A DNA stretch of 33,188 nucleotides from Bacteroidales bacterium (GTDB taxonomy: Bacteria > Bacteroidota > Bacteroidia > Bacteroidales > F082), in NCBI GenBank assembly GCA_024400195.1, contig JAKSNC010000025.1, positions 1 through 33,188 of the forward strand, in the 5' to 3' direction. The number at the start of each line of letters is the position of its first letter. Position 1 is the first letter of the stretch. This document shows positions 1-33,188 of the stretch, piece by piece. The notes under the pieces are model-generated. The model searched no databases. It saw only the letters and a program-made list of their open reading frames with translations, and was not told the origin of the DNA. The position numbers and the translations under genes are program-made.

Positions 1-54
1 GAACTGCGACAAGCTGTAGTCGCTGCCTTTAAGTATTTCAGAAATGGTGATCAT
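1..54 (-). CDS. Partial gene: N-terminus of a probable type I restriction-modification subunit
   Basis: An ATG at 54 on the minus strand opens a frame that runs off the window after 18 codons (MITISEILKGSDYSLSQF). It lies 17 bases downstream of the stop of the RloB-like gene and is probably in the same operon. The opening residues resemble, from memory, the N-termini of Bacteroidota type I R-M subunits (an N-6 DNA methylase or HsdR-like protein). RloA and RloB were named as R-linked ORFs found inside type I R-M loci, so the context fits. The identity rests on 18 residues plus context and is tentative; that a gene starts here is more certain than what it is. Confidence 0.45.
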   Translation of the reverse strand, partial: MITISEILKGSDYSLSQF

Positions 55-71
55 AATCAATAATAATCTAT

Positions 72-779
72 TTATCCTTCAATTTTATTCTTTATTTCTT
101 CATTTAACGTTTCGTCTTTGCCAATCAGTTGACGGACCAACTTGAACACCATCGTGCAGGGATTATGGGTGGCATAACGCTGGTTGGTGTATTCTCGGCT
201 TTGTGCTTCCGCAAACTTAATGGCATTATCCATAGAACCGAACTTTGTCATGATTTCAAAATTGCGCACGTCGTTTTTCGAATAGACGTATTTCGTATTT
301 GCCTTGAAATTGGGTGCTTTATTGACAGCATCGGAAATGGCTGTTTTGTAGTCTGTTCTGCCCATCCCCGTGGTTCTATTAACAAAATGATACAAATACC
401 ACAATTCAAAGGCCTCGTTACTCCATGCACAGCAAATGCCGTTCTTTTCAGCTTTAATGATGGCATTGTTGAATTTGTCATCAGAAAAAGAATCCTTGTC
501 GAAAACTGCCCAAACACGGTCGTAATTCCCTTTGTTTTTCAGGTCGATGGCTTTATCAACCACGCTGGTTGTGTTGGCACCCAATCCTTTGACTTCTATA
601 TCATAGACATTGGTTCCCCGATTGAATTTTTTGAAGGCTTCAAAATAATTCGGTTCGGTTTTGGTTCCTTCGCATACAATGAGGATTTTGCAGACGATTT
701 GTCTCGTTTGGCGTCGTTTTGCTTGTCTGGCATAACGACGTTCCAAAGCGGGTTCGAGCTTTATTCTGTTCGCAGGCAT
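72..779 (-). CDS. rloB: RloB-like (AbiLii-like) Toprim-related protein
   Basis: A 235-residue protein with RloB family hallmarks: a basic N-terminus, the ILIVCEGTKTEPNYF stretch at about residues 33-46, an acidic FDKDSF motif at 93-98, and NEAFELW at 121-127. The conserved acidic residues suggest a Toprim-like, metal-dependent nuclease fold. Family members are the second component of AbiL-type phage-defence pairs (AbiLi ATPase plus AbiLii) and are often found inside type I restriction loci. The gene starts 11 bases after the stop of the AAA ATPase gene, so the two are very likely co-transcribed, and the next gene at the window edge follows 17 bases later. The nuclease role is inferred from family knowledge; the family call is solid. 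Confidence 0.85.
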   Translation of the reverse strand: MPANRIKLEPALERRYARQAKRRQTRQIVCKILIVCEGTKTEPNYFEAFKKFNRGTNVYDIEVKGLGANTTSVVDKAIDLKNKGNYDRVWAVFDKDSFSDDKFNNAIIKAEKNGICCAWSNEAFELWYLYHFVNRTTGMGRTDYKTAISDAVNKAPNFKANTKYVYSKNDVRNFEIMTKFGSMDNAIKFAEAQSREYTNQRYATHNPCTMVFKLVRQLIGKDETLNEEIKNKIEG

Positions 780-790
780 CGTATCTTGTA

Positions 791-2059
791 TTATTCGTTA
801 ATGATATAAGGAATAGCACCGTATCGGCCGGCGATATAGTTTTTCTCATAGTTGGCATCGTTGCGTGGCTTGGTTCCATCGGGCAAAACAATGTCTGTCA
901 GACAGAACAAGTCTGTCTGCTCTGATTCGTTTTTTTCGGTGAACCAGATCTGGTCGCGTCGCAACATTTTGGTGGAAAGCAAATGTGTATCGTGCGTTGT
1001 AAAGATCAATTGCGCATTTTTCGGATTGGCGTTGGGGTTGCTGAACAACCGGATAATATGCTGTGAAATCAATGGATGCATTTTTGCATCCAGTTCGTCA
1101 ACAACAAGTACCGATCCTTTTTCTAACGTGTCGAAAATAGGGCCGGAAAGGTCAAATAATTTCCTTGTCCCAGATGATTCCATATCGTCAAAAGGGAATC
1201 GATCCGTACCACACGCCACACCTTTTGCATTGTAAATAGTGTGGATGGATTCCATTTCAATGCGCTTTTTGCCGGCCATCTCTCGACTGATCAATGGTAG
1301 AATCTCTTTGGAAACATTGTTGGGAATAATCACATCTTCTTCATGTGTTGTTATTTCATTGAATCCCAATTGTAAAGATTTAAAAAAAGCCAAAGCCTTT
1401 TGACTTGTTTCATTTCGTTGATGAAATTGAATCATGGAAAAGTCTCGATAATTTTGGTTGTTGAGACCAGAAACTACATGGAAATCCGAGCCGAACCAAG
1501 AAATCACTTGATTAGAAATTTCTCCGCCCAGTTGGGCACATAGGGAAAGGAACAATCTATTGTTGTTTGTTTTAGTTTCCAATCCGATCCCTTCAGGAAA
1601 TTTGTTGTCATCAAAAGCGATACCTTCTTCATTGCGAATAAACATAGGTTGCTCTTTGGATCGAGTTGTTGTCCTACGGAAAAGCCATTCGTCAATTACA
1701 TCATTCTTCTTATAAGCGAAGCCATAACGATAGCAATATTGATCTTTGAGAAATGTAACCTCAAACAAAGTTGGTCTATCATTCTCTTTCAAGAGCAAAA
1801 ATGGTGTGTACGGAAGATCATCTTGTGGGTTAAGCCGAACAGAAGTAAGCACGCAATATTGCATCACCTCCATTGCGTTAATTAGATTTGACTTGCCGCT
1901 GGAGTTGGCACCATAAACCGCAAGGGTTTTAAGTACATTATATGATAAATGCTGTGTCACATTTTCTTTTGCTTCTTCGCTTAGTTTTTGTGAACGCATG
2001 GAAAATGTTTTTTTACCGTAAAATGAACGAAAATTTTCAACTATAAAATCAAGTAACAT
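791..2059 (-). CDS. AAA15/AAA21-type ATPase, RloA/AbiLi-like
   Basis: A 422-residue SMC/ABC-like AAA ATPase of the overcoming-lysogenization-defect (OLD)-related group. It begins LLDFIVENFRSF, typical of AAA15/21 proteins. It has a Walker A motif GANSSGKS (about residues 50-57), a signature-like ESSGTRKLF (294-302), a Walker B strand VLVVDELD (about 317-324) followed by KMHP, and a histidine switch TTHDTH (354-359). No nuclease domain is visible in the protein. The effector is more likely the RloB-like partner encoded 11 bases downstream, as in AbiL and, by analogy, PARIS. Such ATPases sense phage proteins or DNA and then activate the partner; that role here is inferred. A candidate TATATTTGC -7 box lies 39 bases upstream. 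Confidence 0.85.
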   Translation of the reverse strand: MLLDFIVENFRSFYGKKTFSMRSQKLSEEAKENVTQHLSYNVLKTLAVYGANSSGKSNLINAMEVMQYCVLTSVRLNPQDDLPYTPFLLLKENDRPTLFEVTFLKDQYCYRYGFAYKKNDVIDEWLFRRTTTRSKEQPMFIRNEEGIAFDDNKFPEGIGLETKTNNNRLFLSLCAQLGGEISNQVISWFGSDFHVVSGLNNQNYRDFSMIQFHQRNETSQKALAFFKSLQLGFNEITTHEEDVIIPNNVSKEILPLISREMAGKKRIEMESIHTIYNAKGVACGTDRFPFDDMESSGTRKLFDLSGPIFDTLEKGSVLVVDELDAKMHPLISQHIIRLFSNPNANPKNAQLIFTTHDTHLLSTKMLRRDQIWFTEKNESEQTDLFCLTDIVLPDGTKPRNDANYEKNYIAGRYGAIPYIINE

Positions 2060-2077
2060 AGCTATTTATATTATTTT

Positions 2078-2230
2078 TTATCTTACAAAATCATTATGCA
2101 AATATACGAAATATTTTGCACAATGTTTGATTTTGAGTTTTTTTCTCAAAACAAAACGCAAGTCATTTTGTTCTATCTCCGCAAAATTCTTTTTGATTGT
2201 AGTTTTTTCAATGATTTCCCAAAATAACAT
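2078..2230 (-). CDS. Possible small protein of 50 residues upstream of the AAA ATPase
   Basis: An ATG-initiated frame of 50 codons in the same direction as the AAA ATPase gene, ending 18 bases before its start. The product is basic and mixed aromatic (it begins MLFWEIIEKTTIKK and ends YLHNDFVR), with no signal peptide or recognisable motif. It overlaps the candidate -7 box of the downstream gene, which argues against both being functional at once. It could be a chance frame, a gene remnant or a small antitoxin-like partner. I do not recognise the family. Confidence 0.2.
   Translation of the reverse strand: MLFWEIIEKTTIKKNFAEIEQNDLRFVLRKKLKIKHCAKYFVYLHNDFVR
2098..2106 (-). promoter_or_regulatory. 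Candidate -7 box of the RloA-like/RloB operon
   Basis: The minus strand reads TATATTTGC, matching the Bacteroidota TAnnTTTG -7 consensus, 39 bases before the ATG at 2059. A well-spaced -33 TTG is not evident; the nearest lies only 14 bases upstream of the box. Confidence 0.4.
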
Positions 2231-2428
2231 TCGTGTCTTGCTCTTTTTACGATAATGTCAAGTATCGCCACAAACCAATAAAACTTATAAGTTGCAGTAG
2301 TGTTGCTGAATATTCCCGCAAGGCAGGAAATCGGAAGCCGGTTGTTTTATGGTAAGGTCATAGCTTGTTTTATTTTGATATTCCCAATCGTTGTATGTTA
2401 GAATTGCATTTGTTAAATCATGTTTGTT

Positions 2429-2513
2429 TTACCCGTTGACATGAATCGGTAAAGATTTCTCCATTTTCTTTACCGATTGACGCTCGTCGGTAAAAGTTTT
2501 GTCATTTTCTTTA
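2429..2513 (-). repeat. Tandem 41-bp direct repeat encoding two 11-residue peptides
   Basis: Two adjacent copies with a period of 41 bases start directly at the end of the Fic gene. On the minus strand each has GTAAAGAAAATG followed by an 11-codon frame and TAA. Frame 1 (2470-2505) encodes MTKLLPTSVNR and frame 2 (2429-2464) encodes MEKSLPIHVNG. They share M, K, L, P, V and N at matching positions, and 24 of 36 coding bases are identical. A 10-bp perfect inverted repeat (2445-2454 with 2468-2477) also spans the junction and could fold as a hairpin. Whether the peptides are made is unknown. Confidence 0.6.
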
Positions 2514-3614
2514 CTTGCTGTCATTAGGTCTGAATGCATTTTGTAAAAGATTGAACAATTCATTGTTTACATAATAATTTTCTCTGCCCAATTTCAATTT
2601 TTGAAGGAAAGGATCCTCACATTCACACAACTGATTCAAATATGAAATAGCCGTGGGTTTACTTACTTTTAATTCTTGTTGCACAAAATCTATTTTTGTA
2701 TATGGATGCCTAAACAGATTGTTAATCAGGTCTTGGGAATACATCTTGGGAAACTCTTCCCTGATTCTGTGCTTGAAATTCATCATTAAAGCCTTGATTT
2801 GTTCAACCAACGAGGTTGTTGCAACAGAAGTTTCCTCTATCCCTTTCAGGATAAACAATGTCCAATCCTCCCAATTGTTATTATCGCGCACATCTTGTAG
2901 CAAATGATAATACCGACCCTTGTTGTGGGTAATATAGCGACTTAAATAAAGAACCGGCAAATCAAGCAAACCCTGTCGGACAAGATACAGAATATTGATA
3001 ATACGACCTGTGCGGCCATTGCCATCAGAAAAGGGATGAATGCTTTCAAACTGATGATGAATTATGGCAAGTTTAACCAACGGATCAAAATCACACAAGC
3101 TGTCATCATTGATAAATTTTTCCAAATTGTTCATATACGCGACAATTTCCTCGTAAGATTGAGGCGGTTCGTAAACGACCTCTTTCGTTTGCTCATTTTG
3201 GAGCGTAGTGCCTGGTGTTTGACGAAACCCTGCCGTGTTATTCTTAATTGCCTGATAAATTTTAATGATTGTATTACAAGTAAGCAGATTGGTTCCACTA
3301 ACCTCGTCAAATCCCAAATACAACGCTTGATTATAGTTCTCGACTTCTTTAGCCGCTGCAGAAACAAAATGAGCTACGGAAGAGACCTGAGCCCGATACA
3401 ATTCATCATGTGTAGTGATGATGCTTTCAATTTCGGAAGAGTCCTTGGACTCTTGTAAAGCCAATGTGTTAATCAAAATAGAAGGATTGGGCATTGACTT
3501 AATAGCACCTTTCAATTCGGCAAGACGACGATGGGAGGCAGCAGTCTGTTTCAATACAGCTTTTGTCTCTATTTCAAAGGGTGGTGGAAGCGTGGGTATA
3601 TTGTATCTGCTCAT
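2511..3614 (-). CDS. Fic family protein (probable AMP-transferase) with C-terminal winged helix
   Basis: A 367-residue protein with the standard Fic_N, Fic and C-terminal winged-helix layout. The catalytic loop HPFSDGNGRTGR is complete at residues 193-204, so AMP transfer from ATP to a hydroxyl group of a target protein is likely. The N-terminal SSEIESI at 59-65 matches the inhibitory-helix position with Glu63, although the usual following G or N is S; this suggests an autoinhibited class II enzyme. Residues about 300-355 look like a winged helix that may bind DNA. It lies 40 bases after the stop of the large ATPase gene and is probably the third gene of that operon. A 12-codon frame fills most of the gap. 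The target is unknown, and it may guard or regulate the neighbouring defence genes. Confidence 0.92.
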   Translation of the reverse strand: MSRYNIPTLPPPFEIETKAVLKQTAASHRRLAELKGAIKSMPNPSILINTLALQESKDSSEIESIITTHDELYRAQVSSVAHFVSAAAKEVENYNQALYLGFDEVSGTNLLTCNTIIKIYQAIKNNTAGFRQTPGTTLQNEQTKEVVYEPPQSYEEIVAYMNNLEKFINDDSLCDFDPLVKLAIIHHQFESIHPFSDGNGRTGRIINILYLVRQGLLDLPVLYLSRYITHNKGRYYHLLQDVRDNNNWEDWTLFILKGIEETSVATTSLVEQIKALMMNFKHRIREEFPKMYSQDLINNLFRHPYTKIDFVQQELKVSKPTAISYLNQLCECEDPFLQKLKLGRENYYVNNELFNLLQNAFRPNDSK

Positions 3615-3616
3615 GC

Positions 3617-3655
3617 TTATATGTTATTTTGTAAGTAATCAATATTTCCGTTCAT
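3617..3655 (-). CDS. Possible 12-codon coupled leader frame before the Fic gene
   Basis: The stop of the large ATPase gene overlaps an ATG (TAATG). This opens MNGNIDYLQNNI and then TAA, and the stop lies two bases before the Fic ATG. Such an arrangement could pass ribosomes from the ATPase gene to fic by translational coupling. It may also be chance in AT-rich sequence. Confidence 0.25.
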   Translation of the reverse strand: MNGNIDYLQNNI

Positions 3656-6600
3656 TACTTCATTTTTTTATTCAATATCTCCAAAAGCGTGCAAATGTCA
3701 ACGTTGTCATTTCCCGAAAGCATCTGGCTTATCCTTTGTTCCAACTCGGAAACACGCTTTTTGTCCTTTTCGGGCAAAATGTAGGTCTGTGTCCTGACAT
3801 TTGTTCCCGTATTCGACACCATGTCGAAAGAATAAGCCACATCGTTGTAGGCAACCGATTTCTTTGAAATGTCGGCATACTTTTCGCACTCGCGGAAAAG
3901 GTAAACCAAATCGTCAGCCAGCTTTTCTTCCTCCTCGTCGCGAAGCGATTCCAGCTTGTGTTCCAGAATCGGGTAACAGATGGACTGATACCACTGAGTC
4001 CTGTTGTCGTACTCTGTCATTACATGATGATAAAATTCCTTTTGCCGGACGGTCAGCAGCGTAAGTTTGACATTCGACAGCCTCTGCCTGATTTCAGCAA
4101 TATATTCGGTGTAATCAGCCGACGACAAATCTAATCCATCGACAAGACGGCTCTCGATGCGGTCGATGAGTTGCGTGTAGCATAAACGCAGTTCACGAAT
4201 GGCTTTCTGCATGACATTACCGTACTCTTCAATGTCCGTGTTTTGCTTCAGCTTCTTGGTAAAACCCAAAGCATCCGGCAAATCCTCGAAGAAGGCTTTC
4301 TCCGGGTCTTTCGCCGTTGCCAGCACATCGCGGAAACGCATGGTTGACTTGTGTGTGAATTTTCGTGTGTGTTTTGTGTAGTCGTTCAGTTGCTTGTAAA
4401 AAAACAGGAACGGCTTGATGGTCTCGATAAAACTCTGCGTGGTGATGCTGAATTCATCGCCTAATTTGACGAAGCGTCTGTATTGGTTGAAAAAGTCGAT
4501 TTTCACGTCATCCACTTCAAATGCCTTGATAGCATAGTCGGCAGGATGTTTTTGCAGCAAATCGAAAAACAGCATACCGACATTCGGGATATACGCACCG
4601 CTATTGACATCATACAAAGCGAAGTCCTGTCTCTTGATGAAAAGGAATGTCGGAATCCAGAAGTCAAGGAATCCATGTTTGAGCTTGAACGGCTGGACGG
4701 AAAGAATCTTAATCAGTTCCGATATTTTACGTTGTCTGCCAACCGTGCTTTTCAGGAAACGGACACTCTCGTTCCACAACGACGTGATGCCCTCGTTTGT
4801 CGGAGCATCGGCAAATCCGTTTTCAGTATGCAAGCCCGTGTTTTTGAGCAAGGAGTAGTAAATCGTCTTCTCGGGCGGGAACTTGTCTTTTTCAAAGCCC
4901 AAATCCTCTTCATTGTAGTGTTCAACAAGGGCATTCAAATAGTTTTTTCGTGCCGTCGAAATGGCTCCGCTCAGTTTGTGCCTGTTGAACAACTCGTTGA
5001 GCATGACTGGGGTTTCCGAATAGATCTCATCGCAAACTTCTGAAAGCAGTTTGTTAAAATCTTTGTGCAAGGAAACTTTTCGCTCTTCGCCTTTGAAAAC
5101 CCAAGTCACGCGGTTCTTGTAGGCAAACAGGTTGTCAATTATGGATTTATTCAGCAGCGATTCTTCATACTCTTTCAATTTCTGTATTTCGCTGTATGCA
5201 ACCCTGTCGGCATTTTTGTCAATCAAAACTTTAGTAAGTATATACTCGTATTTTTTGATGTTATGCAGATGGTCGATGATTTCCTCCGTGTTGTTGAAAT
5301 AAGCGTAGATTACAGCGTGTTCGGTATCGGCACTTGCCGCCTTGATTGCATTGAGTGCATTGTGTTCGGCAGAGAAAATCAGTTCGATATAACCGTCGGT
5401 ATCGCCCGAAGGAATCATATCGACGGCATTTTCACGGATTTCGTATTCAAAATATCGTGGAGTTCCCTTATGGTAATAATGCGCCTTTACGGGTGAAATA
5501 CGGTTGCTGATGAAGCAACGAAGGTCATCGATGAACGATACCGGCCTTGCCACAACAGCAGCAGCCTTTTGAATTTCTAATTCCAAATCAATGTCGGTTC
5601 CTTCAAAAAGCAACAGACGCTTCTTGTATTTTGCGTACCGCAAGATTTTGAATCCCTGCAACTTGCTGATGATAACTTCGGCATCTTCAACATCCATTGC
5701 CAGATGTGCATATTCCGCCATCTGAGAAGCATTCATCTCAAAACTTGCCATCCCGAACAGATTCAGTAACCCGATTGATTTCACAATTCGCACAGCATTT
5801 GCCAACTGTTCCCCATTGTCCCAGTCAAACCCTTCAACCCTTTCAATGGACACCCGCATGGAACTCCAACTCATGGAGTCCATATTGGCATCTTCCAAAT
5901 ATGAATAGAAATTGAAGACGATGTAGTCATATACATCGGCCAAATTGTAAGTCAAATTAGGTTTGGGTTTGAACTCGGCAAGCGAATTGGAGCCGCGTGC
6001 AAAAAGGAACGAAAAGAGCGAACGCTCATTCTGTCCGTACCGTTGTATGGCGGAGGTGATGGCAAAGGCTGAAAAAGAATCAAGCGGAGAAAGCTGTTGT
6101 GCTGTTTCGCAAGAAAAGGCCTTCGAAACGAATTTGGTTTCAAGTGCAAGTTGATAGAGCGATTTGATATTACCGTTGTCCGTTGGCTTGTCGTGCAACT
6201 GCTTTGAAGCCAAGAACAGAAGTTGCTCGACCGGCTCAACGAAAGTGATTTCCTTGAAACGGCCTTTTACTTTTGTCCATTCGTTTTTCTGGCTTTCGGT
6301 CAGATTTTTAGCGTATGCTCCGAAATTCTGATGCAAAGTGGTCAGCAGCAAGACATCGCGTGAAGGCACATTGACAAATTCGGCGAATTTCTGGAGGAAA
6401 TAAAGTTCCTGTTCCGGATTGTTCTTGGCGGCATGTTCCAGGACTTTCCCGAACTCGTCAATCACGATAAGCAGAAACTTGTTTTGCTCTTTCAAGTAAT
6501 TGCAATGCTTTTTCAGTTCATCGAGAATGCTTTGCGAATGTCCTTCAACGTTCAGTTTCCTTCCAAGCAAAACTGACAATTCTGTATAGTCACCGACAAT

Positions 6601-6873
6601 ATTCAGGATTTCAAAATCTTCCTTTTCCGTAAGGTTTTTTGGATTCAGCAATCTTTTTTCTTTTTTTCCGCTTTTCAAGTCTTCTTCTAAAGCCAGCAAG
6701 AATGACGATTTTCCGGTTCCGTATGTTCCGATAATCGTAAACGAATGAATGCCAGACCGATAATCGTCTATGATATTTTGTGCGGCCTTTCTTCCATTAG
6801 GCGTAACAATGTATTGAGCACCCTTTGGGAAACCATTTTCAATATTTGCCGATAAGCTAAATCCGTTATTCAT
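3655..6873 (-). CDS. Large P-loop ATPase of a DUF4007-associated defence module (SspC-like)
   Basis: A large protein of about 1,072 residues when started at the ATG at 6873. The open frame reaches back to 6945, but the inner ATG overlaps the upstream DUF4007 stop by eight bases (ATGAATAA) and is preceded by GGAAAAG, so I prefer it. With that start, the Walker A motif GTYGTGKSS is at about 49-57 and the Walker B stretch FLLIVIDEFG at about 133-142. A probable sensor strand, LLLTTLHQNF, follows. The remaining roughly 850 residues carry no motif I can name. Pairing with DUF4007 recalls SspB-SspC of phosphorothioation-based defence, where SspC is an ATPase, but the match is by architecture and context only. 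It could instead belong to an unnamed family. It probably powers remodelling or sensing of DNA. Confidence 0.75.
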   Translation of the reverse strand: MNNGFSLSANIENGFPKGAQYIVTPNGRKAAQNIIDDYRSGIHSFTIIGTYGTGKSSFLLALEEDLKSGKKEKRLLNPKNLTEKEDFEILNIVGDYTELSVLLGRKLNVEGHSQSILDELKKHCNYLKEQNKFLLIVIDEFGKVLEHAAKNNPEQELYFLQKFAEFVNVPSRDVLLLTTLHQNFGAYAKNLTESQKNEWTKVKGRFKEITFVEPVEQLLFLASKQLHDKPTDNGNIKSLYQLALETKFVSKAFSCETAQQLSPLDSFSAFAITSAIQRYGQNERSLFSFLFARGSNSLAEFKPKPNLTYNLADVYDYIVFNFYSYLEDANMDSMSWSSMRVSIERVEGFDWDNGEQLANAVRIVKSIGLLNLFGMASFEMNASQMAEYAHLAMDVEDAEVIISKLQGFKILRYAKYKKRLLLFEGTDIDLELEIQKAAAVVARPVSFIDDLRCFISNRISPVKAHYYHKGTPRYFEYEIRENAVDMIPSGDTDGYIELIFSAEHNALNAIKAASADTEHAVIYAYFNNTEEIIDHLHNIKKYEYILTKVLIDKNADRVAYSEIQKLKEYEESLLNKSIIDNLFAYKNRVTWVFKGEERKVSLHKDFNKLLSEVCDEIYSETPVMLNELFNRHKLSGAISTARKNYLNALVEHYNEEDLGFEKDKFPPEKTIYYSLLKNTGLHTENGFADAPTNEGITSLWNESVRFLKSTVGRQRKISELIKILSVQPFKLKHGFLDFWIPTFLFIKRQDFALYDVNSGAYIPNVGMLFFDLLQKHPADYAIKAFEVDDVKIDFFNQYRRFVKLGDEFSITTQSFIETIKPFLFFYKQLNDYTKHTRKFTHKSTMRFRDVLATAKDPEKAFFEDLPDALGFTKKLKQNTDIEEYGNVMQKAIRELRLCYTQLIDRIESRLVDGLDLSSADYTEYIAEIRQRLSNVKLTLLTVRQKEFYHHVMTEYDNRTQWYQSICYPILEHKLESLRDEEEEKLADDLVYLFRECEKYADISKKSVAYNDVAYSFDMVSNTGTNVRTQTYILPEKDKKRVSELEQRISQMLSGNDNVDICTLLEILNKKMK

Positions 6874-7744
6874 AATACTTTTCCAATACTTGTTTTGCAT
6901 CCATTTGTTTAATGAATTGTAACTGTCTGATTCCTGCCACATCACTATAACTCAGCGAATCTGAATAGGTTTCAGAAAGCAAATTCAACATGTCAATCAC
7001 CTCCAAATCGGTCATGCAGAAAATAAGCCCGACATCACGCAAAGTGTCGTATGAAACACTGTTGTCTGCATCTTCTTTTGTCAAAAGCAGAGCAAATAAA
7101 AACACTTCAGGAGTTACTTGCTTCTTGCCTTCAATGTTGAAGAAATATTTATCCTTGTTGTCTTCGGATTTATCTTTCTTTTCTGATTGTCGCAACAAAT
7201 CCAAATCCATCAATAAGGTTGAAAAATCTTCGTTTGATTGCGGGTTTCGGGGCAGGCAATAGTTCAAAAGCAAAACCCCGACATCCTTTCTGACAGTGTT
7301 TTCATTATACAGATTCTCTTTCCCAGCACTCTTCATCTTGCGCTTCACAAAACTGATAAGTTGTTCTCTGTCAAACAGCCTGCGTTCTTTCTGAAAATCG
7401 ACAAAAAACATTCTGTATAATGAGGCTTCTTCAGAATGAATCAAAAGGAAATGCATGAGCCATAACGTACCTAAATCTTCCAGATATGGATCTTTCCCTG
7501 TTTGGGTATCTAAAATATAATCTGCTATCCAAGCTGTTTCAGATTCATCACTCAACCCAAAGGCCTTGTACCAATAACGTACAGCCGAAACCATATTTTT
7601 GCCTACTCCCAAATCAACAACAGCAGTAGCAGCATTGAAATCTTTCCCTGCCTTTATAAAATCGTAGCCCTTCTTTAGCCAAAGGGTTTTGCATGGGAAC
7701 GACTCATGTCCGGAAAAAGTATATTTGCTATTGTAAGTTTCCAT
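6866..7744 (-). CDS. DUF4007 family protein (SspB-like)
   Basis: A 292-residue protein whose N-terminus has the DUF4007 signature: FSGHESFPCKTLWLKKGYDF at residues 10-29 and DLGVGKNMVSAVRYWYKAFG at 44-63. The second block is helix-turn-helix-like and could contact DNA. To my knowledge the domain occurs in SspB, described as the nickase of the Ssp DNA-phosphorothioation system, and in other phosphorothioation-linked loci. Here it is the first gene of an operon, followed with an eight-base overlap by a large ATPase and then by fic. No sulfur-transfer genes (SspA, SspD, DndA or DndC type) lie in the window, so the pair may be an orphan module or act on unmodified DNA. The family call is firm; the biochemical role is inferred. 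Confidence 0.8.
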   Translation of the reverse strand: METYNSKYTFSGHESFPCKTLWLKKGYDFIKAGKDFNAATAVVDLGVGKNMVSAVRYWYKAFGLSDESETAWIADYILDTQTGKDPYLEDLGTLWLMHFLLIHSEEASLYRMFFVDFQKERRLFDREQLISFVKRKMKSAGKENLYNENTVRKDVGVLLLNYCLPRNPQSNEDFSTLLMDLDLLRQSEKKDKSEDNKDKYFFNIEGKKQVTPEVFLFALLLTKEDADNSVSYDTLRDVGLIFCMTDLEVIDMLNLLSETYSDSLSYSDVAGIRQLQFIKQMDAKQVLEKYYE

Positions 7745-7900
7745 AATCTAACGATTTTTATTTTTACAGTTCTGGTTTGTTTTTTGTAAAATATCGACTT
7801 GCCTTCCCAAAGACATTATTACTTGTCGTATAGTACTTTTACTAAAAAAACAATCCATGCGGAAATATAAAAAATGTATATAAAACATTAAAATAAGACA

Positions 7901-7932
7901 CAAAGGTACATAATTTTTAGAACGAAAAGCAA
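7901..7932 (-). promoter_or_regulatory. Candidate promoter of the DUF4007-ATPase-fic operon
   Basis: On the minus strand, TTG at 7932-7930 (in TTGC) is followed about 21 bases later by TACCTTTG at 7908-7901. This matches the Bacteroidota -33/-7 arrangement. Transcription would begin near 7894, leaving a leader of about 150 bases. Confidence 0.5.
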
Positions 7933-8094
7933 TAAAAAAAATCGCAGTTTGGAGATAGCTAACACTTTATGGATTTTCAAGCTCTGACAAGTGGTCTGGC
8001 TTTCTTCTTGTTCAAAATTTTTTGAATTCACACGGAACTTTGCAAGCAAGCCAAATGGTTCATAAATCTTTATCTCTCGCGTCACAATAATTAG

Positions 8095-8103
8095 TAACTT
8101 TGC
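8095..8103 (+). promoter_or_regulatory. Candidate -7 box of the DUF5686 gene
   Basis: TAACTTTGC fits the TAnnTTTG consensus and ends 16 bases before the ATG at 8120. A clear -33 TTG at the usual distance is not seen. The resulting leader would be very short. Confidence 0.4.
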
Positions 8104-8119
8104 GGCGTTATTTTTTCGT

Positions 8120-10672
8120 ATGAAACACGTTAAGAATCTTATATTTTTGGTATTATTGCTCATCTGTGAAGCGTCGTTGGCACAGGTGACAACAATCAAA
8201 GGACGCGTTGTTGACCATGAGACGGGCGATCCTCTCCCATACGCCACCATCACTTATAAAGTGAAGGACGAGACACGCGGCACCACGACAGACCTCAACG
8301 GATATTACCGTTTGGAAACACGCGACGTCTTCGATAAAATAGAATATCAATACGCGGGCTATAAGACGCAGAGCCGAAAAATAGACCGTTTCGTCACGCA
8401 GACCATAAACATCAAACTCGCCTCGGAATCGATAGAACTCTCGGCGGTGGAAGTCAGAGCCGACCGACACGTCAAATACACCCGAAAAGGCAATCCCGCC
8501 GTGGAACTGATAAAGAAAGTCCAAAGCGAAAAGAGAAACAACAACATCTCCGCCTACGACTATTACCAATACGACGAATATTTCAAATTAGAACTCGGCC
8601 TGTCGAACCTCGGCGACAGCGTCGGGGCGCACAGCAATGCGTCTTACAGTCAGATTTTCAAGAATATTCAGAAATCTGAACTGACGGGTAAAAACTATTT
8701 GTCGCTTTATCTCATCGAGAAACTCTCGGAATCGTATTACCGCCGCGAACCATTGTGCCATAAAAAAGTCATCAATGCCGTGAAGGACGTCGAAGTCAGC
8801 AAGTTCTTCGACTTCTCGACCCTCGAACCCGTTCTTGAAAACATCGTCGGCGACGTTGATATTTACAGTCCGACGATATTTCTTCTGAATAACGAATACA
8901 CTTCGCCGCTGTCATCTATCGCACCAACGTTCTATCATTTCTTCATCTCAGACACGACGGTGCTGAACAACGACACCTGCGTAGTGCTCACGTTCACAAC
9001 TGCCAACCGCCGCGACCTCGGACTCTCCGGCGTTCTGTGGATTAAACTCGACGGCTCGTATGCCATCAGCAAGTCACAGCTTCATCTGCCCAAAGGCTCC
9101 GGAACAAACTTCGTCGAATCAATGCTGTACGAACAGGAATACGAACTCGTTGACAGCATCATGCGCCCGAAAGGATACAACCTCATCATCGACTTCAGCT
9201 ATCTCGGATTTGCTGTTCACGCGAAAAAGACGGGTATCATAACGAATTTTATCTCCAACCAACCAAAACCCGACGACTTCTACGGCTTCGATAATGAAAT
9301 CGTCAGAAAGGACGGTTTTATGGAGCAGGACGACGACTATTGGGCGGAAAACCGTCTCGACAGCCTGTCGGAACACGAGAACGCCATTTACGACAACGCC
9401 AAGATGCTTAATAAAAATATGGGTTATCGCGCAATAATCAACTCGATAATGGCCATCGGTTATGAGTATTTTGATGTCGGCTGGATTGACTACGGCCCGA
9501 TTTGGAACAGCTTGAGCAAGAATGATGTCGAAGGTCTCCGCATCCGCGTCGGCGGAAAAACGAACACTAAGTTCAACAAACATCTCTTCTTGGGCGGATT
9601 CATCGCCTACGGATGCAAAGACGAAGCATGGAAATGGCGCGGACAGATAATGTATTCCTTCAACGACAAGATTCACCATCAATGGGAATTTCCGCAGAAC
9701 CTCGCGACATTGACGTTGGAACATAACACATTCACTCCCGGAAGAGAAGTATTCGGCGAACAGGACTTCTCCGACGGCGACCGTATCAGCACACTTGTCA
9801 GCCGTGGAAAAACCAATAAAATGGTGCTGATTGACAAAGTTAAAGGTCAATACGACTACGAATTTAAATACGGCATCGGACTTAATTTCTCCGCCGAATA
9901 TCTCGAACAGAGGACTCTATCCGACGGCCTCAACTTTACGACTTTTGAAGGCAAAGAATATCGTCCGCTGAGGACAACGACCTTCGGAATGACATTCAGA
10001 TACGCCCATAACGAGAAGTTCTATCAACTGCAGCAGAACAGAGTCCGTGTCGCAACATCCGTCGCACCGGTGATAACGCTTGGCTATAACTACAGCGCGC
10101 CTCTTCTCGACGGAGATTACGAGTTTCACAAACTCACCGCGGCATTTCACAAGAAATGGTTCCTCAGCGTACTCGGCATCGCAAATATCGACCTCGGCGC
10201 AGGAAAAGTCTTCGGAACAGCACCTTATCCACTACTCTATATTCCAAGCGGAAACCAGTCGTTCTTCCTCAACCACAACGCGTTCAACTTGATGAACAAC
10301 TACGAGTTCGCCGCCGACTATTTCTTCGACGTCAAAGTGACTTACGACATGAAGGGCTTCATTCTCCACAGAATACCGCTCATCGGCAACTTCAAAATGT
10401 GCGAGGTCTTCACGTTCAAAGCTATATGGGGCGGCCTTTCAGATGAAAACAACCCGAAAAATATGGGCAAGACAATCTTCCCGTTCCCCGTTGACGACAA
10501 GGGACGACCAACGATGTTCACCTTCAACGACGGTCCATATATGGAGGCAAGTTTCGGTATCGCCAACATTTTCAGCATATTACGACTTGATTACGTAAGA
10601 CGTTTCACCTATCTTGATAATCCGGACATCGATAAATGGAGCATCATGTGTTCCGTAACACTTCAATTCTGA
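8120..10672 (+). CDS. DUF5686 outer-membrane protein with carboxypeptidase-like regulatory domain
   Basis: An 850-residue exported protein. A signal peptide covers about residues 1-21, ending SLAQ. Next is a CarboxypepD_reg-like beta-sandwich (VTTIKGRVVDHETGDPLPYA, about 22-110), and then a long DUF5686 region that probably ends in an outer-membrane beta-barrel; the last residues, SVTLQF, end in an aromatic residue as barrel proteins do. The size fits full-length family members. The function of DUF5686 proteins is not established, and a role in surface transport or assembly is only a guess. The gene ends three bases before the diphosphomevalonate decarboxylase gene, so it may be the first gene of that operon. 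Confidence 0.88.
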   Translation: MKHVKNLIFLVLLLICEASLAQVTTIKGRVVDHETGDPLPYATITYKVKDETRGTTTDLNGYYRLETRDVFDKIEYQYAGYKTQSRKIDRFVTQTINIKLASESIELSAVEVRADRHVKYTRKGNPAVELIKKVQSEKRNNNISAYDYYQYDEYFKLELGLSNLGDSVGAHSNASYSQIFKNIQKSELTGKNYLSLYLIEKLSESYYRREPLCHKKVINAVKDVEVSKFFDFSTLEPVLENIVGDVDIYSPTIFLLNNEYTSPLSSIAPTFYHFFISDTTVLNNDTCVVLTFTTANRRDLGLSGVLWIKLDGSYAISKSQLHLPKGSGTNFVESMLYEQEYELVDSIMRPKGYNLIIDFSYLGFAVHAKKTGIITNFISNQPKPDDFYGFDNEIVRKDGFMEQDDDYWAENRLDSLSEHENAIYDNAKMLNKNMGYRAIINSIMAIGYEYFDVGWIDYGPIWNSLSKNDVEGLRIRVGGKTNTKFNKHLFLGGFIAYGCKDEAWKWRGQIMYSFNDKIHHQWEFPQNLATLTLEHNTFTPGREVFGEQDFSDGDRISTLVSRGKTNKMVLIDKVKGQYDYEFKYGIGLNFSAEYLEQRTLSDGLNFTTFEGKEYRPLRTTTFGMTFRYAHNEKFYQLQQNRVRVATSVAPVITLGYNYSAPLLDGDYEFHKLTAAFHKKWFLSVLGIANIDLGAGKVFGTAPYPLLYIPSGNQSFFLNHNAFNLMNNYEFAADYFFDVKVTYDMKGFILHRIPLIGNFKMCEVFTFKAIWGGLSDENNPKNMGKTIFPFPVDDKGRPTMFTFNDGPYMEASFGIANIFSILRLDYVRRFTYLDNPDIDKWSIMCSVTLQF

Positions 10673-10675
10673 TTT

Positions 10676-11677
10676 ATGAATAAAGTTTGTCACAAAAGCC
10701 CGTCAAATATCGCCATCGTTAAGTATTGGGGCAAACACGGCAACCAACTTCCTAACAATCCATCAATAAGCTTCACGCTGAGTAAATGCCATACCGAAAC
10801 AAGTATAAAATTCTGTGAATCAGATTGTTATAAATCTAATTTCTTCTTTGAAGGAAAGGAAAACGCCGCCTTCAAACTGAAGATCGACAAGTTTTTTCAG
10901 TCTGTGACAAATGATTTTCCTTTTCTGAACAATATCGAACTCGAAATAGAAAGCCGTAATTCATTCCCACATTCGTCGGGAATAGCATCTTCGGCCTCTT
11001 CGATGAGTGCACTCGTCCTTTGTCTTTTAGACATTGAGCGAACAATCAAAGCCGATTCACATCCGATTGATTTACAACGCGCTTCATATTATGCGCGGCT
11101 TGCATCCGGCTCCGCTTCCCGTTCCGTCTTTCCAAAAATGGCCTTGTGGGGCCTGATGCCGACTGTGCAGGGAAGCTCCGACGAATACGCCGTCTCCATC
11201 GAAGACATCATCCATCCTGTTTTCAAAACCTACCACGACACGATTCTGATTGTGAGTTCAAAGGAGAAAAGCGTCTCAAGCCGCGCCGGACATGCCTTGA
11301 TGGACACGCATCCACAAGCACAGGCCCGCTACGCCCAAGCACGCGAAAATACTCAAAGACTTCTTACTACGCTCAAACTCGGCGATATTGAAGATTTTAT
11401 CAAAATAACTGAAGATGAAGCACTTACACTTCATCATCTCATGGAGACATCGACTCCTCCTTTCGTCCTGATGGAAGAAAACACAAAGAAAATCATCAAC
11501 AAAATAAGACGTTTCAGACAAGATACGAAGATTCCGCTCTGTTTCACACTCGACGCCGGCCCTAATGTGCACTGCCTTTTCCCACAAAATTGCCAAAAAG
11601 AAGTTGACGATTTCATTATCAACGAGTTAAAGCAGTATTGCCACAACGGAACATTCATCTCCGACAGCGTAGAATAA
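10676..11677 (+). CDS. mvaD: Diphosphomevalonate decarboxylase
   Basis: A 333-residue GHMP-superfamily enzyme that converts mevalonate 5-diphosphate to isopentenyl diphosphate with ATP, the last committed step of the mevalonate pathway. The family blocks are present: SNIAIVKYWGKHG near the N-terminus (about 10-22), the phosphate-binding SSGIASSASSMSAL near residue 105, the ASGSASRS motif, and LDAGPNVH with the probable catalytic Asp293. The length matches bacterial homologues. The start lies three bases after the DUF5686 stop, and a mevalonate kinase gene follows after about a dozen bases, so this is an isoprenoid operon. It acts in the cytosol. Confidence 0.95.
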   Translation: MNKVCHKSPSNIAIVKYWGKHGNQLPNNPSISFTLSKCHTETSIKFCESDCYKSNFFFEGKENAAFKLKIDKFFQSVTNDFPFLNNIELEIESRNSFPHSSGIASSASSMSALVLCLLDIERTIKADSHPIDLQRASYYARLASGSASRSVFPKMALWGLMPTVQGSSDEYAVSIEDIIHPVFKTYHDTILIVSSKEKSVSSRAGHALMDTHPQAQARYAQARENTQRLLTTLKLGDIEDFIKITEDEALTLHHLMETSTPPFVLMEENTKKIINKIRRFRQDTKIPLCFTLDAGPNVHCLFPQNCQKEVDDFIINELKQYCHNGTFISDSVE

Positions 11678-11690
11678 TTTTTAAGTGAAG

Positions 11691-12578
11691 ATGAAATCAA
11701 AAAAATACAACGGAAAAGTTATTCTCTTCGGAGAATATTCGATGATTTTTGGTGCCGACGCCCTGCTTGTGCCTTACCGCGACACTTCGGCTGAATGGGA
11801 TTTCTGCTCGAAAAACCCTGATTATAAGATGGTTAACTCTAACAGAAACCTCAATAAGTTTCTTTCTTATCTGAAGGAAAATGATTTTGACGACATTTTG
11901 GAACTATCATCTTTCGAAGAAGATATAAAATCGGGACTATATTTGAAATCGGATATTCCATCAGGTTACGGACTTGGCAGTTCGGGTGCTTTGGTGGCCG
12001 CCGTTTATGACCATTACGGAAAGGATAACAACCATAATCCATTGGTTCTCAAGTCGATTTTTGCCAAAATGGAAAACTGTTTTCATAGTAGCAGTTCCGG
12101 CAACGATCCACTTCAATGCTATTTCGGACAACCTTTTGTGATTTCAAAAGACGGATTTAAGTTGTTGGACAACAATTTTCTCAATCCGGAAATAAAGGTT
12201 TTTCTGATTGACAGCGGGATCAAAAGCACGACGGGCCCGCTTGTATCGTATTTCAAGGAATGCAGAAACGATGCAAAATACATGAATATATTTGAAAATG
12301 AATATGTTCCGTGTGTAAAAAAATGTATTGACACGACGATTCATAGTGATACGGACGCTTTTTTCGCGGCTGTGGGTGAACTGTCGGATTTACAGACGCG
12401 ACTGCTCAAACCGATGATTCCGGAGAGTATCATGCCGTTGTTCGCCGCCGCCCGCAACGACAGACGTTTCTGTATTAAGATTTCGGGGTCGGGCGGCGGC
12501 GGCTTCTTCATCGCCTTCACCAAAGACGAAAGCATTGATATTCAAGATAAATTTCAAGTCAAAAAATTATTAAACTAA
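11691..12578 (+). CDS. mvk: Mevalonate kinase (GHMP family)
   Basis: A 295-residue GHMP kinase that probably phosphorylates mevalonate. It opens with KVILFGEYSMIFGADALLVP, has the ATP-binding loop PSGYGLGSSGALVAA near residue 90-104, a catalytic-region SSSSGNDPLQCYFG, and the C-terminal glycine-rich ISGSGGGGFF. An in-frame GTG at 11685 would add two residues; I prefer the ATG at 11691. Its position directly after diphosphomevalonate decarboxylase supports the mevalonate role over other GHMP substrates. The protein is diverged from textbook mevalonate kinases, so it could alternatively be the phosphomevalonate kinase, with the GYDIA-family kinase on the other strand filling the remaining step. 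Confidence 0.8.
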   Translation: MKSKKYNGKVILFGEYSMIFGADALLVPYRDTSAEWDFCSKNPDYKMVNSNRNLNKFLSYLKENDFDDILELSSFEEDIKSGLYLKSDIPSGYGLGSSGALVAAVYDHYGKDNNHNPLVLKSIFAKMENCFHSSSSGNDPLQCYFGQPFVISKDGFKLLDNNFLNPEIKVFLIDSGIKSTTGPLVSYFKECRNDAKYMNIFENEYVPCVKKCIDTTIHSDTDAFFAAVGELSDLQTRLLKPMIPESIMPLFAAARNDRRFCIKISGSGGGGFFIAFTKDESIDIQDKFQVKKLLN

Positions 12579-12590
12579 ATTTTGTAAAAA

Positions 12591-13346
12591 ATGTTACGTG
12601 AAAAAACTGTTTTTGGTCCGATTATAAGCCGCAGACTCGGCGTTTCGTTAGGCATCAACCTCCTTCCTGAAAATGGAAAACTCTGCACATTCGACTGTAT
12701 TTACTGCGAATGCGGCTGGAACAAAGACGGCCTTGACGATACGACTCTTCCTTCAGCCGAAAAAGTTCGGAATGATTTGGAAAAGAAGTTGCAAGAACTT
12801 GAAAAACAAAATGTTAAAGTCGATTCGATAACATTTTCCGGTGACGGCGAATCAACGATACATCCTGATTTCCCGCAGATTGTCGATGACGTTATCGCCC
12901 TGCGCGACAAGTACGCCCCCAACGCAAAAGTATCGGTTTTGTCAAATGCGACGCAAGTTCATCGTCCGGATGTTTTGGCTGCCCTGCGCAAAATAGACAA
13001 CCCGATTATGAAAATCGATGCGCCGACTAACGAATTGATTAACAAGATAAACAGACCTCACAAAGGTTATGATGTCGGGCGTGTCGTTGAGGCTTTGCGC
13101 AAATTCGACGGCGATTTCGTGCTTCAGACGATGTTTCTGCGCAGCGATGATTTCGACTCGTCGTCGCAGGATGTTTTGGACGGCTGGATGGCGATAGTGC
13201 GCGACCTGAAACCGCGCGAAATCATGGTTTACACCATCGACCGCCCAACACCGGCGCAAAACCTGAGGAAATTCAGCGTCGAAGAGATGCAGAACCTGAT
13301 AAAACCATTAATCGACGAAGGATTTAAGATTCAGATAAAAGGATAG
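12591..13346 (+). CDS. Radical SAM protein, COG0731-like
   Basis: A 251-residue radical SAM enzyme. The [4Fe-4S] cluster motif CxxxCxxC is at Cys32, Cys36 and Cys39 (CTFDCIYC), directly after the GPIISRRLGVSLGINLLP stretch typical of the COG0731 Fe-S oxidoreductase group. The SAM-binding TFSGDGESTIHPDF follows. The group is related to wyosine-base synthesis enzymes, but its bacterial substrate is not known. The gene begins 12 bases after mevalonate kinase and may be co-transcribed, although no link with isoprenoid synthesis is evident. It ends only 18 bases from the convergent TIGR04076 gene. Confidence 0.88.
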   Translation: MLREKTVFGPIISRRLGVSLGINLLPENGKLCTFDCIYCECGWNKDGLDDTTLPSAEKVRNDLEKKLQELEKQNVKVDSITFSGDGESTIHPDFPQIVDDVIALRDKYAPNAKVSVLSNATQVHRPDVLAALRKIDNPIMKIDAPTNELINKINRPHKGYDVGRVVEALRKFDGDFVLQTMFLRSDDFDSSSQDVLDGWMAIVRDLKPREIMVYTIDRPTPAQNLRKFSVEEMQNLIKPLIDEGFKIQIKG

Positions 13347-13364
13347 AAAAGCCTTTCGCAAGTA

Positions 13365-13679
13365 TTACTCCACTGTTTCCAAATAAAACGACACCGGACG
13401 GAAGCCGTCGTTGCACGAAATCATCGCCGAATACGGATTCTGCATCCAGCCGTCGTAAAAGTTTCCTTCGCCGCGCGACAAAGCTTCAACAAAAGAACGC
13501 ATTGACTGCCAAGCACTTTCACACAATCCTTCTGGACATCTGCCGTCTTCCGATATAAAAACCTGACCTTCACAAAGGTCGCAGGTGTGCTCAATTGGAT
13601 TTTCGTATCTCGCAGACAAATCGGCGTAACAAGCCTTCCGTATCACCGTTATTCTGACTTTTTTCAAAAAATTTGACAT
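13365..13679 (-). CDS. TIGR04076 family protein
   Basis: A 104-residue small protein with the TIGR04076 pattern: an N-terminal strand VRITVIRKACYADL, a mid-protein cysteine-containing segment (HTCDLCEGQVF), CPEGLCESAW, and a terminal CNDGFRPVSFYLE. Its cysteines might bind metal or take part in redox chemistry, but the family has no assigned function. It is the last gene in the minus-strand direction after topA, HMG-CoA reductase and the GYDIA kinase, but an array of short repeats separates it from the kinase, so co-transcription is uncertain. Confidence 0.75.
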   Translation of the reverse strand: MSNFLKKVRITVIRKACYADLSARYENPIEHTCDLCEGQVFISEDGRCPEGLCESAWQSMRSFVEALSRGEGNFYDGWMQNPYSAMISCNDGFRPVSFYLETVE

Positions 13680-13853
13680 TTTGACTGATTTGACGATTTG
13701 ACTTTTTGACTTTTTGACGATTTGACTTCAGAACGTCAGAACTTCTTAACCTCTCAAACTTTTCAAACCCTTGACCCTCGACTTTTGACCCTCGACTTTT
13801 GACCTTTGACTTTCGACTTTTGACTTTTGACTTTCGACTTTTGACTTTTGACA
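13680..13853. repeat. Degenerate TTTTGAC heptamer array
   Basis: About 170 bases between the GYDIA kinase and the TIGR04076 gene are largely built from 7-base units such as TTTTGAC, CTCGACT and TTCGACT. They form two blocks (about 13680-13730 and 13785-13853) separated by a less regular part. The open frame seen on the minus strand (repeating KSKVKSR) is a product of the repeat and not a gene. Confidence 0.8.
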
Positions 13854-13854
13854 A

Positions 13855-14784
13855 CTATATATCATTGATTTTCAACTCATTAAATTTGAAAACTATCTTC
13901 AATCCCTTTGTTTGGAAATATTCCGAGACACGTTCAAAAGGCATTTCCGACGCAGCAAGGAAGAAGTCGCCGCCCCACGCGCCCAAACTCTTCACTGCCC
14001 CGTCAAAATCATTGAAAAACGTCTTCAACGGCGTTTTCCCAATACATTTCGAAATGATTCCTTCGTGAGCGCCAATAATATCTTGAAACTCCTTTAAAGT
14101 ATTGACAGTTAATATTTTACGAGTTATCTCACTAACTTCGGAAATTTCATTTTCAAAGTTATAAGTCTTTGTCTTCTCCTTAAAAACATTGACTTCTCTT
14201 GAAGAAATCTGCTTTTTGTCGAGATAGACGAAATACAGATTTTCTGCAAAAGTTGGACTGAAATCGACTTTCCTCACTTTAGGAACATCGTTTTCAAGTT
14301 TGTAAATTATTGGTTGTGAGCAAGTTGCACATGCGACATCATATCCGGAGCCACCGAATGTCTCTTTTAAGACATCATACGGATTCACATCGGCCCATTG
14401 TGCGAGATTCGATACGAGCGTTGAACTGCTGCCAAGCCCCCATTGCCTGTCGAAATCGAGGCGTGTTGTAAAAGAATAGTCGCATTTTTCGTTAAGAATG
14501 AATGGATTAAGACTTTTTGTCACTTGAAAAATCTCGGAAAGTTTTTTCGCCGCGTCCAAGTCATCGGAGGCTCTGACGGTGAAGTCGTGTTTGTTGAGCA
14601 TCGTTGAAAACCAAAGTCCTTTCGGGGTAAAGGCGTCCCAATGGATAATGCCGTTGTTTGTCGGCAGTTTTTCAACCGTCATTGATTGTCCGAGACGAAG
14701 CGGCATAGCGAGGGCTTCGGCACCAAGAAGTACTAAATATTCACCCGTTATGAGAAACTTACCGTTGCCGCGAAACTGTGTCAT
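13855..14784 (-). CDS. GYDIA-family GHMP kinase, candidate phosphomevalonate kinase
   Basis: A 309-residue GHMP kinase. It starts with GKFLITGEYLVLLGAEALAM, has the ATP loop WGLGSSSTLV at about 115-124, and carries GSGYDVACA at 145-153, the signature after which the Bacteroidota GYDIA family is named. It begins 11 bases after the HMG-CoA reductase stop, in one operon with it, and faces the mevalonate kinase/decarboxylase genes on the other strand. Since no classical phosphomevalonate kinase is visible and this is the remaining sugar/mevalonate-type kinase, phosphorylation of 5-phosphomevalonate is the likely role. That assignment comes from context and not from a known active-site signature. 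Confidence 0.85.
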   Translation of the reverse strand: MTQFRGNGKFLITGEYLVLLGAEALAMPLRLGQSMTVEKLPTNNGIIHWDAFTPKGLWFSTMLNKHDFTVRASDDLDAAKKLSEIFQVTKSLNPFILNEKCDYSFTTRLDFDRQWGLGSSSTLVSNLAQWADVNPYDVLKETFGGSGYDVACATCSQPIIYKLENDVPKVRKVDFSPTFAENLYFVYLDKKQISSREVNVFKEKTKTYNFENEISEVSEITRKILTVNTLKEFQDIIGAHEGIISKCIGKTPLKTFFNDFDGAVKSLGAWGGDFFLAASEMPFERVSEYFQTKGLKIVFKFNELKINDI

Positions 14785-14795
14785 CTAACAACAAA

Positions 14796-16115
14796 CTATT
14801 TGGTTTTCAAGTTTTTAAGGAACTCTTCGACAGCAGAATGACTCACGACGATATTTTTAAAGTGCTCTGTCGCCGCGATTTTCTCATCATCGGTTGCGCC
14901 GAGGGAATTTAAGATATTTGTCAGGTGCATCTTCATGTGCCCTTGTTGTATTCCTTTAGTTATCAATGATTTAACTGCGGAATAATTATTTGCAAGTCCC
15001 ATTGTAGCCGCAATTGACATAAGTTCCGGGGCGGTAGGGTTGCCCAAAAGTTCGAGTGATTCTTTTGCCAAAGGATGCAGGCTCGTCAATCCTCCGACGG
15101 TTCCGAGGGCCATTGGGACTTCCACTGCGAAACTGAAAATGCCGTCTTTTATCTCCGCTGTTGAGAGGCTTTCGTAGTGTCCGTTGCGGGCGGCGTATGA
15201 ATGTCCCGCTGCTTCGACTGCACGGAAGTCGTTTCCAGTTGCAATCACGACGGCGTCGATACCGTTGTAGATGCCTTTGTTGTGCGTCACGGCGCGGTAA
15301 GTGTCAATATGTGCAATATCAACGGCTTTCTTAAATTTGACTGCAAAAGCCTGACCGTCAAGATGTTCGTCTATTCCGTCAAGTTGTTCGACAGGGCATT
15401 CAACCCAGACTTTCACGCGGCATTCGGGAGTATAGTTCGACAGAATGCTCATCACGATTTCGATGTTGTCTGAAAACATATCGCGGAGGCTGTCGGCGAA
15501 GGCTTCGAGGCAGGAATTTATGAAGTTGGCGCCCATAGAGTCGCAAGTGTAGAAGGAGACGCGCAGTTGATAATAATCTGGTATTTCATTATGAAAATCA
15601 ACAAGTTCTATATCATGAACTCCGCCGCCGCGCTGCTCCATCTTCTTGGTAAGGCCGGCGGTGTCGCGTAAGAGTCTGTCCTTTATCATGGGCATCATCT
15701 CACGCAGCGCGGCGGGCTCACCCTTCCAACAAAAATGAACCTGTCCTATCTTCTTAGTATCAATAACTTCGGTGTGAAAACCGCCCCTGACGCCCCAGAA
15801 TTTGACAGCCGCAGAAGCCGCCGCAACAACGGAACTCTCCTCAATGACCATCGGGACGACATAGTTGCGGTTGTTTATCAGTACGTTTGGCGATATGCCG
15901 TAAGGAATTGGAAAATTGGAGATTGTGTTTTCGCTGAACTCGTCGAAAGTCTTTTGACGTTTCGTGTCGTTAAACCAAAAACTCTTGAGCAGGCTCACGA
16001 ATTCACCAGGATTCTCAATACACTCGGCCACGGCTTTCAGCTTATCCTCCTTGAGAAGTTTGCTGAAACCCTGTTTTATGCGGTCGCGACGGCGCATCGG
16101 GGATTCTTCTTCCAT
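14796..16115 (-). CDS. mvaA: Hydroxymethylglutaryl-CoA reductase, class II
   Basis: A 439-residue cytosolic class II enzyme that reduces HMG-CoA to mevalonate. The catalytic set is recognisable: EESSVVAAAS with Glu92/93, THNKGIYNGID with Lys280, GNDFRAVEAA with Asp296, and a late GHMKMH with His395. There is no membrane anchor. The class was first described in degradative organisms, but many bacteria use it for synthesis, and its operon with a GYDIA kinase supports synthesis here. The start at 16115 is favoured by an upstream AAAGGAAAG stretch. It begins 23 bases after the topA stop. Confidence 0.95.
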   Translation of the reverse strand: MEEESPMRRRDRIKQGFSKLLKEDKLKAVAECIENPGEFVSLLKSFWFNDTKRQKTFDEFSENTISNFPIPYGISPNVLINNRNYVVPMVIEESSVVAAASAAVKFWGVRGGFHTEVIDTKKIGQVHFCWKGEPAALREMMPMIKDRLLRDTAGLTKKMEQRGGGVHDIELVDFHNEIPDYYQLRVSFYTCDSMGANFINSCLEAFADSLRDMFSDNIEIVMSILSNYTPECRVKVWVECPVEQLDGIDEHLDGQAFAVKFKKAVDIAHIDTYRAVTHNKGIYNGIDAVVIATGNDFRAVEAAGHSYAARNGHYESLSTAEIKDGIFSFAVEVPMALGTVGGLTSLHPLAKESLELLGNPTAPELMSIAATMGLANNYSAVKSLITKGIQQGHMKMHLTNILNSLGATDDEKIAATEHFKNIVVSHSAVEEFLKNLKTK

Positions 16116-16138
16116 TTGTGTCTTTCCTTTTGGTTATA

Positions 16139-18499
16139 TCATTTTTTCTTTGCAGACGACTTTGTTTTCGATGCAGTTTTCGCTGCAGCCGCACTCGACC
16201 TACGTCCTTTGGAGGCGTTTTCGGGGTCAGCGACAATCTTCAGGCAGTCCTCATACGTCAGATGTTCGGAGTCGTAAGTCTTGGGAATCTTGTAATTAGC
16301 ATTTTTATAGGAGACATAAATGCCGAAACGTCCGCGAAGAACTTTCATATCATCTTTGAAGACCGCTATGGTTTTATTGACTTCGGCGTTGCGTTTGGCT
16401 TCTATGAGTTCTATCGCATGTTCGAGGCTTATCTCCGACGGGCTGTCGGTCTTAGGAATGCTCACAAACAGGCTCTTATGCTTGATGTATGGGCCAAAAC
16501 GACCTATCGCGACCTGCACGTCGGAACCTTCAAACATTCCGAGTTCACGCGGGAAGGCAAAGAGTCCGAGAACGTCATCAAGGGTGACTGTCTCGATATG
16601 TTGGTCTTTACGTAGTCCTGCAAAACGCGGTTTCTCATCAGATTCGGTCTCGCCAATCTGAGCCACAGGGCCGAAACGTCCTATTTTGACAAATACTTTT
16701 TTGCCCGAAGCGGGGTCAACACCGAGACAGCGTTCACCACTGAACTTGCCGCCGTTGTCGGAGGTGTCGGTGATTCTCTTATGGAAAGTCTTGTAGAAGT
16801 CGTCAATCATGGCGTTCCATTTGCGCTGGCCTTCTGCAATCTTATCAAATTCCTTCTCGACGTTTGCCGTGAAGTTATAATCGACGATGGTGTCAAAATA
16901 CTGGACGAGGAACTTGTTTACCAATGTCCCGATGTCCGTCGGGACGAGTTTGCCCTTTTCAAAACCGACATTTTCCTTGCCGTTTTTCTCGGACAGCCTG
17001 CCTTTTTTGAGGGTCATGACTTTATATTCCCTCGTTGTGCCTTTGATGTCTTTTTTCTCAACATATTCCCTCTTCTGAATCGTTGAAATCGTCGGAGCGT
17101 ATGTTGAAGGACGTCCGATGCCGAGTTCTTCCATTTTCTTCACGAGACTGGCCTCGGTATATCTGAAAGGCTGGCGTGCAAAACGCTGTGTCGCCTCCAT
17201 CTTATCAAGTTCGAGAGTCTGACCCGGTTCAATCGGAGGGAGAATGCCGTTATCGTTGTCGTTGTCGGCATCATCGACACTCTCGATATAAACTTTCAGG
17301 AAGCCGTCAAAAAGAACTGTCTCGCCTGTTGCCACAAAATCTTTGTCGTTATTGTCAACATCAATGATTACGTTGGTTTTTTCAATATTGGCCTCTGCCA
17401 TCTGCGAGGCGATAGTACGTTTCCAGATGAGTTCGTAGAGTCGGCGCTCGTCGGCAGTTCCGCTTATCGTCTGCTGATTGAGATATGTCGGACGGATAGC
17501 CTCGTGAGCCTCCTGTGCGCCTTTCGACTTGGTCGTATATTGGCGTGTCTTGACGTATTCCGGGCCGTATAGTTCCGTTATCTCCTTCTTTGCCATTCCG
17601 ATAGCGAGCTGCGAGAGATTCACGGAATCGGTACGCATATAAGTTATCTTTCCCGATTCGTAGAGTAACTGTGCCACACGCATTGTGTTGCTCACCGAGA
17701 AGCCGAGTTTGCGTCCCGCCTCCTGCTGCAGCGTCGATGTGGTGAACGGCGGTGCCGGATATTTGGCGAGAGGCTTCTTTTCAATATCTTTGATTGCAAA
17801 ATGCGATTTTTTGCAGTTTTCAAGGAATAGACGCGCTTCGTCCTCACTGTCGAAACGATGAGGAAGTTCGGCGTTGATAGTATAATCCTGACCGTCTCGG
17901 TTGAATGTGAACACAGCAGTTATACGGAAACTGCTTGATGTCGCGAAGTTGTTGATTTCTTCCTCGCGTTCGACGATGAGGCGGACGGCAACAGACTGCA
18001 CGCGACCGGCAGACAAGGCCGGCTTGACTTTCTTCCAGAGAAGCGGCGACAACTCATAACCAACGATGCGGTCGAGAACGCGACGTGCCTGCTGTGCTGC
18101 GACGAGATCAAGGTCGATTTTACGCGGCGTCTCAATGGCGTGAAGAATCGCCTGCTTCGTAATCTCATGAAACACAATACGTTGGTAGTTATCTTTCTTC
18201 AGACCAAGCGTCTCAAAAAGATGCCACGAAATGGATTCTCCTTCGCGGTCTTCATCGGATGCAAGCCAGACCATCTCGGCGCCTTTGGCGAGTTTCTTCA
18301 ACTCTTCAACGAGTTTCTTCTTGTCGGAAGGTATCTCATATTCAGGCTCGAAGCCGTTATCTATATCAAGACTTATTTTCGATTTGCTCAAATCGCGGAC
18401 GTGTCCGTAACTCGATTTCACAGTGAAGTCCTTGCCAAGGAAGCCCTCTATCGTCTTTGCCTTCGCAGGAGACTCAACTATCACAAGATTCTTAACCAT
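16139..18499 (-). CDS. topA: DNA topoisomerase I
   Basis: A type IA topoisomerase of 786 residues that relaxes negative supercoils. The Toprim domain opens KNLVIVESPAKAKTIEGFLG and carries the metal-binding SDEDREGES near residues 81-89. The active-site tyrosine is Tyr287 in KITYMRTDS. The C-terminus has several topoisomerase C-terminal repeats (such as VKIGRFGPVAQIG and VAIGRFGPYIKH) and a Lys/Ala-rich tail, instead of the zinc ribbons of the E. coli enzyme. The open frame extends to 18523, but a -7 box at 18520-18528 would place the transcript start inside that extension, so I use the ATG at 18499. HMG-CoA reductase follows 23 bases later. Confidence 0.95.
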   Translation of the reverse strand: MVKNLVIVESPAKAKTIEGFLGKDFTVKSSYGHVRDLSKSKISLDIDNGFEPEYEIPSDKKKLVEELKKLAKGAEMVWLASDEDREGESISWHLFETLGLKKDNYQRIVFHEITKQAILHAIETPRKIDLDLVAAQQARRVLDRIVGYELSPLLWKKVKPALSAGRVQSVAVRLIVEREEEINNFATSSSFRITAVFTFNRDGQDYTINAELPHRFDSEDEARLFLENCKKSHFAIKDIEKKPLAKYPAPPFTTSTLQQEAGRKLGFSVSNTMRVAQLLYESGKITYMRTDSVNLSQLAIGMAKKEITELYGPEYVKTRQYTTKSKGAQEAHEAIRPTYLNQQTISGTADERRLYELIWKRTIASQMAEANIEKTNVIIDVDNNDKDFVATGETVLFDGFLKVYIESVDDADNDNDNGILPPIEPGQTLELDKMEATQRFARQPFRYTEASLVKKMEELGIGRPSTYAPTISTIQKREYVEKKDIKGTTREYKVMTLKKGRLSEKNGKENVGFEKGKLVPTDIGTLVNKFLVQYFDTIVDYNFTANVEKEFDKIAEGQRKWNAMIDDFYKTFHKRITDTSDNGGKFSGERCLGVDPASGKKVFVKIGRFGPVAQIGETESDEKPRFAGLRKDQHIETVTLDDVLGLFAFPRELGMFEGSDVQVAIGRFGPYIKHKSLFVSIPKTDSPSEISLEHAIELIEAKRNAEVNKTIAVFKDDMKVLRGRFGIYVSYKNANYKIPKTYDSEHLTYEDCLKIVADPENASKGRRSSAAAAKTASKTKSSAKKK

Positions 18500-18519
18500 C
18501 AGATTTTTATTTTTCGGGT

Positions 18520-18550
18520 GCAAAAATACTACATAAAGAAACGCAAACGC
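18520..18550 (-). promoter_or_regulatory. topA: Candidate promoter of topA
   Basis: The minus strand has TATTTTTGC at 18528-18520, with TTTG elements roughly 15 and 21 bases upstream in TTTGCGTTTGCG. This fits the Bacteroidota -33/-7 pattern and decides the topA start at 18499, because the upstream ATG at 18523 would not be transcribed. Confidence 0.5.
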
Positions 18551-18692
18551 AAATAAAAAATGTTAATTTTTTTTAATAGGTATTGCCCAAACCATGATGA
18601 AATGGGTTAACATTTTGTCTTTCAGCATATTTCAGACTCAAATAAAAAACATAAAGTATAAACGGATGACAGCCGTGTCTCTGCATTTTTCC

Positions 18693-18700
18693 TATCTTTG
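18693..18700 (+). promoter_or_regulatory. Candidate -7 box of the queuosine-precursor transporter gene
   Basis: TATCTTTG followed by C matches the TAnnTTTG consensus 23 bases before the ATG at 18724. No -33 TTG is obvious. I looked for a preQ1 riboswitch in the leader and did not see one. Confidence 0.4.
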
Positions 18701-18723
18701 CAGCGCGTTATAAAAATAATTTT

Positions 18724-19383
18724 ATGGACAAGGTATCGGAAAACCCTTTAAAAAACCGAAATGTGAAATATCTGCTTGTCGCTGCGGCCTTATACGTCAC
18801 GATGTATATCACGGCGAACATGATGTCGGTCAGAATATTCAAAGTCGGCAGTTTGTTTTGTGTTGATGCGGGGACACTCGTCTTCCCGTTCATCTATGTC
18901 ATTGGCGATGCGATAAACGAGTTATGGGGTCTCAAAGTGTCGCGTCACGTCATCATCACGGCATTCATTTGCAACGTTTTATTTGTCGGGCTGTGTTGTG
19001 TCGCCATCATACTTCCCCATCCGGAATATATGGATTCGACGGCGGAAGCGTACGAGGCCGTTTTCGGTTTCGCGCCCCGCATAGTGCTTGGCTCTATAAC
19101 GGGATTTTTAATCGGAGCCTTATTGAACGCACAGATATTCAATATGATAAGAAGACTGACCAACGGAAAGCATCTATGGCTTCGCGCGATAACTTCATCC
19201 GTCACGGGACTGCTTTTCGACACGATACCTTTCGCACTTGTAGCTTTTGCCGGCATCGTCACATGGCACGATATAGTTCTCATCGTAGCCGTGAACTTCA
19301 TTGCGAAGACGGTAATTGAAATCGGAGTCGGGACACCGATGGTTTATCTCATCGTGAAAAAAATAAAGAGGCGCGTCGTCTGA
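18724..19383 (+). CDS. yhhQ: Queuosine precursor transporter (YhhQ/VUT family)
   Basis: A 219-residue inner-membrane protein with about six hydrophobic segments. Family signatures are present: the early LYVTMYITANMMSVRIF, the DAGTLVFPFIYVIGDAINEL stretch where the acidic residues sit in the membrane, and the late VNFIAKTVIEIGVGTPMVY. Members (COG1738) take up preQ0/preQ1-type precursors for queuosine tRNA modification. The gene stands alone, divergent from topA and convergent with a DUF4234 gene. Confidence 0.9.
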   Translation: MDKVSENPLKNRNVKYLLVAAALYVTMYITANMMSVRIFKVGSLFCVDAGTLVFPFIYVIGDAINELWGLKVSRHVIITAFICNVLFVGLCCVAIILPHPEYMDSTAEAYEAVFGFAPRIVLGSITGFLIGALLNAQIFNMIRRLTNGKHLWLRAITSSVTGLLFDTIPFALVAFAGIVTWHDIVLIVAVNFIAKTVIEIGVGTPMVYLIVKKIKRRVV

Positions 19384-19396
19384 TGCAACACGCCTC
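19368..19396 (-). terminator. Possible terminator of the DUF4234 gene
   Basis: The minus strand has GAGGCG and CGCCTC, 17 bases apart, followed by TTTATTTTTTTT. It lies in the 35-base gap and 3' end of the convergent transporter gene. The loop is long, so the call is moderate. Confidence 0.4.
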
Positions 19397-19418
19397 CTCA
19401 TAATTTACAGAATTTCTT

Positions 19419-19811
19419 CTATCTAAATCCAGCATTCCAGTCGCCGTTGAGATAATTCATAGCCTTCATGTGCTTGTGAATGAACACGAAAGGACCGATA
19501 AAAATCAGGCTGCCGAGAATATTCCAAAGCCAAAATGTCGAAGCTCCGAAAGAATATGGCAGATTTCTTCTTTTCAACTCGTTGCCGATTCTGTCGCAGA
19601 TGCGGTGCCACCACACAAATGTCGCGATGCCTAAAGTCAGCCATGAAAAGATGAAGAATAACAGGCAGAAATGCATGGTACGCCGACCGTCGTGTGGCGT
19701 AGCGATAACGTTTATCTCTTCCGAGATGTGCGAATAAACCACCAACGGATAAATCCCGAAGGTAATCATGCTCAATAAAATCATTTTGACAAGACCTCTG
19801 TTTGTTCTCAT
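19419..19811 (-). CDS. DUF4234 domain-containing membrane protein
   Basis: A 130-residue protein with the DUF4234 start MRTNRGLVKMILLSMITFGIYPLVV, then a hydrophilic stretch, and two further hydrophobic segments (FCLLFFIFSWLTLGIATFVWW and FWLWNILGSLIFIGPFVF). Three transmembrane helices are likely. The family has no known function and often occurs as short stand-alone proteins. It is transcribed convergently with the transporter to its left. Confidence 0.8.
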   Translation of the reverse strand: MRTNRGLVKMILLSMITFGIYPLVVYSHISEEINVIATPHDGRRTMHFCLLFFIFSWLTLGIATFVWWHRICDRIGNELKRRNLPYSFGASTFWLWNILGSLIFIGPFVFIHKHMKAMNYLNGDWNAGFR

Positions 19812-19839
19812 AATGAATAAGTTTTAGATGTTAATTGTA

Positions 19840-19866
19840 CAAATTTACAAAAAATGTCATTGACAA
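19840..19866 (-). promoter_or_regulatory. Candidate promoter of the DUF4234 gene
   Basis: On the minus strand, TTG at 19866-19864 is followed 16 bases later by TAAATTTG at 19847-19840, resembling a -33/-7 pair. The spacing is slightly short. Confidence 0.35.
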
Positions 19867-19879
19867 AATGAAAACATTT

Positions 19880-21562
19880 TTATTCCGCAGTTGTAGCTTC
19901 GAGTTTCTTCATCATGGAGAACATAACGACGCCTGAGATGACGCAGAGTGCCATCAGTATAGTCCAGTTGACCCATAGCGGCACGTTATCCCAAAGCATT
20001 GAGGGAATAGAACTCAGATAGTTTCCTATTGCCGTGGCAGCGAACCACAGTCCCATCATCAGGCCTTTGAAGCGCGGCGGGGCGACCTTCGAGACAAAAG
20101 AAATTCCCATCGGGCTGAGTAAAAGTTCAGCGAAGGTAAGCACAAGATAAGTACTCATCAGGTAAGTCGGGACGACGGGGTCGGGAGAGACTGTTCCGTT
20201 AAGTACCGACGGAGCCGGCTGTCCGTTGGAGGCCATCAGCATAATCAGATAACCGATGGCGGCGACAAACATACCGAGACCTATCTTCCTCGGAGCCGAC
20301 GGTTCCTTGCCTTTCTTTGCCAACGCGCCGAACAAAGCCATCGAAACGGGAGTCAAGGCAACGACAAAGAACGGATTGAACTGCTGAAACTCCTGAGGTA
20401 GAATGTTGACGACGGGCAGCATATTGTTATAAAGTGCAAATGCGCCGCACCACAACGCCGCTGTCACAACGCCGCAGATGGTTCTCGCCTTCTTCGTCTC
20501 CGATTGGAAGGTGCCAAACAAAGTATAGACAGATGCCGCGATAAGAGCCAAAGCCCAGATATTGAAGCCTATTCGCGACCAGCCTGTGACCGTGTCCTGA
20601 GTGTAGTCGCGGGCGAAATAAGTCAGCGAGGAGCCGTTTTGATGGAAGGCCATCCAGAAGAAGATGACGACGGCAAAAACGAAGACGAGGGCGACGATTC
20701 TGTCTTTCTCCTGCTTCGGAGTGAGAACCACCGTTTTTTCATTTGATGCAGCTGCCTGTTTCGCATTGACATCTGTATGTCTGAACCACGGGCGGAACAC
20801 AAAATAAATCGTGATGGAGAGAATCAGCGAGACACATGCGACGGCAAAGCCGAGATTGTAAGCCGTTGAGAGATGATTGATGTAGAAATGGCAGAAATCC
20901 GTCATATTCATCGATGCGATGTCTCCGCCGGGCATCATTGCCATCAGTGACTGAAGTCTGTCGGTGTTTTCGGGCGTTATCGTACCGTTCAGGAACTGAT
21001 GAGCCAAAGCCGGTATATCGGCCTTATACACCAAGCCCACTTTTCCGAGATGACTGTTAGTCAATGCCGTAGCAGCTGTCGGGGCAAACATCGAACCGAG
21101 ATTGATGGCCATGTAGAAAAGGCTGAATCCGGAGTCGCGTTTTGAAGAATAACGGCTCTCGTCGTAGAGGTTTCCCGTCATGACCTGCAAATTACCTTTG
21201 AAGAGACCCGTTCCGACGGCGATAAGCAGCAATGCGGCAATCATAAGGGTCAGTGCGAGGCCGCGTGTCGCGAAAGCATCTGTGGGAATGGCAAGACATA
21301 CGTAACCGATGAACATCACGCAGATACCCGTGACGACGCATTTGCCGAAACCGATTCTGTCGGCAAGCCAACCGCCCAAAACCGGCATAAAATAGACGGC
21401 GGCGAGGAAGATGGCGTAAAATTGTCCGGCGACTTTTGCCTCAAAACCGAATTTCGCCTGAAGGAAAAGCAAGAAGATTGCCAACATCGTGTAATAACCG
21501 AAACGCTCGCCCGTGTTGGCCAAGGCGAGGGCATACAGACCTTTGGGTTGTCCTTTAAACAT
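19880..21562 (-). CDS. POT-family proton-dependent oligopeptide transporter
   Basis: A 560-residue inner-membrane MFS transporter of the POT (PTR2) family that imports di- and tripeptides with protons. Family blocks: NTGERFGYYTML near residue 16, GGWLADRIGFGKCVVTG, and FSLFYMAINLGSMFAP. The usual ExxER motif reads NTGER, so its first acidic residue is Asn. A hydrophilic insertion of roughly 80 residues sits between helices in the middle. It lies directly downstream of a paralogue, but a terminator and its own -7 box between the two suggest separate transcripts. Confidence 0.92.
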   Translation of the reverse strand: MFKGQPKGLYALALANTGERFGYYTMLAIFLLFLQAKFGFEAKVAGQFYAIFLAAVYFMPVLGGWLADRIGFGKCVVTGICVMFIGYVCLAIPTDAFATRGLALTLMIAALLLIAVGTGLFKGNLQVMTGNLYDESRYSSKRDSGFSLFYMAINLGSMFAPTAATALTNSHLGKVGLVYKADIPALAHQFLNGTITPENTDRLQSLMAMMPGGDIASMNMTDFCHFYINHLSTAYNLGFAVACVSLILSITIYFVFRPWFRHTDVNAKQAAASNEKTVVLTPKQEKDRIVALVFVFAVVIFFWMAFHQNGSSLTYFARDYTQDTVTGWSRIGFNIWALALIAASVYTLFGTFQSETKKARTICGVVTAALWCGAFALYNNMLPVVNILPQEFQQFNPFFVVALTPVSMALFGALAKKGKEPSAPRKIGLGMFVAAIGYLIMLMASNGQPAPSVLNGTVSPDPVVPTYLMSTYLVLTFAELLLSPMGISFVSKVAPPRFKGLMMGLWFAATAIGNYLSSIPSMLWDNVPLWVNWTILMALCVISGVVMFSMMKKLEATTAE

Positions 21563-21582
21563 GATAAATGAATTTTAAAGGA

Positions 21583-21590
21583 CAAAAATA
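21583..21590 (-). promoter_or_regulatory. Candidate -7 box of the downstream POT gene
   Basis: The minus strand reads TATTTTTG, immediately after the terminator hairpin and about 20 bases before the ATG at 21562. It implies an independent transcript for this transporter. Confidence 0.45.
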
Positions 21591-21596
21591 CAGAAA

Positions 21597-21620
21597 AAGG
21601 TCGTCCTTTCGAACGACCTT
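21597..21620 (-). terminator. Rho-independent terminator of the upstream POT gene
   Basis: A perfect 8-bp stem, AAGGTCGT with ACGACCTT, and an 8-base loop. On the minus strand it is followed by a short T run. It lies 27 bases after the stop of the POT gene at 21648. Confidence 0.7.
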
Positions 21621-21647
21621 CTTCATTATTTATGAAAAAAGCATTAT

Positions 21648-23357
21648 TTATTTCGTAACTTTTTCAAGCCATTTCACCATACCGAACATGACGATCATCG
21701 ACACGAAGCAGATGGCGAGGAATACTCCCCAGCACTCCCAGATCGGCCATGCGTTGAGCATTATCGGGCCGACGAAGATGAAGAGGTTGCCTATTGCCGT
21801 CGCACCGAGCCACAATCCCTGGCAGAGACCGACCATGTTACGCGGAGCCACCTTTGAGACGAACGACAGACCAAGCGGTGAGATGAACAATTCAGCCACA
21901 GTCAGGAAGAAATAAGTGACGACCATCACCCACGGAGCGGCTTTAGCGAGACCGGCGGCAAGCATTTGGGCGGCGTCCATGATACGGAACTCGTCACCTG
22001 AAGGATAGTTCTTCACGATGGAGAATATCATCAGGAAGAGATATGCGCAACCCGCGATACCCATACCGAGGGCTATCTTGCGAGGCGTTGAAACAGGTTT
22101 GCCCTTACGAGCCAACATCGCGAAAATTCCCATGACCAACGGCGTCAGGATGATGACGAACAGAGGATTCAGAGCCTGCCAAATCTCAGGCGCGATTTGG
22201 TCGGAGTTGACGAAGTCGCGGGCAAAAACCGACAGAGACTGTCCGTTCTGATGGAATGAGAGCCAGAAGAAGATAGCGATACCCAACACAGCAAACAGAG
22301 CAACCATACGCTGTTTTATCTCCTTCGCCATAGCGAGTTTTTCTTCTGCGGAATAATCAACAACTTCGGCTGCAGTCTTCTTGCTCGGCTGCGGGAAGCG
22401 TTTCTTCTGACTGAAGAAAATCACGAGCGAAATCATCATAGCCACGACCGACACGATGAACGAGAAGTGGACGCCCTGGTTGAAGGTGAGGATGTAGTCG
22501 GAGCAGAACTGCGTCATATCCGTCGGGATAACGCCGTCGGCGACAGATTTTCCGATGGTCTCGGTGAACTTTTCAGTTATTTCGCCATTGGCGAGATACT
22601 GATGGCACAAACCCGACATATCGGCATTGTAGATAAAGTTGTGAGCCTTCAGCCACCATTCTCTCAGAAGCGGGGCTACAAAAGGAGCTATCACGCCGCC
22701 GATGTTGATGAACACGTAGAAAATCTGGAAACCGCTGTCACGTTTATCCTTCGCCTCTGCAAGAGCTTCGGGACTCTTCTTGGCAGCTTCGGCTTCAAAA
22801 TTATCATACATCTGACCGACGAGGGCCTGAAGGTTGCCTTTGAACAAACCGTTACCGAAAGCGATGCATAACAACGCGAAGCAGGTCATGATGAGGATGC
22901 CCCACCATGCGCCGTTGCCGTCGGCGATAATACCGTCAGTACCTCTGCTGAACAACGGAATAGCCATACCGACATAACCAACAGCCATGATAATCAAGCC
23001 CCATTGAATAGTGCGGTGATAGTTTTGCGTGCGGTCGGCAATGATACCGCCCACCAAACTCAGGACGTATATTCCAAAATAAAACACCGAATAGATGATG
23101 CCGGCCGTCTCATCCGACAAGCCAAACTTCGACACGATAAACAACAGAAGGATGGCGTTCATGATGTAATAACCGAAACGCTCGCCCATGTTGCTCAACG
23201 CGGCGGCAATCAGTCCTTTGGGGTGCTCGTTCTTCGCCTTTTTCAGATAGAAAAACAGGAACGGAATCACCACAATCAAAATAATGGCAAAGATAATCCA
23301 CGTTGCGTGGTTCTGCCAAAGCGTCTGCCAAAGCGTTTGAATGGATAATAAATTCAT
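21648..23357 (-). CDS. POT-family proton-dependent oligopeptide transporter (paralogue)
   Basis: A 569-residue paralogue of the adjacent transporter. It has an extra N-terminal hydrophobic segment (WIIFAIILIVVIPFLFFYL) before the first POT helix. Family blocks are SNMGERFGYYIMNAI, GGIIADRTQNYHRTIQWG and FQIFYVFINIGGVIAPF. Again the ExxER position reads NMGER, with Asn for the first Glu. A mid-protein hydrophilic insertion matches that of the paralogue (YNADMSGLCHQYLANG against YKADIPALAHQFLNG). The pair lies next to a secreted C25 protease gene, so the cell may import peptides released outside. Confidence 0.92.
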   Translation of the reverse strand: MNLLSIQTLWQTLWQNHATWIIFAIILIVVIPFLFFYLKKAKNEHPKGLIAAALSNMGERFGYYIMNAILLLFIVSKFGLSDETAGIIYSVFYFGIYVLSLVGGIIADRTQNYHRTIQWGLIIMAVGYVGMAIPLFSRGTDGIIADGNGAWWGILIMTCFALLCIAFGNGLFKGNLQALVGQMYDNFEAEAAKKSPEALAEAKDKRDSGFQIFYVFINIGGVIAPFVAPLLREWWLKAHNFIYNADMSGLCHQYLANGEITEKFTETIGKSVADGVIPTDMTQFCSDYILTFNQGVHFSFIVSVVAMMISLVIFFSQKKRFPQPSKKTAAEVVDYSAEEKLAMAKEIKQRMVALFAVLGIAIFFWLSFHQNGQSLSVFARDFVNSDQIAPEIWQALNPLFVIILTPLVMGIFAMLARKGKPVSTPRKIALGMGIAGCAYLFLMIFSIVKNYPSGDEFRIMDAAQMLAAGLAKAAPWVMVVTYFFLTVAELFISPLGLSFVSKVAPRNMVGLCQGLWLGATAIGNLFIFVGPIMLNAWPIWECWGVFLAICFVSMIVMFGMVKWLEKVTK

Positions 23358-23392
23358 AATACTTAATTTTAGTTAAACTTTTTTTTCTGACA

Positions 23393-23400
23393 CAAAGGTA
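23393..23400 (-). promoter_or_regulatory. Candidate -7 box of the upstream POT gene
   Basis: The minus strand reads TACCTTTG followed by TGTC, 36 bases before the ATG at 23357. It matches the phylum consensus, but no -33 TTG is visible in the A/T-rich upstream stretch. Confidence 0.45.
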
Positions 23401-23452
23401 AAGAAAAAATCGATAAGAAAAAAAAGAAGTTGGGATGGTTACGATATTAAGG

Positions 23453-23554
23453 TTTAATGCGTAATGCGTAATGTTTAATGTTTAATGCGTAATGCGTAAT
23501 GCTTAAAGTCAAATTGTCAAAGAGTCCAATCGTCCAATCGTCCAATCGTCCAAT
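23453..23554. repeat. Heptamer and octamer tandem repeats
   Basis: Seven units in a row alternate between TTTAATG and CGTAATG (23453-23501). After a short link, about four copies of CGTCCAAT follow (23524-23554). The array lies between the POT gene and the C25 protease promoter. It is of the same kind as, but different in sequence from, the array at 13680-13853. Confidence 0.85.
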
Positions 23555-23583
23555 TGATTGTCAAATCGTCAAAAAAAAATCAA

Positions 23584-23612
23584 TTGCCAAAAAAAGAAAA
23601 AGCGTAATTTTG
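23584..23612 (+). promoter_or_regulatory. Candidate promoter of the C25 protease gene
   Basis: TTG at 23584-23586 and TAATTTTG at 23605-23612 are separated by 18 bases, a good Bacteroidota -33/-7 match. The leader to the ATG at 23651 would be about 30 bases. Confidence 0.55.
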
Positions 23613-23650
23613 CATCCGATTAAAAACTGTAAAACCTTATTATTAAAATA

Positions 23651-26600
23651 ATGAAAAAGCTAAGTTTGTTGTTATTGCTCGCGGTTGCAGCCATTTCAGT
23701 ATCCGCACAAGTCATTGAGCACACCTATCATTTCGGAAATCCGTCTTCAAAAAACATTGACGAATATCAGATTCTCAACTTCGAAGGATGCCGTCCGACG
23801 GGTGACATCGGAACGCCTATTCTGCCGTGGCAACACGTGAGTCTCATGCTGCCTCAGGGTATGGAGGCGAAGTCGATTCGCATTGAATTTTCGGATTTCG
23901 TCGAATTGGACGGAAAATACAACCTTTATCCAGTTCAACCCGATCGTCCTATTTCAGCCGAAGGACCGTTTGAATTTATGAAAAACGAAGAGTCGTATCG
24001 TTCGGCGGAGCCTTTCCCGACAAGAGTCAGCAGCGATGTTAAGACGCACTATCTCAACGGTGTAGGTTTCGCGTTCAGCGGCTTCACACCTATGCGTTAC
24101 GTTGCGGCTACGAAGACCGTTTCATACGCACGCACCGTGAAAGTCGCCGTCGAGACTGTCGCAAGCCGCGCCGACCAAAGCCGCAAACTCTGGCTCCGTC
24201 CCGAAAACAAGAAGTCGATGAGCAAGTTAGCTCAAAATGATGACGTTTTGGCCACCTATCAACGCCGCGACAACGTCCTTCCGACATACGAAGTGCTTGT
24301 TATAACGCCGACATCATACGCTGGTTCTTTCGACAGCTATATCGACCAGTATGTTTCTCGCGGACTTCGCGTCCGTGTGGCTCCGGTCGAAGGGATTTAT
24401 TCATCAACGAGCGGTCGTGACAATCAGGAAAAGATACGCAACTACATCATTCATGAGTACGAGGAGAATGGTATTGAGATGGTTGTATTAGGCGGAGACG
24501 TGAACCTCGTGCCGTACCGCAGCCTTTGGTGTTTCGCACAAGAAGGATATGAAGACAACGTTCCGGCAGACCTTTATTATGCAGCATTGGACGGCACTTG
24601 GAACGATAACAACAACTATCTTTGGGGCGAAATTGGCGAAGATGATCTTCTCCCGGAAATAGCCGTCTCGCGTATGCCATTCACTAACACATCCGAATTG
24701 ACGACGATTCTCTCGAAGACACACAGTTATCTCGACAGCCCCGTTTTAGGCGAGTTCCGTAAGACGACATTCGCAGGTGAACATCTCGGCGACGGCTATT
24801 ACGCATCGAGCGACCTTGAGCGGCTCGTCGGCGAAGTCACATTCAACGGCTACACCACATACGGTTACGATGAAGACATCTACGATATAAACCGTGTTTA
24901 TGAAACGCCGACACATTATTGGGATCCATACGAATTGCGCGATGCTATACGACAAGGAACGCAATACGTCAACCACTTAGGACATGCCAATATATATTAT
25001 GTGTCCGGTTGGTATAACTGGGACATCACGCCGAATTTCTTTGCTGGTGCTAACGGCGTTGACCATAACTTTACCATCTTCCAAAGCCAGGGCTGCGACT
25101 GCGGCGACTTCCCCGAAGACTGCATCCTCGAAAGGCTGGTACTTAACCCAACCGGCGTTCTCGCGGTGACTGGCAACTCGCGTTACGGCTGGTACAGCAC
25201 CGCCGGCGACGGCCCATCAGCACACTACAACCGCGAACTCGTTGACGCATACTGTCACGAACGCATACCGGAACTCGCTAAGGCCTTCAAAGAAAGCAAG
25301 ATACAGACCGCACCATTCATCACGATGTACGGCGAAAGCGGCACAATGCGCTGGTCGATGTACGCACTCAACGCTTTAGGCGACGGCAACGTATCTGTCT
25401 GGTTCGACAAACCTTTCACGCCTTCCGTCACTTATCCTGAAGTACTGCAGTTAGGCGCAAGAAACATTCCTGTCGATGTTAAAGACGAAAACGGCAACGG
25501 AATGTTAAACTTCAGATGCAGCCTCTTCAACGGAGACGAACTCATCGGCCTTGCCACGACAGACGAAGAAGGACACGCCGACATCGCGATTTATCCGGTT
25601 AACAACGGCGAAACACTGACTCTCGTCGTCTCCGGAATGAACGGCTGGCCGCAAAGCTTCAACATGACGTTCCCCGACGACAACTGCGCCTTCGTCATCT
25701 ACGACAACTACGAAATCAACGATGAAGACGGACAAGTCGATTTCAACGAAAGTCAGACTCTCAACATGACGTTCCGCAACGTCGGAAATATGACGGCCAA
25801 CAACGTCACCGCCACTTTGATAAGCAACAACGACTACATCACCGTGACACAAGGCGAGGCGGCTTTCACGAGTTTGAACGGCTTCGACTACATCACTTTG
25901 GACAACGCCTTCGAGATTCATGTAGGCGACAACGTTCCAGACTTAACTGAAGTGACTTTGACATTGAGCTGCACCGACGGAACAGACACTTGGGTCAGTG
26001 ACTTCAAGATTCCCGTTCACGCACCGAATTTTACAGTGACAGACATCGCTCTTGAAGAAATTGAAGGTAACGGCAACGGCATTGCCGACTTCGGTGAGAC
26101 CATCGCTCTGCATATCACAGTGAAGAACATCGGCAGCAGTCTCGCCCCCGACACACATTTCGGCATCTCCTGCCCGTCACCGGAAATAAGCTTCGAACAA
26201 AGCGCCTTCGAAATCGGCGACCTGACAGCCGGCGACTCACAACAAATCGATGTCACACTCCATATCGGCGAAACGATAACTGTTCCGACCGCCTTCGGAA
26301 TGACATTGTGCGTGTTTTCAGGACAATACGTCGCGTATGACAACTATTTCGTGAATGCGGGCTGCGATGTAGAAGACTTCGAAACCGGCGACTTCTCGAA
26401 ATACGATTGGCAGACGAACAGCGGACAGCCTTGGTTCATCACGGCACAAAACGCCTTCGAAGGAACGTATTGCGCCAAATCGCCGGTACTTTACGACTAT
26501 ATGAGTTCCTCGCTGTGGCTGGATTACACCGTGGAATGCGAGAACGAGTTCAGTTTTTATTACAAAGTATCTTCAGAACATTCTTTCGACTGGCTCAACT

Positions 26601-27028
26601 TCTACCTTGATGACGAACTTTTGGACAGATGGTCGGGAGAGCAAGGCTGGACAAGAGCAACATTCGTCCTTCCCGCAGGACAACACCAGCTCAGATGGGA
26701 ATATGCAAAAGACGCCGGAGTTGCAGAAGGTCAGGACTGCGCATGGGTTGACTTCATCGTCTTCCCTCCGGATGTCGTTATCGTGGGCTTAGGCAATGAT
26801 ATTGAAAACGAAAAGACGGCCATTTATCCGAATCCGTCAAACGGAGACTTCACCCTCGACCTCGCAGAGACTTCCGACGTTGATATTTACAATTCGTTGG
26901 GACAGCATTATATGTCATTGGTCAAAGTCGAAGGACGACAAAGCCTCCATATCGACCAGACCGGAATGTACATCGTTCGCATAAGCACAGCCAATGGTTG
27001 TGAGACAAAGAAAATAATCGTAAAATAA
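23651..27028 (+). CDS. Gingipain-like C25 cysteine protease with T9SS sorting domain
   Basis: A 1,125-residue secreted protease. A signal peptide (about 1-19, ending VSA) is followed by a propeptide of about 190 residues. The C25 catalytic domain begins near LPTYEVLVITP. The His-Cys pair is present: His445 in NHLGHAN and Cys482 in SQGCDCGDF. Several beta-sandwich domains follow, including CARDB-like segments (FTVTDIALEEIEGNGNG), then a jelly-roll, MAM-like region (DVEDFETGDFSKYDW). The last 75 or so residues are a type A sorting domain (IYPNPSNGDF to TKKIIVK), so the protein should pass the outer membrane by T9SS and be anchored or released. Peptide cleavage specificity cannot be read. The next gene starts five bases later. 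Confidence 0.93.
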   Translation: MKKLSLLLLLAVAAISVSAQVIEHTYHFGNPSSKNIDEYQILNFEGCRPTGDIGTPILPWQHVSLMLPQGMEAKSIRIEFSDFVELDGKYNLYPVQPDRPISAEGPFEFMKNEESYRSAEPFPTRVSSDVKTHYLNGVGFAFSGFTPMRYVAATKTVSYARTVKVAVETVASRADQSRKLWLRPENKKSMSKLAQNDDVLATYQRRDNVLPTYEVLVITPTSYAGSFDSYIDQYVSRGLRVRVAPVEGIYSSTSGRDNQEKIRNYIIHEYEENGIEMVVLGGDVNLVPYRSLWCFAQEGYEDNVPADLYYAALDGTWNDNNNYLWGEIGEDDLLPEIAVSRMPFTNTSELTTILSKTHSYLDSPVLGEFRKTTFAGEHLGDGYYASSDLERLVGEVTFNGYTTYGYDEDIYDINRVYETPTHYWDPYELRDAIRQGTQYVNHLGHANIYYVSGWYNWDITPNFFAGANGVDHNFTIFQSQGCDCGDFPEDCILERLVLNPTGVLAVTGNSRYGWYSTAGDGPSAHYNRELVDAYCHERIPELAKAFKESKIQTAPFITMYGESGTMRWSMYALNALGDGNVSVWFDKPFTPSVTYPEVLQLGARNIPVDVKDENGNGMLNFRCSLFNGDELIGLATTDEEGHADIAIYPVNNGETLTLVVSGMNGWPQSFNMTFPDDNCAFVIYDNYEINDEDGQVDFNESQTLNMTFRNVGNMTANNVTATLISNNDYITVTQGEAAFTSLNGFDYITLDNAFEIHVGDNVPDLTEVTLTLSCTDGTDTWVSDFKIPVHAPNFTVTDIALEEIEGNGNGIADFGETIALHITVKNIGSSLAPDTHFGISCPSPEISFEQSAFEIGDLTAGDSQQIDVTLHIGETITVPTAFGMTLCVFSGQYVAYDNYFVNAGCDVEDFETGDFSKYDWQTNSGQPWFITAQNAFEGTYCAKSPVLYDYMSSSLWLDYTVECENEFSFYYKVSSEHSFDWLNFYLDDELLDRWSGEQGWTRATFVLPAGQHQLRWEYAKDAGVAEGQDCAWVDFIVFPPDVVIVGLGNDIENEKTAIYPNPSNGDFTLDLAETSDVDIYNSLGQHYMSLVKVEGRQSLHIDQTGMYIVRISTANGCETKKIIVK

Positions 27029-27033
27029 TCAAT

Positions 27034-28161
27034 ATGAAGAAAATATTATTTGCCTTGATGGTGATTATGACCGCAACGGTTTCATTTTCACAGAATTATA
27101 CACATTATCTCGATTCATGGTATTCTGATGACATGATGGAATCGAAGGAGTTTTCCTACGATGAAAACTACAGACTCATCGCCGATTATTGGATTGACAA
27201 TGTCGGGGAGCCGATCACCGTCCGCGATAGTCTCGAATATGATGCAAACGGCAATGTCACAAAACTGTCATGCCATCAGATTTTGAATAACAGTTGGATC
27301 TATGCAAACTACGTTGAATATACGTATAACGAACTGAATCAACGTCTTACGAGAGACAACTACAACAATTTCGGCGGCAGTTTCGAACATGGCGGCACGT
27401 ACAATTATCAATATGACGAGAACGGGAATCTCGTTCACCACGACATGTATCTCGGCACTTGGGGGCTTTTTGAAACAGCCGACTACACATACGACGAGAA
27501 TAACAACTGCACGTTTCTGATTAGCTATATGGAAGGTTTCAGCGGTGAATTTGAGCCGTCAAACAAGGTTGAATATTCTTACAATGCTGATGGTTTCCTC
27601 ATCGAGAAGACGAGTTACTATTACTATAGCGGATGGATTTTAAGCACACATGTCGTTTACACCCGCGATGAAAACAACAACATCACTGTTGAGGAAAACC
27701 TCGACCAATCAGGGTCTGTCATCGAACGTCATGAATATGAATATGATATGAATATTCTTTTTGCCAACGTCGCTGTTTTTGTGAACCCTGAAGGCGAGTC
27801 GCCCAACCCTGAAAGGACCGTCAATGCCAGAACGAAAGAAAAATTCTGGACTCTTGATGACAGCGGTCATCTCACTTACATCTGCGACTATTACTATGAT
27901 TATAAAGAGATTGGCACAGGCGTGGAGGAGAATATCGTTGACGACGTTAACATCTATCCTAATCCTGTCAAAGGTATCATGACAATTGAGGCGTCAGAAT
28001 ATCAGTTTTTGGAGATTTTCGACCTTGCCGGAAGATGCGTGGCGAGCCGTGAAGTCAATTGTATTACAAATATCGACATGAGCCAGATGGCGAAAGGTCT
28101 TTATTTCGTGAAGATGATTGGCGAAAACGAAATTTCAACAAAGAAAGTTATCGTTGAATAA
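27034..28161 (+). CDS. YD-repeat protein with T9SS sorting domain
   Basis: A 375-residue secreted protein. After a signal peptide (about 1-19) come at least six YD-like repeats, such as YDENYRLIADYW, YDANGNVTKLSC, YNELNQRLTRDN, YDENGNLVHHDM and YNADGFLIEKTS, spaced about 30-40 residues apart. They probably form a beta-rich, RHS-like surface. A type A sorting domain closes the protein (IYPNPVKGIMTIEA to STKKVIVE). The repeats resemble those of RHS proteins, but there is no toxin domain, so a polymorphic-toxin role is unlikely. It lies five bases after the C25 protease and is probably co-transcribed. The function is unknown; adhesion or substrate binding is possible. Confidence 0.88.
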   Translation: MKKILFALMVIMTATVSFSQNYTHYLDSWYSDDMMESKEFSYDENYRLIADYWIDNVGEPITVRDSLEYDANGNVTKLSCHQILNNSWIYANYVEYTYNELNQRLTRDNYNNFGGSFEHGGTYNYQYDENGNLVHHDMYLGTWGLFETADYTYDENNNCTFLISYMEGFSGEFEPSNKVEYSYNADGFLIEKTSYYYYSGWILSTHVVYTRDENNNITVEENLDQSGSVIERHEYEYDMNILFANVAVFVNPEGESPNPERTVNARTKEKFWTLDDSGHLTYICDYYYDYKEIGTGVEENIVDDVNIYPNPVKGIMTIEASEYQFLEIFDLAGRCVASREVNCITNIDMSQMAKGLYFVKMIGENEISTKKVIVE

Positions 28162-28177
28162 CTTTCTTTGTTGAAAT
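28132..28177 (+). terminator. Long perfect hairpin across the stop of the YD-repeat gene
   Basis: A 20-bp perfect stem (28132-28151 with 28158-28177) and a six-base loop. The stem contains the last codons and the stop itself. There is no T run after it, so it may protect or end the transcript in another way. Confidence 0.55.
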
Positions 28178-28304
28178 ATTCAATTTCGAAATTATTCATT
28201 TCATTTCCATTTTGATGCAAAAATACATCATTTTGGAAATAAAATTGCGATTTTGATAAAAAAAATATTGAGAGCAGAAAGTTAACGGATGCCATAAATG
28301 CCGT

Positions 28305-28340
28305 GAACCCCGAAAGTTTCTTGTTCAACTTTCGGGGTTC
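28305..28340. terminator. Strong hairpin between convergent genes
   Basis: A 14-bp perfect stem, GAACCCCGAAAGTT with AACTTTCGGGGTTC, and an eight-base loop, in the gap between the T9SS protein gene and the convergent lipoprotein gene. No strong T run is present on either strand, but its position suits a bidirectional terminator. Confidence 0.6.
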
Positions 28341-28435
28341 GCTTTAACGGAAATCAGCCCTTATTTTTAGCCTTCAAAAAGAGTTTTATCGGACTGCAAT
28401 AAAAATCTCCTTAACTTAGAAGCTGTTTTTATTTC

Positions 28436-28849
28436 TTACTCTTCGTAAAAATCCTCTTCTTCAAAGCATTCTAACGAGGCATTATCTCCGGATGGTTCCG
28501 ATTTTTTCACAGCTTTGTATATAGAAAGCTGCATTTTCGTACATTCATCTTTCCTCACCGTAACAGAACCGTCCCAATAATAGTACAGATTTTCAGCATG
28601 ATACGAATATGTACCCGTTGGAACATCGTTATATGTCGCGCAGCCCGAATAGCCGCAATCCGGTGTTGAAGATGTATAGCGCGTTGAAATTGTTCTGCTT
28701 GAATTTCTGAATGTCACAGTAATAATCTGTGTATTTTCTCTGGTCCAGAACATGACATCACCTTTTTTTTCTGATGAAGATTTGTTACAGGATGAGAGAA
28801 TAAAAGCCACTCCCAACGTCAACAATGTACCAAAAATGATTTTTTTCAT
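28436..28849 (-). CDS. Small lipoprotein with shared GDxMFWT domain
   Basis: A 137-residue lipoprotein. The signal peptide ends LSSC with Cys21 as the lipidation site. The rest is almost entirely one domain that also forms the C-terminal half of the PKD lipoprotein at 30614-31258: GDVMFWTRENT, CGYSGCATYNDV and GTYSYHAENLYYYW match GDIMFWTDEST, CGSSGCATFYDL and GTYSYSAENLLYTW. It ends in an acidic tail. No function is known. It lies about 150 bases after the Sel1/TPR gene and has no good promoter of its own in view, so it may be the last gene of that operon. Confidence 0.8.
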   Translation of the reverse strand: MKKIIFGTLLTLGVAFILSSCNKSSSEKKGDVMFWTRENTQIITVTFRNSSRTISTRYTSSTPDCGYSGCATYNDVPTGTYSYHAENLYYYWDGSVTVRKDECTKMQLSIYKAVKKSEPSGDNASLECFEEEDFYEE

Positions 28850-29000
28850 GATTTTTCTGTCTCGTTATTAACCATCAGACCCATCGGCTTTTGTTAGGTT
28901 AAATTACTTGTTATACTTTATTACCAATACCTTGAAACATTCAAGTTTTAATCGTCAGAATGTTTGATGGACACTATTAATACATGACCACAATTGCGTC

Positions 29001-30590
29001 CTAATATTTCTTATATGTCTCGCATGTACCGTCCCATGTCTCCCAGTTGGATTTATTAATACGAACGGAACTATCATAACCTCTTGATTCCCAGTCAGTA
29101 CGTATCTGACGCATTGAAAACTGAATATCTTTACGCATAACATCCGAATAATAATCCAATCCAGTATTCATTCTAATCAGCATTTTGGCATAATCATCAT
29201 ATACTTTTTTCAACTGCCTCCATTGTATCATATCAGCCGTTGAAGGTATATTCTTTTTATCCTTAACAGAGGTTTCGCTGTGACCAGCCTTGCTCTTTTG
29301 TGGCATCCCTGAAGACACGACACCCTGTTGCTCACATTTCTGGACGAATTTGTCTTCACGTGCTTTGTTTTTTAACGCTTTTATGTCCTGAGTAAGTGAC
29401 GCCGTTAAGGAAATCAATTCTTTGACAGACGACCTTAATTGTTGACTGGCTTCCATGTTTTTCAGGTAGATATTAGCCATATAGTAGCCCTCGCTTGCGG
29501 CAGTGTTATAATATTTAGCAGCCATTTCATAGTCCACACCACATATTTTCCCAAAGTTATATTGGTAATAACGGCCTTTTTCAGCTATCAGAGGAGGGTA
29601 TCCGAGTCCGCAAGCCCTTTCAACATAAGGATATGCTTCTTTAAATCCTTCGGCAGATACCAACATGCCTCCCATGGTGAGATGGCTATACTGACATGCC
29701 ATTGCCTGAAGATGAAACGCAGGAGGGTAATCGGCTGCCAACAGTGGTTCAATCATCTTCTTAACCGTATCGCAACGTTCCTCCATGGTCTTGCTGCTTG
29801 GGATTTTGCCGGTAAGGAGGAAATTTCCGTACTCATACACGGCAGGGAAAAAGTTACGTTGCGCAGCTGCACGTATATAGGCACCGCCGACTGTCGGGTC
29901 AGAGTCGGAGTTCGTTTTCATGACTCCTACACGGAACATTTCAAAGGCTTCCTTATCGAAAGTGCCGTCACTGATAGCATCAACAATATATTTGGCACAA
30001 TAGATGAATGGGAACATGTCGTTTTGAAGACCACATTCCATGGATATCGAGGCGTAATCAACAGCACGCACAGGGTCGAAATAGTCGGGGCCTCCATACA
30101 GGCTCAAGCTGGCGAGTCCATTATAATAGATTGAGTCCCTCTCCGCGGCCAATCGTATGTAAGAGTACGCCTTGTCAATGCTGTCCATATAAAGATAGCA
30201 TGCACCCAGATTATTGTAGGCGTTGTTTTTCTCAAAATCGAACTGTTCGGGAATGTTGTTGCAGGCTCTTGTATAATAGTAGAATGCCGTGTCAAAATTC
30301 TTAACATTACTATTATACATATAATAGTCAGCCAAATAAAGACAACACAATCCATCTTCTTCCGGATGCTTTTCTGAAACGGCAATAAGGGCATTCACCG
30401 CTTTGGCTTCTTTCTTGTCACTGTTGCAGTTGCGTTGTAGGTTTTGAGATTTTTTCACAGCCTTCTTTAGTTCTTTGCTGTATAATCCATAGTTGGCCGA
30501 TCGTGATACCTGCGCTTGGCTTAACACCGGTGCGAGAATCATGAGTACAGCCAAAACAATAATTTTTCTCATTTTAGTGATTTTCATCAT
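29001..30590 (-). CDS. Secreted Sel1/TPR repeat protein
   Basis: A 529-residue protein with a signal peptide (residues 1 to about 27, ending SQAQ). A repeat region follows with Sel1/TPR-like helical pairs, for example NAYNNLGACYLYMDSIDKAY, GLCCLYLADYYMYN and KYYNTAASEGYYMANIYL. The last 120 or so residues are basic and charged (QKSKAGHSETSVKDKK) without clear repeats. An alternative ATG six codons inside also precedes the signal peptide. It is flanked in one direction by two lipoproteins sharing a domain, and starts 23 bases after the PKD lipoprotein. Such repeats mediate protein contacts, so the three may form a cell-envelope complex; this is inferred. Confidence 0.8.
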   Translation of the reverse strand: MMKITKMRKIIVLAVLMILAPVLSQAQVSRSANYGLYSKELKKAVKKSQNLQRNCNSDKKEAKAVNALIAVSEKHPEEDGLCCLYLADYYMYNSNVKNFDTAFYYYTRACNNIPEQFDFEKNNAYNNLGACYLYMDSIDKAYSYIRLAAERDSIYYNGLASLSLYGGPDYFDPVRAVDYASISMECGLQNDMFPFIYCAKYIVDAISDGTFDKEAFEMFRVGVMKTNSDSDPTVGGAYIRAAAQRNFFPAVYEYGNFLLTGKIPSSKTMEERCDTVKKMIEPLLAADYPPAFHLQAMACQYSHLTMGGMLVSAEGFKEAYPYVERACGLGYPPLIAEKGRYYQYNFGKICGVDYEMAAKYYNTAASEGYYMANIYLKNMEASQQLRSSVKELISLTASLTQDIKALKNKAREDKFVQKCEQQGVVSSGMPQKSKAGHSETSVKDKKNIPSTADMIQWRQLKKVYDDYAKMLIRMNTGLDYYSDVMRKDIQFSMRQIRTDWESRGYDSSVRINKSNWETWDGTCETYKKY

Positions 30591-30613
30591 AACAATATTT
30601 CTTATTATCTTGA

Positions 30614-31258
30614 CTATTCTTCATCTAAATCTAAACCAAGGGTAAGTTTCTCGGCTGATTGTCCGTCAGGGTTGGCTTTCTTTTCGGCTTTGCCGCTATA
30701 AAGCAACCATCTCGAACAAACTCCGTCTTCTACTGTCACAGTCCCAGACCACGTGTACAGCAGATTTTCAGCAGAGTAACTGTAGGTTCCCTCAGCCAAG
30801 TCGTAAAAAGTGGCACATCCCGAAGAACCGCAAGAAGGCGTATAGTAATAGTATGACGTTATTATCTTGCTTAAACCGTTAAGTTTAACCGTAATGTTAT
30901 ATATGGTGCTTTCGTCAGTCCAAAACATAATGTCACCTACGCCTTTTACATTTATTGAGCTGGTAAAAGTGTCTTTTTTCCCTTCGCTCTTTGAATAAGC
31001 CGTCAGAGTTACGGTATAGTTACCTGCCGACGAATATGAGTGCGACGGAGAATTTTCGCTGCTGGTTTTACCGTCGCCGAAATCCCAGTGATAATGATCG
31101 GCATCTTTTGATTGGTTTGTAAAATAAATGGTTTCGTTAATAGAGACACTTGTCAGTGAAGGACTGAATGACGCTTTCGGAGTTGCCTCTTCATCGTCCT
31201 TTTTGCAGTTGCTGAATGCTACCAGACACACACCCAAAATGAGTAATAATTTTTTCAT
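30614..31258 (-). CDS. PKD-domain lipoprotein with shared GDxMFWT domain
   Basis: A 214-residue lipoprotein. After the signal peptide, Cys18 is followed by KKDDEE, an acidic export-signal-like stretch that in this phylum often directs lipoproteins to the cell surface. The residue before Cys is Asn, which is atypical for a lipobox. A PKD domain covers about residues 28-105 (YHWDFGDGKTSSENSPSHSY is its core). The C-terminal half is the same unnamed domain as in the lipoprotein at 28436-28849. It is the first gene of the three-gene group and has a clear promoter. Confidence 0.82.
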   Translation of the reverse strand: MKKLLLILGVCLVAFSNCKKDDEEATPKASFSPSLTSVSINETIYFTNQSKDADHYHWDFGDGKTSSENSPSHSYSSAGNYTVTLTAYSKSEGKKDTFTSSINVKGVGDIMFWTDESTIYNITVKLNGLSKIITSYYYYTPSCGSSGCATFYDLAEGTYSYSAENLLYTWSGTVTVEDGVCSRWLLYSGKAEKKANPDGQSAEKLTLGLDLDEE

Positions 31259-31331
31259 TTGATTTTTCCCCTGTTATATCCTGTCGGGCCATCAGTTTTA
31301 AAATTGATAAATTATTAATGTTTAACCTCTA

Positions 31332-31360
31332 CAAAGGTACAACATTTGACATATTGACAA
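31332..31360 (-). promoter_or_regulatory. Candidate promoter of the PKD lipoprotein operon
   Basis: On the minus strand, TTG at 31360-31358 is followed 18 bases later by TACCTTTG at 31339-31332. This is a close match to the phylum -33/-7 pattern, giving a leader of about 65 bases. Confidence 0.55.
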
Positions 31361-31413
31361 TCATAACATAACTATCCAAAACAGATTGTATTCACACTCC
31401 AAAACGGATTGTA

Positions 31414-31620
31414 TCACCGAATATCTTCAAAAAAGTTGTAGTCCAAAATCACGGAGATACGCCACAGAAGGGCAAGGTCGATGGATTTTTTCTGGAATAT
31501 TTTGTGAATGTTGTTTGTCGTGCATGGAATCTGTGCGGCGAGCCAGACGGCAGTACGTCCCTGCTCGCGAAGCTTGTCGCGAATCATCTTGCCGATATGA
31601 AGATTATAGCTGCCTTTCAT
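31414..31620 (-). CDS. Small XRE-type helix-turn-helix protein
   Basis: A 68-residue protein from the ATG at 31620; a GTG at 31629 would add three residues. Nearly the whole length is a Cro/XRE helix-turn-helix: IGKMIRDKLREQGRTAVWLA, then TTNNIHKIFQKKSIDLALLW, and LDYNFFED at the end. This type is common in Bacteroidota as a short regulator that ends just after the last helix. The frame is open for about 20 codons upstream without an ATG, so a longer ancestral form is possible. A large imperfect palindrome lies just upstream and could be its operator. Confidence 0.7.
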   Translation of the reverse strand: MKGSYNLHIGKMIRDKLREQGRTAVWLAAQIPCTTNNIHKIFQKKSIDLALLWRISVILDYNFFEDIR

Positions 31621-31692
31621 TGCCGACACGTTTGTTTGGTCGTCCTTGCGCCGACAATGAAAAAGCGTGAACCTTTCATTGGCTGCTTATCA

Positions 31693-31809
31693 AATCCGAA
31701 GGCTCTGGTAAACCGTTGACACTAATAAGCACGAAATAGTTCACGCCTAAAAACGCGAACTTTTCGCTTGCTTACTCTCGTGTCGAAAATTTACCAGATT
31801 TTACGGATT
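31693..31809. repeat. 117-bp imperfect inverted repeat upstream of the XRE gene
   Basis: Two arms of about 55 bases meet near 31747-31751. Exact matching parts include AATCCG with CGGATT at the ends, TCTGGTAAA (31704-31712) with TTTACCAGA (31790-31798), GACAC with GTGTC, and GTTC with GAAC near the centre. A third, shorter copy of the inner segment (GCGTGAAC to GCTTAT) lies at about 31665-31690. It could be an operator, a large RNA hairpin or a non-autonomous element. Confidence 0.6.
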
Positions 31810-31887
31810 GAGAATAAGAGCGCAAAGCTCAATATGATTATTTTATTTCTATAGTTTATATTTTTTGATTTACAATATTTTATATAA

Positions 31888-31986
31888 CTAATTACAACAT
31901 AATTCCAAATTTCCTTCATACAGAGCTTCAACGGGGAAACTTAAATCGGCATGTTTGCCCCAAATCAGGTTGCTCAGATATTCCAT
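31888..31986 (-). CDS. Possible 32-residue protein after the PIN toxin gene
   Basis: An ATG directly follows the PIN stop codon (TAGATG, no gap) and opens 32 codons, beginning MEYLSNLIWGKHADLSFPVE and ending LELCCN. The immediate junction would allow translational coupling. It might be the remnant of a longer gene, since the sequence looks protein-like but ends abruptly. No family is recognised. Confidence 0.3.
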   Translation of the reverse strand: MEYLSNLIWGKHADLSFPVEALYEGNLELCCN

Positions 31987-32400
31987 CTACATCACCATTA
32001 AATCCACGATAAACTCATCAATACCAATCACATCAACTTTTGGGAAAGATATTTCTCTCAACACATCATAATGACGATCTTCTGATACGATATATTTTGC
32101 ATTGGCTTTAATGGCGCAATCCACAAACTTATCATCATCAGGATCAGACTTTATAAGAAGGAAATGAAAATACACATCCACTTTCTTTACATTTGGCAAA
32201 TTCATTATAGCGGAAATGATATTGCCAGCTACATTTTTCCCGATTTTCTGCGTCAGGATTTCTTCGTATTCCGTCAAAATCTCATTCGTAAGGCACAAAA
32301 CATATTTTCCTGCCAAGAGGTCTCTCCAAACAGAAAAATATCGTCCCTTACTTGACAAGGACATTAAAAGGCAATTTGTATCTAAAACGACATTTATCAT
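31987..32400 (-). CDS. PIN-domain toxin (COG1569-like)
   Basis: A 137-residue PIN-domain protein, probably a Mg-dependent ribonuclease toxin. The conserved acidic residues are visible: Asp7 in VLDTNCLL, Glu40 or Glu44 in NEILTEYEEIL, Asp90 and Asp94 in DPDDDKFVDCAI, and Asp108 in SEDRHY. It belongs to the putative toxin-antitoxin PIN family of bacteria. It overlaps the upstream antitoxin-like gene by four bases, a usual toxin-antitoxin arrangement. The RNA target is unknown. Confidence 0.88.
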   Translation of the reverse strand: MINVVLDTNCLLMSLSSKGRYFSVWRDLLAGKYVLCLTNEILTEYEEILTQKIGKNVAGNIISAIMNLPNVKKVDVYFHFLLIKSDPDDDKFVDCAIKANAKYIVSEDRHYDVLREISFPKVDVIGIDEFIVDLMVM

Positions 32401-32627
32401 CTGCGATATGGTGTTCTCATGTGTTCATGCTTCCAGCCTTCAATAACTTCGTCGTTTATAATGCCTTCATCCCACATCTTGTCTATTTCCTTTTGGGCTT
32501 TTTCGGCGAAATAATGCGCCAGCAATAGGCGGATGTCGTTCATCTCTTCTTGTGAATCCACCTTCGAAAGCAATTCAAGAATTTGCATCTGGTAAGGCGA
32601 AAGCACGTTGTTCTCTATGTTTTTCAT
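32397..32627 (-). CDS. Antitoxin-like protein paired with the PIN toxin
   Basis: A 76-residue protein, MKNIENNVLSPYQMQILELL at the N-terminus and KMWDEGIINDEVIEGWKHEH near the end. Proteins of this shape precede PIN toxins in many Bacteroidota and act as the cognate antitoxin. It is all-helical in appearance and lacks an obvious DNA-binding motif. The stop overlaps the toxin start by four bases. The role rests on context and remembered similarity. Confidence 0.75.
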   Translation of the reverse strand: MKNIENNVLSPYQMQILELLSKVDSQEEMNDIRLLLAHYFAEKAQKEIDKMWDEGIINDEVIEGWKHEHMRTPYRR

Positions 32628-32649
32628 CGTCTATATGTTCTAACCGCTG

Positions 32650-32657
32650 CAAAAATA
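32650..32657 (-). promoter_or_regulatory. Candidate -7 box of the antitoxin-toxin operon
   Basis: The minus strand reads TATTTTTG followed by C, 22 bases before the antitoxin ATG at 32627. TTTG elements upstream are at non-ideal distances. Confidence 0.4.
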
Positions 32658-32689
32658 ACACTTATTTTCAAATCTCGCCACAAAAAAAA

Positions 32690-32711
32690 CCGCCTCACTT
32701 TCGCAAGACGG
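32690..32711 (-). terminator. Rho-independent terminator of the carboxylesterase gene
   Basis: The minus strand forms a 9-bp stem (with G-T pairs) closed by a GAAA tetraloop, CCGTCTTGC and GTGAGGCGG, followed directly by eight T. It lies 38 bases after the carboxylesterase stop. Confidence 0.8.
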
Positions 32712-32749
32712 ATTTTTTCATATTATTCAGTTTGTAGTAGTCACCTTGA

Positions 32750-33094
32750 TTATTTCTTCAGGAAAAAGTCGTAATACGTCGGCAGAAGCAGTTCCGTCTC
32801 TTTCGGAAGCGGGTTATTCTCGACATAAATCTCAGCGTTGCGTCCGACGATGATGGTGCTTCTGTCGGTCTTGTCATACTCCGGAATGTCAAGTCCTTCG
32901 ATGCTCGGGTTGCCGGTGCGGGCGAAATTCACGAAGACATTGCTGAAACGTTTGGTGAGAACCGAGTCGAAAGGAGCGCCGTCTTCGTAAACGAGGTTAT
33001 TGAATGCGTAAGTGAGCTCGCAGGCGTGGCAGGCTTTCATGTAATCTTCTCCCTGATAGGCACCTTTTTCATAGCCTTTGCCGAAGACGTACAT
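32750..33094 (-). CDS. Type-B carboxylesterase, C-terminal part (5' end missing or broken)
   Basis: The last 114 residues of a carboxylesterase (para-nitrobenzyl esterase family). The segment CHACELTYAFNN carries the likely catalytic His, and RFSNVFVNFARTGNPSIEGL is the usual C-terminal block. Full enzymes are about 500 residues, so most of the gene lies beyond the window. In this frame a TGA occurs at 33157-33155, only about 20 codons upstream of the ATG at 33094. A second frame upstream reads protein-like (PATYAFSFIPDYVLPEVPAG). This suggests a frameshift, or a sequence or assembly error, near 33100-33155. The ATG used here is therefore not a confident true start. Confidence 0.7.
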   Translation of the reverse strand: MYVFGKGYEKGAYQGEDYMKACHACELTYAFNNLVYEDGAPFDSVLTKRFSNVFVNFARTGNPSIEGLDIPEYDKTDRSTIIVGRNAEIYVENNPLPKETELLLPTYYDFFLKK

Positions 33095-33188
33095 ATAAGT
33101 CTTTCCATGAACATTCCACCGGATGTTCCTGCAGGGACCTCCGGCAGAACGTAATCAGGAATGAATGAAAAAGCATAGGTTGCTGGAG

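What the first reader, a model, noticed from the sequence alone, without database searches (positions are those of the whole stretch)
2511..7744. DUF4007 - large ATPase - Fic operon without sulfur-transfer genes
Three genes in one direction with an 8-base overlap and a 40-base gap, under one candidate promoter, combine an SspB-like DUF4007 protein, a roughly 1,072-residue ATPase and a complete Fic AMP-transferase. In known phosphorothioation defence (Ssp, Dnd) the DUF4007 protein works with a cysteine desulfurase and a PAPS-reductase-like enzyme. None is in the window, and a Fic enzyme takes the place where an effector would be expected. This could be a defence system whose effector modifies host proteins by AMPylation.
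Basis: partly seen in the sequence, partly recalled or inferred. Interest (0 to 1): 0.72.

Follow-up and report, generated by a model that had tools for sequence, protein, structure and literature searches.

The report
Fic gene lodged in Ssp operon
A gene for a known type of anti-phage enzyme (a SoFic-like Fic) sits inside the remains of a known DNA-sulfur-marking defence operon (Ssp) whose sulfur-transfer gene was not found, at a spot where related bacteria carry other defence-type genes; it is most likely a lodger there and not part of a new three-gene defence system.

Summary
The genes are as described: DUF4007/SspB 7744-6866, BrxC-like ATPase/SspC 6873-3655, SoFic-type Fic 3614-2511, minus strand. 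The three-gene-system reading fails. After sspC, relatives carry sspD in 56 of 74 scorable loci and fic in 0 of 74; fic is also next in 0 of 20 phylum-draw, 0 of 12 genus and 0 of 15 order-draw loci. The place between sspC and sspD is a cargo slot: 16 of 74 loci hold other defence-type genes there, and in 4 of these 16 sspD is missing and an HNH gene follows. The window fits that variant: a broken start of that HNH gene (2361-2210) follows fic. The window's SspC nests among SspD-bearing relatives. The assembled genome, about 90% complete, gave no PAPS-reductase or sspD match. None of 31 strong Fic loci lies beside SspB/SspC. Best reading: an ssp operon that lost sspD, carrying an autonomous SoFic-type gene, its HNH gene later cut by an AbiL-like AAA/RloB pair. 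SspBC steering Fic is not excluded (about 7%).

The parts
6866..7744 (-). sspB (DUF4007), intact
   Evidence: Pfam PF13182 3.1e-72; PADLOC SspB 2e-87; 71-80% identical to DUF4007 of L033 and L034, 71-79% to L048-L052 and L074
3655..6873 (-). sspC (BrxC/Orc-Cdc6-like ATPase, 1072 aa), intact; Walker A GTYGTGKSS and Walker B VIDEFGK kept
   Evidence: PADLOC SspC E=0; alignment A1; tree; dN 0.096 to L074 and 0.110 to L049, dS saturated
2511..3614 (-). fic: SoFic-type Fic AMP-transferase, motif HPFSDGNGRTGR from His193; N-terminal SSEIES (residues 59-64) at the place of the inhibitory motif
   Evidence: solved SoFic structures match, best 9vjc_A 5.5e-82
2420..2515 (-). hairpin-forming stretch at and after the fic stop (possible transcript end or mRNA 3' structure)
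   Evidence: MFE -24.5 kcal/mol, z -4.54 against 200 shuffles; one copy in the assembled genome
2210..2361 (-). broken remnant of the first ~50 codons of the HNH nuclease gene found in related ssp loci; stop near codon 5 and a frame change
   Evidence: tblastn with four HNH queries: 3.1e-13 (L079), 1.7e-12 (L088), 1.9e-9 (L025), not significant with the distant L120 (E 1.1); L088 58.5 bits against a maximum of 27.7 in 100 resampled windows with the same filter setting (24.6 in 60 with the default filter)
791..2059 (-). AAA_21 ATPase (AbiLi-like), first gene of a neighbouring two-gene defence-type pair; it starts after the HNH truncation
   Evidence: Pfam AAA_21 3.7e-33; PADLOC AbiLi 9.9e-94
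72..779 (-). RloB-like gene (AbiLii-like), second gene of that pair
   Evidence: Pfam RloB 3.3e-43; PADLOC AbiLii 1e-28
1..54 (-). first 18 codons of a possible further gene in the same direction, cut by the contig end
   Evidence: sequence; the first 120 bases of the contig have only weak second matches in the genome, best E 0.1

Best explanation
This is the remnant of a Bacteroidales ssp (single-strand DNA phosphorothioation) operon. sspB and sspC are intact, sspD is gone from its place, and a stand-alone SoFic-type Fic gene is lodged in the cargo slot directly after sspC, followed by the truncated HNH nuclease gene of the old locus and then by an AbiL-like AAA/RloB pair. Mechanism (inferred): fic is transcribed with the ssp genes but works alone. 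It is a self-inhibited AMP-transferase that is released during phage infection and AMPylates host proteins to stop growth (abortive infection), as reported for SoFic. The SspB/SspC pair cannot make phosphorothioate without SspD; it is either idle or still binds DNA. Shown: gene content, intactness, nested phylogeny, no sspD in its place, HNH remnant, no conserved fic partnership in the loci examined. Inferred: co-transcription, the activity of Fic, the idleness of SspBC.
For: Gene after sspC among 80 relatives from genome contigs: 6 set aside because sspC runs off the contig (L054, L093, L096) or the contig ends within 183 bases after it (L076, L085, L127); of the other 74, sspD next in 56, other cargo in 16, an unassigned ORF then sspD in 2, fic in 0. 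Phylum draw: 20 loci, sspD next in 19, fic in 0. Genus: 12 loci, sspD next in 9, cargo in 3, fic in 0. Order draw: 15 scorable loci, sspD next in 15. Cargo differs between closely related SspC proteins (L056/L057/L088/L114; L061/L064/L095; L065/L075; tree). sspD-less loci in which cargo is followed by HNH: L069, L078, L088, L097; the window has that order with a broken HNH. In the 8-row set that holds the window's SspC (support 99), six of the other seven loci carry sspD and the seventh, L048, ends too early to tell. Fic matches SoFic along nearly its whole length; 0 of 31 strong Fic loci with held DNA have SspB/SspC within up to 1.5 kb.
Against: The contig ends 71 bases after RloB and the genome is 89.67% complete, so an sspD further downstream or in the missing part cannot be ruled out. 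sspB and sspC are intact, and sspC shows no clear relaxation: dN 0.096-0.110 to L074 and L049 against 0.085 between those two, but dS is saturated and the window's end branch (0.14) is longer than L074's (0.078). NCBIfam's SoFic equivalog scores 374.7 bits, below its 550-bit cut-off. Only the nearest relatives were surveyed in depth (80 of 268 found).
Confidence: 0.8

Rival explanations
1. A genuine three-gene system: SspB/SspC scan DNA and, on phage infection, switch on Fic, which AMPylates host proteins; no DNA phosphorothioation is involved.
For: Three intact genes in one direction with tight spacing; no sspD or PAPS-reductase match in the assembled genome; sspC apparently still constrained.
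Against: fic next to sspC in 0 of 74, 0 of 12 and 0 of 15 and 0 of 20 other loci; no co-occurrence beyond chance in 393 genomes; 0 of 31 strong Fic loci near SspB/SspC; the HNH remnant shows a rearranged, decaying locus.
Confidence: 0.07
2. A complete sspBCD operon with fic (and the AAA/RloB pair) inserted between sspC and sspD; sspD lies beyond the contig end in unassembled sequence.
For: The contig ends 71 bases past RloB; in 11 of 16 cargo-bearing loci sspD does follow the cargo.
Against: No sspD fragment found in the assembly; the HNH remnant lies directly after fic, as in the sspD-less loci L069, L078, L088 and L097, whereas HNH comes after sspD in four loci with both genes (L079, L090, L095, L120). 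One exception is known: in L221 HNH-HIT precedes sspD, in place of most of sspC.
Confidence: 0.1
3. An assembly artefact joins fic or the AAA/RloB pair to sspBC.
For: The genome is a draft in 54 contigs with 89.67% completeness.
Against: The sspC-cargo-HNH order reproduces one seen in four other loci; the hairpin between fic and the HNH remnant is single copy. Other possible repeats at the junctions and read coverage were not examined.
Confidence: 0.03

Closest known systems
SspBCD(-SspE / -SspFGH) DNA phosphorothioation defence
   Same: DUF4007 SspB and the Orc/Cdc6-like SspC are family members, in the usual order
   Different: sspD not found; no SspE match among the five proteins scanned with PADLOC
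SoFic (Sofic) single-gene anti-phage Fic
   Same: All three domains, catalytic motif, and the Glu of the N-terminal inhibitory motif (SSEIES; the two solved relatives shown read S-S-x-I-E-N)
   Different: Sits in an ssp operon; Ser after the Glu; below NCBIfam's equivalog cut-off; no AS1-like partner established
Defence genes embedded in other defence operons (PADLOC PDC/HEC candidates, 'guilt by embedding')
   Same: A single-gene defence module sits inside the operon of a multi-gene system
   Different: Here the host operon is ssp and its own sspD is missing; I saw the embedding work only as described and cited in passages of PMC12988326
Type-4 BREX and the HerA/FtsK BRC system (DUF4007 plus BrxC-like ATPase)
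   Same: Share DUF4007 and a BrxC-type ATPase (passages of PMC12839542)
   Different: No PglZ, BrxL or HerA match among the 15 window proteins scanned with Pfam

Membership tests
SspBCD phosphorothioation system | SspB (DUF4007) | tested here: met
   SspB 2e-87
SspBCD phosphorothioation system | SspC ATPase with Walker motifs | tested here: met
SspBCD phosphorothioation system | SspD (PAPS-reductase-like sulfurtransferase) | tested here: not met
   no match in the window or in the assembled genome; genome 89.67% complete
SspBCD phosphorothioation system | phosphorothioate in DNA | not testable with these tools
   needs mass spectrometry on DNA of the organism
SspBCD phosphorothioation system | cysteine desulfurase SspA or IscS | not tested
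   can be supplied by an IscS elsewhere in the genome (passages of PMC8092258); I did not search for one
SoFic | Fic_N + Fic + SoFic-like C-terminal domains | tested here: met
SoFic | catalytic motif HxFx(D/E)GNGRxxR | tested here: met
   HPFSDGNGRTGR at 193; motif formula recalled
SoFic | NCBIfam equivalog NF046030 over its cut-off | tested here: not met
   374.7 bits, cut-off 550
SoFic | phage protection by AMPylation | not testable with these tools
   experiment needed
   0 of 74, 0 of 12, 0 of 15 and 0 of 20
Type-4 BREX | PglZ and BrxL with the DUF4007/BrxC genes | tested here: not met
   no such match among the 15 window proteins scanned with Pfam; the other window ORFs and the rest of the genome were not scanned for them

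The most novel reading that the evidence does not exclude
An SspB/SspC pair freed from DNA sulfur marking has been recruited as a DNA-scanning sensor that controls an embedded Fic toxin, giving a modification-free defence whose effector AMPylates host proteins. More broadly, Bacteroidales ssp operons may keep a slot after sspC through which one sensor pair is joined to interchangeable effectors (Fic, DUF1016 nuclease, AAA pairs, RhuM, DUF3990), sspD being dispensable once an effector is in place.
Probability: 0.07. Interest if true: 0.72.

Novelty: new member of a known kind. Interest (0 to 1): 0.3.

Why it matters
It shows that 'DUF4007 - ATPase - Fic' is here a rearranged ssp locus and not a new system. 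It also brings out a pattern that I did not find in the papers searched (listings): in Bacteroidales a slot between sspC and sspD takes up different defence-type genes, and sspD is missing from several such loci. That matters for annotation, since SspB/SspC hits do not imply phosphorothioation, and it offers natural sspD-less sspBC loci in which to ask whether SspBC does anything without sulfur transfer.

Tried and rejected
Type-4 BREX/BRC membership: no PglZ, BrxL or HerA match among the 15 window proteins scanned. A second sspD or a dndC elsewhere in the genome: no match. An overlapping contig to extend past the contig end: only weak matches, best E 0.1. The hairpin after fic as a repeated element: single copy. 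Promoter claims: at chance for sigma-70; no TTTG/TAnnTTTG pair upstream of sspB (one search scanned the -7 part alone in L001, 7 matches against 3.3 expected, not interpreted). A test for relaxed selection on sspC: inconclusive, dS saturated. A 44-aa ORF (2563-2429, minus) that starts inside fic and runs over the hairpin is about as long as the 47-aa AS1 antitoxin of E. coli Sofic, but no homology was tested, so I do not claim it. Seven bases after the sspC stop in the window (ATGAACG) match the start of some sspD genes (compare L072); too short to count. Viral contigs: 3 loci found; L229 and L230 have sspD next, L231 (25% identity) was not examined. Plasmids: 67 records match, best 35.6% identity; neighbours not examined. 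Of the 25 other genomes ringing in the phylum draw I fetched 20. The tree used the quick method, and the fork next to the window is weakly resolved.
Full report
What is there. The window is a whole contig (G000:C18, 33,188 bases) of a 1.84-Mb draft genome in 54 contigs, 89.67% complete (contig length). On its minus strand lie DUF4007/SspB (7744-6866), SspC (6873-3655), Fic (3614-2511), an AAA_21 ATPase (2059-791) and a RloB gene (779-72); the contig then ends, 18 codons into a possible further gene. The candidate promoter is not better than chance.

What the pair is. PADLOC names the first two proteins SspB (2e-87) and SspC (E=0). In a quick-method tree of 94 SspC rows the window's protein sits in an 8-row set (support 99) with L034, L048, L049, L050, L051, L052 and L074; the nearest, L074, is 84% identical. 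Six of these seven carry sspD; L048's contig ends before it could be seen. It is thus a late member of the ssp family and not a separate branch. The forks inside that set are weakly resolved.

What follows sspC in relatives. A scan of genome contigs found 268 relatives, of which the best 80 were kept. In 3 of these sspC runs off the contig and in 3 the contig ends within 183 bases after it; of the other 74, sspD comes next in 56, other cargo in 16, an unassigned ORF followed by sspD in 2, and fic in none. In the order draw DUF4007 occurs in 24 of 393 genomes; I fetched all 23 others, 15 have an sspC 3' end that could be scored, and sspD is next in all 15. One more, L025, has a split sspC followed by sspD. 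In the genus 17 of 99 genomes, the own one included, have an SspC match; of 12 near-complete ones besides the window, sspD is next in 9 and cargo in 3; the other four are fragments. In the phylum draw 26 of 395 genomes ring, the own one included; I fetched 20 of the 25 others, and sspD is next in 19 (my gene caller had hidden sspD in L261, and searches corrected this). The last, L273, has sspC cut after about 675 residues by an HNH-HIT pair.

A cargo slot. The 16 loci with cargo carry DUF1016/YhcG-like nucleases (5: L050, L062, L074, L078, L097), AAA ATPases with or without a ~230-aa partner (6: L048, L056, L064, L069, L088, L114; in L048 only the start is on the contig), RhuM (2: L058, L060) or a DUF3990-bearing trio of small genes (3: L075, L090, L095; the two latter checked). 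Pfam and PADLOC were run on representatives only; PADLOC files these as candidate defence families (PDC-S02, M31, S05, M13). Closely related SspC proteins carry different cargo or none (L056, L057, L088, L114; L061, L064, L095; L065, L075), so the slot turns over quickly. In L050 and L074 cargo overlaps sspC and sspD by stop-start codons. In four of the 16 (L069, L078, L088, L097) sspD is missing from the held flank and the HNH gene follows the cargo, with HIT after it in three; L078's contig ends inside HNH. The genomes of L069, L078 and L088 gave no sspD match; that of L097 has one on another contig. Their completeness is not known to me.

The window belongs to that variant. Between fic and the AAA gene, at 2361-2210, lies the start of the same HNH gene with an early stop and a frame change, cut off after about 50 codons. 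With the L088 query the score is 58.5 bits, against at most 27.7 in 100 resampled windows; with L025 it is 50.1 against 25.0; the distant L120 query does not see it (20.8 bits, 29.3 in resampled windows). The order sspB-sspC-cargo-HNH is therefore that of L069, L078, L088 and L097, with fic as cargo. This argues that sspD was lost and not pushed beyond the contig end; a complete genome is needed to be sure.

What the Fic is. It has Fic_N, Fic and SoFic-like C-terminal domains, matches PADLOC SoFic at 5.6e-116 and eight distinct sequences of solved SoFic-type structures at 5.5e-82 to 1.1e-73, but stays under NCBIfam's equivalog cut-off. The catalytic motif and the Glu of the inhibitory motif are present. 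SoFic is described as a single-gene anti-phage protein that is toxic by AMPylation and acts by abortive infection (PMC12249575; abstract, introduction and section 2.1 seen). Strong homologues are common in the order (102 of 393 genomes at E up to 1e-60). DNA was held for 58 Fic loci, 31 of them strong (over 250 bits); none of the 31 has SspB/SspC within its flanks of up to 1.5 kb, and the one DUF4007 match among the 58 lies near a weak, different Fic (L146). Fic and DUF4007 occur together in 6 of 393 genomes, 6.2 expected; in the five besides the window they are on different contigs.

How it most likely works. Fic is an independent, self-inhibited AMP-transferase borne by the ssp operon; SspBC cannot phosphorothioate without SspD (inference from the known roles of the genes). 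That SspBC gates Fic is possible but has no comparative support. sspC shows no clear relaxation of constraint, so a remaining role for SspBC is open.

Literature. Passages of PMC12839542 place DUF4007 and BrxC-like ATPases in type-4 BREX and in a HerA-linked system; 'Fic' does not occur in its main text. Passages of PMC10853773: no 'Fic' in the main text. Passages of PMC8092258 give sspBCD as the typical three-gene operon. Passages of PMC7464106 were seen and add nothing on this arrangement. Embedded defence genes are a known idea, seen here through passages of PMC12988326, which cite a Payne et al. 2024 preprint; I did not see the preprint. Searches for Fic with SspB/SspC, for SspBCD and for insertions in ssp gave nothing on this arrangement in their listings.

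Noticed in passing
L069:13271-15207, L088:13115-15036, L097:7247-9168, L221:3769-5690, L273:4049-6021, L044:11886-13858: A two-gene HNH - methyltransferase/HIT cassette recurs in ssp loci and often sits where core genes were: after cargo with sspD missing (L069, L088, L097), after the first 73 codons of sspC and before an intact sspD (L221), after about 675 residues of sspC (L273), or after a DUF4007 remnant and two unidentified genes (L044). It looks like a module that displaces ssp core genes.
   Followed up: partly
L222:1120-2683 and L223:4916-6494: Two genomes of the window's genus keep only about the first 56 codons of sspB, the last 54 of sspC, an intact DUF1016 cargo gene and the first 27-32 codons of sspD at this place: the cargo outlived the operon that carried it.
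   Followed up: partly
L088:5174-6493, L121:5222-6538, L218:2707-4065: A different, longer Fic-domain protein (438-452 aa, 29-31% identity over 153-174 residues) lies upstream of sspB in three loci.
   Followed up: no
window 2420-2515, minus: Strong hairpin (z -4.54) at the fic stop, made of repeated TTTACCGA-type units; single copy in the assembled genome.
   Followed up: partly
window 10676-12578 and 14796-16115: Beyond the island the contig carries genes that look like the mevalonate pathway (diphosphomevalonate decarboxylase-like, GHMP kinase, HMG-CoA reductase), so the ssp remnant borders ordinary chromosomal genes.
   Followed up: no
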